A stretch of DNA of 64,000 nt, from positions 1-64,000 of the forward strand of contig WRKR01000012.1 in the NCBI GenBank assembly GCA_009782175.1. The letters are read 5' to 3'. This DNA is from Cystobacterineae bacterium. Lineage in GTDB: Bacteria > Myxococcota > Myxococcia > Myxococcales > Myxococcaceae. Below the pieces are notes generated by a model that made no database searches, was not told where the DNA came from, and saw only the letters and a program-made list of their open reading frames with translations. The position numbers and the translations under genes were made by a program. Of the stretch, positions 1-64,000 are shown piece after piece. The first letter of the stretch is position 1, and every line of letters starts with the position of its first letter.

Positions 1-72
1 TTAAGAGAACAAAAAAAATCACCAAGCCGAGGGCCAACCCCCCCCCCGACGAAGGCGAAAAAAACCCTTCCC

Positions 73-128
73 CGGAAGCGGCCCCCCCCCCCCCCCCGGA
101 GGGGAAAAAATAAAAACAAAACCCCCCC
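73..128 (-). repeat. G-tract / T-run intergenic repeat, copy 1 (reverse)
   Basis: Read on the minus strand this gives a G run, a T-rich stretch, CCCCTCC and then a 16-base G run (C run at 82-97 on the plus strand), ending in CCGCTTCC. The same arrangement occurs on the plus strand at 27879-27914 (6 Gs) and 63956-63991 (10 Gs). The copy lies about 90 bases upstream of the HtrA gene. The sequence before it is low complexity and may be error-prone. Confidence 0.6.
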
Positions 129-185
129 ATTTGAAACTGAAAACTGTTTGCGGCACGCCGCCTCATTTTGTTTTATAGGTGTGTT

Positions 186-1577
186 ATGAAATGGAAACTT
201 TGGGTTGTTTTGTTGAGTTTGCCTCTGGTTGCCTTCGCTCAACCGATGAAAGAAGCGGCCTTGCCCTCTTTGGCCCCCTTGGTGGATTCCGTCAAGTCGG
301 CCGTCGTTAACGTGGATGTGCAAGCGGCTTCCGCGCGCTCTTTGCGGGAAGACGAGTTTTTTGAGCGGTTTTTTGGGTTTAGGCACCCAGGGGGTCCGCA
401 GGGGAGAGAGCCTTTGCGTCGCGGCCTGGGCTCAGGCTTTATTATTGATGCCAAGGGTTTGTTGTTGACGAACAACCATGTGGTGGAGGGGGCCGTGAAA
501 ATTCGCGTACGTTTGGATGATGGGCGCTCCTTCGAAGGAGAAGTATTGGGGACAGATCCACTGACGGATTTGGCCCTGGTGAAGTTGAAAAATGTTAAAG
601 GTAGCCTGCCCGCGGTGAAGCTGGGGGATTCAGGCAGCATGCGTGTGGGTGACTGGGTGTTGGCCATAGGCAACCCTTTTGGTTTGGCCTCCAGCGTTTC
701 CCTGGGCATTGTTTCTGCTCTGGACAGGAATATTCAGGCTGGCCCTTATGATCAATTCCTCCAGACAGATGCAGCCATTAACCCCGGAAACTCAGGAGGG
801 CCCCTGTTTAACCTCAAAGGAGAGGTGATAGGCATTAACACAGCCATTGTGGGCGGGGGCTCCGGCATCGGCTTTGCCGTGCCTTCCAATGTAGCCAAAG
901 CCCTCTTGCCCCAACTGGAAAAAGAAGGACTCGTCAGACGCGGCTGGTTGGGTGTGGTTATTCAAGACTTAACCCCCAAGCTTGCCCTGGGCCTCAAACT
1001 GCCCATTAAAGAAGGCGCCATTATTAGCGTGATGACACCCAACTCCCCCGCCCAACGCTCCGGACTCAAAGTGGATGACGTTATTGTGGCCATTAATGGC
1101 GAAACCGTCTCCTCCGCAGGCAGCCTGACAAAAATTGTAGGCATGCAAAAACCCGATACCACCGTCAAAATAAAACTCTATAGGGCCGGAAAACCCATGG
1201 AATTGAATGTACGCCTGGGTATGCGACCAGATGAAGCAGGAAAAACCGGCAGAACACCCCTCCCTTCTACAGGACAGGAACAAAAAAACCCACGCCTAGG
1301 CCTGGTTGTGCAAGACATAAACCCAAGGCTGGCCGAAGCCCTTTCCCTGCCCAGACACGGCGCCCTCGTGGTGAGTGTGCAACCCAACTCCCCCGCCGAA
1401 GAAGCAGGATTGGCCAGAGAAATGCTGATTGTGGAAGCCAACAACACCGCCATCCGCACAGCCCAACAGTTGATCCACGTACTCGCCGAAATACCCAGCG
1501 GACAAGTGGCCCTCTTGCGCGTCCAACTCCCCGGAAGAGAAGAGAGAACTTTCTTGCTGGCCCTCGAAATGCCTTAA
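186..1577 (+). CDS. htrA: HtrA/DegP-type periplasmic serine protease
   Basis: A 463-residue trypsin-like protease/chaperone that degrades misfolded envelope proteins. The ATG at 186 is chosen because it starts directly with a signal peptide (MKWKLWVVLLSLPLVAFAQ); the in-frame TTG at 168 only adds six residues. The catalytic triad is visible: His98 in TNNHVVEG, Asp128 in DPLTDLAL and Ser203 in GNSGGPLF. Two PDZ domains follow, about residues 250-345 and 370-460, as in the DegP/DegQ subgroup. The gene stands alone, with smc 155 bases downstream on the same strand. A GCGGC-AC-GCCGC hairpin lies just upstream of the start. DegP versus DegQ cannot be decided from sequence alone. Confidence 0.95.
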   Translation: MKWKLWVVLLSLPLVAFAQPMKEAALPSLAPLVDSVKSAVVNVDVQAASARSLREDEFFERFFGFRHPGGPQGREPLRRGLGSGFIIDAKGLLLTNNHVVEGAVKIRVRLDDGRSFEGEVLGTDPLTDLALVKLKNVKGSLPAVKLGDSGSMRVGDWVLAIGNPFGLASSVSLGIVSALDRNIQAGPYDQFLQTDAAINPGNSGGPLFNLKGEVIGINTAIVGGGSGIGFAVPSNVAKALLPQLEKEGLVRRGWLGVVIQDLTPKLALGLKLPIKEGAIISVMTPNSPAQRSGLKVDDVIVAINGETVSSAGSLTKIVGMQKPDTTVKIKLYRAGKPMELNVRLGMRPDEAGKTGRTPLPSTGQEQKNPRLGLVVQDINPRLAEALSLPRHGALVVSVQPNSPAEEAGLAREMLIVEANNTAIRTAQQLIHVLAEIPSGQVALLRVQLPGREERTFLLALEMP

Positions 1578-1587
1578 ATATTCCACG

Positions 1588-1617
1588 TGACACTATGTGG
1601 ACATATATGTAGTGTCA
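1588..1617. other. palindrome between htrA and smc
   Basis: TGACACTA (1588-1595) is the exact inverse of TAGTGTCA (1610-1617), with a small ATGT-GG-ACAT hairpin inside. It has no T run. It could be an operator or the transcript end of htrA. A second hairpin, TTGAGGC-CTGG-GCCTCAA, lies at 1664-1681. Confidence 0.4.
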
Positions 1618-1732
1618 TGAAACCCAGTGTTGCTGCAGGTGGTGGCTGCATGTTAGAGCGAGTTTGAGGCCTGGGCCTCAAGCGGTGCCTCAAGGTTTGT
1701 GCCTTGGGTTTGCTTTCAAGAGACGGCTGCCA

Positions 1733-4700
1733 ATGCGAATAAAACGTCTGGATATTACGGGATTTAAGTCATTCATGGAGCACTCACCCTTTGTTTTTGA
1801 CAAGGGGGTGACGGTGGTGGTGGGGCCCAATGGTTGTGGAAAGTCCAACATTGTTGATGCCATCCGTTGGGTTATGGGCGAGCAAAGCGCCAAAAACCTG
1901 CGTGGTCGGGGCATGGAGGACGTCATTTTTGCGGGTGCTGAAAACCACCCTCCCTTGTCCATGGCAGAAGTAACCATGACATTTGAGGTAGAAGAGGAAG
2001 ATCTGCTTCCCCCTCAGCTGATGGGTTTGCCTGAAGTTTCTATTACGCGACGTCTTTTTAGGAATGGGGACTCTGAATACCAAATTAACAAAACCCATTG
2101 CCGCTTGTTGGATGTGACGGAGTTGTTTTTGGGAACAGGCGTAGGCACCAAAGCCTATTCCATTATTGAGCAGGGGAGTGTGGGGCAGGTGGTTTCGGCC
2201 CGTCCCGAGGACAGGAGGGCCTTGTTGGAAGAAGCAGCCGGTGTGACGAAATATAAGGCACGCCGAAAAATGGCAGAGCGGAAAATGGAGCATACGCAGC
2301 AAAACTTGCTCCGGCTGCAAGACATTTTGGGGGAACTCAAACGCAACCTCGGGAGTTTGGAGCGCGCCGCGAAAAAAGCAGAAAAATTCCGCAGGCTGCG
2401 CCAACAGCTGCGCAAACTGGAAAGCCAGGAGTGGGCACACCGCTATTTAGAGCTTAAAGCACTGCACTCCCATGCCCTGCTGCAAAAACAAGCCTTAGAG
2501 GCCAAAGCCGAAGAGGAGTTGCTTGTTGTGCAACAAGCAGAAACCTTGCTGGGCAAAGAGCGGCATGCTGCCGAGCAAAAGGCTGCCCATTTGGAAAGTG
2601 AAGGCCTGGAGCTTGCAGAGCTGACTTCTCGCATTCAACTGTGCAGACAAAGCCTCAAACATGGGCACACAGACCAAGAGGCCACACAGGCCCGCCAAGC
2701 CAAGGCTGAAATAGAGCAACAGCAATTGCAGCAAAAAAGAGAGCGCCTTCAGGCTGAGCTTCAGCAATGCGCCGAGGAGTTGCAGCTTTTGTCCACCTCT
2801 AACCTCCAAGAGGCCCAGACAGTGGAAGAAGCGCGGCTCAACAAAGAAAGCAACTTGGCCGCGCGGAACCAACTTGAAGCCACCCTGGGCAAAACACGTG
2901 GCCACCTCATGCGCTTGGCCACCACCTTGGCCCAACAAGAAGCCCAGCATGCACATTTGAGGCAGCACAAGCTGGAGTTGCAGAAACGTTTGGAGCGTTT
3001 GCTTGAGGAGACACAACGGTGCCAGGCCGAAGAAGAGGAAGGGGCGAGGCAGCTGGCCTTGCATGGGCAGCAACACAAGGAGCAGCAAGCGGCACTTGAG
3101 CTTTTGTTGCAACACCGACAAGAGCAGCAGCAACTTTTAAAATGTGCCCAAGAGGGGTTGGACAAAGCCCAGGAAAGCCTCACGCAAAGCCGTGAAGCTT
3201 TGTTTAACCAGCGAAGCCGTTTGTCCTCTTTGCAAGAAATTTGCTCCAACTATGAGGGTTTTGACAGAGGCGTCCGAGCACTGGTGAAGGGGGCTTTTGT
3301 GGACAACCCCGGGGCATTGGGGGTGGTGGCAGACGCTTTGGTGGTGAAGCCTCGCAGTGAAAAAGCCATTGAGGCCGTATTGGGGCAGAAGCTCCAATGC
3401 ATTCTCGTGGAGGAGCCTCAAGTGGCTTTGGAGCTTTCCATGCACCTCAAAGAGCATGCCCTGGGGCGCTCGTCTTTTTTCATATTGCCCTGGCTACAGA
3501 AAAAGCGCTTGCCCAAGCCCTCCTGCCCCGAAATAGTGGCCATGGCCCTGGAGGAGCTTCAGTGCATCCACCCAGCCTTTGAGCCTCTTTTGGAGCATTT
3601 GTTGGGCGAAGTGGCTTTGGTAGAAACTTTGGAACAAGCCCTTTTGTGCCAAAAGCAATTTCCCCACTATGTTTTTGCAAGCTTGACGGGGGAGTTTGTA
3701 TGCCCCGACGGCTTGTTAACCGGGGGCCTGTTAGAAGGGCCCGCCGTAGGGGCTTTGCAAAAAAAGCGCGAGGTGGCAGAGCTTCAGGTAGAGGTGCTCA
3801 GGCTTGAAGAAGCCTATGCCGCGCAGCAGCTTGCCTGTGAGGCACTTGAGCGGCAGCTGCATACACACCAAAGCGCCTTGCGCACGCTTGAAAGGGAGCA
3901 GCATGAGGGGGAGTTAAAGCTTTCTTCTCTGAAGAAAGACATTCAACAGCTAGAGGCTCAGCAAAAGGGGGTGGGCCAAAAGTCCGCCTTGCTGGGCAAA
4001 GAGAGAGAGCAAACAGACAGAGAGCTTTCTGCTTTGGCACAGAAAGAGGAGCAGCTTCGCTTGCAGCTGGAGGAGCAACACCAACAAAAGCAAACCCAGG
4101 AAGCGCAACTTCAGCTGCTTTTGGAAAAGCAGACAGAGCTTTCTGCAAGCTTTGACGCGTTAAACAATGTTTTTATGAAGCTTCGCGTGGAGCTGGCCAC
4201 ACACAAAGAGAAGGAAAGCTCCCTCCAATATAAACAACAGCGCATTTCCAATGAGTTTCAGGGCATTTCCCACAACCTCAACCAGCTTTCTGTGGAGTTG
4301 AAAGAAGGCGAGCAGAAGTTGCATGGCTTGCAGCTTTCTCTTGCCCAAGTGTCAGAGGAGTTGCAGCTGCATGAGCAGCGTTTGTTGGCAAAGACGAATG
4401 TTTTTGAGCAGGAAAAGCGAGAGCAGCTCCAACATGTGGCCAAGCTTAAAGAGCAGGAGAAAAAGCTTGTGGAGGACAGGCAGGTGTTGGAAGCCTTCAG
4501 CAAGAGCGCTTCTGAGTTGTTAATACATGCTCGCTCCCTGGGTTTGGAAATAGAGCATTTGCTGGAGAATGCTTTTGAGCGTTGCGGAAAAGAAATGGGG
4601 GAGGTGCTTTATGAAAACCACCTTTTGCTGCCCTTAACTGTGGAAGAGCGCCAACACATGAAGTCCCTCAAAGTGCAGGTGGAGGGCTTTGGTGAAGTGA

Positions 4701-5317
4701 ACTTGACAGCCATTGCAGAGCACCAGGAGCTTTTGCAGCGTTTTGCTTTCTTGTCCGCGCAAAAGGAGGACTTGGAGCTTTCTCTGGAGCGCCTGAAAAA
4801 AGCCATAGAGAAAATTGACACTCAAAGCCGACAGCAATTTAGAGAGACTTTTGAAGCGGTGAATGCCAAGTTTGCTCAGGTGTTTCCTCGCCTCTTCGGC
4901 GGGGGGCATGCGCAATTGGTTTTGCTGTCCAATGCCTTTGGCCAAGAGGCAGGGGTAGACGTGGTTGCTCAGCCGCCAGGCAAAAAACTGCAAGCCTTAA
5001 ACCTCTTGTCCGGGGGGGAGAAAGTGCTGACGGCCATTAGCCTTATTTTTTCTATTTTTCTCATTAAGCCCACCCCGTTTTGCCTTCTGGATGAGGTGGA
5101 TGCTTCTCTGGATGAGGCCAATGTCCACCGCTATAACGAGCTCATCCGGCAAATGTGCGCCCAGTCCCAGTTTATTTTGGTGACGCACAACAAACGCACC
5201 ATGGAAATTGCCGATGTCCTCTATGGCATAACCATGGAAGAGCCAGGCATTTCCAAGCTGGTTTCTGTGCGCATGAAAGAGTTTGCAGAAACTTTGCCCT
5301 TCGCCATGTCGGCCTAG
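1733..5317 (+). CDS. smc: chromosome segregation ATPase Smc
   Basis: A 1194-residue condensin subunit that organises and segregates the nucleoid. The ATG at 1733 gives the canonical SMC N terminus (MRIKRLDITGFKSF). Walker A GPNGCGKS is at residues 31-38. Two long Gln/Glu/Leu-rich coiled coils flank a hinge at roughly 520-640 (GVVADAL... AIEAVLG). The ABC signature LLSGGEK is near 1090 and Walker B FCLLDEVDAS near 1115. Length is normal for the family. No scpA or scpB is adjacent. The stop codon overlaps by three bases the end of the convergent gene on the other strand. Confidence 0.97.
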   Translation: MRIKRLDITGFKSFMEHSPFVFDKGVTVVVGPNGCGKSNIVDAIRWVMGEQSAKNLRGRGMEDVIFAGAENHPPLSMAEVTMTFEVEEEDLLPPQLMGLPEVSITRRLFRNGDSEYQINKTHCRLLDVTELFLGTGVGTKAYSIIEQGSVGQVVSARPEDRRALLEEAAGVTKYKARRKMAERKMEHTQQNLLRLQDILGELKRNLGSLERAAKKAEKFRRLRQQLRKLESQEWAHRYLELKALHSHALLQKQALEAKAEEELLVVQQAETLLGKERHAAEQKAAHLESEGLELAELTSRIQLCRQSLKHGHTDQEATQARQAKAEIEQQQLQQKRERLQAELQQCAEELQLLSTSNLQEAQTVEEARLNKESNLAARNQLEATLGKTRGHLMRLATTLAQQEAQHAHLRQHKLELQKRLERLLEETQRCQAEEEEGARQLALHGQQHKEQQAALELLLQHRQEQQQLLKCAQEGLDKAQESLTQSREALFNQRSRLSSLQEICSNYEGFDRGVRALVKGAFVDNPGALGVVADALVVKPRSEKAIEAVLGQKLQCILVEEPQVALELSMHLKEHALGRSSFFILPWLQKKRLPKPSCPEIVAMALEELQCIHPAFEPLLEHLLGEVALVETLEQALLCQKQFPHYVFASLTGEFVCPDGLLTGGLLEGPAVGALQKKREVAELQVEVLRLEEAYAAQQLACEALERQLHTHQSALRTLEREQHEGELKLSSLKKDIQQLEAQQKGVGQKSALLGKEREQTDRELSALAQKEEQLRLQLEEQHQQKQTQEAQLQLLLEKQTELSASFDALNNVFMKLRVELATHKEKESSLQYKQQRISNEFQGISHNLNQLSVELKEGEQKLHGLQLSLAQVSEELQLHEQRLLAKTNVFEQEKREQLQHVAKLKEQEKKLVEDRQVLEAFSKSASELLIHARSLGLEIEHLLENAFERCGKEMGEVLYENHLLLPLTVEERQHMKSLKVQVEGFGEVNLTAIAEHQELLQRFAFLSAQKEDLELSLERLKKAIEKIDTQSRQQFRETFEAVNAKFAQVFPRLFGGGHAQLVLLSNAFGQEAGVDVVAQPPGKKLQALNLLSGGEKVLTAISLIFSIFLIKPTPFCLLDEVDASLDEANVHRYNELIRQMCAQSQFILVTHNKRTMEIADVLYGITMEEPGISKLVSVRMKEFAETLPFAMSA

Positions 5318-6204
5318 TTCTGCTTAAGGCCCAGGCCTGTGGCCGCAAGGTTTAACAAGGAAAATATTAAACCCATCAGCAAACCCAGCGAAGGCGTAGA
5401 GCTTTCCGCAGCAGGCCCCAGCAACTCCGCGGCTGACTGGCTTACCCAAAACACTTTGGCCAACACCAAACATAATAAAATGGCGGCCAACCCCGACAGC
5501 CCCTGCAACAACCATGGAAAAAGCGGAAAAGAGCCATGTATACGTTTTCGCCACAGCATGCCGCCGGCACTGGCGATGGCCAGAGGAACTATCAATGCTC
5601 CCAGAGAGAGAAAGCCCAACACCTCTCCGCTGCGTTCCAGGTTTTGCCATTGGAAGAAGCAGGAGAAGATCATCCCCAGGGCGCTGATCAGCAGCAACTT
5701 ATCGGGGCCTGATTGGGCCAAAAAGTCCGTTTTCAGAGAGCTCAGCAACATTTCTGCTTCATTGAAGTCGCTTTTTTCAGGCCGCTGAGCAAGCCACTGC
5801 TCTGCCAGTGCTTCATTGCTGGGCGGGGGGCTGTCCGCAGGCCTTTCTTGGGGGGACTCAGGGCTTTGTTTTGAAGGCTTGGCCCTGGAGCTCTGCCTGG
5901 AGTCAGCGCCGGAGGGAGAGCTGGGTTTTGCTCTGGGTTTAGGCAGTTGCGCGCGCGGGTTGGTATCATCTGACTTGAGTTGAGAGAGTTGCGCGCGCGG
6001 GTTGGTATCATCCGACATGGGTTGAGGCGTTTGTGCGCGTGAGTGGGTACGCGGGTTGCCGCGCGGGTTGCCGCGTGGGTGGCTATGGTCGGGGGTTTCG
6101 GCGGGCAACTCATCCAAGAAAAGAGAAGGATCGAGTATATGATCGCATTTTGGGCAAAAAGCAGCGTCGTCAGCGGCTTGTGCCCCACATTCTGGGCAAC
6201 GCAT
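5314..6204 (-). CDS. zinc-ribbon membrane protein with low-complexity linker
   Basis: A 296-residue protein of unknown function. The N terminus is a zinc ribbon (CPECG... CPKC). It is followed by a long Pro/Arg/Ser-rich linker containing a 42-bp in-frame repeat (5945-5970 and 5987-6012, encoding SDDTNPRAQL twice). The C-terminal third has about four hydrophobic membrane segments. The ATG at 6204 puts the zinc ribbon at the extreme N terminus, which is usual for these proteins; a TTG at 6243 is the alternative. The ribbon is probably cytoplasmic. The gene converges on smc with a four-base overlap region. I do not recognise a named family. Confidence 0.8.
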   Translation of the reverse strand: MRCPECGAQAADDAAFCPKCDHILDPSLFLDELPAETPDHSHPRGNPRGNPRTHSRAQTPQPMSDDTNPRAQLSQLKSDDTNPRAQLPKPRAKPSSPSGADSRQSSRAKPSKQSPESPQERPADSPPPSNEALAEQWLAQRPEKSDFNEAEMLLSSLKTDFLAQSGPDKLLLISALGMIFSCFFQWQNLERSGEVLGFLSLGALIVPLAIASAGGMLWRKRIHGSFPLFPWLLQGLSGLAAILLCLVLAKVFWVSQSAAELLGPAAESSTPSLGLLMGLIFSLLNLAATGLGLKQN

Positions 6205-6385
6205 AAACCATATATTGTTCCCAGAATGCTCCTTTTGGGTCAAAATCTATTTTCATCTCCAAATATATTCCTTAGACTGGACTGCGTTAGGCAGAGCTGA
6301 TTTATTGGCCACATGGGAGGCCAACGAGGCCTTAAGCTCGGAGAATGTGTGCCAATTTTGGCTTAAGCTTTATTGGAAACATGGC

Positions 6386-6847
6386 ATGTATGATAAAAGT
6401 GAGTTGGGAAAAGACACACCAGCAGTATTAAACGAAATAGAAAAAGGGGCTATACGCCGTTTTGCAGAAAGCTTAGGTGACTATAACCCCATATATTATG
6501 ATGAGAAATATGCCCAAAGCGTGGGTTTGCGCGGCATTGTTGCACCGCCGACTTTTCCCTTTACGTTTCAGTTGGGGGCGGATTTGCGTGAGCGTTTGAA
6601 TGTGCCTGCGCAAAGTCTTCTGCATGCGGAGACGCAGTTGGAATATGAGCGTCCCATTTTTGCAGGAGACAAGCTTTGGGTCAGCTCTCGTCTCATAGAG
6701 TTTTCTGAGAAGCGCAGTCCCACGGGCAAGTTTTTTCTTGTTGTTATTGAGGATGAAGGCAAGGCTGAAGACGGGAAGCGCATATATAGCATAAAAAATA
6801 CATATATTATCCGTGGCGTGAAATCAGGGAGGCCAGGTGCAACGTAA
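6386..6847 (+). CDS. MaoC-like dehydratase, N-terminal subunit type
   Basis: A 153-residue protein of the FAS1-dehydratase / MaoC N-terminal hot-dog fold family. It contains the typical segment FAESLGDYNPIYYDEKYA and the following GIVAPPTF. Pairs of such short proteins form heterodimeric (R)-specific hydratases acting on acyl thioesters; here the partner starts 11 bases before this gene ends. The ATG at 6386 is chosen because homology begins there, although the frame stays open further upstream. Substrate is unknown: fatty-acid synthesis, beta-oxidation or polyketide-like roles are all possible. Confidence 0.8.
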   Translation: MYDKSELGKDTPAVLNEIEKGAIRRFAESLGDYNPIYYDEKYAQSVGLRGIVAPPTFPFTFQLGADLRERLNVPAQSLLHAETQLEYERPIFAGDKLWVSSRLIEFSEKRSPTGKFFLVVIEDEGKAEDGKRIYSIKNTYIIRGVKSGRPGAT

Positions 6848-7313
6848 ACTTTATTTTGAGCATGTCAACGTTGGGGATGAGTTGACTTCGTCGACGCGGT
6901 TGACATTGGAGCGCACGCAGTTGGCTCGCTATGCCGTAGGCGTAGGTGACTTCAACCCTCTTTTTTTGGATGAGCCTTATGCGCGTCAGCAGGGTTTGGT
7001 TTCGGTGATGGCGCCCAACAGTTTGGCCTTGGGGTTGTTTGGTCAACTGCTCATGGAGTGGGGGAAGAGTTGTCGCATTAAAAGTTTGTCGGCCAAGTTT
7101 TTGAAACTCTATTGGCCGATGGATCAGCTTTTGGCCAGAGGACGTGTCGCTCAAAAAATGACGGAGGGCACACAGCACCTCGTCGAAATTAATGGCTGGG
7201 TCGAAAACCAAAAGGGGGAAATGGTGCTGCGCAGCAAAGCGGTTGTGCAGTTGTTTTTCAACCTGGAGGATGAGAACCGCCACAGGGCAAGCCTGCCCCC
7301 CCTGGTGGGCTAG
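6837..7313 (+). CDS. MaoC-like dehydratase, catalytic subunit type
   Basis: A 158-residue MaoC hot-dog protein starting at a GTG that overlaps the previous gene by 11 bases, indicating translational coupling. The hydratase motif region reads YAVGVGDFNPLFLDEPYA, with the Asp-Phe-Asn-Pro core that precedes the catalytic His in many family members; in this copy the usual His position is Leu or Phe, so which subunit is catalytic is uncertain. It probably forms a heterodimer with the upstream gene product. The stop codon TAG is the first triplet of a gene-end repeat (see 7311-7325). Confidence 0.78.
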   Translation: MQRKLYFEHVNVGDELTSSTRLTLERTQLARYAVGVGDFNPLFLDEPYARQQGLVSVMAPNSLALGLFGQLLMEWGKSCRIKSLSAKFLKLYWPMDQLLARGRVAQKMTEGTQHLVEINGWVENQKGEMVLRSKAVVQLFFNLEDENRHRASLPPLVG

Positions 7314-7325
7314 AGCGCTTCCGCT
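7311..7325 (+). repeat. gene-end repeat (TAGAGCGCTTCCGC)
   Basis: A copy of the repeat with consensus CTAGA(C/G)CGCTT(C/T)CA. The TAG is the stop codon of the upstream MaoC gene. Confidence 0.6.
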
Positions 7326-7441
7326 GCGCTCAGTCTCGTTTTTGCTTAAGCGCATACACTGTATAGCGAGCCTCAAAGCACCGCCGAGAGGACGAAAAAA
7401 AACCGCCCCCAGGCTGAAATTGAATTATGACGAGCCTATAT

Positions 7442-8356
7442 ATGCCCGTAAACCTTCCGAACAATTTGCCTGCCGTAGAAACCTTCAAAGCGGAAAACAT
7501 TTTCGTCATCACTGAAAAGAGGGCGTGCACGCAGGACATCCGCCCCCTGGAAATTGGAATTGTCAATTTAATGCCCGCGAAAATTGCGACGGAGACACAG
7601 CTTCTGCGCCTGCTTTCCAACTCCCCGCTGCAAGTTGAAATTACGCTGGTGCAGATGGGCGGCCACGTGTCCAAAAACACCTCCAAGGAGCATTTGGATG
7701 CGTTTTATAAAACCTTCGAGGACATTAAGGAGAAGTGTTTTGACGGCCTTATTATTACGGGGGCGCCGGTGGAAACCTTGCCCTTTGAGAAGGTGGACTA
7801 TTGGGAGGAGCTCTGCGCGGTCATGGAGTGGTCCAAAACGCATGCCTATAACACCATGCACATTTGCTGGGGCGCGCAGGCGGGGCTTTTCTATCATTAT
7901 GGCGTTGACAAGCATGAGCTTTCTCAAAAACTTTGCGGGGTCTATTCTCACCGCGTGCTCATTCCGCGAAGCCGGTTGATGCGCGGGTTTGATGATGGGT
8001 TTTGGGCTCCACATTCGCGTTATACGGAGAGCCGCGAGGAGGAGGTGGTGGCGGCGGGCCTGTCGGTATTGGCAAAGTCCGACGAGGCGGGGGTTTATAT
8101 TGCCGCCAGCAAAAACCGTCGACAAGTGTTTGTCACCGGCCATTCGGAATATGACAAAATGACGTTGGATGCTGAATACCGGCGTGACATGGAAAAGGGC
8201 CTCCCTGTCACCCCCCCCATCCATTATTATGAAGGCGACGACCCCCAAAACCCGCCCGTCATGCGCTGGCGCAGCCATGCCTATTTGCTGTTTGCCAACT
8301 GGCTCAACTATTATGTCTATCAGGAGACGCCCTATAACCTGGCGGCCCTCTCATAG
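7442..8356 (+). CDS. metA: homoserine O-acyltransferase MetA type (acetyl-CoA predicted)
   Basis: A 304-residue enzyme that acylates L-homoserine in methionine biosynthesis. It is collinear with E. coli Met[13 protein letters not shown] at the start (hence ATG 7442, not 7427), catalytic Cys142 in HICWGAQAG, and His/Glu in VTGHSEYD. Residue 111, which follows ITGAPV, is Glu. From published work on this family, Glu at 111 favours acetyl-CoA and Gly (as in E. coli) favours succinyl-CoA. I therefore infer an acetyltransferase despite the usual succinyltransferase label. I saw no clear SAM riboswitch in the 128 bases upstream. Confidence 0.93.
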
Positions 8357-8358
8357 CC

Positions 8359-8430
8359 CTAAACCGCTTCCACTTTGACACGCTCTGCTCATGCCAAAGT
8401 GGAGGCGACCTCGCTTTTGCGAAAGCGAAG
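8359..8430 (+). repeat. gene-end repeat with two hairpins
   Basis: Begins TAAACCGCTTCCACTTTGAC, matching the gene-end repeat, three bases after the metA stop. CCACTTTG (8370-8377) pairs with CAAAGTGG (8395-8402). A second hairpin, TCGCTTT-TGCG-AAAGCGA, lies at 8411-8428. It may end or insulate the metA transcript. Confidence 0.55.
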
Positions 8431-8451
8431 CCTGAGTGCTATGAGGTGGAC

Positions 8452-9369
8452 ATGAAAAAAATTCTACTCATCAGTTTGTTCCTTTTGTCGAGTTTGGCCA
8501 TTGCCGCAGAGCCAATCCACCTCTCCTTCAATCCTCCAAAGGGGGCAAAATATGAGCAGCGGATGGAAGCGACACAAAGCATCCATGCGGGGGAGAGTGG
8601 CCCCATGGAGACGAAAATGGATGTGACATTTTTGATGGAAATCCTCGAGAAAACGACAGAGGAAGTCCACATGCGGCTGAGTTATAAGGGAATGGCTTAT
8701 ACGGTTTCAACCGGCATGGGGAAGATGAAGTTTTCAAGCGGCACGCAGGAGAAGAAAAAAGGCAAGGCTGAAGACTCCATAGAAACGGAAATAGAGAAGA
8801 AGTTTAGAAAAATATTCAACATGCTGATTGGCAAACCCTTCACCATCGTCGTTGCGCCTGATGGCTCGGTAAAATCCATCGCCGGTTTGGACGTTATTCG
8901 CAAAAGCATGGCTCAAGCCATAGCCGATGAAGGCTCAATGGCTCAGCAGATAGGCGCATCCATAGAAGAGTGGTTTAGCGATGCTTCCATGAAGGACTTG
9001 TTTGAACAGTCCTTGAAAATATACCCCAACAAAGCCGTCCGAACGGGTGAGAGTTGGAATGTGGAATTCTCAAGAGTGGCAGGCGGAATGAACCTTTTGG
9101 CCAAGACGACATATACCTTGAAAGAAGTCAAACAAAATATAGCGGTTGTTGCTTTTGAGTCTGACATAGGGATCAGTTTAAGCGCAGCCATAGAAGGCAA
9201 ACTCACCGGAAAACAGACAGGTACACTCAGCCTGAACCCCCAAACCGGGATGCTTTTGACGAGCAATGCTTCACAAAGCGCAGAAGGCTCTCTCAAAGCA
9301 CAGGGTGTTGATTTGCCGATGAAGCTGAGCACCCAGGCCAAAGTGTCCTCAAAAGAAGTTAAAAAATAA
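8452..9369 (+). CDS. exported protein of unknown function (DUF6263-like)
   Basis: A 305-residue secreted or periplasmic protein. The signal peptide is MKKILLISLFLLSSLAIAAE, so ATG 8452 is preferred over GTG 8446. The mature part has no cysteine cluster or membrane segment and alternates short beta-like stretches with two Lys-rich segments. The pattern (a phrase like GKPFTIVVAPDGSVKSIAG, then a GESWNVEF-like block) resembles the DUF6263 family, whose function is unknown. The gene is single, followed by a short terminator-like hairpin and then the MITE-like element. Confidence 0.8.
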   Translation: MKKILLISLFLLSSLAIAAEPIHLSFNPPKGAKYEQRMEATQSIHAGESGPMETKMDVTFLMEILEKTTEEVHMRLSYKGMAYTVSTGMGKMKFSSGTQEKKKGKAEDSIETEIEKKFRKIFNMLIGKPFTIVVAPDGSVKSIAGLDVIRKSMAQAIADEGSMAQQIGASIEEWFSDASMKDLFEQSLKIYPNKAVRTGESWNVEFSRVAGGMNLLAKTTYTLKEVKQNIAVVAFESDIGISLSAAIEGKLTGKQTGTLSLNPQTGMLLTSNASQSAEGSLKAQGVDLPMKLSTQAKVSSKEVKK

Positions 9370-9374
9370 ACATT

Positions 9375-9397
9375 CCCCCCAAGTGGGGTTGTTTTTT
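9375..9397 (+). terminator. candidate rho-independent terminator
   Basis: CCCC-AAGT-GGGG followed by TTGTTTTTT, six bases after the stop of the exported protein gene. The stem is short but the T run is good. Confidence 0.5.
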
Positions 9398-9440
9398 CGC
9401 CTGGCGGCGGGCTTTAAAAAGGTTTTTCCTGAAACCGCCC

Positions 9441-9645
9441 TAGGGCCTGTTAACACTATCCGGGATGCCCAGGTTTTGAATGACAATTCGCAAGACAAGG
9501 CGCGAGGAGAGGTTTGTCCGGTGGACAAACCTGCCGTGGAGGGAGGTGGAGGGCGAATATTTGTCGATATTCAACCGACGAGCAACGATGGATTGCGGAA
9601 AATGCATCAAAAGATGGGTATGCCGGGTAGTGTTAACAGGCCCTA
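9441..9645. mobile_element. MITE-like element, long copy (205 bp)
   Basis: Bounded by TA on both sides, with terminal inverted repeats GGGCCTGTTAACACTA at the left and its inverse at the right. A second copy lies at 11576-11738 and is nearly identical inside. This copy carries an extra 42 bases (9510-9551) that include a perfect hairpin, AGGTTTGTCC-GGT-GGACAAACCT. The open frame across it encodes nothing recognisable and there is no transposase, so the element would need a transposase in trans. TA flanks suggest a TA-targeting family such as IS630, but that is inference. Confidence 0.75.
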
Positions 9646-9748
9646 AAGCTCGCCTGCCTTCACTTCGCCTTCAGCGGGGGGAGGTGGAGGTGGGCCTCAT
9701 ACAAAGCGGACACGGTGGGCTCCATACCCCGGGCTCCACACCCCCGCA

Positions 9749-10228
9749 TCAATTTTCTTGCCAAAACGGTATCTGCTCCATGTCTTTTTGGGCTTTCATT
9801 TTTTTTATAAAGTCATTTTTATAAACAGCCTGCCAGTCATGAATACATTCGGTGTCAAGAATGGAGCGCGCTGTTGGCCCCTTCCCGAAAATGCCTCCCG
9901 TCAAACTGTTGCATTTTGAACATTCATAATATGCCTGGTATATTCCAAAATGCCAAGGGCTTTGGTTTTTTGTCCTATTCCCATATTTATAGTGATGCCA
10001 CTTTGCTCCCAAAAGGAAAGAATAAACCAGAAGAACAAGGATTGAACTTATATGAAATAGCTTGAATCCACTTGTTTTGAAAATAAACTTTAAAATAAAA
10101 CAGTCGATCAAAAATATAATAAATATTGCCGCCAACAAAAGAATTGTATGTATAATGATAGACAAGTGAAAAGCGGATTTTTTTCCTTCTTCCATCGCCT
10201 GCATCATTTCTTCTAAACTTATATCCAT
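9749..10228 (-). CDS. small membrane protein of unknown function
   Basis: A 159-residue protein. After an acidic N terminus there are two adjacent hydrophobic segments (about residues 22-50 and 58-74). A soluble C-terminal region follows with a CSKC pair and a later single Cys. No family recognised. The coding region is more AT-rich than its neighbours, which suggests acquisition. It is followed on the same strand by the MITE-like element and preceded by a small lipoprotein gene 29 bases away, so the two may be co-transcribed. Confidence 0.6.
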   Translation of the reverse strand: MDISLEEMMQAMEEGKKSAFHLSIIIHTILLLAAIFIIFLIDCFILKFIFKTSGFKLFHISSILVLLVYSFLLGAKWHHYKYGNRTKNQSPWHFGIYQAYYECSKCNSLTGGIFGKGPTARSILDTECIHDWQAVYKNDFIKKMKAQKDMEQIPFWQEN

Positions 10229-10257
10229 AAAATGAAAGCTCTTGTTTGGCTGAAATT

Positions 10258-10704
10258 CTATACAGACTTCGGTCGAGAATGGCTGGGCACAAACACCATT
10301 TCGCTTTTGTCTTGCAGCAATAGCGTTAAGGTATTGTTTTTTAAGCTATAGTTGGTGAGCAAATAACTCTGGGCGTTTTTCAATGCGTTGAGAAAACTCT
10401 GAGCGAAAAAATCGCCAACGCATGGCGAAGTTATAGGAATGGGCTCAAAACTCAGCTGGTTGTCTTGAATGCGAAAAGTGCCACTGGCGAATTTACAGGG
10501 GGTTTGAACCTGAAAAGAGCCGTTTTTGAAGATGGACAAGCGATATTTTGCCGGCTCATCCGGCACAATCCGTGTATTGCCCGGAAACTCTTCCCAAGCC
10601 CATATATTTGCTTGAAGCGACGAGGGTAGACCGCCAGGGTCAGAACAGGCCATGAAAAGCATGGCTGAGGAAACAACATAAAAAAGAAAATAAAATTTCT
10701 TCAT
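10258..10704 (-). CDS. small lipoprotein of unknown function
   Basis: A 148-residue predicted lipoprotein. The signal sequence MKKFYFLFYVVSSAMLFMAC ends in a lipobox (LFMAC), so ATG 10704 is preferred over the upstream 10713. The mature region contains short beta-like segments (GSFQVQTP, GTFRIQDNQLSFEPI) reminiscent of small lipocalin- or META-like envelope proteins, but no family can be assigned. Likely co-transcribed with the downstream membrane protein. Confidence 0.65.
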   Translation of the reverse strand: MKKFYFLFYVVSSAMLFMACSDPGGLPSSLQANIWAWEEFPGNTRIVPDEPAKYRLSIFKNGSFQVQTPCKFASGTFRIQDNQLSFEPIPITSPCVGDFFAQSFLNALKNAQSYLLTNYSLKNNTLTLLLQDKSEMVFVPSHSRPKSV

Positions 10705-10898
10705 GAAAGTCACTGCGGCATAAATTTAAATAAACCACCCGCGCCGACTTGAACATGAAAAATAGTTTCATCTGTGTAGCAGAGCAACTCATTTGTTTGG
10801 AAGATGGCTACATGAGTCTACACCTCAAGGGCCTTGGGGGGGGCCTTGGTTTTGGAGGGGTGGGCTGGTGGCCAGGTTGGAGAAATTGGGGAGCTGTT

Positions 10899-11468
10899 TT
10901 ATTTTGAAACCATTGTTCCTTCAAATACAATGCGTGGATCCTCCACATTGACGAGCTCATCCAGCTCATAGACGTTCTCATAGCCATAGCCATATAAATT
11001 AATATACGTAGGAATGTTTAATGCCATCATGAGGGGTTTGGCTTGGGCGGCAAGTTGGCTTTGCACCTTGCTGCTGGGCCTGAGGCGTGGCCTGGCCACT
11101 TTGGAGGCAAAGTCAACCTCGTTGCCGTCGAAATTGTTGTTGCAATAAATGAGAATTTTGGTGTCCAAAGAGGGGATGACTTGAGCAAGCGCATTTTGGG
11201 TGAAGTCACTAAAAGCCAGGTTTTTGGCCCCTTTCACATGCAGGCGCTCATAGCGGAATGCTGAGCGTGAATCCAAAATAACCACACCCGGCTCCTTGCT
11301 CATTTTCAGGAATGTGTCGAGGTTGACAAGGCGGCTTGCCCGGTGCGCCTCCACTTTCGCCATGAGCCCCTTGAAGTCATCAAAGCTCACTTTGGCTTTC
11401 GGGTATTTTGGGGTTTGCGCGAATACTCCCAGGGCAATCAGCAACATGGCGAGCAATGCAGGTTTCAT
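10899..11468 (-). CDS. exported rhodanese-like protein
   Basis: A 189-residue protein with signal peptide MKPALLAMLLIALGVFAQ (ATG 11468 chosen for this reason; the frame is open 11 residues further). It has a single rhodanese domain: VVILDSRSAFRYERLHVKGAKN is the substrate-pocket half, and LIYCNNN holds the active-site cysteine. The next residues, NNFDGNE, replace the usual small-residue loop. Such periplasmic rhodaneses may handle sulfur or cyanide or act as binding modules; the exact role is unknown. Its 5' end lies about 108 bases from the second MITE-like copy. Confidence 0.8.
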   Translation of the reverse strand: MKPALLAMLLIALGVFAQTPKYPKAKVSFDDFKGLMAKVEAHRASRLVNLDTFLKMSKEPGVVILDSRSAFRYERLHVKGAKNLAFSDFTQNALAQVIPSLDTKILIYCNNNFDGNEVDFASKVARPRLRPSSKVQSQLAAQAKPLMMALNIPTYINLYGYGYENVYELDELVNVEDPRIVFEGTMVSK

Positions 11469-11575
11469 TTTGAGTCTTCTCACAGTTTGTCCTTTTCTCA
11501 TTCAAAACATGTACGAAGCATGTACGAAACATGCACAAGAGTTAGAAGGTGTTTTTCATCAACCCAAAACCGCTC

Positions 11576-11738
11576 TAGGGCCTGTTCACACTATCCGGGA
11601 TGCCCAGGTTTTGAATGACAATTCGCAAGACAAGGCGCGAGGAGGGCGAATACTTGTCGGTATTCAACCGACGAGCAACGATGGATTGCGGAAAATGCAT
11701 CAAAAGATGGGTATGCCGGGTAGTGTGAACAGGCCCTA
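11576..11738. mobile_element. MITE-like element, short copy (163 bp)
   Basis: Second copy of the 9441-9645 element, lacking the 42-bp hairpin cassette. Ends are GGGCCTGTTCACACTA and the inverse, flanked by TA. Relative to the long copy the TTAACA to TTCACA change at the left is matched by TGTTAA to TGTGAA at the right, so pairing of the two ends is preserved. Confidence 0.75.
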
Positions 11739-11887
11739 AATGCGGGTTATATTTTAGCCCGCCCGCAAAGCTTTAGGGCCTGCAACGGCTGTTTGGGTTG
11801 AAGTGTTCACACATGGCCGTCCGGGTTTGGGGTGTGTTGCTGAATGGCTCGTTTGGTTTTTTCTGCAAAGGGGTCGCCATGGAGGGC

Positions 11888-13908
<2,021 letters not shown>

Positions 13909-13924
13909 AGAAGAGCAAAACACT

Positions 13925-13984
13925 TTGGGTATGTTTGTGTTGGGTATGTTGGTGTTGGGTATGTTGGTGTTGGGTGTGTTTGTA
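13925..13984. repeat. 15-bp tandem repeat (4 units)
   Basis: Four units of TTGGGTATGTTGGTG (the outer two have substitutions) in the leader of the NHL lipoprotein gene that starts at 13908 on the minus strand. Copy-number change would move or reshape the promoter or leader. Confidence 0.8.
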
Positions 13985-14088
13985 TTGAAGTGTTTTAGCT
14001 TTTATTTTGCATCCCATTAAAATACAAGCTTTTGTATATTGCATCCTTCTCCACAACGTTTAAGCTATGGCTTATAGGCAAAGCGAAG

Positions 14089-14181
14089 CCAGACGAGCCA
14101 AGCGAGCCTCATAGGGGTTATTTAACTGGCGAGCTTTAGCTCGTCTCACGAAGAGCTCATCTCAAAGTGGAAGCGGTCTGG
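14089..14181 (-). repeat. 93-bp palindromic gene-end repeat (reverse copy)
   Basis: Ends are CCAGAC and GTCTGG. Read on the minus strand it starts CCAGACCGCTTCCACTTTGA and continues with GAGCTCTTCGTGAGACGAGC and TAAAGCTCG, the same order as the middle of the long copy at 55910-56143. Contains the palindrome GAGCTTTAGCTC. Confidence 0.7.
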
Positions 14182-14270
14182 AACCCCTGCAGGCTTGTGT
14201 GGCACAATGGCAGCATTTCAGGGCAGCATTCCACGGCAGCATTCCACAAAGGAAGAAGAAGGAGGAGCAA

Positions 14271-15434
14271 ATGGGTGTTGAAAAAAAGGAGAAGGCCATG
14301 GGCCTAGAGAGAAAAAAAGTTTCGGGCTTTCATTGGGTGCTGCTGTACATGGTGGCTTTGGCCTTTGTTTTTGCCGCCTGCGGAAATGAAGACGACGACA
14401 ATAACAACAACAATAACAATAATAACAATAACAATAACAATAACAACAACGGCATGTTGACGGCTGTTGTCAGCACTTTTGTAGGCGATGGCGAGTGTGG
14501 TTATTCCGATGGCATAGGGACGTCCGCACGGCTTTATTTCCCCAAAGCCATGGCAAGAGACGCGGCAGGCAACTTTTATGTGACAGATGCAAACCACCTC
14601 GTCATGAAAATAAGCCCGGAAGGTGAGGTGAGCCATGTTGTCGGCTATGGAGATGGGTCTCCTGGGGGCGGACCGGGAAGCATGGAGCAGTTGAGAGAGC
14701 CTATAGGCATAGTGGTTGACAAGGCTGGCAACCTCTATGTGGCGGATTCAGAGAACTACCGCATCCGCAAGGTGACACCGGATGGGGTGCTGAGCACCTT
14801 GGCTGGTGGCGCCGCAGATAGAATGGCAGACGGCCTTGGAGATGCTGCAGGGTTTGACTGGCCTGCAGAAATAGCCATAGACAAGGTGGGCAACCTCTAT
14901 GTGACAGATAAACACCGCATCCGCAAGGTGACGCCTGAAGGCCTTGTCACCACCCTGGCTGGCGGCATTGAGTCGGGCTATCTCGACGGTGTTGGCGCTA
15001 ATGCACGTTTTGGTTATCTTTATAACAGAGTTTCCGTGAACATTGCCGTGGATGCGGCAGGCAATGTGTATGTGGTAGATGGCTACCGCATCCGCAAAGT
15101 GACGCCTGCAGGCCTTGTCACCACCTTTGCCGGCGGCACAGTAGGCGGCGATGACGACGGCATTGGAACTGCTGCACGCTTTTCGGGTATTAATGGCATA
15201 ACCATAGACGCGGCGGGCAACCTCTATGTGGTAGATGACTTGGGGCGCTTCCGCACAGTGACGCCGGAAGGCGTTGTGAGCACCATTTTGAGGAGCCGTG
15301 GCCTCATGGGCTTTCAAGATGGCCCTATACATGAGGCAGAGTTTACTTCCATTAGAGGAATAACCCTCGACCCGGAGGGCAACCTCTATGTGTTGGATGA
15401 GTGCCGCATCCGCAAAATAACGTTTACAAAATAG
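14271..15434 (+). CDS. NHL-propeller lipoprotein with poly-Asn linker (second paralogue)
   Basis: A 387-residue lipoprotein. ATG 14271 follows a good GGAGG; the hydrophobic signal ends in a lipobox (FVFAAC). After an acidic EDDD patch comes a run of 17 Asn residues (14400-14451, mixed AAC/AAT codons), then at least five NHL repeats (xIxxDxAGNLYVxDxxRIRKVTPEG). It lacks the IPT/TIG domain of its divergent neighbour. The poly-Asn stretch is probably a flexible spacer lifting the propeller off the membrane. The last codons lead into the peptidase gene 26 bases downstream. Confidence 0.88.
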   Translation: MGVEKKEKAMGLERKKVSGFHWVLLYMVALAFVFAACGNEDDDNNNNNNNNNNNNNNNNNGMLTAVVSTFVGDGECGYSDGIGTSARLYFPKAMARDAAGNFYVTDANHLVMKISPEGEVSHVVGYGDGSPGGGPGSMEQLREPIGIVVDKAGNLYVADSENYRIRKVTPDGVLSTLAGGAADRMADGLGDAAGFDWPAEIAIDKVGNLYVTDKHRIRKVTPEGLVTTLAGGIESGYLDGVGANARFGYLYNRVSVNIAVDAAGNVYVVDGYRIRKVTPAGLVTTFAGGTVGGDDDGIGTAARFSGINGITIDAAGNLYVVDDLGRFRTVTPEGVVSTILRSRGLMGFQDGPIHEAEFTSIRGITLDPEGNLYVLDECRIRKITFTK

Positions 15435-15460
15435 GAGAATGCTTTAAAAAAACAACGCCC

Positions 15461-16855
15461 ATGCCGCAACAAGCCATAGCCTGCTTTTCCAAAAACAAAG
15501 CCCGCCACCTGGAAACCTTGGCCTCTCTCATAGGCATTCCCAGCATTTCCTTTGCGGGTTTTGAAGCGGCCCCCATGGCGGAGGCGGCAGCTGCTTTGAC
15601 GGCCCTGTGCAAGGCGCTGGGCTTTGAGGTGCAAAGCCTCGGTGCCCCCGGTGCGCCGCCATGCCTGGTTGCACACCGCCAGGTGGCCGAAGGGCTCCCC
15701 ACGGTGGCTCTCTATGCCCATTATGACGTGCAGCCGCCCGGAGAGGCCTCCTTGTGGAAAAGCCCGCCCTTTGTTGCCACCCTGCGCGAGGGCCGCCTCT
15801 ATGGGCGCGGCACGGCCGATGACAAGGGCGGCATTCTCGTACACCTGGCTGCCATAGAGGCTTGGCTTGCAGCACAGCACAGCCTGCCTCTCAACATAAA
15901 GCTTATTTTTGACGGAGAAGAAGAAATAGGCTCCCCAGGCCTTGAGGCTTTGCTCCACACACAGCCTGGGCAGCTGGCCGCGGATGCGCTGGTTATTATG
16001 GATGCGGGAAACCTTGAAACAGGGCTCCCCGCGCTGACAACCTCACTGCGCGGCATTTTTTGCATGGACATTGAGGTGCAGGTTGCCCAAAGCAGTTTGC
16101 ACTCAGGCCTATGGGGAGGGCCTGTGCCCGATGCAGCCATGGCCCTCTCCAAAATGTTGGCAAGCCTCGTCAATGAGGAAGGGCAACCCCTTCTGGAGGG
16201 CCCTTTCCGTCCCCTGGCCAAAGCCGAAGAGGAAGCTTTGGCAAAGCTGCCTTTTAAAAGGGAGGCCTTTGCCCAACAAGCAGGGCTGCTGCCGGGTGTG
16301 CAAAGCTTGGGAGGAGAGGGTTGTGCTGGCTCCCCCTGGCGTCAAAACTGGTATGCCCCCTCCCTGAGCATCAATGCCTTTGAGGCCTCCTCAAGGGCCC
16401 AGGCGCGCAACGTTTTAAACAGCCACGCCTATGCGCGCATAAGCATACGCACAGTGCCTGAGTTAAGCACCCCACAGGTGGAGGAGTGGCTGGAAAAGCG
16501 CCTGCGCGCAGCGGCGCCTTGGGGGGTGCATTTAACACTCAAAGGGGGAGAGGGCTGTTTGTGGTGGCGTATGGACGCCGACAGCCCACCGGCCCAGGCG
16601 GCCTTGCGTGCGCTGACGCGAGGCTTTGGGCGAGAGGCCTTGGCCATTGGCTGCGGGGCCTCCATTCCCCTGGCCAACCAGTGGGCACACACCATAGGCG
16701 CAACCCGCCCAAGCCCCATATTGCTGGTGGGCGTGGTGGACGCGGCCTCCGCCACGCACGCTGAAAATGAGAGCCTGCACCTGGGGGACTGGGAGAAGGC
16801 CGTGCTTTCAGAAATACATTTGTTTGACGAGTTGAAAACGGCGCTCAAGCCTTAA
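15461..16855 (+). CDS. M20-family metallopeptidase (dipeptidase-like)
   Basis: A 464-residue cytoplasmic zinc peptidase of the ArgE/DapE/CPG2 superfamily. Metal-ligand blocks are visible: ALYAHYDVQPPG (first His and Asp), YGRGTADDKGG (bridging Asp), DGEEEIGSPG (catalytic Glu pair) and a late SIPLANQW... HAENESLHLGD (last His). The HYDVQP signature is typical of the dipeptidase subgroup. A lid domain interrupts the catalytic domain around residues 195-330. The ATG at 15461 is not preceded by a close Shine-Dalgarno; the frame is open 20 residues upstream, so the start is uncertain. Confidence 0.88.
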   Translation: MPQQAIACFSKNKARHLETLASLIGIPSISFAGFEAAPMAEAAAALTALCKALGFEVQSLGAPGAPPCLVAHRQVAEGLPTVALYAHYDVQPPGEASLWKSPPFVATLREGRLYGRGTADDKGGILVHLAAIEAWLAAQHSLPLNIKLIFDGEEEIGSPGLEALLHTQPGQLAADALVIMDAGNLETGLPALTTSLRGIFCMDIEVQVAQSSLHSGLWGGPVPDAAMALSKMLASLVNEEGQPLLEGPFRPLAKAEEEALAKLPFKREAFAQQAGLLPGVQSLGGEGCAGSPWRQNWYAPSLSINAFEASSRAQARNVLNSHAYARISIRTVPELSTPQVEEWLEKRLRAAAPWGVHLTLKGGEGCLWWRMDADSPPAQAALRALTRGFGREALAIGCGASIPLANQWAHTIGATRPSPILLVGVVDAASATHAENESLHLGDWEKAVLSEIHLFDELKTALKP

Positions 16856-17166
16856 ACGCTGCCCCCACAACCGAAGGCGTCAACCCAAAGCACCCACGCC
16901 AAAGCGTGGCGGGCAGCTGAAGGCGCTCTCTGCTGTTGTTTGCAGAGTTTGTGGATACCGTTGTTTGGACTGCCCCTCGTGAGGCTTCGGATTATATGAG
17001 GGCAATAGCCCGGCCCATGGAGTGCTTTTATAATGGATGAGGGTAGGCCTTTTGGGGGCAACATTTGCCTGGTGCGGCCCATGCATGGGGGTGCTAGGGC
17101 TAGGTACTTCCAGGTATATGGCACAGGGAGGAGCGTGGGCCTTTGTTGTTTTTGGCTGAGGTTTAG
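16856..17166. other. 311-bp intergenic region before the ABC-2 operon
   Basis: Contains hairpins CCACGC-CAAA-GCGTGG (about 16899-16914) and CTCTGC...GCAGAG (about 16937-16956). A TATAAT at 17029-17034 is a candidate -10 element for the ABC operon without a convincing -35. I saw no tRNA or gene. Confidence 0.45.
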
Positions 17167-18261
17167 ATGATAGACGTGGATGAGTTGAAAAAACACTATA
17201 GCGTTTTCAGGCGTGAGCCTGGGTTGAAGAACAGTTTGAAGGCCTTGTTTTTTCGCAAAAAGACGGAGGTGAAGGCCGTCGACGGCCTCTCTTTCCACAT
17301 TGCGGAGGGCAAGCGGGTGGGTTTTTTGGGGCCCAACGGTGCCGGGAAGACGACGACGCTCAAAATGTTGTCAGGTTTGCTTTATCCAAGCAGCGGCAAG
17401 GTGTTGGTGGATGGGCACCTCCCGTACAAGCGCGAAGCCCGTTTTTTAAAAAAAATAATTCTCGTTATGGGGCAAAAACAGCAACTGCTGTGGGATCTAC
17501 CACCCCTGGAAACTTTGGAGTTAAACCGCGCCATTTATGAGGTGCCCATGCCTGTGTTCCGCAAGCGCCTCCATGCGTTGACAGAGTTGCTTGACATTGG
17601 CCCTCAGCTGCGGACGCCCACAAGGCAACTCTCTTTGGGGGAGCGGATGAAGTGTGAGTTGGCGGCAGGCCTCATCCATGGCCCCAAGCTTTTGTTTTTG
17701 GATGAGCCCACCATTGGCTTGGATGTTTCCATGCAGCAAACCATCCGGGAGTTTATACGCAGCTATAATGAGAAAGAAGGCGCAACGCTGATACTCACCA
17801 GCCACGACATGGATGACGTAGAAGCCTTGTGTCCGCGCATTTTGGTTATAGACAAGGGGCGCTTGTTGTTTGACGGCTCCGTCGCTCAGTTGGTTGCCCA
17901 GGTGAAGCCAGAAAAACGCATTGCTTTGCGTTTTGAGGGCAACAGCCTGCCTGAAAACCTGGACAGCTATGGCAGAGTGGTTGCAACAGGAGCTGGCGAA
18001 GCCATATTGCAATTGGGCCTTGAGAAGGTCAGCGAAGTTTTAAGCCAGCTGCTTGCACGCTTTCCCGTTAAAGACTTAACCGTTGAAAACCCCCCTCTTG
18101 AGGAGGTGATGAGTGAGCTTTTTTCGAAGCACACATTGGCTGAAAATGAAATGGCTGAGCATGCATTGGCTGAGCATGCATTGACTGAGAATGAACGGGC
18201 TGAGAATGAAATGGCTGAGCGTGAAACGCCCAAGCATGAAGTGACGGCGAAGGCACCATGA
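17167..18261 (+). CDS. ABC-2 transporter ATP-binding protein with repeat tail
   Basis: A 364-residue ATPase of the COG4586 type (partner of DUF/ABC-2 permeases). Walker A GPNGAGKT is near residue 57, the signature is LSLGERMKCELA, and Walker B is LLFLDEPTIGLD, followed by the H-loop THSHDMDD-like segment TSHDMDD. After an accessory domain the protein ends in about seven pentapeptide repeats, (L/M)AE(N/H)(E/A), encoded by 15-bp tandem units at 18136-18240. Its ATGA stop overlaps the first permease start. The three genes form one exporter operon; the substrate is unknown. Confidence 0.92.
   Translation: MIDVDELKKHYSVFRREPGLKNSLKALFFRKKTEVKAVDGLSFHIAEGKRVGFLGPNGAGKTTTLKMLSGLLYPSSGKVLVDGHLPYKREARFLKKIILVMGQKQQLLWDLPPLETLELNRAIYEVPMPVFRKRLHALTELLDIGPQLRTPTRQLSLGERMKCELAAGLIHGPKLLFLDEPTIGLDVSMQQTIREFIRSYNEKEGATLILTSHDMDDVEALCPRILVIDKGRLLFDGSVAQLVAQVKPEKRIALRFEGNSLPENLDSYGRVVATGAGEAILQLGLEKVSEVLSQLLARFPVKDLTVENPPLEEVMSELFSKHTLAENEMAEHALAEHALTENERAENEMAERETPKHEVTAKAP
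18136..18240 (+). repeat. 15-bp in-frame tandem repeat, ATPase tail
   Basis: Seven degenerate 15-bp units (e.g. ATGGCTGAGCATGCA, TTGGCTGAGCATGCA) encode xAE(N/H)(E/A) pentapeptides at the C terminus of the ABC ATPase. Confidence 0.85.
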
Positions 18262-19067
18262 AGCGCCTGCTCAAAATGTTACCCACCTTGTTGCGCGTGG
18301 GTTTTTCGGAGAATATTGCCTACCGTGCTGAAATGTTGGTTTGGGTGCTTTCAACCACCATGCCTTTTGTGATGATGGCCATGTGGCGCTCGGTGGCTGA
18401 GCACTTTCCCATGACAGGCGGCATGGGGCAGCCTTTGGGCCCTTTGCAGATGACGCATTATTTTCTGGCTGTTTTTGTGGTACGCCAGGTGGTGAGTGCC
18501 TGGGCGGCATGGGAGATGAATTTTGAAATACGCCATGGGACTTTGTCCATGCGGCTTTTAAAACCCCTCTCGCCGCTTTTCAGTTATGCCATAAGCGGGC
18601 TGACCGGTTTGCCTTTGCGCCTGGTTGTGGCTTTGCCTGTTTTGCTGATATTTTTTTTGTTGGGGGGGCTGCGAGCTGGAGCTGAGCTCCGTTTGCTTTT
18701 TTTATTGCCCTTGGCTTTGTTGGGCGGGTGGTTAATTGTGTTGTTTGCCAACATGGCCATTGGCAGCCTGGCCGTTTTTTCAGGCAGCAGCATTCGGATG
18801 ATGGAGATGTGGATGGCGGCATTTTTCGTCTTTTCGGGCTATTTATTTCCTTTGGATTTGTTTCCGGATTGGCTTGCATTTGTTGGAGACATTTTGCCTT
18901 TTCGCTACCAATTGGGGTTTCCAGTCCAATTGTTGACGCTTTCTCTGGACATGAAGGAGGCGCTCCTTTTGCTGGGGAAGCAGTGGCTGTGGGTGATGGC
19001 TCTGGGTGCTTTAACGTGGGTATTGTGGAGAAGAGGCCTCAAACGTTTTGAGGCTTTTGGAGGCTAG
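18258..19067 (+). CDS. ABC-2 type permease, subunit 1
   Basis: A 269-residue integral membrane protein (COG4587-like) with about six hydrophobic helices. The N terminus has the cytoplasmic RVGFSENIAYRAEMLVWVLS segment typical of this permease family. It overlaps the ATPase stop by four bases (ATGA), so the two are translationally coupled. The second permease starts two bases after its stop. It is expected to form a heterodimeric channel with that protein. Confidence 0.9.
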   Translation: MKRLLKMLPTLLRVGFSENIAYRAEMLVWVLSTTMPFVMMAMWRSVAEHFPMTGGMGQPLGPLQMTHYFLAVFVVRQVVSAWAAWEMNFEIRHGTLSMRLLKPLSPLFSYAISGLTGLPLRLVVALPVLLIFFLLGGLRAGAELRLLFLLPLALLGGWLIVLFANMAIGSLAVFSGSSIRMMEMWMAAFFVFSGYLFPLDLFPDWLAFVGDILPFRYQLGFPVQLLTLSLDMKEALLLLGKQWLWVMALGALTWVLWRRGLKRFEAFGG

Positions 19068-19068
19068 C

Positions 19069-19863
19069 ATGTGGCGTTATGGCAAGCTGTTTTGGATTCA
19101 GCTGAAAGCTTCGCTTTTGTTGTCCATGCAATACCGGGCGGATTTTTTTGTGGATGCCGTTATTTCCATGTTTTGGGCGGCAACGGCCCTAGCGCCCTTG
19201 TGGGTTGTTTATGGTGAGAAAGTGCAGGGGCAAATTCCGGGGTGGGGTTTGGGTGAAGCCATGCTGGTGGTGGGTTGCTTCGTATTTTTGCAGACGGTGT
19301 TGGAGGGTGCCATTCAGCCGAGCTTGCAAACCGTCATAGAGCACATCCGCAAAGGGACGTTGGACTTTGTTTTGTTAAAGCCTGCGGATGCTCAATTCCT
19401 CGTTTCCACGGCGCGGTTTCAACCGTGGAAGGCCAGCAGTTTTTTGGCTTCCATGGCCATTTTCGCAGTGGCTTTTGCGCGCATAGAGGTTTGGCCCTCG
19501 TTTGGGAATTTGGCCCGGGGGGCTTTTTTGTTGTTGCTGGCCATTGGCTTGCTTTATTCCTTGTGGATATGGGTTGTCAGCGCTGCTTTTGTGGTGGTGA
19601 AGGTGGACAACCTGACGTTTCTTTTGGGCTCTATTTTTGATGTTGGGCGTTGGCCCATCAGCATATTTCGCGGTTTTTTTCGGCTGTTGTTTACTTTTGT
19701 TATCCCCACGGCATTCATGACAACTTTTCCTGCACAAGCCTTGCTGGGTGTTTTAACCTATGGGCAGCTTGCTTTGGTTGTTGTCTGCACAGTTATTTTT
19801 GCTGTTGTTTCGCGTTGGGTATGGTTGCGTTCCATTCGTCGCTATACCTCTGCCAGCAGCTAG
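19069..19863 (+). CDS. ABC-2 type permease, subunit 2
   Basis: A 264-residue membrane protein (COG3694-like). The ATG at 19069, two bases after the previous stop, gives MWRYGKLFWIQLKASLLLSMQYR, the usual start of this family; the upstream in-frame ATG would overlap the previous gene by 20 bases. It has about six membrane segments and a conserved amphipathic HIRKGTLDFVLLKP block, which is characteristic. It completes the exporter operon; 256 bases of non-coding DNA follow before the OmpA-type lipoprotein. Confidence 0.9.
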   Translation: MWRYGKLFWIQLKASLLLSMQYRADFFVDAVISMFWAATALAPLWVVYGEKVQGQIPGWGLGEAMLVVGCFVFLQTVLEGAIQPSLQTVIEHIRKGTLDFVLLKPADAQFLVSTARFQPWKASSFLASMAIFAVAFARIEVWPSFGNLARGAFLLLLAIGLLYSLWIWVVSAAFVVVKVDNLTFLLGSIFDVGRWPISIFRGFFRLLFTFVIPTAFMTTFPAQALLGVLTYGQLALVVVCTVIFAVVSRWVWLRSIRRYTSASS

Positions 19864-20125
19864 GAGGGCATAGGAGGGCTGGGCTTATTCTTTTTTGCCC
19901 AACTGTCTTGGCTGTGCTTAAGAAGAGGTTAAAGGTTTGCGTTTCATGCTCTGGTTTGGGTGGGCTTGTCCAGGGAGGGCTGAAACAGGCGGCGAAACAT
20001 GGTGTTTGAGGAGCCAAAAAACACTGTGTTTAAGAATGCGTTGCGAGTTTTAGACAGAATTTCAAACAAAAGGTGCAGGCACAGACGTTGTCTGAGCATT
20101 TGCGTCTCATAAGAAGGAGTTGCTT

Positions 20126-20820
20126 GTGCTGCGAAAAATTATTTTTGGAGTTGGAGTTGGGGCATTTGCATTGATGTTGGGTTGCCCTTCCGCTTATCCC
20201 AGTTGCAAGGCAGACGACGAGTGTGCAGAGAAGGGGGAGGTTTGCGTCCAGGGCACATGTCAAGAATGTGCGACGGATGCCAATTGCAAGCTTGGCTTTG
20301 TTTGCCAGGCGAACAAATGTGTACCCCGGCCGGAATGCACAACTTATGCGGATTGTGGTGTTGGAAAAACCTGCGTCGATCAAAAATGTGTTGAGGACAC
20401 GAGTGAAACCCCTCCAGGCTCATGTGTCAGCGACAGCGAGTGCCCCACGGGGCAAGAATGCCGAGGTGGTTTTTGTGCCCCCCCTCAAGAGGCGATGTGC
20501 ACTTTGCCAACCATTTATTTTGGGTTTGATGAGAGCCAACTCAATGCCTCCGCCCAATCCGAGTTGTCTTCGCTTGCAAACTGTTTGAAGCAGACGCCCA
20601 TGTCGCTTGATGTTGAAGGGCATGCGGATGAGCGCGGCACCGAAGAATATAACTTGCAACTCTCCAACCGCCGTGCAGCTTCCGTGAAGCGCTATTTGAG
20701 CACTTTGGGTGTGGAGCAAAACAGTTTGAATACCATTGGCTATGGCCAAAACCGCCCGGCCGCTCGAGGCTATAACGAAGAAGCCTGGGCCGCCAACCGT
20801 CGCGTTGAATTTATGCGGCG

Positions 20821-20824
<4 letters not shown>
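20126..20824 (+). CDS. cysteine-rich OmpA/Pal-like lipoprotein
   Basis: A 232-residue outer-membrane lipoprotein. The GTG at 20126 lies six bases after AAGGAG and is preferred to the TTG at 20120. The signal ends in lipobox LMLGC. The mature N-terminal part has several Cys-rich units (DDECAEKGEVCVQGTC-like), a pattern I know mainly from Myxococcota. The C-terminal OmpA domain (about 125-232) contains the peptidoglycan-binding blocks VEGHADERGTEEYNLQLSNRRA and IGYGQNRP. It probably anchors the outer membrane to the wall. No tol genes are adjacent. The stop TAG lies inside a gene-end repeat. Confidence 0.92.
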
Positions 20825-22859
<2,035 letters not shown>

Positions 22860-23001
22860 TCAATTTTCAGCTCTTATCCTTGACAAGTTGTTTTCTTTTT
22901 ACCTAGCTTAGCGCTCCCAAGCATGCGTGGCACCCCTCTCAGGGTGAATTTCCCCGAGGCAGCTGTCGCATACATTTCCCTCATCAGGAATTTTTCACAA
23001 C

Positions 23002-24552
23002 ATGAACAAAGCTCGTTCCGAAAAAAACAAAACCAACACCAGCGAAGCTCCTCAAAGCCGCACCAAAGCCGACGAAGAAAAACCGACGCGCAAAAAATCC
23101 AAGGCAAAAGCAGAAAAAGCGGTCGCCCTTGAGGGGCAGGAGCCCTTGCCTCTTGAGGAGGTGACAACGCCGCCCGAGGCAACCCATCCCGTGAGAGACG
23201 AAGAGTTTCAAGGTATGGAGCAGGACGTTTTGTGCAGCGAAGCAGAAGAGCCCATGGAGGCTCCGGAAGCTGAAAGCCCCGCGGAGCAGCTGCAGACTTT
23301 GAGTTTGAATGACTTAAAGCACATGAAAATTACGGAGCTGTCGAAGATGGCTCACGAGTTGGGTGTTTATGATGCGCAAGGTTTGAAGAAGCAGGAGTTG
23401 CTGTTTTCTGTTTTGTCGAATGTTGCAGAAAAGCATTATGAGGTGCGCGCCGAAGGCGTCATGGAGCTTTTGTCGGATGGCTATGGTTTTTTGCGCTCTG
23501 CGGACTCAGACTATCAACCCAGCCCGGATGACATTTATGTTTCTCCTTCGCAGGTACGGCGGTTTAATTTGCGCCCGGGCGACACTGTCAGCGGGCCGAT
23601 CCGACAGCCGCGCGAAGGGGAGCGGTTTTTTGCGTTGCAGCGTGTGGACAACATTAATTTTGCGGATCCGCTTTCCGCAGATGTTAAGGAGCGGATCCTC
23701 TTTGACAACCTGACGCCTTTATACCCAACCCACAAGTTGACGTTGGAGCATGAAGCCAGCGAGTTGACGACGCGCATTATAGACATGTTTTGTCCCATTG
23801 GTTTAGGGCAACGCTGTTTAATTGTGGCCCCCCCCAAAGCCGGGAAAACGGTTTTGTTGCAAAACATTGCGCATGCCATTTCCCACAACCACCCCGACAT
23901 TTTTTTAATTGTTTTGTTGGTGGATGAGCGCCCTGAAGAGGTGACGGACATGCAGCGGAGTGTGCGGGGAGAAGTTGTGGCCTCCACCTTTGATGAGCCT
24001 GCGACGCGCCATGTGCAGGTTGCAGAAATGGTTATTGACAAAGCCAAGAGGCTTGTGGAGCAAAAGCGTCATGTCTGCATTCTGTTGGACTCTATTACGC
24101 GGCTTGCTCGCGCCTATAATACGGTTGTACCCCCTTCGGGGAAAATTCTGTCGGGTGGCGTGGATGCCAATGCCTTGCACAAGCCCAAACGTTTTTTTGG
24201 CGCAGCGCGCAACATTGAAGAGGGAGGCTCCCTCACCATTGTTGGGACGGCGTTGATTGATACGGGCAGCCGCATGGATGAGGTTATTTTCGAAGAATTT
24301 AAAGGGACAGGAAATTCTGAAATTGTCCTGGACAGAAAATTATTTGAAAAACGTATTTTCCCTTGTTTGGACATTAACCGCTCCGGGACGCGAAAAGAAG
24401 AGTTGCTGTTGCCACAGGCGGACCTTGTACGCATAACGGCATTGCGTCAGGTGTTGCATCCATTTACGCCCATTGATGCGATGGAATTTGTTTTGAAGCA
24501 TATGCGCCCAACCAAATCCAATGCGGAGTTTTTGGGCTCCATGAATCGCTAG
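23002..24552 (+). CDS. rho: transcription termination factor Rho with charged N-terminal extension
   Basis: A 516-residue hexameric RNA helicase that terminates transcription. The first ~100 residues form a Lys/Glu/Ala-rich extension absent from E. coli Rho. The Rho N-terminal helical domain follows ([20 protein letters not shown]), then the cold-shock RNA-binding domain ([15 protein letters not shown]), then the ATPase: Walker A APPKAGKT near 278 and a Walker B-type [11 protein letters not shown] block. The C-terminal end is canonical. The extension could bind RNA or alter bicyclomycin sensitivity, but that is speculation. The TAG stop begins a gene-end repeat. Confidence 0.97.
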
Positions 24553-24571
24553 TGCGCTTCCATGCCGCCTT
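24549..24571 (+). repeat. gene-end repeat at rho stop
   Basis: CTAGTGCGCTTCCATGCCGCC. The TAG is the rho stop codon. The match to the consensus is partial (T for A at the fourth base). Confidence 0.45.
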
Positions 24572-24675
24572 GAGCGTGGCGAGCTATAAAAACAAGCCTT
24601 CTTTTTTCGCGCAGCCCAAAGAGGCGTGCAGCACTTCTGTTGGTTGGAGCAAACCCCCATATTGGGCATAGAGGG

Positions 24676-24702
24676 TATTTTTTAGGCGGGGCTAAAAAAA
24701 TA
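24676..24702. terminator. AT-rich hairpin, possible bidirectional terminator
   Basis: TATTTTTTAG and CTAAAAAAATA flank a GCGGGG loop. The stem is nearly all A-T. It lies in the 319-bp gap (24553-24871) between rho and the LEA-like gene, in which I saw no other gene. Confidence 0.4.
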
Positions 24703-24871
24703 ACTCCTGTTGTTTTGTGGGCTTTCACCTTGTTTTCCAAACTTTTCTCGCAGTGCTAGCAACTTTACAAACTCTAGACAGATAATCTAAACAAGTTTAT
24801 CCATATTGGGAATGCTGGGGTTGTCTGCCGAGGAGCGTTTGCCCATTTCCATTCTCTTGCGAGGAAATGTC

Positions 24872-26470
24872 ATGAGTTTAATAAGTGGTTTCAAAGATGC
24901 AATCAGTTCCAGTGTTTCATCGGCGATGAATGAGGTTAAACAGACCGTTAGCAACAAAGCGAATGAGGTTAAAGAAGCTGTTGCCAACAAGGCGAGTGAG
25001 GCCAAAGAGAGCATTATCAACCAAGCGAAAGACGTATTTGACGCTGGGGTGGGTGAGCTCAAAAAAGGGAATTTCGAGCAAGCGAAAAACGTATTTGAGA
25101 GTGGGGTGAAGGATCTCAAAAACGGGGTGGTGGATCAGGCAAAAGGCGTATTTGAAACGGGCAAAGCCGCTGTTGGCGATGCTGTTAAAGCCGTGGGGGA
25201 TGTGGTCGTCGCTGAGGCAGGCAAGCTGGTCGAAAAGACGATTGACACGGTTGCCGACAAAGCCGTAGGTGCGATTGTTAGTACAATTGACAAGGCTGTC
25301 GACAAGGTTAACGAGAAAATAGACCAGGTTGCCGACAAGGTTACAAGCACGGCCAATGAGAAGATTGACCAGGTTACCAACAAGGTCCTCGACAAGGCTA
25401 ACGAAAAAATAGACAAGGCGATGGACAAGGTTGCCGAGAAGCTGCCGAGCAAGATGGCCACGCCCGAGGCCAAGGCCGATGGCCGCTTCGTCGAATATGG
25501 CATGGATGGCGACAAATACAAATTCAACGCCAAGGGGGATTATGAGAATAACTGGTCCGGCTCCAAATCCGGCGAAAAGGAGTTCCAGCTGAACCCCGAG
25601 ACGCAGAAGAAACTGGAGAATGGCGCTGAGAAGCTTGGCCAGCTCCAAAAAGGCCTTGAGGCCCTCGGCATTAACCCTGAGCTGAAGGGAGACTTTAACA
25701 AGGAGGTGTCGAAGAAAGTTGAAGCCAACTCCTCTGGAAAAACCCAAGGGAAATATGGCGAGGCCGAATATGAGGCCAACGCCTCTGCTGAAATTATGGC
25801 CGGCGCATCCGGGCAGGCCGTGCTCAACATGAATGGCCTCGACGCAAGCTTCAACGCGAAGGTGGGTTTTGAGGCTTCGGCATCCATTTCCGGCAAAGTT
25901 TCTGGAGATTTCAACGTCGGCGGTGTGTCTATCCCCGTGTCCGCTGAAGGGAATGTGAAGGCCTCAGCCAAAGCCACCGCAGAGGCCAACGGCTCTGTCA
26001 AAATTACCAGAGATCCGCTCAACGCCGTTGCCGAAGGCTCCGTAGGCGCGTCGGCAGTTGTCAAACTGGAAGGCGACGTCAAAGCATCCGCAGGCCCCTT
26101 CAGCCTTAAGGCGAGCGGCTATGTAAGCGCGGGCGCCGAAGCCTCAGCATCCGGCAAAATTGGCTTCGAAGATGGCAAACTTAAAATCAGCGGAAGCATT
26201 GGTGCGGCGCTCGGCATTGGCGCTGGCGGCTCTGTGGACCTTGAAGTGGACCTCAAGCAGATTGGTAATATGGCCAAAGAGGCCGTGGCCAACGTGGCCG
26301 GGAAAGCAGCAGACATGGCCAAGGAGGCCGTAGCCAACGTGGCCGGGAAAGCAGCAGACATGGCCAAGGAGGCCGTAGCCAATGTGGCCGAGAAGGCAAG
26401 CGAGATGGCCAAAAATACGGTGGACAAGGCGGCGGGCTTCGTGAAAGGCCTATTTGGTTTTGGCAAATAG
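24872..26470 (+). CDS. LEA-like amphipathic repeat / glycine-rich beta-repeat protein
   Basis: A 532-residue protein of unknown function. ATG 24872 is chosen: GAGGAAA lies six bases upstream. Residues 1-200 are degenerate 11-residue amphipathic repeats (xxVxNKAxEVKE, DKVNEKIDQVADKV) resembling group 3 LEA / apolipoprotein helices. Residues ~215-470 are an Ala/Gly/Ser-rich, strongly alternating beta segment (VGFEASASISGKVSGDF, GNVKASAKATAEANGS). The C terminus returns to helical repeats in three near-identical 15-residue units (MAKEAVANVAGKAAD), encoded by 45-bp repeats at 26270-26404. No signal peptide is seen. The TPR gene starts 51 bases downstream. Confidence 0.75.
   Translation: MSLISGFKDAISSSVSSAMNEVKQTVSNKANEVKEAVANKASEAKESIINQAKDVFDAGVGELKKGNFEQAKNVFESGVKDLKNGVVDQAKGVFETGKAAVGDAVKAVGDVVVAEAGKLVEKTIDTVADKAVGAIVSTIDKAVDKVNEKIDQVADKVTSTANEKIDQVTNKVLDKANEKIDKAMDKVAEKLPSKMATPEAKADGRFVEYGMDGDKYKFNAKGDYENNWSGSKSGEKEFQLNPETQKKLENGAEKLGQLQKGLEALGINPELKGDFNKEVSKKVEANSSGKTQGKYGEAEYEANASAEIMAGASGQAVLNMNGLDASFNAKVGFEASASISGKVSGDFNVGGVSIPVSAEGNVKASAKATAEANGSVKITRDPLNAVAEGSVGASAVVKLEGDVKASAGPFSLKASGYVSAGAEASASGKIGFEDGKLKISGSIGAALGIGAGGSVDLEVDLKQIGNMAKEAVANVAGKAADMAKEAVANVAGKAADMAKEAVANVAEKASEMAKNTVDKAAGFVKGLFGFGK
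26270..26404 (+). repeat. 45-bp in-frame tandem repeat (3 units)
   Basis: Three units starting ATGGCCAA(A/G)GAGGCCGT. The first two differ at only two or three bases and the third is more diverged. Recent duplication within the LEA-like gene. Confidence 0.9.
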
Positions 26471-26521
26471 GCTGCCAATCTCCGCTTCCCAACTTGTGGG
26501 TTTTAAGGGATAAGGTTGTCT

Positions 26522-27838
26522 ATGGCAAAGAGCAAATTATATCAGCGCGCAAGTGAAGAGATAACAGCGGGGCATTATGAAGAGGCCAAACGGCTTTTCC
26601 TCAAAAATGAGGAAGAGTTGGGCACGGCGGCAGAGACACTTTCTTTGTTGCAGCAGGCGGACAATCTCCTCACCAAAGGGGAGATTGTTCCGGCCGCCCA
26701 GCTTTATGAGCAAGTTTTGGATAGAAACCCCTCCTTGGTGGGCGTCTATTTGGGTTTGACGCGCATTGCTCTGTTTAATGGGCAGATGGAGGCTGCCAAA
26801 ATCCACGCCCAGGCCGCGGCGCGGATGGGGCCCAACAACGGGCTGGCGTGGACGCTGCTGGGTATAATAGAGGAGGCGGAGGGCAACCCCAAGGAGGCGT
26901 TGCAATACCTTGAAAAAGGGGTTGAGCTCGCCCCTTCTGTTTTCCTCTGCCAATATAACTATGGGCGGGTGCTTGTCACCGCAGGAGGAGTGTCCATGGG
27001 GATTGCCGCGCTTATAGAGGCAACCAAGCTTGAGCCACGCAACCGCGACGCTTTCCTCATGTTGGGCAACGCCTATAAAGAGGCGAAGCAATATGAGAAG
27101 GCCATTCGCTCTTTCGAGGCAGCCCGGGACATTGACCCTAAAAACGTTGAGACGTGGGCCACGTTGATCGATCTGCTTTTTGAGGGCAAGGAGTTTAAGG
27201 CTGCCCAAGGCCTTGCCGACGCGGCGCTTGGCAACTGTGGCGACCACCCGGCATTGCTGGAAAAGGCACTGGCTGCCGCGATGATGCGCTCGGATTCCAC
27301 GGCGGCAATGGCCTATGTGGAGCGCGAGCTTAAAGTTGTCCCTCAGCACGAGCAGGGGTGGATTAACCTGGCGAATTTGGCGCTCCTCAACAAGGATTTT
27401 GACAAGAGTGAGAATGCCGCTCGCGAGTTGTTGCGAAGGAACCCTAAAAGCTGGGAGGCGTGGTACCACCTGGGCAACCTCTATGACGTCGTCCCAGGGC
27501 GTGAGAAGGAGGCTGAGGAGGCCTACCGCAACTCCATCAACCTTGCCCCCGACAACTGGAAGCCGTTGACCAATTTGGCCGGCATGCTCATCCAACTGAA
27601 CGCGAAAGAGAAGAATGCCGAGGCCGTCACCTTGCTCGAAAAGGCCATTCCGCTCGCCCCCAAGGGAGAGTGGCGGGCGCACTATAACCTGGCCCTCGCG
27701 CATACGAAGCTTGGCGATAGAAACAAGGCACTCGAGATAGTCCGCGCACTCCAAAAAGAGGCGCCCAAGAACGACCCTATATTTGCTGAGGCCCGCAAAC
27801 TCGAGTCAAACCTCCTCGAAGCTCAAAAAAAGGCCTGA
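26522..27838 (+). CDS. tetratricopeptide-repeat protein
   Basis: A 438-residue soluble protein made of tandem TPR helices over most of its length (e.g. AAQLYEQVLDRNPSLVGVYLGLTRIAL, AIRSFEAARDIDPKNVETW, AEEAYRNSINLAPDNWKPLTNLAGML). No signal peptide or extra domain is visible. TPR scaffolds mediate protein-protein contacts; the partner here may be the LEA-like protein encoded 51 bases upstream on the same strand, an inference from spacing. ATG 26522 is preferred over TTG 26516. Followed by a G-tract repeat and a possible terminator. Confidence 0.88.
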   Translation: MAKSKLYQRASEEITAGHYEEAKRLFLKNEEELGTAAETLSLLQQADNLLTKGEIVPAAQLYEQVLDRNPSLVGVYLGLTRIALFNGQMEAAKIHAQAAARMGPNNGLAWTLLGIIEEAEGNPKEALQYLEKGVELAPSVFLCQYNYGRVLVTAGGVSMGIAALIEATKLEPRNRDAFLMLGNAYKEAKQYEKAIRSFEAARDIDPKNVETWATLIDLLFEGKEFKAAQGLADAALGNCGDHPALLEKALAAAMMRSDSTAAMAYVERELKVVPQHEQGWINLANLALLNKDFDKSENAARELLRRNPKSWEAWYHLGNLYDVVPGREKEAEEAYRNSINLAPDNWKPLTNLAGMLIQLNAKEKNAEAVTLLEKAIPLAPKGEWRAHYNLALAHTKLGDRNKALEIVRALQKEAPKNDPIFAEARKLESNLLEAQKKA

Positions 27839-28248
27839 GAGGGCACCTCTCCTCAAAAAAGCTGGATACCTCTAAAAAGGGTTTTTGCTTTTATTTTTCC
27901 CCCTCCGGGGGGAGTTGTTTTTGTTTTTCTCTCTCCGAGGGAGGCGGGACGGAGCGAAGCGGAGTCAGGCGAGCTTTAGCGAGCCTCCATTCCCCCCCCC
28001 CTCTGGAAACACATAAAATACCTGCTTAAGCACATACAGTTTTTCAAATAAACCTTTTTTGTGGTGAAAAATTCCCCATTTAACCAACATGGGCAAATTG
28101 ACATGACAAAAAAGGGACGGGTGGATGAGCCCTTAAAGCCAAGGAAATGCCATTAATGGTATGCAACTCTAAGGAATTGTCGGAGTTGCTTTGCAAACAT
28201 GCGTGCGGTGTTGTTATTTTCCATACATATTTGACGGAGAAAAAGCGG
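27839..28248. other. 410-bp intergenic region
   Basis: Starts with hairpin GAGAGG-GCA-CCTCTC at the TPR stop (27838-27852), then the second G-tract repeat at 27879-27914 and T-rich sequence. A GC-rich block at 27944-27995 contains GGAGCGAAGCGGAG and GGCGAGCTTTAGCGAGCC, related to the gene-end repeat family. A C run of nine occurs at about 27993-28001. No gene was seen; the ORF upstream of the phosphoesterase start is open but lacks coding character. Confidence 0.5.
27879..27914 (+). repeat. G-tract / T-run intergenic repeat, copy 2
   Basis: GGG, T-rich segment, CCCCCTCC, six Gs. The CCCCCTCCGGGGGG part can fold and is followed by TTGTTTTTGTTTTT, so it may terminate the TPR transcript. Confidence 0.6.
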
Positions 28249-29301
28249 ATGCGCCTTGAGGTATACAAAACCAAAACCCTATTTGCCTGTTTGCTCCTAT
28301 GGGCCGCTACTCCTTTTTCCTGCGCGCTCCCTTCAACTGCCGAGCCCGAAAAAAGCGCTCCGGATGTTCCCGCGTTAAATGAAAGCTCCGTCTTCTCCAT
28401 TGCCATTCTCCCCGATACGCAGCAGGAAGTGCAGGCGGCCAATGCTCGCCCCACAGATGACATGCGTTTCCGACAAAGAATGCAGTGGCTGGTCGACAAC
28501 AAAGAGGCACTGAATTTGCGCTATGTTTTGCACAGTGGTGATGTGGTGAATTGGGGAGAGAGGGATGAGCACCAATATGGCGTTGCGGTCGATGCATATG
28601 AGGTGCTTCACGCTGCGGGCATTCCCTTTATGCTTGGCGTCGGCAACCATGATACGCGTGCCGTTTGCGAGGGTGGAGGTGCGTGCCCCGAAGAAAATGC
28701 CCACGCCACCTTGCGCGAGTTGCCGCGCTTTAACGCCCATTTCGAACCGCTGATGGGGCCCCATGTGCTTGGGCGCTATGAGGCAGGCAACCTGAGCAAC
28801 GCATATGGCCGCTTTGAAGCGGGCGGCGCCCAATGGCTGGTGTTGTCCCTGGAGCTGTGGCCGCGTACTCCCGTTATTGCATGGGCAAAGAGGGTTGTTG
28901 CTGAGCACCCCGCAGACAATGTCATCCTCATAACGCACGCCTTCCTCACCGCGAGTGGGGCCATTGGCGCCAACAATGGCGGGTATGGCGACACCAGCCC
29001 CCAATACCTCTATGACAACTTGATAAAACTCTACCCCAATATACGTTTTGTTTTTTCAGGGCATAGCGGGGAGGCTTTGAGCAGGAGTTTGGCAGGCGTT
29101 AACGGCAACAAAGTGCTGGCCTCCTTGCAGGCATTCCACTCCGACACCAACAACCCCGTCAGGCTTATGGAAATAGACACTTCCAAAAACACGGCCACCA
29201 CCTATATTTTTGCGCCCAAAACGAGCGAGCGCTGGACGCAATATGATGATGAAGCCTCTGGGATGGATTTCATCCAAAAAACAAAAGCGGCTAAGCCTTG
29301 A
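28249..29301 (+). CDS. calcineurin-like metallophosphoesterase lipoprotein
   Basis: A 350-residue exported phosphoesterase. ATG 28249 gives a short signal ending in a cysteine (TPFSC), compatible with a lipobox. The five metallophosphoesterase blocks are visible: IAILPDTQQ (with Gln where many have His), LHSGDVVNWG, GVGNHDT, LITHAFL and FSGHSG. The DTQ form is common in extracellular members. Substrate is unknown: nucleotides, phosphodiesters or cell-wall phosphates are all possible. The gene is single, flanked by a convergent NHL gene 30 bases away. Confidence 0.88.
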   Translation: MRLEVYKTKTLFACLLLWAATPFSCALPSTAEPEKSAPDVPALNESSVFSIAILPDTQQEVQAANARPTDDMRFRQRMQWLVDNKEALNLRYVLHSGDVVNWGERDEHQYGVAVDAYEVLHAAGIPFMLGVGNHDTRAVCEGGGACPEENAHATLRELPRFNAHFEPLMGPHVLGRYEAGNLSNAYGRFEAGGAQWLVLSLELWPRTPVIAWAKRVVAEHPADNVILITHAFLTASGAIGANNGGYGDTSPQYLYDNLIKLYPNIRFVFSGHSGEALSRSLAGVNGNKVLASLQAFHSDTNNPVRLMEIDTSKNTATTYIFAPKTSERWTQYDDEASGMDFIQKTKAAKP

Positions 29302-29331
29302 GGCAGCTGCAAATTCCACACGGCTCTGACT

Positions 29332-30723
29332 TTATTTTATAGTTATTTTTCGAATGCGGTTATTCTCAAAATCCGCCACATAGAGGTTGCCTTCTGTGTC
29401 CAGGGCAATGCCGCGGGGGGAATAAAACTGTGCAAGCGCTGCCTCACCGTCAACAAAGCCCGGCGTGCCGTTTCCGGCAAAGAGGTATACTTTCCCCGAG
29501 GGCATAATTTGGTGAATGAGGTGGTCGCCGATGCTTGCCACATAGAGGATGCCTGTCTTCTCCATGGCAACTCCATGAGGAAAAGAAAAGGGCATGGCAT
29601 GTTCCGGGTTGATGACGAAGCCTTGCATGCCATCGGCAAGGGTGCTGACCACTCCGGCAGGCGAAATTTTGCGGATGCAGTGGTTGTCTCTGTCGGCCAC
29701 ATAGAGGTTGCCTTCTGTGTCCATGGCAATGCCGCGGGGGAAATGAAACTGTGCAAGCGCTGCCTCTCCGTCAGCAAAGCCCGGCGTGCCATTTCCGGCA
29801 AGCGTGCTGACGTGGCCTTCTGGAGAAATTTTGCGGATGCGGTGGTTGTTGGTGTCCACCACATAAAAGTTGCCGTCCGCATCTCTCACAATGCCCCGAG
29901 GGTTGTTAAAGCGCTCAATATTTTCCGGAGCTGGGTTGGTGACAAAGCCTTGGGTGCCGATGGCAAGGGTGCTGACTTCTCCTTGTTTTGAAATTTTGCG
30001 AATGCGGCCGTTTTCCGCTTGGCCATCCGTCACATAAAAGTTGTCCTCTGCGTCTGTTACAATTCCCCAGGGGGCTTCAAACTGCGCACGCTCTGCTGCG
30101 GCGTCCTCGTGGCCTGGGAGGGTGCTATGCCCGGCAAAGGTGCTGACGCCTTGCGGCGTTATTTTGCGAATGCGGTGGAGGCCAAAGTCCGTCACATAGA
30201 GGTTGCCTTCCGCGTCTATTGCGGTGTTGCAAGGGCCACTGAGCACACTTGCCCCACCATCACCGGCAAGCGTGCTGACGGTGACAGCCGTCGGCACATA
30301 GGTGAAGGGGATAGAGGAGCGGGCGGTTTTCCCGTCCACAGTAACGTATATGGGGCCAGAGCAGAGCGTATTGGGGGGGACAATGACTTTTATTTCATCC
30401 GGCATGGCAGAAACAAGGGTGGCCGGAATTCCATTGAACGTGACGCTGTTTTCCAAGGGGACGGCGCTGAAGTTTATCCCTCGAATGGTGAGGGTGGCGC
30501 CATGGGCGGCCTCGAGGGGCTCAAAGCTGCTAATGGCCACCTCAACAGCCGAGGCAAGTGTGCATACGCCATTGTCACCTGCCTTTGCGTCCTTGCCGCC
30601 ATAACAAAAAGCGCCAGGCATGCAGTCAGCACCCTCATGGCCTACTTTGCATTGGCCTGTCATTTCACAGGCCAGTGCAAAAACTAAAAAAGCAAGGGTT
30701 TGGACGAGTTTTTGTGCTTTCAC
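29332..30723 (-). CDS. IPT/TIG plus NHL-propeller lipoprotein (third paralogue)
   Basis: A 463-residue lipoprotein. I choose the GTG at 30723: it has GAGG about nine bases upstream and yields a signal (VKAQKLVQTLAFLVFALAC) ending in a lipobox; the open frame runs to 30951 but without a signal. A short Cys-containing segment (GHEGADCMPG) is followed by an IPT/TIG domain (about 55-135) and then six or so NHL blades (GNLYVADxxNHRIRKISPxG, typically followed by ..FADGEAALAQF). It is a close paralogue of the protein at 12553-13908. Two blades share almost identical DNA, suggesting recent internal duplication. Confidence 0.9.
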   Translation of the reverse strand: MKAQKLVQTLAFLVFALACEMTGQCKVGHEGADCMPGAFCYGGKDAKAGDNGVCTLASAVEVAISSFEPLEAAHGATLTIRGINFSAVPLENSVTFNGIPATLVSAMPDEIKVIVPPNTLCSGPIYVTVDGKTARSSIPFTYVPTAVTVSTLAGDGGASVLSGPCNTAIDAEGNLYVTDFGLHRIRKITPQGVSTFAGHSTLPGHEDAAAERAQFEAPWGIVTDAEDNFYVTDGQAENGRIRKISKQGEVSTLAIGTQGFVTNPAPENIERFNNPRGIVRDADGNFYVVDTNNHRIRKISPEGHVSTLAGNGTPGFADGEAALAQFHFPRGIAMDTEGNLYVADRDNHCIRKISPAGVVSTLADGMQGFVINPEHAMPFSFPHGVAMEKTGILYVASIGDHLIHQIMPSGKVYLFAGNGTPGFVDGEAALAQFYSPRGIALDTEGNLYVADFENNRIRKITIK

Positions 30724-30905
30724 TGACTTTTCCTCGAAAGTTTTTTCGTCTGTTGCCGCTCGCCCAACACGGCCGCTTCCTCCGCTTCCCTCATGGCCTC
30801 CGCATAGACTTTGACATTTAACACATTGAAAAGGCGTATGTAAGGTATGTATGCTGTTTTTCCTCACACCATCCACAATGCAAACTAAAGTGCAAACTGC
30901 GCTTC

Positions 30906-31280
30906 TCAAAAGGGTTGCATGCGCATGAGGAGGGCTTTTATGCGCATCCACAGCTCTGCGTGGCGGGGCATGTCCGCGGCCACCTGTGGCCCCCCCAGCA
31001 CCTCGTGGATGAGGTCGCGCATGTGCCGTTTGATGCGCTTTGCGTGCACGTGGATGGCCTGCAAGTCCTCCCGGGTGGCCGCCACGGCCGGATGTTTGCT
31101 CGCCCGTGTGTTTTCAAACCTTTTGAGCCATTGCAGCACGCTCAACGTGAGTATTTCAATGACGACAACACAGTCCACGAGGCCATAAACACCTTGTGGC
31201 TCAAACTTGGGCTTTTGGGCTTCTTCCAACTGTTTTTCAGGCATGTGCGTCCCCAGCTTGCGCTCAAGGAGCCGGACCAT
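30906..31280 (-). CDS. hypothetical protein
   Basis: Up to 124 residues from ATG 31280; GTG 31358 and ATG 31244 are alternatives. It contains one hydrophobic stretch (YGLVDCVVVIEILTLSVL) followed by a basic, His-containing helical region (HVHAKRIKRHMRDLIHEVLG). No family recognised. Overlapping frames on the other strand look less protein-like. It lies between the third NHL gene and sdhB, all on the minus strand. Confidence 0.5.
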   Translation of the reverse strand: MVRLLERKLGTHMPEKQLEEAQKPKFEPQGVYGLVDCVVVIEILTLSVLQWLKRFENTRASKHPAVAATREDLQAIHVHAKRIKRHMRDLIHEVLGGPQVAADMPRHAELWMRIKALLMRMQPF

Positions 31281-31380
31281 CCGACGCCAAATATGGCGGC
31301 CTAAGCGAGTTAGAGTTACCGGCACTACACGGAAAACCGGCGAGCCTTTCAGCCCCACGCCCAGACCGCCGGAGAAGCGA

Positions 31381-31418
31381 AGGGAATGAAGAAAGAAAGC
31401 GTTCTCTCTTCATTCCCT
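31381..31418. terminator. long hairpin downstream of sdhB
   Basis: AGGGAATGAAGA (31381-31392) pairs perfectly with 31407-31418; after one mismatch AGAA/TTCT adds four more pairs around an AGCG loop. It lacks a T run on either strand. The sequence resembles the GAATGCAG...CTGCATTC hairpin inside the 55.9-kb repeat, so it may be repeat-derived and may serve as the end of the sdh transcript. Confidence 0.5.
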
Positions 31419-31461
31419 CTGTTGTGCTTGAGCGGTTTTCTTTTTCGCCAAGGAGCTGTCC

Positions 31462-32232
31462 TTATTCTCCTCTCCAACTGCCCTTCAAAAAATCCCTATT
31501 CAGCTCTGCAATAACCTTGCTGCTGATTTCCTTGGGGCAAGCAGCCTCGCACTGCGAGAGGTTGCTGCAATTGCCAAAGCCTTCGGCATCCATTTGTTGC
31601 ACCATGGCTTTGACGCGGCTATAGCGCTCCGCCTGGCCTTGGGGGAGGTGGCCCAAGTGAGAAACTTTGGCGGACATAAAAAGCATGGCGGAGCTGTTTT
31701 TGCATGCCGCCACGCAAGCCCCGCAGCCTATGCAGGCGGCTGCGTCCATGGCCTGATCCGCCTCTGTTTTGGGTATGGGCAGCGCGTTGGCATCGGGTGT
31801 GCCGCCGGTGTTGACGGAGACATAGCCGCCGGCCTGAATAATGCGGTCCAAAGAGGAGCGATCCACAACCAAGTCGCGCAGCACCGGGAAGGCTTTGGCG
31901 CGCCAGGGCTCCACATAAATGTCGTCGCCGTCGCTAAAGTGGCGCATGTGCAGTTGGCAGGTGGTGACGCCTTTGTGGCCGCCGTGCGGTTGGCCATTAA
32001 TAACCATGGAGCACATGCCACAAATGCCTTCGCGACAGTCATGGTCGAAGGCGACGGGCTCCTCGCCGTTGTTGGCCAGCTGCTCGTTGAGGACGTCCAT
32101 CATCTCCAAAAAGGACATGTGCGCATCGACGTTGTCAAGTGCATATTCCTTCATTTCGCCGGGTTGTTGAGGGGAGCGTTGACGCCAAACGTGCAGTTTG
32201 AGCTTCATGGGTTTTTCATTGTGCGCGCTCAT
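31462..32232 (-). CDS. sdhB: succinate dehydrogenase iron-sulfur subunit
   Basis: A 256-residue subunit that carries electrons from FAD to quinone. All three cluster motifs are present: CREGICGMC plus a later Cys for [2Fe-2S], [11 protein letters not shown] for [4Fe-4S], and [12 protein letters not shown] for [3Fe-4S]. The ATG overlaps the sdhA stop by one base (TAATG), so they are coupled. Sequence style matches the B subunit partnered with a b558-type membrane subunit. It is the last gene of sdhCAB. Confidence 0.96.
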
Positions 32233-34148
32233 TATTTATAGCTCCTCGTTTGCAGTTTAATTTCTTCATAGTTGAGAGGCTCCTTATGGCGAAGGGGCGC
32301 CTGGCCTTCGCCCTGGTATTCCCATGCGCTGACATGCAAAAATTCAGCATCATTGCGCTTGGCCTCGCCCTCTTCTGTTTGGTGCTCCTCGCGAAAGTGG
32401 CCGCCGCAGGACTCATCCCTGTCCAAGGCGTCACGCACAAGCAACTCTGAAAACTCCATGAAGTCCGCCACGCGGCCGGCCTTCTCTAAGTCCACATTCA
32501 TGCTGGCAGCGTCGCCGCGGATGACAAGCTCTCTCCAGAAGCGCTCGCGCAAGGCGGGAATTTCCTGCAAAAGCTCCTTGAGGCCTCTTGCGTTTCGCGC
32601 CATGCCGCATTTATTCCACATGAGCAGGCCCAACTCGCGGTGAAAGCTGTCGGGGGTGCGTTTGCCCTTGAGGGAGAGGAGTTTTTTAAGGCGTGCTTCG
32701 GCGTCGGCGAGGGCTTTTTTAAACTCTGGGTGCTCCGTGGAAACCTTGGGCTGTTTGGCCGTCGCGAGGTAGTGCCCAATGGTATAAGGCAGGACGAAAT
32801 AACCATCCGCCAAGCCTTGCATGAGAGCGCTTGCGCCGAGGCGGTTGGCGCCATGGTCCGAAAAATTGGCCTCACCAATAACATGCAGCCCCGGGAGGTT
32901 GGACATGAGGTTATAGTCCACCCAGAGGCCCCCCATGGAATAGTGGACTGCGGGGTATATGCGCATGGGCACCTCATAAGGGTCCTCCCCCGTAATGGTG
33001 GCATACATGTCAAACAAGTTGCCATAGCGCTCAGCAATAACCTTTTTGCCAAAGCGGGAAATGGCATCGGCGAAGTCCAAATAGACGCCGCGCCCGGCGG
33101 GGCCAATGCCACGGCCCTCGTCGCACACTTGTTTGGCTGCGCGCGAAGCAATGTCCCTGGGGCAGAGGTTGCCATAGCTGGGGTATTTGCGCTCCAAATA
33201 ATAGTCCCTGTCGGCCTCTGCAATACTGGCGGGGTTTTTGCTCAAGTCCTCTTTCTTTTTGGGCACCCAGACGCGTCCGTCATTGCGAAGGCTTTCGGAC
33301 ATGAGGGTGAGTTTGGACTGATAGTCCCCCGAAACAGGAATGCAGGTGGGGTGTATTTGCGTATAGCAGGGGTTGGCAAAAGCGGCGCCCTTGCGGAAGG
33401 CGCGGATATTGGCCGTAACATTGCACCCCTTGGCATTGGTGGAGAGGTAGAAGACGTTGCCATAGCCCCCCGTGGCCAAAACCACAGCGTCGGCGGCAAA
33501 GGCCTCAATGCGTCCGTCCACGAGGTTTCGCGTCACAATGCCGCGTGCGTGGCCGTCTACAACCACCAGCTCCAGCATTTCATGTCGCGCATGCATGTTG
33601 ACGTTGCCGGAATAAATTTGGCGGGAGAGGGCCTGGTATGCGCCAATAAGCAGTTGTTGTCCGGTTTGGCCGCGCGCATAGAAGGTGCGGGAGACTTGGG
33701 CGCCGCCGAAGGAGCGGTTGGAGAGGAGGCCGCCATAGTCCCTGGCGAAGGGGACGCCCTGGGCGGTACACTGGTCGATAATGCTGGTGGAGACTTCGGC
33801 CAGGCGATGGACATTGGCCTCACGCGCGCGAAAATCCCCGCCCTTAATGGTGTCATAAAAAAGGCGGTGCACGCTGTCGCCGTCGTTTTGGTAGTTTTTG
33901 GCGGCATTAATTCCGCCTTGGGCGGCAATGGAGTGGGCGCGCCTGGGGCTGTCCTGGAAGCAGAAGGCGTCGACGTTATAGCCAAGCTCACTTAGGGAAG
34001 CGGCGGCGGAGCTGCCGGCAAGGCCGGTGCCGACAACAATAACGCGAAACTTTCGTTTGTTGGCGGGGTTGACCAGCATGGATTCTTGTTTGTGCTTGGA
34101 CCATTTATTGGCCAAGGGCCCTGAGGGTATTTTGGAGTCAAGTTTCAT
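32232..34148 (-). CDS. sdhA: succinate dehydrogenase / fumarate reductase flavoprotein
   Basis: A 638-residue catalytic subunit oxidising succinate to fumarate. ATG 34148 is chosen: it follows AGGTAGGT and lies seven bases after sdhC; the frame stays open 76 codons further only as overlap with sdhC. FAD-binding [13 protein letters not shown] is near residue 37. [11 protein letters not shown] carries the flavin-attachment His, and [14 protein letters not shown] and [10 protein letters not shown] are active-site blocks. The 638-residue size fits the longer SdhA type found with single-subunit b558 anchors. Confidence 0.96.
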
Positions 34149-34155
34149 ACCTACC

Positions 34156-34911
34156 TCACTGGATGATGCCGCAAAGGACGGCGAGGGGGATGGAAGCGAA
34201 GGCCGCGCAAATGGCATAGGCGAGGGCTTTGGCTTTAAATTGAATGAGAGGCGTCCATGTTTTGCCAAAGAGGCCCAGGTGTTGGCAGAGGCTATAAATG
34301 CCGTGGGACAAATGGGAGGCGAGCAAAACGAGAGCGAGGAGATAGGTGCCTGCAATGAGGGGGTTGTTGAAGGCATCCACCATCATTTTGTAGACGTCAA
34401 CGGTGGTTATGTTTTGTCCGTTAACGAGCAGGCGCGTGGTGGGTTTGGCGTTGCAGAAGGTGAAATGCACCAGGTGGAAAATGAGGTAGGAGAAAATGAG
34501 CAAGCCGGACCAGATGGCATATTTTCCGGACCAACCCGCAATAAATTTTTTCCAATGCCTGGGGGTAGAGGGTTTGAAAGCATAGGGCACAGGGCGAGCG
34601 GCGGCATTGACAATGAGGTGGGTTCGGATGGCGAGGAGAATGTGCACGGTGACAGAAAGCACAAGCCCCCCGCGGACAGCCCAGAGGAGGAGAGGCTGGC
34701 TATGCAGGAAATAGGCATAGGTGTTGATGGCATCCTTCCCGCCAAAAACAGCCAGGTTGCCAGCCATATGGCCGATGATGAAGCCTCCCATAATAAGCCC
34801 CGAAATGGCCATGGCCACCTTGGAGCCAACGGATGTTTTGAGAAATTTTGTGCACTCACCCAGGAGCCCGGATGGCTCTTCCATGGCGCGTGCCTCTGTT
34901 GCTTGGGACAT
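34156..34911 (-). CDS. sdhC: succinate dehydrogenase cytochrome b558 subunit
   Basis: A 251-residue membrane anchor with five hydrophobic helices. Candidate haem-ligand histidines sit in [22 protein letters not shown] and SHLSHGIYS, consistent with the di-haem b558 class that works without SdhD. It is the first gene of sdhCAB, read divergently from sucCD; 273 bases separate the two operons. Confidence 0.94.
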
Positions 34912-35184
34912 AAGCTCTACACCTCCCGGCGCTAAGCCGCTAAGAGTAATGACTGTCGTCTAACCAATGAAACTACTCACCTCTCTGCACCTCAGGAAGA
35001 TTTCGCACAAGAAAAATATGAATAAACCAAGAAAGCCCCATATGAATAAACCAAGCAAGTCTCTATTTGGAATAATTTCAAGTCTGTTTTAGATAAGACA
35101 ACCTATTCCAAAACCATACCTAAGGCGGCACAAGAGGCCAAGGTACTTTTGAAGGAAACCCGAGGAAAGAAGACAGACAACACA
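34912..35184. promoter_or_regulatory. divergent sdh / suc control region
   Basis: Contains a 16-bp direct repeat ATATGAATAAACCAAG at 35016-35031 and 35040-35055 (24 bases apart) and a 9-bp inverted repeat TTTGGAATA (35066-35074) / TATTCCAAA (35104-35112). These are good candidate operator sites for co-control of the two TCA operons. No -35/-10 pair is convincing. Confidence 0.5.
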
Positions 35185-36372
35185 ATGAAAATCCACGAAT
35201 ACCAAGCGAAGGAGTTGTTGAAGGCTTTTGGGGTCCCCACCCCTCGGGGCGGCCTGGCGCACAGCCCTGAAGAGGCGAAGCAGTGCGCAAGCCAGCTGGG
35301 GACTTCCAAGGTGGTATTAAAAGCACAAATACACGCCGGTGGCCGGGGGAAGGCAGGTGGGGTGCAGTTGGCAAAAACGCCAACGGAGGCAGCCGCCATA
35401 GCGGAGACGCTTTTGGGAAGGCCCTTGGTGACGGCGCAGACGGGCCCGAAGGGGAGTTGGGTGCGAAAGCTTTGGGTGGAGGAGGGCCTGGACATTGAGC
35501 GCGAGTTTTATGTGGGCTTGGTGTTGGACAGGGCATGCGGCCGGTTATGCTTTATGGCCTCAGCGGAGGGCGGCATGGAAATAGAAGAAATTGCCGCCAC
35601 CTCCCCCGAAAAAATTCTGCGCAGGCATGTGGACATGGCGGCCGGCTTTCAACCCTATATAGGCCGAAGCTTGGCTTTTCAGCTGGGGCTTTCCGGGGGG
35701 GCGGCCCAGAGTTTTGGCAAGTTATGCCACGCACTTTTGAGGGCCTATGTGGAATATGATGCCTCCACCCTAGAAATAAACCCCCTGGTGCTGCTGAAAA
35801 GCGGCGAGCTGATGGCCTTGGACTGCAAGATGGAATTGGATGACAACGCCTTGTTTCGCCAGCCCAAGCTGCTTGCCCTGGAAGACGAGCATGAGAGTGA
35901 GCCGCGGGAGCTGAGTGCGAAGGCCGCAGGACTGGCCTATATTTCTCTCCATGGGGATATAGGCTGCATGGTCAATGGTGCGGGGCTGGCGATGGCAACC
36001 ATGGATGCCATTGGGCTTGCAGGGGGAAAGCCGGCCAACTTTTTGGACGTAGGCGGAGGAGCCGACCAGGGGAAGGTGAGCACGGCATTTAAGTTAATTT
36101 TGGAGGACACGCAAGTGAGAGCGGTGCTGGTGAATATATTTGGCGGCATTATGCGTTGCGATGTTATTGCCGAGGGCATTATAGCGGCGGCGAAGGAGGT
36201 GGGGTTGAAGCTTCCGCTGGTGGTGCGCCTGCAGGGGACGAATGTAGAAAAGGGCAAGGCCTTGCTTGAGGCTTCAGGGCTAAGCATTCTTCCTGCGGAC
36301 AGTTTGCCGTCGGCGGCACAGGCAGCGGTTTTGGCGGCCCAGAAAGGAGGAAGCCATGGCATTTTGGCTTGA
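35185..36372 (+). CDS. sucC: succinyl-CoA synthetase beta subunit
   Basis: A 395-residue ADP-forming subunit of the TCA-cycle enzyme making succinate and ATP from succinyl-CoA. [20 protein letters not shown] marks the start at ATG 35185. The ATP-grasp region has [17 protein letters not shown], and the C-terminal CoA-ligase domain has [10 protein letters not shown] and [14 protein letters not shown]. It overlaps sucD by 17 bases. Together with the divergent sdhCAB it forms a block handling succinyl-CoA to fumarate. Confidence 0.97.
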
Positions 36373-37249
36373 GAAAGAGACAAGGGTATTGGTGCAGGGC
36401 ATTACGGGAGGGGCCGGAAGCTTCCACGCGCGTGGAATGTTGGAATATGGCACGAAGCTGGTGGCAGGGGTGACGCCCGGAAAGGGGGGCCAGAAGTTTA
36501 ATGGGGTGGTGCCCATTTTTGACACAGTAGAGCAGGCAGTGCGCGAGACGGGCGCCAACGCAACGGCGGTGTTTGTGCCCCCGGCTTTTGCGGCGGACTC
36601 CATTATGGAGGCTGTGGATGCCAACCTCCCCCTCGTGGTTGCCATTACGGAAGGCATTCCCATTTTGGACATGGTGCGCGTAAAGCAGTTTATGCAGGGC
36701 CGCTCCTCGCGGTTGCTTGGCCCCAACTGCCCTGGGCTTATTGCACCGGGCCTTCAGTGCAAAATAGGCATTATGCCCGGCTTCATCCACCGCCCTGGCC
36801 GCGTGGGGGTTGTTTCCCGTTCCGGCACCCTCACCTATGAGGCGGTATACCGCCTGACGGAATTGGGCCTGGGCCAGTCCATGGCCATAGGGCTGGGAGG
36901 CGACCCCATTAACGGCACGGACTTTATAGATGCGCTTGAGGCTTTTGAGGCAGACGAAGAAACCGACGCCATTTTGCTCCTGGGGGAAATTGGTGGAAAC
37001 GCCGAGGAGGAGGCAGCCGAGCACATACGCACGAGGTGCACCAAGCCGGTGGTGGGCTTTATTGCAGGGATGAGCGCCCCCCCCGGAAAGCGTATGGGCC
37101 ATGCAGGCGCCATTATTTCCGGCAGCCAGGGGACGGCGGCGGAGAAGGTGGCGGCGCTGAAGCGGGCCAACATAGAGGTGGTGGACTCACCCATGGAATT
37201 GGGGAGCGTGGTGAAGAAGCTTCTCGACAAGCGTGCCCAAGGAGGCTAG
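36356..37249 (+). CDS. sucD: succinyl-CoA synthetase alpha subunit
   Basis: A 297-residue CoA-binding subunit. The N-terminal Rossmann domain has [20 protein letters not shown]. The phospho-histidine loop GHAGAIISG lies near residue 245. AGG AGG just before ATG 36356, inside the end of sucC, is a good ribosome site, so the 17-base overlap indicates coupling. The stop TAG begins a gene-end repeat (37247 onward). Confidence 0.97.
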
Positions 37250-37270
37250 AGCGCTTTCATTTTGACAAAC
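37246..37270 (+). repeat. gene-end repeat at sucD stop
   Basis: CTAGAGCGCTTTCATTTTGAC; the TAG is the sucD stop codon. Confidence 0.6.
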
Positions 37271-37298
37271 CTAAGTTTTTAAAAGAGGAGAATATGCC

Positions 37299-37754
37299 AT
37301 GGCAGTTGAGAAGACCTTATCCATTATTAAGCCCGACGGTGTTGCCAAAAACATTATAGGAAAAATAATAAGCCGCTTCGAGTCCCAGGGTTTTTGTATT
37401 GCGGCCATGCGCATGCAAAAGCTTTCCCTACAGGAGGCAGAGGGCTTTTATGCGGAGCACAGGGAGAGGGCTTTTTTCGCGGATTTGGTGAAATATATGA
37501 CTTCAGGCCCCGTTATATTAATGGTGCTTGAAGGAGAAGACGCCGTGGCCAAAAACCGGGAAATAATGGGGGCGACAGATCCGAAGAAGGCCGCGGAGGG
37601 GACATTGCGCAGGGACTTTGCCGACAGCATAGAGGCCAATGTTGTGCATGGCTCTGACTCGCCTCAGAGTGCTTGCAGGGAAGTATCCTATTTCTTCCGC
37701 AAATCAGAAATTTTAAGGCCCTGCTGTGGTGGCCAATGCGGGTGCAAAAGCTAA
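37299..37754 (+). CDS. ndk: nucleoside diphosphate kinase with Cys-rich tail
   Basis: A 151-residue kinase that equilibrates NTP pools. [18 protein letters not shown] and the phospho-acceptor His117 in NVVHGSDS are canonical. A GAGGAG precedes ATG 37299. The usual protein ends about ten residues earlier; here it continues into [12 protein letters not shown], with four cysteines in eight residues, which could bind metal or form disulfides. No frameshift is evident. The gene ends 24 bases from the convergent lipoprotein gene. Confidence 0.95.
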
Positions 37755-37778
37755 ATAAGCTAAATATTGTGCAACCCA

Positions 37779-39053
37779 TTAAGGCTTGCGGCGAAAGGAC
37801 AAATAAAGGAGCAGAGGGAACAGAAGGGGCAGGAGGATAATCAGGTATCCCCAGTTGCTCATCAGCCTGCCGGCTTGCTTGAGCGTCTCGGGAAAATCAA
37901 CCGAAGAAGCATAGAAAGGGGCTTCTCCGTTTAGAGGGACCACAAGGGCATCGGTCTCTCGAGCCTTTTTGCTTTTCACCTGAAGGATGAACTGCTCAGG
38001 TGAAGAAGAGATAACAGAGCCAACCTCTTTCAGCTCGCCCAAATCAAATTTTCCAAAGGTTGGGAGTTTCGTCAGGTTGCCGCTTTCTGGATGATAGATA
38101 TAGCCGATGACAGTGGCTTGTTCAGGGTTGGTGCCGGCATAGCCCAGAAGCAATTGTGTGGAGTTGTCCTGCCGAAGAGAGATGGCACGATAAAGTGTTT
38201 CTGAGGTGACAGGGTGTGCAGCCTTTCGCAAAGAAGCGCTGCCAAAAGGAGAGAAAGCCGCCAGTTTGGCCGATGAGTCCTTCTGGTTCTCAACCACCAA
38301 TATAGGATTGTCCCCATAATATTCCTTGCTAAAGCGTTGCATTATACCCTCTTTTTTGGGGGAGCGCCTGCTCGGTTCCCGTTCAATGAGCGGAACACCG
38401 GTGCTTGTCAAAAATGGGGAAATATAGATGAGCTGATTGTCATACAATCGGAGATCGATGGTGAACATCTTGTGGTTGGCGTCATGAGAGGAAACGGAGA
38501 TGCTTTGGATGCCGGCTGCGAATTCTTCTCTGTCATCGAGCGGGAAAACGCTGACTTTTCCTTCTTGTATATACATCAGCGCATGAGCGTCGTTTTTGTT
38601 TTTGCCAATAAGCACCGCATGGTTGTGCCAAAAATAGGGTTTATTCCTGGGTACGCGAAGATAAAATGCTTCTTTGCTGATGAGTTCAGGCGGCTGTTTG
38701 GGCTTGCACAAATAGACGCTGTTTTGTGCAAGTTGGGCGGGGGCGGATTCATGCGAAACAACCATGAGGGTGTCCGGGCCTTGGGTGAAAAGGTGGACGG
38801 TTTGAGAAAAATGGGAAGGCAGTTTGTGGGAGGCTATCTGTTTGTTTTGCGATAGATCAAAAACATCCAAATATAATGGCGGCTGCATTGCACTTGGAAA
38901 AAAGCTCAACTCGGAAGTCGAAACGATATAGACGGTTTTTCCGTCCGCCGATATTGTCGCGCTCTTCACATCTCTTTCGTTAAAGCCACAGCCGGACAAG
39001 GCCAGGACGAAGGCCGTCAACAACGCGAGAAGGGGGTTGAATTCTTTTTTCAT
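37779..39053 (-). CDS. lipoprotein with C-terminal membrane helix, unknown function
   Basis: A 424-residue protein. ATG 39053 gives a signal peptide ending in lipobox LALSGC; the open frame extends 94 codons further without coding character. The mature part has beta-propeller-like strands (ATISADGKTVYIVSTSEL, plus several short VYLCKP/VFPLDD strands). It ends in one hydrophobic helix followed by RRKP. A lipid anchor and a C-terminal helix together are unusual. No family recognised. Possibly an envelope sensor. Confidence 0.75.
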   Translation of the reverse strand: MKKEFNPLLALLTAFVLALSGCGFNERDVKSATISADGKTVYIVSTSELSFFPSAMQPPLYLDVFDLSQNKQIASHKLPSHFSQTVHLFTQGPDTLMVVSHESAPAQLAQNSVYLCKPKQPPELISKEAFYLRVPRNKPYFWHNHAVLIGKNKNDAHALMYIQEGKVSVFPLDDREEFAAGIQSISVSSHDANHKMFTIDLRLYDNQLIYISPFLTSTGVPLIEREPSRRSPKKEGIMQRFSKEYYGDNPILVVENQKDSSAKLAAFSPFGSASLRKAAHPVTSETLYRAISLRQDNSTQLLLGYAGTNPEQATVIGYIYHPESGNLTKLPTFGKFDLGELKEVGSVISSSPEQFILQVKSKKARETDALVVPLNGEAPFYASSVDFPETLKQAGRLMSNWGYLIILLPLLFPLLLYLSFRRKP

Positions 39054-39399
39054 AGGGGAGCTTCTCCTCATGTCATTGGCGCAAAATGCGATCAATAGCC
39101 TCCTATGGATTATATGCAGAGGCAGTAGAATATTCGGTGCTGAACTCCACCAACGCCCCGTTTCAAAGTCCGTTTGCTTTTTTATAAATTCAGGCCAATG
39201 CAAAAATGCCGCACATGCCATGTGTTTGTGAGCAAGCCCATGTAGGGGCTGAATACAAGCGCGCAAAATACGCGCCAGTTGGCGCAAATATTTTTTTGAA
39301 CATTTTTGCGGGAGCTTCGTTATAGAGCTCTCCAAAGTCGGCAGTTGAATATTCTTCTTGTGAATGTTTCCAGCTGCTTTTCCTTATGAGAGGATGAAG
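39054..39399. other. 346-bp intergenic region before cytochrome b561
   Basis: Contains hairpin GCGCC-AGTT-GGCGC (39272-39285) followed by AAATATTTTTTT, a terminator-like structure. No plus-strand gene ends nearby, so it may be an attenuator in the cytochrome b561 leader. No gene or tRNA was seen. Confidence 0.4.
39272..39297 (+). terminator. terminator-like hairpin, possible attenuator
   Basis: Five-pair GC stem with tetraloop AGTT and a T-rich tail, about 115 bases upstream of the cytochrome b561 start. Confidence 0.35.
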
Positions 39400-39945
39400 A
39401 TGTCTAAAAGTCAAAACAGCGCGAAAAAGTTTTCTCTTGCCTTGCGTTTTTTCCATTGGTCAGGCCTGCTGATGATGGTGGTGGTTTATGCGAGCGTTTG
39501 GATGCGCAAGCTTTATGAAAAGGGAACATCCGAGCGCGAGCTGATGATGAGTTTGCATTTTGGGGTGAGTGTTTTGCTTTTGGGCTGGCTGGTGTTTCGC
39601 CTCATTGCCTATTATGCGAGTGCCAAACCCCCCATTGTCCCCCCTCAGCCCCCGTGGCAAGCGAAGGCATTGAAGTTGATGCACGGTGTTTTGTGGGGGC
39701 TGATGTTGGTGATGCCTTTGTCAGGGTGGTTGATGATAAATGCCAAAGGCAACCCCGTAAAAATTTATTCCCTGGGGTTTGAGCTGCCAACGCTTATTGG
39801 GAAAAATGACGTGCTTGGCAAAATGCTGGGAGAGAGCCACGGCCTTGTGGGAATGGTTTTTCTCGCCATTATTGTGCTGCATTCCCTCATTGGGTTGTGG
39901 CACCATTTTTTCAAAAAAGACAATGCCTTAAGGCGCATGCTTTAA
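39400..39945 (+). CDS. cytochrome b561-family membrane protein
   Basis: A 181-residue di-haem membrane protein of the bacterial b561/CybB type, which moves electrons between quinol and periplasmic acceptors, e.g. superoxide. Four membrane helices are visible. Candidate haem histidines are in LRFFHWSGLL, MSLHFGVSV, LMHGVLWG and ESHGLVG/LHSLIGLWHHF. ATG 39400 is seven bases after GAGAGG; ATG 39394 is an alternative. Monocistronic. Confidence 0.9.
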   Translation: MSKSQNSAKKFSLALRFFHWSGLLMMVVVYASVWMRKLYEKGTSERELMMSLHFGVSVLLLGWLVFRLIAYYASAKPPIVPPQPPWQAKALKLMHGVLWGLMLVMPLSGWLMINAKGNPVKIYSLGFELPTLIGKNDVLGKMLGESHGLVGMVFLAIIVLHSLIGLWHHFFKKDNALRRML

Positions 39946-39986
39946 ACACATGTCCCTTGCCGAAGGGTGGATTTTACATGAGCTTG

Positions 39987-40040
39987 TCTCCTGGGGCATG
40001 GGACTTTTCTCCTGTGGCCTTTTCTCCTGGGGCATGGGAC
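39987..40040 (+). repeat. 36-bp spaced direct repeat upstream of rlmN
   Basis: TCTCCTGGGGCATGGGAC at 39987-40004 and again at 40023-40040, with a degenerate third copy (TCTCCTGTGGC) between. It occupies most of the gap before rlmN. Confidence 0.7.
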
Positions 40041-40063
40041 AAAAAAGTGCTGGATGAAAAGTT

Positions 40064-41146
40064 GTGAGTGAGAAGGTGGACATATTGGCCATGCAGCCCA
40101 GCGAGTTGGCGCATTGGCTGGTTTCAGAGTTGGGGCAAAAGCCCTTTCGTGCGCGGCAAGTGTTTGCATGGTTGCACCAGCGGGGCGCGACGCAGTTTTC
40201 TCAAATGACGGATTTGTCCAAGGGCTTAAGAGAGCAACTTGAGGCGAAAGCCCACATTGTTGGCCTCCGTTTGGACAGAACAGAGCGCTCCATGGATGGA
40301 ACCATTAAATACCGTTTTGTGACGGAGGATGGGAGAGGCATTGAGTCCGTGTATATGCCTTTTGAAAAGCGGAAAACCCTCTGCGTTTCCTCTCAGGTGG
40401 GGTGTGCCATGGGGTGCAAGTTTTGCCTGACAGCCCAAATGGGTTTTGTACGCCATTTAAAGCCCAGCGAAATCCTCTCCCAGGTATACACCGTTAACGG
40501 CCTCCTGAAGTCCGAAGGCCTGCCCGGAGAGCGCCCCTTAAGCAACCGTCCTTTAAGCAACCTTGTGTTTATGGGCATGGGAGAGCCTTTGCACAACCTC
40601 CTGGGCCTCAGCAAAGCCTTGAGGCTTTTGCTTTGCGAGGACGGGCTTCATTTTTCAATGCGCCATGTGACGGTGTCCACTTCAGGTTTGCCTGAAGCCC
40701 TCTTGCGTTTGGCGCAGGCCATTAACATAAAGCTGGCCATTTCCCTCAATGCTTCTACAGACGAGCAACGCAGCCAGCTGATGCCTGTCAACCGCAAGTG
40801 GGGCCTTAAAAAGTTGATGGAGGCCTGCCAACAACTCCCCCTCAAGCCCGGGCAAAGGCTGACATTCAGCTATGTACTCTTTAAGGGCATAAACGACAGC
40901 GACGAAGATGCTTTGAGGTTGGCTGCATGGGTACGAAAAATTCCTTCAAAGGTTAACCTCATTGCCTATAACGCCAACGAGGGGTTGCCTTTTGAAAGCC
41001 CAAGCCCAGAGCGCATAGAGCGTTTTCGTACTTTGTTGGAAGAGAGGCATTGTTCCGTATTTGTGCGTGGAAGCAAGGGGGCGGACATTTCTGCGGCCTG
41101 CGGGCAATTGGCGGTGTTGCCTCCAAAGGAGAGAGAAGGGGGTTGA
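40064..41146 (+). CDS. rlmN: dual-specificity 23S rRNA/tRNA methyltransferase RlmN
   Basis: A 360-residue radical-SAM enzyme methylating C2 of A2503 in 23S rRNA and A37 in some tRNAs. The iron-sulfur cysteines Cys114, Cys118 and Cys121 lie in CAMGCKFC; the methyl-carrier Cys is in ADISAACGQL near residue 346. MGMGEPLHN and the SLNASTDEQR block are also diagnostic. GTG 40064 is the start, after the direct-repeat region. It lies upstream of the rpsP-trmD ribosomal cluster, 67 bases away, in the same direction. Confidence 0.96.
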   Translation: MSEKVDILAMQPSELAHWLVSELGQKPFRARQVFAWLHQRGATQFSQMTDLSKGLREQLEAKAHIVGLRLDRTERSMDGTIKYRFVTEDGRGIESVYMPFEKRKTLCVSSQVGCAMGCKFCLTAQMGFVRHLKPSEILSQVYTVNGLLKSEGLPGERPLSNRPLSNLVFMGMGEPLHNLLGLSKALRLLLCEDGLHFSMRHVTVSTSGLPEALLRLAQAINIKLAISLNASTDEQRSQLMPVNRKWGLKKLMEACQQLPLKPGQRLTFSYVLFKGINDSDEDALRLAAWVRKIPSKVNLIAYNANEGLPFESPSPERIERFRTLLEERHCSVFVRGSKGADISAACGQLAVLPPKEREGG

Positions 41147-41213
41147 CATGGGGGGCAAGCCTTCGTTAGAGCAACTGAGCTCAACCTATTTTGTCAAAGG
41201 GAGTTTATAAAGC

Positions 41214-41477
41214 ATGGCTGTTGTCCTTCGTCTCACCAGAGCTGGCGCCAAGAAGAAGCCCATTTACCACCTTGTTGCTGCGGACTCACGCAGCCCCCGG
41301 GATGGGAAGTTTATTGAGGCCATTGGTTTATTCAACCCCAATGAGGAGCCTCCAAAGTTTGAAATAAATGAAGAGCGCTGGGCCTATTGGATAAGCGTGG
41401 GAGCCAAACCCTCCAAGACGGCTGCAAACCTCAAAAAGCGTGCGGGTGCTGTGGTTGCAGGCCATGAAAAGCTTTAA
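41214..41477 (+). CDS. rpsP: 30S ribosomal protein S16
   Basis: An 87-residue protein with the family start MAVVLRLTRAGAKKKPIYHLV and core DGKFIEAIGLFNP. First gene of the classical rpsP-khpA-rimM-trmD operon. Here rplS, which usually follows trmD, is absent. Length is normal. Confidence 0.97.
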   Translation: MAVVLRLTRAGAKKKPIYHLVAADSRSPRDGKFIEAIGLFNPNEEPPKFEINEERWAYWISVGAKPSKTAANLKKRAGAVVAGHEKL

Positions 41478-41516
41478 GCAGCTACGCCTTTGTGGGGTTG
41501 CCTGCTGGGGGTTTGC

Positions 41517-41831
41517 GTGAAGCCACTCATTGAATATATAGCACGGGCCTTGGCTTCCTCTCCCGAAGAGGTAGAAGTAAGCATTTGTGAAAGCCCCAAA
41601 GGCCCTGTGTGCACGTTGAAGGTTGCCGAAGAGGACGTAGGCAAAATAATTGGAAGAGACGGCCGCACCATCCATGCCCTGCGCACCGTGGCCTCTTCTT
41701 GCCTGAGGCTGCCCGAAAGCAAGCTGCAGTTGGATGTGGAAGGGAAAAAGCCCTCTGCGGTTGCCCCTGCTTCCCCTGCTACCTTGGTTGTTTCCGCTGC
41801 TCCTGCTGCTTCCGCTGCTCCCTCCCCATGA
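41517..41831 (+). CDS. khpA: KH-domain RNA-binding protein KhpA
   Basis: A 104-residue RNA-binding protein. GTG 41517, about six bases after GGGGG, gives MKPLIEYIARALASSP, the standard start. The single KH domain contains the GxxG loop in GKIIGRDGRTIHALR. The family protein normally stops around 76 residues; this one continues into an Ala/Pro/Ser-rich tail ending AAPSP, likely disordered. The stop overlaps rimM (ATGA), so they are coupled. Confidence 0.93.
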   Translation: MKPLIEYIARALASSPEEVEVSICESPKGPVCTLKVAEEDVGKIIGRDGRTIHALRTVASSCLRLPESKLQLDVEGKKPSAVAPASPATLVVSAAPAASAAPSP

Positions 41832-42337
41832 AAGCATGGCTTCAGCTGGGCTATGTTTCCCGCACATTCGGCACGCGTGGGGAGGTGGTGGTGAAAACCT
41901 TCGATCCTCAAAGCCAGAGTGTGCAACTGGCCAGGTGTTTGCAGTTCCGCAAGAGGGGCCTGGGGGAGGGGTACATTTTGGCTTTAACGGGGAAGAGGAA
42001 GCTCAACGAGGGGTGGAGTATTTCCCTGGAGGGGTTGAATACACCAGAGGAGGCGCGGCAGCTGGTAGGCGCCAGGGTTTATATAGCGCGCGAGGACATG
42101 GGGGTGCTGCAGGAGGGGGAGTTTTTTCTGGAGGACTGGGTTGGGTTGGAGGCGCGCCTGGAGTCTGGCGAAACGTTGGGGCATGTCAGCACTTTGCTTT
42201 ATGTGGGCCCTGTGCCCAACCTTGTCATCCACAATAAAGAGGGGAAGGAGTGGATGGTGCCCTGGGTAGATGAATATGTGCCCAAGCTGTGCATGGAAGA
42301 AGGCTATGTTGTGGTGCGTCCTTGGGAGTGGGTTTAG
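41828..42337 (+). CDS. rimM: 16S rRNA processing protein RimM
   Basis: A 169-residue ribosome-maturation factor assisting 30S head assembly. The ATG overlaps the khpA stop. The N-terminal barrel has LQLGYVSRTFGTRGEVVVKT; the C-terminal PRC barrel has LEDWVGLEA and NLVIHNKEGKEWMVPWVDEYV. Family length is normal. trmD follows after four bases. Confidence 0.95.
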   Translation: MKAWLQLGYVSRTFGTRGEVVVKTFDPQSQSVQLARCLQFRKRGLGEGYILALTGKRKLNEGWSISLEGLNTPEEARQLVGARVYIAREDMGVLQEGEFFLEDWVGLEARLESGETLGHVSTLLYVGPVPNLVIHNKEGKEWMVPWVDEYVPKLCMEEGYVVVRPWEWV

Positions 42338-42341
42338 CTTT

Positions 42342-43094
42342 ATGTTTGAGTTGAGTGTTTTGAGTTTATTCCCTGGGCTTATTGAGGGCTATGCCCAAGA
42401 GAGTGTGGTGGGGCGGGCATTGGCTCATGGCATATTCCGTTTGCATGCGGTGGACATACGTTCTTTTGCGAGGGACAAGCACCGGGTGGTGGATGACATA
42501 CCTTATGGAGGGGGTGCCGGCATGCTCATGAAGGCGGAGCCGGTAGTATTAGCCATTGAGTCCAGCCGGCGGCAATTTCCGCAAGTGCCTGTGTGGTTAA
42601 TGGGGCCTTGTGGGCGGCGTTTTGATCAGCATTGTGCGCGTGAGTTAGCGAGGGGAGCGGGCATGGTGTTGGTGTGTGGGCGTTATGAGGGGATAGATGA
42701 GCGCGTGAGGGCCCATGTGGATGGGGAGTTGTCCGTGGGCGACTATATATTGACGGGAGGAGAGTTGGCAGCGCTTTGCGTTATGGATGCGGTGGTACGT
42801 CTGCTTCCCCGAGCTTTGGGCAATGAAGAGTCTGCCTCTTCAGAAAGTTTTGAGGAAGGGTTTTTGGAGCACCCCCACTATACGCGTCCAGCCTTGTTTC
42901 GCGGGATAGAAGTTCCCCCTGTGTTGTTGAGTGGCAACCATGCGCGCATTGCTGCGTGGAGGCGTTGGCAGTCGTTAAAGCGCACTCAGGCTTTGCGCCC
43001 GGACTTGCTTGAAAAGCGCAAGCTCAGCCCTGAAGAGCAGAGGCTGCTTTTTCAGGAAGAGGACATTTGGGGTTTAGACGAAGAGGGAGCTTAA
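42342..43094 (+). CDS. trmD: tRNA (guanine-N1)-methyltransferase TrmD
   Basis: A 250-residue SPOUT enzyme making m1G37, which prevents frameshifting. ATG 42342 gives MFELSVLSLFPGLIEGY, the usual start. The knot region has VCGRYEGIDERV and SVGDYILTGGELAALCVMDAVVRLLP, with C-terminal LLSGNHARIAAWRR. Its 3' end overlaps the end of the convergent prs gene by 21 bases, so both transcripts must read through one another's tails. Confidence 0.97.
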   Translation: MFELSVLSLFPGLIEGYAQESVVGRALAHGIFRLHAVDIRSFARDKHRVVDDIPYGGGAGMLMKAEPVVLAIESSRRQFPQVPVWLMGPCGRRFDQHCARELARGAGMVLVCGRYEGIDERVRAHVDGELSVGDYILTGGELAALCVMDAVVRLLPRALGNEESASSESFEEGFLEHPHYTRPALFRGIEVPPVLLSGNHARIAAWRRWQSLKRTQALRPDLLEKRKLSPEEQRLLFQEEDIWGLDEEGA

Positions 43095-44027
43095 GGACTC
43101 GGCGCGGTGGATGCGAGCGATGGCTTCGCCGAAGAGCATTTCCGTGCTGACGGTGCGGATGCGGCCGGAGGTTTTGGCTTTTTCAGTCAGGGGGATGGTA
43201 TCGGTGACAACCAACTCTTCGAGGCAGGAGTCGTGGATGCGGTCCAAGGCGGGGCCGCTGAGGACGGGGTGGACGGCATAGGCGAAGACGCGTCTTGCGC
43301 CATTGGCTTTGAGGGCGGCGGCGCCCAGCGTAATGGTTCCCGCCGTATCAATAATATCGTCGATGATGAGGGCATCTTTTCCTCGGACATCACCTATCAA
43401 ATTCATAATTTCTGTGGCATTGGCTTGAGGCCTGCGTTTGTCGACGATGGCCAGTTGGCAATCGAGGCGTTTGGAATAAGCGCGCGAGCGCTCTACGCCT
43501 CCCGCGTCAGCAGAAACAATAACCAGCTCTGAGGGGTTGGGAAAGCGTTGACGAATGTCCTCGAGGAAGACAGGCGCGGCATAAATATGGTCCGTGGGTA
43601 TATTGAAGAAGCCTTGGATTTGACCCACATGCATATCCATGGAGACGACGCGCGTTGCCCCTGCCACCTCTATTAAGTCAGCGACCAAGCGTGCCGTAAT
43701 AGGCGTGCGAGGAGCCACCTTTCTGTCCTGACGTGCATAACCATAATAGGGGATGACGGCGTTGATGGAGCCTGCGCTTGCGCGCCGGAGTGCGTCACAA
43801 ATAATCAACAGTTCCATGAGGTTGTTATTAACAGGTGGGCAAGTGGACTGGAGGATGAAGACATCGAGGCCTCTTACATTTTCACCCAATTCCACATTGG
43901 TTTCTCCGTCGGAGAATTGAGTGACGTTGATTTTAGCGAGGGGTTTGCCCAGGTATTGGCATACGCGGATGGCCAAGTTTTTGTTGGAGTTGCCAGTAAA
44001 AATTTTGAAGTCGTGGTTTAGGGGCAT
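43074..44027 (-). CDS. prs: ribose-phosphate pyrophosphokinase
   Basis: A 317-residue enzyme making PRPP for nucleotide, His and Trp synthesis. ATG 44027 (MPLNHDFKIFTGNSN) matches the family start better than the upstream in-frame codon at 44054. Conserved blocks: FSDGETNVEL, YYGYARQDRK, SMDMHVGQIQGFF (divalent-metal His region) and the PRPP loop IIDDIIDTAGT. Complete; convergent with trmD, 21-base overlap. Confidence 0.97.
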   Translation of the reverse strand: MPLNHDFKIFTGNSNKNLAIRVCQYLGKPLAKINVTQFSDGETNVELGENVRGLDVFILQSTCPPVNNNLMELLIICDALRRASAGSINAVIPYYGYARQDRKVAPRTPITARLVADLIEVAGATRVVSMDMHVGQIQGFFNIPTDHIYAAPVFLEDIRQRFPNPSELVIVSADAGGVERSRAYSKRLDCQLAIVDKRRPQANATEIMNLIGDVRGKDALIIDDIIDTAGTITLGAAALKANGARRVFAYAVHPVLSGPALDRIHDSCLEELVVTDTIPLTEKAKTSGRIRTVSTEMLFGEAIARIHRAESLSSLFV

Positions 44028-44170
44028 GATGGTGCTCGATAGATCAGCGCACACTCCAGGTCAATCATCAGGCGTTCAATAAAGGAAAAGGTGAGAGAAA
44101 GAAAAAGGCGAGGGGGGTGGGCTTGCGTATTTACGAGTCCTTTTTTTTTAAGGGAGCTGCTTTTAGAGGC

Positions 44171-44198
44171 TTGACTTAGGCTTTCACCCAGGTATTTC
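44171..44198 (+). promoter_or_regulatory. candidate infC promoter
   Basis: TTGACT (44171-44176), a 16-base spacer, then TATTTC (44193-44198). About 36 bases upstream of the apparent infC start. A hairpin CCCAG...CTGGG overlaps the -10. Weak match, inferred. Confidence 0.35.
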
Positions 44199-44217
44199 TC
44201 TGGGCTCTGAAGTATTT

Positions 44218-44236
44218 TCAGGAGGGTTAGCTTATC
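44218..44236 (+). promoter_or_regulatory. infC ribosome-binding site with ATC start codon
   Basis: AGGAGGG at 44219-44225 or so, eight bases before ATC at 44234. In frame, ATC begins IVRDQRTNRRIRAREVRVVG, the conserved IF-3 N terminus, and a TAG at 44228 closes the frame just upstream. No ATG, GTG or TTG is available before the conserved region; the first GTG (44279) would delete it. IF-3 genes classically use AUU for autoregulation. Confidence 0.85.
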
Positions 44237-45019
44237 GTTAGAGATCAGAGGACCAATAGGCGAATTCGGGCACGAGAAGTGAGAGTTGTAGGCCCCCGTG
44301 GCGAGCAGCTGGGCGTGTTAACACTGGAAGCTGCTTTGGCGCATGCTGGGCAGGAAGGGTTGGATTTGGTTGAAGTCAACCCCATGGCCAGGCCTCCTGT
44401 CTGCAAAATTATGGACTATGGCCGCTTCAAATATGAGGAGAAGAAGAAGGCCAACGAGACCAAAAAGAAGCAGGTTGTCGTCAAGGTGAAGGAAATGAAG
44501 CTGCGGCCGAAGACGGAGGAGCACGACTATGAGTTTAAGGTGCGCAACATTCGCAGTTTTGTTGAAGAAGGCAACAAGGCCAAAGTCACCATTATGTTCC
44601 GTGGGCGGGAGATTACGCACAGAGATCGCGGCCAAGCTGTTTTAGACGATGTTGCTAAAGATCTGGCAGACGTGGCAATGGTGGAAATGCCTCCTCGAAT
44701 GGAGGGGAGGCAGATGTTTATGATCTTAGCACCCAACCCCAAAGTTGCCCAGAAGGCCAGAGATCTACAAAAGCAACAGGTGGCAGCCATGGAGCGAGCC
44801 AAGCGAGATCAAAAGCGACTTCGAGACAAAGCGGATTTGGAAGCAAAACTTTCTCCAGAGAATGTGGCAGCCGAAAAAGCTCCCTCAGAGAATGTAGCAG
44901 CTGAAAAAGCTCCTTCAGAGAATGTGGCAACTGAAAAAGCCCCCTCAGAGGCTGTGGCGGTTGAGTCCGTTTCTTCGAAGGATTTTGAAGGGGAGAGTGA
45001 AGTAACAGCAAACAGTTGA
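44234..45019 (+). CDS. infC: translation initiation factor IF-3 with long repeat tail (ATC start)
   Basis: About 261 residues, starting at a non-canonical ATC. The N-domain continues through VRVVGPRGEQLGVLTLEAAL and PVCKIMDYGRFKYEEKKK; the C-domain includes KLRPKTEEHDYEFKVRNIRSF and MPPRMEGRQMFMIL. IF-3 normally ends near residue 180; here about 70 extra residues follow, with SENVA(A/T)EKAP repeated three times. AUU/AUC starts let IF-3 repress its own translation. I recall the Myxococcus xanthus Dsg protein as an IF-3 with an AUC start and a C-terminal tail; that supports the taxonomy but I cannot check it here. First gene of infC-rpmI-rplT. Confidence 0.93.
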   Translation: MVRDQRTNRRIRAREVRVVGPRGEQLGVLTLEAALAHAGQEGLDLVEVNPMARPPVCKIMDYGRFKYEEKKKANETKKKQVVVKVKEMKLRPKTEEHDYEFKVRNIRSFVEEGNKAKVTIMFRGREITHRDRGQAVLDDVAKDLADVAMVEMPPRMEGRQMFMILAPNPKVAQKARDLQKQQVAAMERAKRDQKRLRDKADLEAKLSPENVAAEKAPSENVAAEKAPSENVATEKAPSEAVAVESVSSKDFEGESEVTANS

Positions 45020-45080
45020 CATGGCCTTGTTTGCGAGATAGGAGGGCGGTTTCCTCAATTTTTGCCAGGAAGATACGGTT

Positions 45081-45290
45081 ATGCCCAAGCTCAAAACGAA
45101 GAGCGGAGCGAAGAAGAGGTTTCAAGTTAAGAAGGGTGGCAAGGTGAAGCACGCCAAGGCCAATGCGAAGCACTTGTTTACTTTTTCGAAGTCGACGAGC
45201 AACAAGCGCCACAACAGAGGTTGCAGTCACCTTCGAGAGATGGACGCGAAGAAGGTTATTAAAGAGCTGTTTCCCTATGGCGCCAGCTAG
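45081..45290 (+). CDS. rpmI: 50S ribosomal protein L35
   Basis: A 69-residue basic protein with the family start MPKLKTKSGAKKRF and core KHLFTFSKSTSNKRHNRG. It sits between infC (61 bases upstream) and rplT (21 bases downstream), the conserved order. Confidence 0.96.
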   Translation: MPKLKTKSGAKKRFQVKKGGKVKHAKANAKHLFTFSKSTSNKRHNRGCSHLREMDAKKVIKELFPYGAS

Positions 45291-45311
45291 CGCCCTGAGA
45301 GAGAGATTGTC

Positions 45312-45674
45312 ATGCGCATAAAACGAGGAGTGAAAGCGCGTCGTCGCCGAAATAGAATATTAAAGCTTTCCAAGGGCTACCGAGGGCGCAGGAAGAATTG
45401 TTTTCGCCGGGCGAAGGAGGCCGTAGAGCGGGGTTTGGACTATGCCTCAAGAGACAGAGCTCGCCGGAAGAGGGAGTTTCGCTCTTTGTGGATAGTACGC
45501 ATTAACGCTGCTGCCCGCAGTTTAGGAATGAATTACTCTGGCTTGTTGGCCGCTTTGACCAAGGCCAATGTCCAAGTGGACCGAAAAATTCTCGCGGATT
45601 TGGCGGTGGCAGATTTTTCAGGTTTTGCTGCGGTGGTCGATGTTGCGAAGGCGGGAGTGAAGGCAGCAGCCTAG
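45312..45674 (+). CDS. rplT: 50S ribosomal protein L20
   Basis: A 120-residue 23S-binding assembly protein with [33 protein letters not shown], which is diagnostic, and the later LNYSGL-type segment [19 protein letters not shown]. In other bacteria L20 represses this operon through the leader; I did not identify the RNA target here. The stop TAG starts a gene-end repeat, 37 bases from the exbD stop. Confidence 0.96.
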
Positions 45675-45689
45675 ACCGCTTCCACCAAG
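45671..45689 (+). repeat. gene-end repeat at rplT stop
   Basis: CTAGACCGCTTCCACCAAG; the TAG is the rplT stop codon. Confidence 0.65.
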
Positions 45690-45711
45690 CTCACTGCAAA
45701 GCTCAACCGGC

Positions 45712-46164
45712 CTATGGCTGTGTTTGTCGAACGCCGATGGCCAATTGCTCCAAGCCGGCGGTTTGAGCCATTCCCATGACTTCGACGACTTTTCCATGGG
45801 GTACACCTTCGTCTGCTTGAATGACGACCAGGGTATGAGGGGCTTTGCTTTTGGCTTCCCTGAAGAGGGTTTCAAGCTCTTGAGGGCTGACGACATGGCC
45901 TGAAGCGACGAGGCGTCCATCCGCCAGAACGGCAATGGACAAGTCATCTACAGGCAAGGTGGTGCTTGCATTTCCTCCCTGGGGGAGGTTGACGCGTATT
46001 CCGCTGGGGTTGGAGCTGCTTGGGGGGGCGATGATGACAGAGCTTGTCACCATAAAAATAATAAGCAGCACGAGAAAAATATCCGTCAACGGCGTGATAT
46101 TAATTTCAGAGAAGACGGCTTCATTTTGAGCTTCTTCTTCATTTGAAAAAGGCTCTGTTGACAT
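45712..46164 (-). CDS. exbD: ExbD/TolR-family biopolymer transport protein
   Basis: A 150-residue inner-membrane protein that, with ExbB/TolQ, converts proton motive force into work on TonB or TolA-like partners. One N-terminal helix follows INITPLTDIFLVLLIIFMVT, which carries the essential membrane Asp in PLTDI. The periplasmic domain ends near residue 150. A GGAGG inside the end of the upstream gene precedes ATG 46164. No tonB or tolA is adjacent, so ExbD and TolR cannot be distinguished. Confidence 0.9.
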   Translation of the reverse strand: MSTEPFSNEEEAQNEAVFSEINITPLTDIFLVLLIIFMVTSSVIIAPPSSSNPSGIRVNLPQGGNASTTLPVDDLSIAVLADGRLVASGHVVSPQELETLFREAKSKAPHTLVVIQADEGVPHGKVVEVMGMAQTAGLEQLAIGVRQTQP

Positions 46165-46167
46165 GGG

Positions 46168-46929
46168 CTAGGCCTCCTCCATGGGCATAGGTGGAGGCTC
46201 AGACGAAGGGGTTGAAGAGGGGGCTGGTTTTGTGCAAGCAGCAGGAGCAGAGGGTGAGGGAGCAGAAGGCATATTTTCTGAGGTCGTTTTTGCAGACAGG
46301 AGGAGCTCTGTAAATTCGGCGAAAATGAGTTTGAGCTCCATGGAGAGGCGGGAGAGGCGTGACTGGAAATAGTTGAAGAGGATGACGGCCAGCACAGCGA
46401 CGAGAATGCCTGCGGCGGTGGCGATCAGCGCTTCAGAAATACCCGTCATAACGCTGGCGGGGCCCCCAGTGCCGCCGGATTGTACATCCAGGCCGAGCTC
46501 TTTAAAAGCCATCATAATTCCCGCGACAGTGCCAAAGAGGCCGATGAAAGGCGTTACGGCGCCGACGGTGGCCAGCAACCAGAGGGAGCCTCTGAGGTTG
46601 AGGGTTTGAGAGAGCCTTTCTCTCTCTATGGCGGTTGTGGGGTTTATACGCTGTGCTGCCTGAAAGCCTGCGCGGAAAACTTCAGCGAGAGGCAAAGCCG
46701 AGCGCTCTGCGAGCGCCCTGGCTGCGGGAATGTCATTTTGCAGGAGTTGGCGGGCAATGTTTTCAAAAAGCGTGCGTGTTTTGGGGCCGAGGGACCAGAG
46801 CACAATGAGGCGCTCAACGGCCACAGCCAGAGAAAGCAGGCAGGCCAGGAAGATGATGGCGAGGGTGAGGCCACCTGCCAGCGTGATGTTGTCCAGGTGC
46901 AGCCACTGCAAAAAAATATCCATTTTCAT
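46168..46929 (-). CDS. exbB: ExbB/TolQ/MotA-family proton channel protein
   Basis: A 253-residue protein with three membrane helices, and the family block TVGAVTPFIGLFGTVAGIMMAF plus a later GISEALIATAAGILVAVLAV. A Pro/Ser-rich tail (SPSAPAACTKPAPSSTPSSE) extends beyond the usual end. It overlaps nothing but is only three bases from exbD, so one operon is likely. Start at 46929 or 46923 cannot be decided. It is divergent from the lipoprotein gene at 47014. Confidence 0.9.
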   Translation of the reverse strand: MKMDIFLQWLHLDNITLAGGLTLAIIFLACLLSLAVAVERLIVLWSLGPKTRTLFENIARQLLQNDIPAARALAERSALPLAEVFRAGFQAAQRINPTTAIERERLSQTLNLRGSLWLLATVGAVTPFIGLFGTVAGIMMAFKELGLDVQSGGTGGPASVMTGISEALIATAAGILVAVLAVILFNYFQSRLSRLSMELKLIFAEFTELLLSAKTTSENMPSAPSPSAPAACTKPAPSSTPSSEPPPMPMEEA

Positions 46930-47013
46930 TCTGTTCTCGAATTCATGGACCTCAATAAAATATTAGAATAAAGAAGCCTTTCTCTGCGTAGAATGGCAAG
47001 GCATGGCAAAGCA

Positions 47014-47841
47014 ATGAGTTTGAGAGAAACCCTCCCTATAGCGCTGATAAGCTGTTTTGTGCACTTCAGCTGTATACATACAGCGCCGACAGGGCAAAAG
47101 CCGCTTGTGCAGATGCCCCCGGAGCAGCTGATAGAGCGCATAGAGCGCGAAGCCGCGGAAATCCGCAGCCTCAAAGGACAAGCACGCCTCAAAATAGACG
47201 CGCCGCAACAAAAAGGCGTGGTTGAAGTGTTGATAGCCGTTCAGCTTCCTGACTCTATACATTTGGAATTGTTAGATGGTTTGGGGCGTCCCCTTCGAAT
47301 TTTCGTTTCGCATTCAGGGCGCTTTTCCTTGTGGGACTTAGAAAAGTCCGAGTTTTTTCGTGGAGTTGCGACGCAGGAAAACCTGGAGCGTTTTTTGCCA
47401 CTTTATTTTTCTCCGAGGGAGCTTGTGCAGGTTTTGTTAGGAATGGCTCCGCGTTTTATGGGAGGGCAAGTGCAGGTGGAGGAGGATACTCAAAACAGGG
47501 GTGGTGGGGGCAAGCGCAGATACCTTTGGCTAAGGGCGGAGAATTTCTCACAACTGTGGAGTGTGGATGTTGAGGACTTTCGGGTTATTGAAAGTGAGCT
47601 AAAAGGGGCTCGGGACTACCATTTGACATTTGCTTCTTTTGTGCGCCTAAACTCCCGGAAGGTTTTTCCGGAGAAGCGCACACTCAAAGTCCCCTCCTCT
47701 GAATTGTTTTTGGAATTAAGCTATACGGATTATTCAACAAACAAGGAATTGGAAGAGAAATTATTTATTTTAGCTCCTCCACAAGGGATTCGTGTAGTTG
47801 ACGTTGAAGAGGGTATAAGCTTGGATGGGGGTGGTGGCTAA
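47014..47841 (+). CDS. LolB / DUF4292-like outer-membrane lipoprotein
   Basis: A 275-residue lipoprotein; ATG 47014 gives a signal ending in lipobox FVHFSC. The early mature segment RIEREAAEIRSLKGQARLKID followed by VVEVLIAVQLPDSIHLELLDGLGRPLRIFVSHSGRFSLWD has the strand pattern of LolB/DUF4292 beta-barrel-like folds. Family members insert or carry lipoproteins; a specific role is inference. The C-terminal half resembles DUF4292 more than LolB. Divergent from exbB by 84 bases. Confidence 0.75.
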   Translation: MSLRETLPIALISCFVHFSCIHTAPTGQKPLVQMPPEQLIERIEREAAEIRSLKGQARLKIDAPQQKGVVEVLIAVQLPDSIHLELLDGLGRPLRIFVSHSGRFSLWDLEKSEFFRGVATQENLERFLPLYFSPRELVQVLLGMAPRFMGGQVQVEEDTQNRGGGGKRRYLWLRAENFSQLWSVDVEDFRVIESELKGARDYHLTFASFVRLNSRKVFPEKRTLKVPSSELFLELSYTDYSTNKELEEKLFILAPPQGIRVVDVEEGISLDGGGG

Positions 47842-48009
47842 AGGTGGCTCAACGCGGGGCTTAAAGCGGCTGGTGGCCACAACATAGAGGGTGTTTTCTG
47901 GAGAAAGAAGGGATAAAAGTACATTGGGTATTTTTAAAATGTTAGGCAGAAGGAGCTAGGCGGGAATTGGGTTTGGGTTATACTTGGCAACAGAGCGTTA
48001 TGCCTGCTT

Positions 48010-48915
48010 ATGAAAAAGAAAATTGGTGAAATTCTTATAGCGCACAAGATCATCTCCGCTGAGGACATGGGAGAGGCATTGGCGCTTCAGGTGGATGGAG
48101 ACCCAAGCCGACTGGGGGAGATTTTGATTCAGCAAGGTCGACTTGAGGCTGATGCGCTGGCCCGGGCTTTGGCTGAACAGAAAATGCTTCCTTATACGGA
48201 GCTCAGCATGGTGTCTTCTTCGGTTGCCCAAGTGCTCCCTTTAAGTTTTCAGCAGCGCCACGGGCTGATTCCATTTGAAGAGGCTTCCCCGGGCGAGTTT
48301 TGTATAGCCGTGGCAGACCCGATGGCCACGGATGCCATTGAGCGAGCCAGGAGTGGGTTGAGTGCGAAGTCCATACGGCTTTATGTTGCTTCCTCGGATG
48401 AAATAGAGCGGGTGTTGTCGGCCTTAGGGGACAATGAGTTGGCCTCAGGGGAAGTTTTGCTTTCTTCCGGGACAGAGAGCTCTCAGAAACAACCTGAGCT
48501 TGTTGAAGAGGATTTGTTCGACGCTTTGGGGGCTGATGAGCCGTTGGAAGACGGGTTTTCGCCTGCTGTGGGTTTGACACAGCAAGAGCTAAGGCCGCTG
48601 GCGGCGTTGGATGAGAAGACACAAATTGCGTGGGTGCCAGGTCCGCCTGCGGAGACGAATACGGTTTTGATGAAGCCCGCCAGGAAACCTTCTGTTGCGG
48701 ATGAGCGAGAGAAGACGCCCAAGCTGGGTTCCATTGAAACTTTGCCCAGCTTGTCTCCTTTTGCTGCACAACTTGCGAAGCTTCTGAGTGGGAAGGGGGC
48801 TGCGGAGTTGTCAGAGGTTGTTGTTGCTTTGGCGGATTTGCTGGTGAGCAAATCCATTTTGTCTCGTGAAGAGGTTTTGGATATTTTTGCTTCGTCACCT
48901 GCAGAGAAGTGGTGA
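48010..48915 (+). CDS. MshEN-domain (type II secretion/T4P ATPase N-terminal) protein without ATPase
   Basis: A 301-residue protein. The N-terminal ~145 residues are an MshEN / GspE N-terminal domain. The second copy of its c-di-GMP motif is exact: RLGEILIQQGRLEADALARALAEQ (RLGxxLxxxGxxxxxxLxxxLxxQ). The first copy is degenerate: KIG...M...L..Q. No Walker motifs follow; the C-terminal half is acidic, low complexity (SLSPFAAQLAKLLSGK near the end). It may be a c-di-GMP sensor or adaptor for the neighbouring Tad genes. It abuts the DUF2085 gene directly. Confidence 0.85.
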   Translation: MKKKIGEILIAHKIISAEDMGEALALQVDGDPSRLGEILIQQGRLEADALARALAEQKMLPYTELSMVSSSVAQVLPLSFQQRHGLIPFEEASPGEFCIAVADPMATDAIERARSGLSAKSIRLYVASSDEIERVLSALGDNELASGEVLLSSGTESSQKQPELVEEDLFDALGADEPLEDGFSPAVGLTQQELRPLAALDEKTQIAWVPGPPAETNTVLMKPARKPSVADEREKTPKLGSIETLPSLSPFAAQLAKLLSGKGAAELSEVVVALADLLVSKSILSREEVLDIFASSPAEKW

Positions 48916-49350
48916 ATGTGGGGTTTGTTTTTATTCAGTCATCACCGTGAAGCTGAGTTGCACCGTTGCTATGCGGTGAAGGGGAAGTATTTTTGTGCCC
49001 GCTGCACAGGCCTCTATCCAGTGCTGGCATTGGCCCTCATGGTGCAGTTTGTTTTTTATGTTTCCCATGAAGAAATGCTTGTTGAGCGCTATGTTGTTTT
49101 AGGGCTCAGCTTGCCGGCCATTGTGGATTGGATGTGGGGCCAGTTTTGGCCTCATGCCTTTACTAACGGGTGGCGCACATGGACAGGTGGCCTTATGGGT
49201 CTGGCGTTGGGGCGCACCCTCTATATACACATGAAAGAGCCCTTTCCCATGGGCTTGCGTTGGCAACTGTTGGCCAGCCTCATTGCCGTCTTTTTGGTTT
49301 TGTTGCTAAAATGGGCAGGAGTGGCCCGCTCTTCACATGAAAAAAGCTAG
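48916..49350 (+). CDS. DUF2085 membrane protein
   Basis: A 144-residue membrane protein with about four helices. The N-terminal HHREAELHRCYAVKGKYFCARCTGLY matches the DUF2085 His/Cys pattern, possibly metal-binding. The ATG follows the previous stop with no gap, implying coupling with the MshEN protein. Function is unknown. A 160-base gap separates it from cpaB. Confidence 0.85.
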   Translation: MWGLFLFSHHREAELHRCYAVKGKYFCARCTGLYPVLALALMVQFVFYVSHEEMLVERYVVLGLSLPAIVDWMWGQFWPHAFTNGWRTWTGGLMGLALGRTLYIHMKEPFPMGLRWQLLASLIAVFLVLLLKWAGVARSSHEKS

Positions 49351-49510
49351 AGAGGCAGGCGCGCATGGGTTTGCTCATGCCCTAGGTTGTTATTTCCAGG
49401 CATGAAAAAGAAATACGGTTGGCAGAGCATAGAGAATATGCATACATTTGACGGCGTTGTTGGGTTTTCATTTTTGCTGTGTTTGTTCGTTTAACGGGAG
49501 AAGCTACGGT

Positions 49511-50320
49511 ATGTTAAAGGGAAAAATGCCCCTTGTACTTGCGTTTTGTTTGGCTGCTTTTGCGGGGGTTTTGGCTTTTACCGCTATTAAAAATCAGGAG
49601 CAGGCCGTAACAAAGGGTTGGGCACTCAAGAGGGTCCTTGTTGTTAACGAGGATGTTGCAGAGGGCACGGAGATAACGGAAGACATGTTGCAGCCAAGAG
49701 AGATGCCCGAGAGGTTTATTTCTCCCTCGAACATTGGTATCGACAGCCGCAACCTCATTCAAGGCCATAAAATTCTGGTCGACGTCAAAGCGGGAGATCC
49801 TCTGCTGTGGACACAATTTTCAATGATGAAGAATGTGGAGAGGTTGTCCACGAAAGTTTTGAAGCGCATGCGTGCTTATACCTTGAACGTGACCGGCGCC
49901 TCTGCTGTGGGCAGATGGATTCGCCCCAACGATCGTGTTGACATCATTTGGGTTTTTAAAGATCCTCAGACACAGGAGAACGTTGCGACAACCATCAAGC
50001 AAAATGTTGTGGTGTTGGCCACGGGGTTGATCACCGGCAGCACCAACATGGCGCTGACCACAGAAGAAGAGCGCAGCTATAGCGAGATTTCACTGATGGT
50101 TTTGCCTGAAGAGGTTGAGCAGCTGGCCTTGGCGCAAGATCTAGGCACTTTGCTCCTATCCTTGCGCAACGAAGAAGATGCAGACAGCGTTTCTGGCGGC
50201 TCCAAGACAACCTCCGGCACCTTGTTCGACTCGAATGCACAGAAAAATACGGACACCAAACGCAACACCATGACTGGCATTGAAGTGGTCCGCTCATCAG
50301 GCGGCGGCGCAGCCCGATAA
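49511..50320 (+). CDS. cpaB: Flp/Tad pilus assembly protein CpaB (RcpC)
   Basis: A 269-residue periplasmic Tad component with an N-terminal membrane anchor (MPLVLAFCLAAFAGVLAF) and an SAF domain (VVNEDVAEGTEITEDML). The RcpC-type C-terminal part (VRPNDRVDIIWVF-like and EEVEQLALAQDLGTLLLSLRN) is conserved. ATG 49511 starts at the membrane anchor. First of a cpaB-tadB-tadC-FHA run; the tadB ATG starts ten bases after its stop. Confidence 0.9.
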   Translation: MLKGKMPLVLAFCLAAFAGVLAFTAIKNQEQAVTKGWALKRVLVVNEDVAEGTEITEDMLQPREMPERFISPSNIGIDSRNLIQGHKILVDVKAGDPLLWTQFSMMKNVERLSTKVLKRMRAYTLNVTGASAVGRWIRPNDRVDIIWVFKDPQTQENVATTIKQNVVVLATGLITGSTNMALTTEEERSYSEISLMVLPEEVEQLALAQDLGTLLLSLRNEEDADSVSGGSKTTSGTLFDSNAQKNTDTKRNTMTGIEVVRSSGGGAAR

Positions 50321-50330
50321 GGAATGCTTT

Positions 50331-51185
50331 ATGAATGCATTATATCCAGGGCTGGCAGCTCTTTCGATTACGGCTGCGCTGTTTTTCCTGTTTTTGGTTG
50401 TTTATGGGGTGTTTGTTCGGGCCTATGAGCGTTATCAGGAGCGCTATGTTGTACGCTCGCTGGACGATCTGGGGAATATGTTTTTGTTTATTGACCCCAG
50501 ACAGTTGTTGGCGACGAACGTGGCAACCATGGTTCTGCTGGGGATGCTGACGTATGTCATTTTCAATGGCCTCATGGCCATTTTTGGCACCATCTTCGGG
50601 TTTTTTCTCCCGATGATTCTCATTAAACAGTTCCGCAAACGGAGGATCCGCCTCTTCAATGCACAACTGGTGGATGCCTTGCAAGGCATGTCCAATGCCT
50701 TTAAAGCAGGCCTTACCTTTCAGCAATCCGTTGAATTTATTGCGAAAGATGCTCCAAACCCCCTGGGACAAGAATTCACTTTATATGTACGTGAAATAAA
50801 ACTGGGAGTGGCTTTGGATCAAGCCTTGTTGAATATGGCTGCGCGTGTTGGCTCTGACGACATGGATTTGGTGGCTGTTGCCACCAATATTGCTCGCCAA
50901 TTGGGGGGCAACATGGCGGAGATGTTTGAAACGCTGTCGGGCACCATTCGAGAGCGGTTTCGGTTGGAAGGAAAAATTGCGTCAATGACGGCACAAGGAA
51001 AAATGCAAGGGTGGGTTGTGGCGGCGATGCCTCTGGCGCTTGGGCTTATTGTCAACTATCAGCGACCGGATTTGATGCAACCTTTGCTGGATAGCTATTG
51101 GGGCTATGCGATGGTAGCCGCCGTTGCCATTATGGAAGTTCTGGGTATGTTGATTATTCGGCGCATCGTCAACATCGACATTTAA
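50331..51185 (+). CDS. tadB: Tad pilus inner-membrane protein TadB
   Basis: A 284-residue GspF-type platform protein with N-terminal helix (LSITAALFFLFLVVYGVFV), a cytoplasmic domain containing VDALQGMSNAFKAGLTFQQSVEF, and two C-terminal helices. ATG 50331 lies after AAGGAA. Together with TadC it forms the assembly platform for the pilus motor. tadC starts ten bases downstream. Confidence 0.9.
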   Translation: MNALYPGLAALSITAALFFLFLVVYGVFVRAYERYQERYVVRSLDDLGNMFLFIDPRQLLATNVATMVLLGMLTYVIFNGLMAIFGTIFGFFLPMILIKQFRKRRIRLFNAQLVDALQGMSNAFKAGLTFQQSVEFIAKDAPNPLGQEFTLYVREIKLGVALDQALLNMAARVGSDDMDLVAVATNIARQLGGNMAEMFETLSGTIRERFRLEGKIASMTAQGKMQGWVVAAMPLALGLIVNYQRPDLMQPLLDSYWGYAMVAAVAIMEVLGMLIIRRIVNIDI

Positions 51186-51195
51186 GGAGCGCGCA

Positions 51196-52095
51196 ATGCA
51201 AGGGATATGGAGTTCTATGCAAACCGTGCTTATTTCGGGTGGCATTTTGCTGGCGGCCTTGGCCACTGCCGCGGCCATTTGGCTTTTTGTATATTGGCTT
51301 TATCGTTCTTATCTTCAGAAATTATCCGAGGAAATCAGCAATGAATCTCTAGGTGGAATGAAGGGGGCCGGCAATGTGATCATCCGTCGGCTGGGGGTGA
51401 TTAACCGGCAGTTTATGTGGCCTGCTTATGATCATCGCATACGCCGTCAATTGGTGCGCGCGGGTGAGCCTGCAGATTATCACCCTGAAGAATTTATGGC
51501 TCTGCAAGAGATAGGTTTGGTGCTGGGCCTTGTTTTTGGAATTATAGGCACCAGCACCTTTGGCATTCATTTTCTGTGGGCACTCATTCCAGCGCTGATT
51601 GGCTTGTTCTATCCGAGAATTTGGCTGAACGATCAGGTCAAAAAACGCCACCTCAAAATCAGCCGGGCTCTCCCTTATAACCTCGACTTGTTGACACTAT
51701 CCGTTGAAGCCGGTTTGGATTTTACAGGTGCTTTGGGCAAAGTGGTTGAAAAAGGAAAACCAGGGCCCTTGCTCGACGAGTTTAACCTGGTGCTCAAACA
51801 GCTGAAAATGGGAAAAAGCAGGGAAGAATCCCTCAAAAGCATGGCATACCGCATCGACTTACAAGCGGTGACACAGTTTATTTCCGCACTCATCCAAGCC
51901 GATAGAATGGGCACCAGCTTGGGAAAAGTTCTTCGAATTCAGTCCGTACAGCTGCGCATCGATCGCACCCAGCGCGCCGAAAAACTCGCCGGAGAAGCAC
52001 CCGTCAAAATGTTGTTTCCACTCATTGCCTGCATTTTCCCCACCGTCTTTTTGGTGTTGTTTAGCCCCATTGTTTATACCTTGTTGAACAGCTAG
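51196..52095 (+). CDS. tadC: Tad pilus inner-membrane protein TadC
   Basis: A 299-residue GspF-family protein. Conserved ALPYNLDLLTLSVEAGLDFTGALGKV and ISALIQADRMGTSLGKVLRIQ are the platform signatures, with C-terminal helix FPTVFLVLFSPIVYTLL. A GGAGC precedes the ATG. Tad ATPase (tadA/cpaF), secretin, CpaE and prepilin genes are not in this window, so the locus is either split or continues elsewhere. Confidence 0.92.
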   Translation: MQGIWSSMQTVLISGGILLAALATAAAIWLFVYWLYRSYLQKLSEEISNESLGGMKGAGNVIIRRLGVINRQFMWPAYDHRIRRQLVRAGEPADYHPEEFMALQEIGLVLGLVFGIIGTSTFGIHFLWALIPALIGLFYPRIWLNDQVKKRHLKISRALPYNLDLLTLSVEAGLDFTGALGKVVEKGKPGPLLDEFNLVLKQLKMGKSREESLKSMAYRIDLQAVTQFISALIQADRMGTSLGKVLRIQSVQLRIDRTQRAEKLAGEAPVKMLFPLIACIFPTVFLVLFSPIVYTLLNS

Positions 52096-52157
52096 CTTTA
52101 TTGAGCGTTATTGTTTCTTTGCCGTTTCAGTTTTGCCGCTTAAATTTTTATTTTATT

Positions 52158-53972
52158 ATGTCAGCCTCAAACTCTAGACCTCCTCGACAACGCCCTTCTC
52201 GACCTTCTGAAAGACACCCTAGACGAGGTGGCCCCGGAGAAACCCCTCCCAAAGCTGCCAGACAAAAGCCTCCTGGCCTCGCTCAACAAGGCTCTGCTTC
52301 AGCCACATTGCTTTGTGTTGCTGGAAACCAGGTAGGTACAGAATACCCTTTGGTGGGAGAAGAAGTGGTTGCCGGACGCTCCCCGGAGAATGCCGTCTCT
52401 ATTCCTGATAACTCCGTCTCAAGAAAACATTTGCTGTTGCGCCACACCGCTGAAGGGTGGATGGCCTCAGACATGGGCTCCGGCAATGGCACACTCATCA
52501 ACGGAATGCCCCTCAAAGAGGAAACTTTGCTCGAAAATGGGGATTGCCTGAGCTTGGGTGAAACGGAGCTTCAGTTTGTTTCCAAGGGCAAGCCCGAAGA
52601 GCGACGCCTTGCCAAAACCGGTGGCGCAGCCTCGGACGCTCGACGCCCCGCAAGAAAGCCTGCCTCCAGAGGAGAGCCCGGAGAGCGGCGCTTGGCAAAA
52701 ACCGGTGGCGACGCAGCCTTAGAGCCTCGCCGTCCCCAGAGGACAAGCCTGCGTGCGCGCAGAGGAGAGGAAGTGAAGAAAAAACGCCGGGGCCTCCTCC
52801 TGGTGGTGCTGATGGCCATGCTCTCCCTGGCCGGTGTTGCCGTCTATTTGAAGATGGAAGAGGAGAAAACCAAAACAAAGATAGATAAAACAGGTGAGAT
52901 TGAACGGGAAAAAATAGCAACCCTCGATGCGCGCTTCCAAGAGGGGAAAAACCTGGTGCGCATAGGCAACTGGGTCGAAGCACAACATGTTTTTCAAGAG
53001 TTGAAGGAGCAAGCGCCTGACTACCGCCCGAGTGAAATAGAAGAATACCTCAAAGAGGCAGAACTTGAAGTGCCCAACCAGGCGGCGATGAATGCAGCGC
53101 AAGACGCACTCTCCCTGCTGGAGCTGAAAGAAGCCCATATGCGCCTGGGGCAGGTGACAAATACCAGACACCAATATGAGCGCCTGGGCAAACTCAAACA
53201 GGAATTCCAAAAGGCTTTGCAAAAGAAAGTGGCGATGAGCAAAGAGTTGGTTCCCCAAAACACAAACCGGGAAAGCATGGTTAAACTCAAAACCATGACC
53301 GATGACATTTTGGCGGCTGTGCCCAAACACAGAGAAGCGGAGGAGATGCAGCGCATTGCCAAAGAAGCCATCCACCGCATAGATAACCCCTATAGAGCGC
53401 CTCCACCACCCGAAACCCCCTGGGTTGCGGTGGGTGAAAAATATAAGGCCGGTGAAGTGGAAGAAGCAACCCAATTGGCCACAGCCTGTGCGGACAGGCA
53501 AGAGCGCTGCAAAAAAATGCTGGCCCAACTGGAAAGCTTTTCCAGCAAAAACCGCCGCATTGAAGGTTTGAGCGCCCAGGAGTTTTTTGACATGTATGAG
53601 TTGGACAGACAACTTTCAGGAGGGGCAGGCTCCCCCAACACCCAGCGCATTTTGATGTTTGCCATACCCTCCATAGAAAAACGCGCCAGGGATGCCAGAC
53701 TCAATGGACGCTTGGGAGAGGCCTCGGGTTTGTCCAGCGGCCTTTTGAAAATAGATGCAAAAAATGCCACCGCCCAAAGCATTTTGGACGAGGTGCGCGC
53801 CCAGGCCAAGGAAACCTATTTGCGTGCCTATACGCTGCGCTCAACCCAACCGGACCAGGCAGAAAAACTCTTCAAAGAAGTGGTGCAATTGCTCCCCAAA
53901 GGCGAAGACTATGTTAAAAGAGCCCAGGAGCAACTCCGAGTACTCAAAGGCAAACATTTAGAAGCAGAATGA
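52158..53972 (+). CDS. FHA-domain protein with membrane helix and coiled-coil/TPR-like C-terminus
   Basis: About 604 residues from ATG 52158 (no clear ribosome site; TTG 52101 is an alternative). Residues ~50-140 form an FHA phosphothreonine-binding domain with GRSPENAV, SRKH and SGNGTLINGM. A linker carries a direct repeat ERRLAKTGG... twice. One membrane helix lies at about 212-230. The large C-terminal region is Glu/Gln/Lys-rich, helical and TPR-like. FHA proteins are often found at Tad loci; this one directly follows tadC. Its stop overlaps the xseA start (ATGA). Confidence 0.87.
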   Translation: MSASNSRPPRQRPSRPSERHPRRGGPGETPPKAARQKPPGLAQQGSASATLLCVAGNQVGTEYPLVGEEVVAGRSPENAVSIPDNSVSRKHLLLRHTAEGWMASDMGSGNGTLINGMPLKEETLLENGDCLSLGETELQFVSKGKPEERRLAKTGGAASDARRPARKPASRGEPGERRLAKTGGDAALEPRRPQRTSLRARRGEEVKKKRRGLLLVVLMAMLSLAGVAVYLKMEEEKTKTKIDKTGEIEREKIATLDARFQEGKNLVRIGNWVEAQHVFQELKEQAPDYRPSEIEEYLKEAELEVPNQAAMNAAQDALSLLELKEAHMRLGQVTNTRHQYERLGKLKQEFQKALQKKVAMSKELVPQNTNRESMVKLKTMTDDILAAVPKHREAEEMQRIAKEAIHRIDNPYRAPPPPETPWVAVGEKYKAGEVEEATQLATACADRQERCKKMLAQLESFSSKNRRIEGLSAQEFFDMYELDRQLSGGAGSPNTQRILMFAIPSIEKRARDARLNGRLGEASGLSSGLLKIDAKNATAQSILDEVRAQAKETYLRAYTLRSTQPDQAEKLFKEVVQLLPKGEDYVKRAQEQLRVLKGKHLEAE

Positions 53973-55606
53973 AACAAAAAGAGTTGTTTGAAAGCTTGCC
54001 GCTCTCCCCCAAACCTGCCGCCACCCCCGTGGCGCCTTTAATACCCAAGCCGCTTGCCCAAAAAACTCAAAAAACGGCCGCTGTGCCACACAACCAGCCC
54101 ACCCTTGACGACCAACGGAAAATATACCCCCAGGCAGCGCTTTGCGAAAACAAGCTTTGCGAAAACAGGCCTGCAGATAGCCCTCCCCACAGTGCTTCCG
54201 ACAGTGCTCCCTACAGTGCTCCCAAACGCCAGCCCCTCAGCGTTAGCGCGTTGACGCAGCACATAAAGCAGGCCATAGATAGCCGACTGGGGAGCCTTTG
54301 GGTGAAAGGAGAGTTGAGCAATTTTAAGGGCCCCAACGCGCGTGGCCACCTCTATTTTTCCCTCAAGGATGAGAAGGCCTCCGTTGAGGTTAAAATGTGG
54401 GCAAGCCAAGCCAAACACTTGCGCTTTAAACTGGAAGAGGGGATGGCCTTGTTGGTGGTGGGGACAGTAGAGGTTTATGCCCCCATGGGCCGCTATAGCC
54501 TCATTGCCTCACATATAGAGCCGGATGGGCTTGGCGCGCAGGCCCTCGCTTTTGAGCAACTTAAAGCGCGCCTGGCCCAGGAGGGCCTGTGGGGAGAGGG
54601 CCGCAAGCGCCCCCGGCGCCCCTTGCCTTTTTTGCCTCGCCGCATTGGGGTAGTAACCAGCATAACAGGGGCAGCGCTGAGGGATTTTTTGAAGGTGCTT
54701 TTGCGCAGGAACCCTCGCCTTTCCGTGCTGGTGCGCGACGCCCGGGTGCAGGGGGCACATGCCGCCGCAGAAATGGTAGAAGCCTTAAAACAACTCTATG
54801 CCACGGACGTGGATGTGGTGGTGCTGGCCCGAGGAGGTGGCTCCGCGGAAGACTTGGCAGCCTTCAACGAGGAGGCCTTGGCGCGTACCCTATTTGAAAG
54901 CCCCGTGCCCAGTATATCCGCCGTCGGACATGAGACAGACATTCCCCTGTGTGACTTGGTGGCCGATATACGCGCCCCCACCCCCAGCGTAGCCGCCGAG
55001 TTACTCTCCCCCATACGTGGCGAGTTGGAGTTGCAGCTTGTGTTGAAGCAGCGCCGTTTGAAAAATGCCCAGCAACGCCTCCTGGCACTCGCACGCTCCG
55101 CACTGGACAAGCGCGCACGCACCCTGGCAGCCCCACGGCGCGCTTTTTCTACTTGGCGCCTTCAGCTTTCTGCCCTGGAAGAGGCCTTGCAGGCAGCGCT
55201 GACAAAACGCCTTAAGGTTGAGCACAAAAACCTGCGAGCGCTTTTAGAGCGCCTCTCCACAAGGCACCCGCGCTTGTTTTTGTTAAAGGGCCGGCAAAGG
55301 CTTGAGGCTTTGCGGCAGAGGCTTATGCAGGGCATAGGCCAAACCCTGGAAAGCCGGCATGCCCACCAGCGCCTTTTGGCAAAGCAACTCCATGCCTTAA
55401 GCCCTTTGGCCGTGTTGGGGCGTGGCTATGCCTTGCTGAAAGAGGAGGCAACAGGGAGGTGGCTGCTTTCACCAGAGGGGCTGGTGGTAGGGCAGGCCTT
55501 GGAAATACACATGGCACAGGGGCGGGTGCTGAGAGCGCGCATAACAGCACCTGCTGCTCCTTTCCCTTATTCCCCTACTCAAAATATGCCCGAGGAGGCG
55601 CTATGA
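53969..55606 (+). CDS. xseA: exodeoxyribonuclease VII large subunit
   Basis: A 545-residue nuclease subunit that degrades ssDNA bidirectionally. About 90 N-terminal residues are low complexity (CENKLCENRPADSPPHSASDSAPYSAP) and precede the canonical OB fold (LSVSALTQHIKQAID... LWVKGELSNF). The catalytic region has GVVTSITGAALRDFLKVLLRRNP and LARGGGSAEDLAAFNEEALAR. The C-terminal coiled coil is normal. Start overlaps the FHA stop by four bases and its own stop overlaps xseB, an unusual coupling of Tad and DNA-repair genes. Confidence 0.95.
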   Translation: MKQKELFESLPLSPKPAATPVAPLIPKPLAQKTQKTAAVPHNQPTLDDQRKIYPQAALCENKLCENRPADSPPHSASDSAPYSAPKRQPLSVSALTQHIKQAIDSRLGSLWVKGELSNFKGPNARGHLYFSLKDEKASVEVKMWASQAKHLRFKLEEGMALLVVGTVEVYAPMGRYSLIASHIEPDGLGAQALAFEQLKARLAQEGLWGEGRKRPRRPLPFLPRRIGVVTSITGAALRDFLKVLLRRNPRLSVLVRDARVQGAHAAAEMVEALKQLYATDVDVVVLARGGGSAEDLAAFNEEALARTLFESPVPSISAVGHETDIPLCDLVADIRAPTPSVAAELLSPIRGELELQLVLKQRRLKNAQQRLLALARSALDKRARTLAAPRRAFSTWRLQLSALEEALQAALTKRLKVEHKNLRALLERLSTRHPRLFLLKGRQRLEALRQRLMQGIGQTLESRHAHQRLLAKQLHALSPLAVLGRGYALLKEEATGRWLLSPEGLVVGQALEIHMAQGRVLRARITAPAAPFPYSPTQNMPEEAL

Positions 55607-55905
55607 AAGAGGATGCTGCAAAAAGCAAGGTTGCCACAAATACCACGGAAAGCAGAGCGGAAAGCAGAGCTGCAGGAGGGGAGCAACCCGCCCCAGCCAC
55701 CTATGCCCAAATTGTTGAGCGCTTGGAAACCCTGGTACAAGCCATGGAGGCGGGAGAGCTGCCATTGGAAGCCTCCCTGGAAACTTTTGCCGAGGGCGTC
55801 CAACTGATAAAACAAGGCGAGAAAATATTGGCCGAGGCAGAGCAGCGTATAGAGCAGCTTTTGGCTTCAGGAGAGGTTGCACCCCTGCATTTGCCAGGAA
55901 CCTAA
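55603..55905 (+). CDS. xseB: exodeoxyribonuclease VII small subunit
   Basis: A 100-residue subunit that caps the XseA coiled coil. ATG 55603, after GAGGAGGCGCT, overlaps the xseA stop. The conserved core is YAQIVERLETLVQAMEAGELPLEASLETFAEGVQLIKQGEKIL; the first ~35 residues are a low-complexity extension. The stop is five bases before the large 55910-56143 repeat. Confidence 0.93.
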   Translation: MKEDAAKSKVATNTTESRAESRAAGGEQPAPATYAQIVERLETLVQAMEAGELPLEASLETFAEGVQLIKQGEKILAEAEQRIEQLLASGEVAPLHLPGT

Positions 55906-55909
55906 ACAA

Positions 55910-56143
55910 CCTAGACCGCTTCCACTTGAGGCGAGCTAAAGCTCGCCTGCACTACGCTCCATGAATGCAGAAAAAGCACGCTTTTTCTGCATTCCCTCCG
56001 CTCCGCTTTGACATGATCTCTTCGTGAGACGAGCTAAAGCTCGTCTACTCCACTCCGTGGATGATCTGAAAAAGCATGCTTTTTCTTCCTTCATGGAGCG
56101 GAGTGCAGGCGAGTGCAACGAGCCTCAATTGAAACCGGTCTGG
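55910..56143 (+). repeat. 234-bp compound palindromic repeat element
   Basis: Left end CCTAGACCGCTTCCACTTGAGGC and right end GCCTCAATTGAAACCGGTCTGG are imperfect inverted repeats. Inside are GGCGAGC-TAAA-GCTCGCC (55921-55937), a 32-base perfect palindromic stem GAATGCAG...CTGCATTC (55963-55994), GACGAGC-TAAA-GCTCGTC and a GAAAAAGCATGCTTTTTC hairpin (about 56068-56085). The block CTTTGACATGATCTCTTCGTGAGACGAGC also occurs in the 14.1-kb copy. No coding frame or transposase. Confidence 0.85.
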
Positions 56144-56178
56144 ATAATCAAATCAGTTCTAAGTAAAAACGGGCTAGC

Positions 56179-57594
56179 ATGCATATGGATATGAGGAAGC
56201 AAAGGGGGCGCAGGGAAAGCCTGAGGCTGTGGAACCAAGAGTTTTGGGGGCTGTTTTATATGGCGACGCCCCTGGCCCTGGCGCAGGCCGGCCTGGCTTT
56301 TATGGGGCTGGTGGATATGCTGGTTGTCTCCCAGGTTTCTGATTTGGATCAGGCCGCCGTAGGCTTGGGCAATGCACTGTTTTTTACGTTTGCGGTGTTT
56401 GGCATGGCGACGATGATGGCGGTGGATCCACTGGTTTCCCAGGCCATTGGGGCCAAGGAGCCTTCTACGGCCCGTACCCATTTTTGGCAAGGCCTGAGCG
56501 TCAGCCTGGTGGGGGGCCTCCTCTTGTGCCTGCCCCTGCTGGCCTGCATTTATTCCCTGGAACGCTTTAACATAGAACCTGAGTTGGCCAAGCTCTCCCG
56601 CAACTATGTGCTGGCTCGCCTCTGGAGTTTGCCGGCCATGCTGCTGTTTTCCAACTGCCGCGCCTATTTCCAAGGCCTGGGCCTGCCCCGGCGGATCCTC
56701 CAGGCAACCCTCGTCAGCAACCTCTTTAATGTTGTTGCCGTCCTCGCCCTCGTACATGGCTTTGGCCCCATTCCCCCCATGGGCGCAACAGGTGCAGGCC
56801 TGGCCACAGGCCTGTGTACATGGATAGGCCTATGGGCCATCCTCCGCCACGGCCTGCAGAAAAAACCCTCACCCTCCCAAAAACAGGTGCCACCTGTGCC
56901 ACCTGTGCAACCTGTGCCACCGCCCCCAAGGCGTCGCCCCTCCTGGGCTTCCGCCAAAGGCATTTTAAAATTGGGGATACCCATTGGTTTGCAAGCGGCG
57001 GCCGAGTGTACGGTTTTTACGCTGGTGGGCATGCTTGCGGGGACGATGAGCCAGACGGCGGCGGCGGCGCACCAGGTGGCGATGACGTGGATGAGTTTTT
57101 CCTTCTGCTTTGCCCTGGGGCTTGGAAATGCGGCCTCGGTGCGCATAGGCTGGGCCATTGGGCGCAATGACTTGGGTGCTTTGCGCCGTACAGGCGCCGT
57201 GGCCATGGCCTCCGCCCTCACCCTCATGGCCCCCTGGGCCGCTTTCTTCTCCCTCTTCCCCCACTGGCCAGCCGGGCTTACGGCACATTCCACTGAAACC
57301 ATGGCCTTGGCCATGCCCCTCTTTGTTATAGGCGGCCTCTTCCAACTGATGGATGGACTCAGCGCCGTCTCCTCAGGCCTCCTGCGCGGAACCGGAGATA
57401 CGCGCTCCGCCTTCTATGTAACCACCTTGGGCTATTATGCCATTGCTACACCCCTGGGCGCCTATTTGGCTTTCTCCAAAAACATGGGCGTGCATGGCCT
57501 TTGGTGGGGCCTGGCCGCAGGCGTCATGCTTATGGGCCCCGCGTTGGCCCTGCGCTTTTTCTGGCGTACCTCAAAACCCCTGGCCCGCATTTAA
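56179..57594 (+). CDS. MATE-family multidrug/Na+ efflux protein
   Basis: A 471-residue membrane transporter with about 12 helices in two halves. The N half contains YMATPLALAQAGLAFMGLVDMLVVS and the C half GIPIGLQAAAECTVFTLVGMLAG plus HQVAMTWMSFSF, typical MATE segments. A Pro-rich cytoplasmic loop (QVPPVPPVQPVPPPPRRR) separates the halves, encoded by repetitive DNA. NorM/DinF-like exporters pump cationic drugs with Na+ or H+; substrate is unknown. Start ATG 56179; in-frame ATGs at 56185 and 56191 are alternatives. Confidence 0.92.
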   Translation: MHMDMRKQRGRRESLRLWNQEFWGLFYMATPLALAQAGLAFMGLVDMLVVSQVSDLDQAAVGLGNALFFTFAVFGMATMMAVDPLVSQAIGAKEPSTARTHFWQGLSVSLVGGLLLCLPLLACIYSLERFNIEPELAKLSRNYVLARLWSLPAMLLFSNCRAYFQGLGLPRRILQATLVSNLFNVVAVLALVHGFGPIPPMGATGAGLATGLCTWIGLWAILRHGLQKKPSPSQKQVPPVPPVQPVPPPPRRRPSWASAKGILKLGIPIGLQAAAECTVFTLVGMLAGTMSQTAAAAHQVAMTWMSFSFCFALGLGNAASVRIGWAIGRNDLGALRRTGAVAMASALTLMAPWAAFFSLFPHWPAGLTAHSTETMALAMPLFVIGGLFQLMDGLSAVSSGLLRGTGDTRSAFYVTTLGYYAIATPLGAYLAFSKNMGVHGLWWGLAAGVMLMGPALALRFFWRTSKPLARI

Positions 57595-57759
57595 GGGAGT
57601 TGCACACGGTGCCCAAAACATTCTGCCCCATGGAGTGCCTATGCCTCATGGGGTAGCCAGTTGCCCCTCGGCGGGAGCATTTATTAATACATTGCCGCTC
57701 GCTTGAAGGCGATCTAAGACACCCTGTTTGTCAGCACAGCACATGAGAGGAGCAGCAGC

Positions 57760-59109
57760 ATGAAGACGGAAGCGCAGGAGGCAACGGCAGTGGAGGTTTC
57801 GCCCACACAAGCGTCCATACAAGCACCCACACAGGCACCCACACAGGCGGCTACGACGGCTCTGGAGGGTGAGTGTTTGGCTCCTGAGCTTTGCAAGTCC
57901 GCCAAGCTTGCCGGCGTCTGTTATGACATTCGTGGCCCCGTAGCGACGCGCGCCCGGCAGTTGGAAGAGGAGGGGCATAAGATCATCAAACTCAACATTG
58001 GCAATCTCGCGCCTTTTGGCTTTGAGGCGCCCGAGGAAATACAGCGGGATGTGGTCCGCCACCTGCCGCATTCATCGGGATATTCGGACTCGAAAGGCAT
58101 TTTCGCCGCGCGCAAAGCAGTAATGCATTATACGCAGCAAAAAAATATAAAAGGTGTGGATGTAGAGGACATATACATCGGCAACGGCGTCTCGGAGCTC
58201 ATCGCCATGTCGATGAATGCCTTGTTAAACACAGGCGACGAGGTGCTGCTCCCCGCACCCGATTATCCGCTGTGGACAGCCTCCGTATTGCTTTCAGGGG
58301 GGCGTCCAGTACATTATTTGTGCGACGAGGGGGCAGGGTGGATGCCGGATTTGCTCGACATCCGCAGAAAAATAACACCCAAAACGCGCGCCATCGTCAT
58401 CATCAACCCCAACAACCCAACTGGGGCGGTTTATTCCGAGGAGGTGTTGCGGGAAATAGTCGCCATTGCGCGTGAGCATGGCCTCATTCTCTATTCCGAC
58501 GAGGTATATGACAAAATGCTCTATGAGGGTGCAACGCATACATCGCTTGCGGCACTCTCTGGCGAGCTGCTGACCATCATCTTCAATGGCTTGTCGAAGA
58601 ATTACCGTGCTTGTGGCTACCGTGCCGGATGGATGGTGGTGTGTGGGGACAAGAGGCACGCGAGGGATTATATTGAGGGCTTGGACATGCTGGCTTCAAT
58701 GCGCCTGTGTGCGAATGTACCCGGCCAATATGCAATACAGACAGCGCTGGGTGGCTATCAGAGCATTAATGAGTTGGTAGGCGAAGGTGGCAGGTTACGT
58801 CGACAGAGGGATTTGGCCTGGGAGTTGGTGACGGCAATTCCTGGGGTTTCCTGCGTCAAACCCGCTTCTACGCTTTATATGTTTCCAAGGCTTGATCCAC
58901 AGCTCTACCCCATTGTGGATGATCAGCTATTTATTAGCGAGCTGCTCCAAACCGAAAGGGTATTGCTGGTGCAGGGAACGGGCTTCAACTGGCCCAAGCC
59001 CGATCATTTCCGGCTGGTCTTCTTGCCCTATGAAGGGGATTTACGCGAAGCCATAGGGCGCATTGCGCGCTTTCTCGAAAACTATCGCAAACAGCACGGC
59101 ACCGCATAA
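57760..59109 (+). CDS. alaA: AlaA-type PLP aminotransferase
   Basis: A 449-residue fold-type I class I aminotransferase closest in pattern to E. coli AlaA (glutamate-pyruvate transaminase): GYSDSKGIFAARKAV, PDYPLWTASV, INPNNPTGAVYS, SDEVYDKMLYE, and the PLP lysine in FNGLSKNYRACGYRAGW. The first ~40 residues are a low-complexity TQASIQAPTQAPTQA-type extension. Supplies alanine from pyruvate. Reading downstream, hairpin-rich non-coding sequence follows at 59110-59308. Confidence 0.9.
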   Translation: MKTEAQEATAVEVSPTQASIQAPTQAPTQAATTALEGECLAPELCKSAKLAGVCYDIRGPVATRARQLEEEGHKIIKLNIGNLAPFGFEAPEEIQRDVVRHLPHSSGYSDSKGIFAARKAVMHYTQQKNIKGVDVEDIYIGNGVSELIAMSMNALLNTGDEVLLPAPDYPLWTASVLLSGGRPVHYLCDEGAGWMPDLLDIRRKITPKTRAIVIINPNNPTGAVYSEEVLREIVAIAREHGLILYSDEVYDKMLYEGATHTSLAALSGELLTIIFNGLSKNYRACGYRAGWMVVCGDKRHARDYIEGLDMLASMRLCANVPGQYAIQTALGGYQSINELVGEGGRLRRQRDLAWELVTAIPGVSCVKPASTLYMFPRLDPQLYPIVDDQLFISELLQTERVLLVQGTGFNWPKPDHFRLVFLPYEGDLREAIGRIARFLENYRKQHGTA

Positions 59110-59308
59110 GCGCAGGCCAGAAATGCCTGTGAGCCACCGAGCATGAGTCACGCTGTGACGAGCACCGTGCTCCAACGGGTGCTTGAACATGAGCATGAAA
59201 TGACAATATAAAACCGCTAGACATTACAATGGGTTGTGCGGGGTGGTGCCCAACAAAGGGGAAGCCATCTGTTTTTTCTGCTCTTGCTATGAAAGAGCGA
59301 AGTCCATT
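59110..59308. other. hairpin-rich gap after alaA
   Basis: Contains TCAC-GC-TGTGA and GAGCAC-C-GTGCTC near 59150, a possible transcript end. AAAACCGCTAGAC (59210-59222), on the minus strand, partly resembles the gene-end repeat. Confidence 0.35.
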
Positions 59309-59872
59309 TTAGTGGTCTCGTATGGAATGGTTTAAATACTTCTTTATGAGCGCTCTAAGTGCTTCTTTGAGTACTTTTGTGCCATTTTTTCTTGGAACAA
59401 TATCATTTCGTGCAGCATATCTTTTGGTTGTCTCTTGCTTTTTTATTGTCAAATAAAGACTGCTGTGGCCAAACACATATGGGTTTCCCAGATCAAAAAA
59501 CTCCTCAACAGAATATAAGCTGTTGAGGAGCCAGACGATTGAATTGTATCCTATTTTTTCATTGCCTTGTATACATTTGTCTCTGATTCTATCTCCATCT
59601 ATATAATGCAGCAGATTCCCGTTTTCATTCCACGAACAATGTATATATCTATCGACCCCATTGCCATAATTTATTATAATAAATAGGGCTTCATGATCGC
59701 AGTTTTCTCTTTTTTCAATGAGTTCATCCATTGAGCCTGTAAATGGTCTAACAAAAAATGGCTCTAAAGTATATATTTTGTCGCTGTGTTCATCCCAATA
59801 CCTGCGCTCTAAACCAACCAAGAGATGTTGATGAACCATGGACTCAGAAAATGCTGTGTTTGAAAAATCCAT
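59309..59872 (-). CDS. hypothetical protein in AT-rich island
   Basis: A 187-residue soluble protein with no signal or membrane segment. It has the mixed alpha/beta content of immunity-type SMI1/KNR4-like or similar small proteins, but I cannot assign a family. Segments such as LFIIINYGNGVDRYIHCSWNENGNLLHYIDGDRI are strand-rich. Base use is clearly more AT-rich than its neighbours, suggesting transfer. It may continue a transcript with no other member here. Confidence 0.6.
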   Translation of the reverse strand: MDFSNTAFSESMVHQHLLVGLERRYWDEHSDKIYTLEPFFVRPFTGSMDELIEKRENCDHEALFIIINYGNGVDRYIHCSWNENGNLLHYIDGDRIRDKCIQGNEKIGYNSIVWLLNSLYSVEEFFDLGNPYVFGHSSLYLTIKKQETTKRYAARNDIVPRKNGTKVLKEALRALIKKYLNHSIRDH

Positions 59873-60623
59873 AAAAGTCCAACTTAAAACAGGAAAATAA
59901 AGACATTCTAAAAAGGCAAGCGTTTTGGAGAGAGAACAAGATTCTTTTTTGCAGGCTGGATGCCTTCAGAAACGGAATTTATTGCTATGGAAACTTATTT
60001 CTATAGAACAGTTATGAGTTATAAGTCAAAAGTTTATAAATGTAAAGTGGAAACCGTTCTGAATGGTGTCGCGTCTAGAATTATAGCGCTGATTTTATTG
60101 AGTTTTTATAAAGCAGCTGCATTCAAAAATCCTCATTTGTTTTGCAGGGTGAGCAACTTCAATGACGCGCTTTAATGCATTGCATTTCATTTCATTTCAT
60201 CAAAACGCGCTGTTGGGTTCTTGCTGATAACCAGACAATATGAGACAAGGCAATGCAAGACAAGGCAAAACAAGACAATATGATTCGATAATCGAAGAAG
60301 TTAATTTTAAGGAACATGTTTGTTCTGTTGCAAGCTTGTTTTCATATCTCAAAACAGCAATGAAGCAATCTGCTTGGCCGAATTTGATTTTGTCATTGTG
60401 GGCAGGAAGCGTTTAGAGCACTCAGCGTGAAAACATTTCGAAAGTTTTTTCTCAGGGAGCTGTATGTCCATCTGCTCTAAAAACAAAACTAAAACGTACA
60501 GCAAATAAACGAATTTTTTCTGAAAGTTAATGTAAGGAAATCTATTTTGGCTTGTTCAAAAAACAAAGTTTATTTTGAAACAAACTGATCTTAGAGGCGT
60601 CTTCTCCAAAAAAGGAGATGGAT
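59873..60623. other. AT-rich 750-bp region without a convincing gene
   Basis: A 71-codon frame at 59960-60175 lacks a convincing ribosome site and homology. The rest holds ATTTC triplets (CATTTCATTTCATTTCATC near 60183-60201) and direct repeats AGACAATATGA and AGACAAGGCA (twice each, about 60232-60288). Nothing resembling a promoter, RNA or origin was recognised. Confidence 0.5.
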
Positions 60624-62282
60624 ATGTTTAAAAGAGGTTTAGAAAGTTTAGAAACAAAGAACATTTTGTTTTTGCTCATTTCATCAATAGTGCTCGTGGG
60701 GTGCTCGGATAATACGGATCCGGACTATCCTGAGCCCACCAGCACACTGCCCACACTCACTACGGCCAATGCCACCAGAATTGCTTCCAATTCTGCCACC
60801 CTTGGCGGTGAAATAATGGATGAGGGAACACCGACCTATACGGAGCGCGGCCTCTGCTATAGCACAGTCCCCAACCCTACAACTGAGCATAACAGAACGC
60901 CCATTGCAGGAAGTGGAATAGGCCGCTTCAGCACAACACTCAGCGGATTGACACCCAGCACCACCTATTATGTACGCTCTTATGCTGTCAATTTTGAAGG
61001 TACAGCCTATGGCGAGCAAGTGAGTTTCACCACATTGGCTATAGGCGAGATACCCAGGCCGGAAGAGACACCTGGTGAAGGCGGCACCGGGCCAAACAGC
61101 GGGCTGCCGACGCTGAGCACCGCTGAGGCCAGCAACATGGGCTCTGTGTCAGCCACGCTTGGAGGCGAAATAACGCATGAAGGAACGCCACCCTATACTG
61201 AGCGCGGCGTGTGTTATAGCATAAGTCCAAACCCAACCACTGCTGACAACAGAACGCCCATTCCAGGAAGCGGGACAGGAAATTTCAGCATAAATTTAAA
61301 CAATTTAATGCCAAATACGCTCTATTATGTGCGCTCTTATGCCACCAGTGCGGCAGGCACGGTTTATGGCGCTCAAGTGAGTTTCACCACCTTGGTTCTG
61401 CCCACACTCACCACGGCCAATGCCACAAATATTACTAGCAATTCTGCAGTATTAGGTGGAAATATCGTCCATGTTGGGACGCCGGCTTATACTGAGCGCG
61501 GCGTGTGTTATAGCATAAGTCCAAACCCTACAGCTCTCGATGGTAGAATGCCCATTGCGGGGAGCGGGACAGGCAGTTTCAGCGCAACCCTCAGCGGTTT
61601 GCCGGGGGGTGGCACTTATTATGCACGGGCCTATGCCATCAATGCGGCAGGTATAGCTTATGGTGCGCAGGTGAGTTTCAGCACGCCTATAGCTCCTATA
61701 ACAGCAATCCCTGCTCGTTATAATCATTTGCTGGATCGTTCCCAATATCCGAACGATAGAAACACGGCTTATTCAAATAATTCTGTCTTGATAGTGGGCA
61801 ATCAGCATTCTTGGATGTGGGCTCCTTGGCCTGGTGTTTGGACCTATGAATATGCTGCTCGAGGCGCTGCACTGTATTTCAACATCAATTCACACATTTT
61901 GGGCAGAAACATCAGGAGAGCTGAACTTCGGCTATATGTGCAGAACTATGCTGCAAGCCGGGACGTAGATTATCGTGTCAGCGCATTTGCTGATTTGTGG
62001 AACACGGGCATTACGTGGACCATGGCTAACAATCTGAGAATTTATACCAATCCGCCGTCGGTCATCCAGGCGCCTCCTTCGTCCAGCCCATGGGTGGTGG
62101 ATGTGACTCATATTGTGCAATGCTGGGCGAACAACCTCTGCGCCAACAACGGATTTCTTCTTATGGAGAACAATCCAGTGCCCACCGTCGCTCCTAACTC
62201 TCCAGATAGAGGCACCGTATTTTGGAATGTCCATTCAGCTCCTGCAGGCCAGCAGCCCGTTCTCCATGTTGAGTTTCAATAA
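60624..62282 (+). CDS. surface lipoprotein with three FN3-like repeats and DNRLRE-like C-terminal domain
   Basis: About 552 residues. ATG 60624 is preferred: AAAGGAG ends six bases before it. Signal ends in lipobox VLVGC. Three ~90-residue fibronectin III-like repeats carry TLGGEI, (E/V)GTPxYTERGxCYS, NRTPIAGSGxGxFS and YYVRSYA...GTxYGxQVSFTT. The C-terminal part (AELRLYVQNYAA... WVVDVTHIVQCW... GFLLMENN) resembles DNRLRE/CBM96-like domains found in extracellular and adhesion proteins. A shorter paralogue follows at 62632. Confidence 0.85.
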   Translation: MFKRGLESLETKNILFLLISSIVLVGCSDNTDPDYPEPTSTLPTLTTANATRIASNSATLGGEIMDEGTPTYTERGLCYSTVPNPTTEHNRTPIAGSGIGRFSTTLSGLTPSTTYYVRSYAVNFEGTAYGEQVSFTTLAIGEIPRPEETPGEGGTGPNSGLPTLSTAEASNMGSVSATLGGEITHEGTPPYTERGVCYSISPNPTTADNRTPIPGSGTGNFSINLNNLMPNTLYYVRSYATSAAGTVYGAQVSFTTLVLPTLTTANATNITSNSAVLGGNIVHVGTPAYTERGVCYSISPNPTALDGRMPIAGSGTGSFSATLSGLPGGGTYYARAYAINAAGIAYGAQVSFSTPIAPITAIPARYNHLLDRSQYPNDRNTAYSNNSVLIVGNQHSWMWAPWPGVWTYEYAARGAALYFNINSHILGRNIRRAELRLYVQNYAASRDVDYRVSAFADLWNTGITWTMANNLRIYTNPPSVIQAPPSSSPWVVDVTHIVQCWANNLCANNGFLLMENNPVPTVAPNSPDRGTVFWNVHSAPAGQQPVLHVEFQ

Positions 62283-62631
62283 ACAGAAACCTTGGGTTTG
62301 TTGCGTTTCAACAAACCCAAAACACTCTCCATGTGACATTGAGCTTGCTGTGGATCCACAAGGGGTTTTGCACCGCCAGGCGTGCAAGGCTTAGGTGCAA
62401 TGCCTTCTCATAAAACGGGAGTGGAAGCTCAGCCAAAAAAACACGGCAAGAAAACACGGCAAGGCAATACACACAGGAAACACAAAAAGAAAACACAAGG
62501 TGGCATATTAAAAAATCCACCTTCATTGTTGAATATCTATGCAGGGGAGCTCACATAAGGTTGTGAAAATTGGGTTGATTTTCAAATAAATTCAATGTAG
62601 GAATGCCTGGCCCGAGAAAGAAGAGAAGCAT
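62283..62631. other. 349-bp gap between the two paralogous lipoproteins
   Basis: Begins with a perfect 12-pair hairpin (62293-62321) and includes a direct repeat AAAACACGGCAAG (twice, 62446-62471 or so). No gene seen. Confidence 0.5.
62293..62321 (+). terminator. strong hairpin after the first FN3-like lipoprotein
   Basis: TTGGGTTTGTTG pairs perfectly with CAACAAACCCAA around a five-base loop. No T run follows, so it may stabilise the 3' end rather than terminate by itself. Confidence 0.5.
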
Positions 62632-63954
62632 ATGTTAAAAAAGGGTTTGGCCATAAAAAACGCTTTATTGCTTGTTGTGGCAATGGCCTTCATGGGCTGC
62701 CCGAAGGGTGAAAAGCCTAAAGAAACACCCTTCCTGCCATCGGATCCCCCCACGCCAAGCAGCACGCTGCCGACGCTGAGCACTGCGGATATTACTCAGC
62801 TCACCTCTGTGTCAGCCACCCTTGGAGGCCATATCAGCCATGAGGGAACGCCACCTTATACTGAGCGTGGCCTGTGCCACCATACGAGCCCCAACCCTAC
62901 CATTGCCAACAACAGGACGCCCATTGCGGGGAGTGGAACAGGCAGCTTCAGCGCAAGCCTCAGCAACTTGTCACCTGGCACCACCTATTATGTGCGCTCC
63001 TATGCCACCAATGCGGCAGGCACGGCTTATGGCGAGCAACTGAGCTTCACCACCCAGCTCGCCCCGGCCTTAACGGGGCCTACGACCGCTTATGGAGAGT
63101 TTGTTCTGAGTTGCACCTATGCATGGCCGACATCCACCAGGGCAGACGACCATTATGAGTTGGAATACTCATATAACCCGGAGTCTGGGTATCAGCTGTT
63201 GGACAGGGGCGTTGAGGGAGAGAGGAGCTCGCCGGCTTATTTTTATATTACGACGGATGATGGTGATGCTGGAAAAACGCTTTATTTCAGGGCAAGGGCA
63301 TATTCCAATGGGAGTTATACGAGTTATAGCGCTCTGCATCCGGTGAGTGTGCCCAGCATTCCTGCGCCCTTTTCCATAAACCCTGCGCGCATCAATTTTA
63401 TGAGGGTTTCAAATGATGGTTCAACCCCGGATCCGTCCACCATTGCCTACCCCAATAGCGATGTTCCCATAGGTACCCAATGGTTTCTGGTTTATATGGT
63501 TAACTATGGGGAAATACAAATATATAACTCTTTTTCCAGCGCGCTGTGGTTTGATCTGGATGCGCGTATAAGAGGAAGGAACATCAGCCGAGCCGAGCTC
63601 AGGCTCTATGTTAAAATTCCCCCTCAAGATCCGTCCAACACCTATGCCATTGCCGCGTTTGCCCAGCCCTGGAGCAGCCAGATTACGGCTGGAACCACGC
63701 CGCCCCATTATACGCCATATATAGCCAAAGCCCCCCCTCCCGCAGACTCAGGGATAGGCACGCCCTGGGTGGTGGATGTTACGGATATTTTAAGGAATTG
63801 GGCCAACGGAAGCTGGGAGAACAACGGGTTTTATCTGTGGGATCTGGACTATGTTTTTCCCCAGTTAATGGTTTATAGATGGACAGTTTTTTATGGCTAT
63901 GAGGATGCTCCCTCTCCCAACCTGAGGCCGGCCCTCTATATTGAGTTTCAATAA
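62632..63954 (+). CDS. surface lipoprotein paralogue with FN3-like and DNRLRE-like domains
   Basis: 440 residues. The signal (KKGLAIKNALLLVVAMAFMGC) ends in a lipobox. One FN3-like repeat (LPTLSTADITQLTSVSATLGG... QLSFTTQ) is nearly identical in pattern to those of the previous gene. A second, divergent FN3-type domain (HYELEYSYNPESGYQ... LYFRARAYSNGSYTSYSAL) follows, then the same C-terminal domain (RAELRLYVK... WVVDVTDILRNW... GFYLWD). Tandem duplication with loss of repeats is likely. The third G-tract repeat starts two bases after the stop. Confidence 0.85.
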   Translation: MLKKGLAIKNALLLVVAMAFMGCPKGEKPKETPFLPSDPPTPSSTLPTLSTADITQLTSVSATLGGHISHEGTPPYTERGLCHHTSPNPTIANNRTPIAGSGTGSFSASLSNLSPGTTYYVRSYATNAAGTAYGEQLSFTTQLAPALTGPTTAYGEFVLSCTYAWPTSTRADDHYELEYSYNPESGYQLLDRGVEGERSSPAYFYITTDDGDAGKTLYFRARAYSNGSYTSYSALHPVSVPSIPAPFSINPARINFMRVSNDGSTPDPSTIAYPNSDVPIGTQWFLVYMVNYGEIQIYNSFSSALWFDLDARIRGRNISRAELRLYVKIPPQDPSNTYAIAAFAQPWSSQITAGTTPPHYTPYIAKAPPPADSGIGTPWVVDVTDILRNWANGSWENNGFYLWDLDYVFPQLMVYRWTVFYGYEDAPSPNLRPALYIEFQ

Positions 63955-63955
63955 A

Positions 63956-63991
63956 GGGGGGGTTTTTGTTTTTTCCCCTCCGGGGGGGGGG
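63956..63991 (+). repeat. G-tract / T-run intergenic repeat, copy 3
   Basis: Seven Gs, TTTTTGTTTTTT, CCCCTCC, ten Gs (63982-63991), directly after the last lipoprotein stop. Confidence 0.6.
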
Positions 63992-64000
63992 AGTCGCCTT

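Follow-up and report, generated by a model that had tools for sequence, protein, structure and literature searches.

A modular MITE family inserted at CTAG and often rebuilding stop codons in a Cystobacterineae bacterium

In a stretch of 64,000 nucleotides from a Cystobacterineae bacterium, analysed as a whole and referred to as the window, a palindromic block lies between two genes and its left end recurs at the ends of other genes, which raises the questions of what kind of element this is, where it ends, and why its relatives are found at gene ends. The analysis involved the genome of origin (G000; 2.70 Mb, 65 contigs) and the other two genomes of the genus (G001 and G002), which consists of uncultured myxobacteria with small genomes. 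With a probability of roughly 0.87, the element is a copy of a genus-wide MITE family that inserts at the TA within CTAG, often rebuilds stop codons and would be moved in trans by a DDE transposase. The common ends of the copies, their number and the absence of the element from orthologous sites of a sister species are direct observations.

A preliminary description placed the block at 55910-56143. Its palindromic nature held, but its right border did not. Indeed, complete copies start with CTAGACCGCTTCCACTTTGACATGATCTCTTCG and close with a doubled right end (TGAAACCGGTCTGG, about 20 nt, TAAAAGCGGTCTAG), so that position 56143 closes the inner right repeat and the true end lies 34 bp further out, at 56177. 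The window element hence measures 267 bp (55911-56177), with CTAG at each end and a doubled right end. Its parts and neighbouring genes are the following:

55603-55905, + strand: xseB, exonuclease VII small subunit, upstream (Pfam PF02609)
55911-56177, + strand: complete element, left end to outer right end, with borders common to 27 complete copies
55911-55927, + strand: left terminal repeat, CTAGACCGCTTCCACTT
55912-55913: TA, left copy of the putative target duplication, within CTAG 55911-55914 (terminal base tally; empty sites)
55928-56005, + strand: left-arm double-hairpin block, namely a short hairpin, CTACGCTCC, a long hairpin (55963-55994) and CTCCGCTCC (comparison of filled and empty arms; hairpins)
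56006-56024, + strand: inner left arm, CTTTGACATGATCTCTTCG, with CTT on either side of the block
56025-56126, + strand: second and third blocks, fused at a palindromic core (56068-56085), with the remainder of the right-arm block at 56091-56126
about 56127-56143, + strand: inner right terminal repeat (R1), the right end of the preliminary description
56144-56163, + strand: conserved 20-nt spacer of the doubled right end
56164-56177, + strand: outer right terminal repeat (R2), TAAAAACGGGCTAG
56175-56176: TA, right copy of the putative target duplication, within CTAG 56174-56177 (terminal base tally; empty sites)
56179-57594, + strand: MATE-family transporter gene, downstream, starting 1 nt past the element (Pfam PF01554)

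As xseB already ends in a TAA at 55905, 5 nt ahead of the element, no stop is supplied by the window copy. A scan for intrinsic signals between 55800 and 56260 revealed neither a terminator-like site nor a promoter in the element, and no Rfam family matched the window at gathering scores. A blastn search of plasmids with 3.6 kb around the element returned a single 42-base match, to two Cupriavidus metallidurans records and outside the element.

The secondary structure ascribed to the block was borne out throughout. The inverted ends pair at 85% complementarity (55913-55932 with 56122-56141), four local hairpins are present, including the perfect 15-pair stem (55963-55977/55980-55994), and an outer stem of 46 nt is 91% complementary (55942-55987/56068-56113). 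Folded as RNA, the block reached -120.8 kcal/mol versus a mean of -65.4 for shuffled sequences (z -11.2), a value equalled by none of 200 shuffles; folded as DNA, its z value was -10 versus shuffles. In addition, the hairpin arms covary: in an alignment of 21 of the 28 block copies (seven were dropped because they were truncated at one end, nearly duplicate or hard to align), 97.8% of the cells were paired and 12 of 26 pairs were altered on both sides (41 cells), which was not reached in any of 500 shuffles. This covariation may reflect either structural selection or hairpin-templated correction.

The block belongs to a large family. The 2.70 Mb of G000 contain 81 exact occurrences of the terminal motif TAGACCGSTTNNA and none of its reversed control pattern, which excludes chance, and BLAST of the block against this genome gave 105 matching pieces of modular arrangement on many contigs, among them a second long copy on contig C9 with an 84% match. 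For the border analysis, 80 stretches around copies were retrieved. The 30 complete copies range from 107 to 407 bp, the commonest length being 162-163 bp (13 of 27 tallied). They are short, non-coding and numerous, and have terminal inverted repeats in common, as is the case for bacterial MITEs. No copies were found in viral contigs. When the window sequence was compared with 40 genomes, its own included, matches were confined to G000 and G002. With at most one mismatch, the terminal pattern occurs 78 times in G001 and 104 times in G002, versus 46 and 45 for the control; among the matches listed, at least 13 and at least 33, respectively, are exact terminal motifs. Shorter family members in the window are:

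14089-14181, - strand: truncated left-arm family copy, the 93-bp copy of the preliminary description
20821-20850, + strand: solo left end, its CTAG being the stop of an OmpA-domain gene
37246-37265, + strand: variant solo left end, its CTAG being the stop of a CoA-ligase alpha (sucD-like) gene
45671-45685, + strand: solo left end, its CTAG being the stop of the ribosomal protein L20 gene

Motif matches thus confirmed that the left end of the block is the gene-end repeat, and the middle of the block does match the copy at 14089-14181. Similarly, the idea of a non-autonomous mobile element agrees with the common borders, empty sites, CTAG/TA target and spread through the genus. The proposal that the block is the full-length parent of the short copies failed, as the commonest form measures 162-163 bp, others reach 340-407 bp and the window copy has itself been rearranged. 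Solo left ends were also considered as a separate signal; they are here taken for copies that have decayed or lost their interior, and at locus L042 a left end abuts an outer right end. The rho gene in the window ends at a weaker CTAGTGCGCTTCCA.

The copies differ by double-hairpin blocks, each composed of a short hairpin, CTMCGCTCC, a long hairpin and CTCCGCTCC. An empty arm reads CA[C/A]TTTGACATGA and a filled arm CA[C/A]TT[GAGGC...CTCCGCTCCG]CTT[T/G]G[A/G]CATGA, with a 3-bp CTT/ATT repeat, indicating that blocks are gained or lost as units, whereby copy sizes differ. Because a left-arm block and a fused pair meeting at the common core 56068-56085 can be distinguished, the window copy, as read from its sequence, is a chimera produced by rearrangement, both of its arms holding a double-hairpin block. 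Such a block was also encountered, devoid of MITE ends, inside another repeat (GGTTACTTTTTTTGTCCAGACAAAAAAAGTGAC), namely in L112 (113-272, - strand), in L114 (493-650) and, cut by a contig end, in L113; this repeat is uninterrupted in L116, L119 and L121. The block sits in this unrelated repeat as if it had moved independently.

The terminal bases of the 27 complete copies point to the insertion site. At the left tetranucleotide, base 1 is C in 25 copies and T in two, and base 4 is G in all 27 (C/T-T-A-G); at the right one, base 1 is C in 26 copies and T in one, base 4 is G in 20, A in four and T in three, and the A is missing in three (C-T-A-N). That the outermost bases are the most variable fits a duplication of TA and an element whose first base is G and whose last is C. 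A TA duplication is thus indicated rather than one of the 4-bp CTAG, the latter as in IS5 itself, and insertion at TA within CTAG, or more loosely YTAN, is strongly indicated. The empty sites agree with this. Six of the 16 G000 loci compared with G002 were interpretable, together with one reciprocal site. The G002 orthologues of L045, L073 and L097 have a single unbroken CTAG, the stop of the gene, where G000 carries the element. For L070, the CTAG stop of G002 is one codon off the element position, and the empty site reads TTAG for L052 and CTAC for L053. The reciprocal case is window gene 168-1577, whose G002 orthologue carries at its stop (locus L032) an element that ends at R1; the window gene ends in GAA ATG CCT TAA, versus GAA ATA CCC TAG plus element in G002. 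The other ten loci (L036, L044, L046, L051, L060, L061, L081, L082, L083 and L087) gave no interpretable empty site, the stop of L082 being kept as TAA at the same codon in G002. The window copy has no empty-site partner, as the MATE gene is unmatched in G002 and its match in G001 begins at residue 206 and ends at a contig end.

Stop codons are strongly represented among the insertion sites. In 16 of the 30 complete copies, the left end forms the exact TAG stop of a frame measuring 100 codons or more, versus one to four at ten shifted positions; the right end forms such a stop in five. Twelve copies do so at the left end only, one at the right end only, four at both and 13 at neither (left versus right, binomial p 0.003). 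The four double cases are convergent gene pairs, for which one common CTAG could have served both genes; a natural empty double-stop site of this kind, two convergent long frames with one unbroken CTAG as common stop, is present in the window at 5314-5317. An independent set, from 800 kb of G002, comprised 22 ends or pairs, of which 10 were stops of long frames. Gene ends were taken from open frames, and seven left-end genes were checked against G002; homology reaches or nears the stop for L045, L052, L070, L073, L082 and L097. CTAG itself is about seven-fold rarer in the 64-kb window than expected from base composition (36 versus 247), and a rough hand tally of the 27 window CTAGs without a tie to the family counted about seven that likewise end long frames.

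These data suggest how the family may spread. The MITE would insert at the TA of a CTAG and duplicate TA, the element proper being GACCG...CGGTC. As it starts with G, insertion into a CTAG stop would rebuild TAG and leave the gene intact, and insertion into a CTAG common to two convergent genes would provide both with their stops. A CTAG-specific transposase, combined with the loss of gene-breaking insertions, would then leave copies at gene ends. Hence, their presence there reflects how often the target CTAG is a stop codon, and not descent from the window copy. CTAG targeting and loss of damaging insertions may thus suffice for the location, with no need for gene ends to be actively targeted, yet they leave the 12:1 left-end orientation unaccounted for: the left end is favoured at stops although CTAG is symmetric, the element being asymmetric. 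A bolder combination, in which insertion follows the direction of translation or transcription and the double-hairpin block is itself mobile without inverted ends, nesting in both MITE arms and in the unrelated repeat and so making the family a two-level parasite, is unlikely but worth entertaining. If true, the directionality would require gene direction to be sensed, either at a target step or by a selective filter, and the element would be a mobile 3' end.

As to the enzyme involved, a DDE transposase acting in trans would mobilise the element, with the IS5 family (DUF4096 plus DDE_Tnp_1) as its most likely source, although this assignment is tentative and judged to fall a little short of an even chance. 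No transposase gene with MITE-type ends (GACCGCTT) was found in the genomes searched, which are incomplete, and none was recognised by eye in the inspected parts of the six smallest contigs; a matching autonomous IS in the host does not accompany every MITE described. The DDE_Tnp_1 and DUF4096 profiles gave one hit each, to the same IS in G000. Two transposase loci are relevant here:

G000, contig C7, 56279-57110 (L152, 1096-1927): IS5-family IS, DUF4096 and DDE_Tnp_1 in two overlapping frames
G001, contig C219 (L203, 1335-1680): IS630-type (DDE_3) relic, below the family cut-off, directly after the CTAG stop of a gene that is presumably tyrS-like

The IS5-family IS has perfect 20-base inverted ends (CTAGAGCGTGTCGTCAATAA) with a GAGCG start, is inserted at the CTAG that ends the open frame before it and adjoins a mini MITE-family copy; the end of a second IS5-like copy is followed by TAA, not TAG. 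The ends of the MITE and the IS5-like ends (GAGCGTGTCG) are alike over about five bases only (GASCG) and diverge thereafter; the longer likeness expected of an IS5-derived MITE was not observed. As target and first bases resemble those of the MITE and the likeness stops at about five bases, an IS5-type helper is favoured and not claimed. At the left end of contig C2 of G000 (L194, 1-1400), two inverted IS5-like ends surround about 1.2 kb bordered by inverted repeats (ATATTCGCCGCC...). An IS481-type helper was discarded, since rve is absent from all three genomes of the genus.

Alternatively, the MITE may be moved by an IS630/Tc1-mariner-type transposase since lost or unassembled, a helper for which the odds are clearly unfavourable without being negligible. 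The TA duplication is the rule for IS630/Tc1-mariner elements (PMC2170065) and is the one favoured by the end tally, a work on preferential transposition into the TA of CTAG figures in the reference list of the same paper, and the DDE_3 relic lies at a CTAG stop in G001; however, a profile search found DDE_3 absent from G000 and G002, and the ends of the relic (GGGGCTGTCCC) are unlike those of the MITE. Palindromic, intergenic and high-copy sequences also recall REP or BIME elements moved by a RAYT (Y1 tyrosine) transposase, a protein for which the preliminary description proposed to search, but Y1_Tnp is absent from G000, G001 and G002, with five of 14 control genomes positive, and the long inverted ends bordered by CTAG at left and right, together with empty sites showing a duplication, are not what IS200/IS605-type insertion predicts, which makes this origin highly improbable.

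Selection for a host-useful 3'-UTR element, such as a terminator or mRNA stabiliser with incidental mobility, would account for the strong fold with compensatory change and for the 12:1 orientation of the left end toward the upstream stop. It is nevertheless distinctly improbable: the region 55800-56260 holds no terminator-like site, orthologues in the sister species do without the element, the covariation is also obtainable by hairpin-templated correction, and, with about seven of 27 other window CTAGs being stops too, target choice and purifying selection may suffice. Integron attC sites likewise sit just past stop codons, so that an attC or other site-specific recombination array might be envisaged. 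Yet, the copies occur on many contigs without a cassette array, ordinary orthologous genes lie beside the empty sites, and the MITE ends (CTAGACCG) differ from attC-type core sites, leaving this origin with a negligible probability.

The preferred reading, that of a trans-mobilised MITE, has parallels in known systems. The BOX elements of Streptococcus pneumoniae are described as modular MITEs of 67-637 bp with ends resembling ISSpn2, and the present family shares with them the short interspersed form, inverted ends, target duplication, interchangeable modules, folded RNA and enrichment between convergent genes (PMC3049150). In contrast with BOX, tandem boxB arrays are lacking, and double hairpins in the arms, CTAG/TA insertion and rebuilt stops occur instead, the comparison being one of architecture with the published description. 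Similarly, RUP of S. pneumoniae, associated with IS630-Spn1, is a MITE with a TA-containing target that is thought to be moved in trans, but its ends match a resident IS, whereas no resident IS matches here (PMC2229807, PMC3049150). With regard to the target, TnRErm46/ISRe46 of Rhodococcus equi (IS481 family) is reported to insert at CTAG, the flanking TAG supplying the stop of some target genes, which remain intact; that element is autonomous with 6-bp NCTAGN direct repeats, unlike the non-coding element with variable outer bases described here (PMC6794481). The IS5 of Escherichia coli duplicates Y-T-A-R, most often CTAG, and is an autonomous IS with a 4-bp duplication, unlike the present MITE (PMC5493358). 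Dispersed hairpin units are known as mitochondrial DNA double hairpin elements (PMC2800124), whereas those reported here lie inside a bacterial MITE and another bacterial repeat. A bacterial MITE that rebuilds stop codons was not found in titles and abstract openings of the open-access literature searched, and the terms 'stop codon' and 'CTAG' are absent from the main text of a 2024 MITE review (PMC10969869). The copies represent a modular MITE family that is new, inserts at CTAG/TA and in many cases restores the stop.

With 30 mapped insertions, some of which have orthologous empty sites, the family lends itself to direct tests of directionality and of hairpin-block mobility. The family also illustrates that gene-end repeats can be mistaken for terminators. 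Genome sizes amount to 2.1-2.7 Mb in this genus, versus 4.4-13.2 Mb in 21 other members of the taxonomic family searched, and a selfish element of this kind can spread through small genomes without breaking genes.
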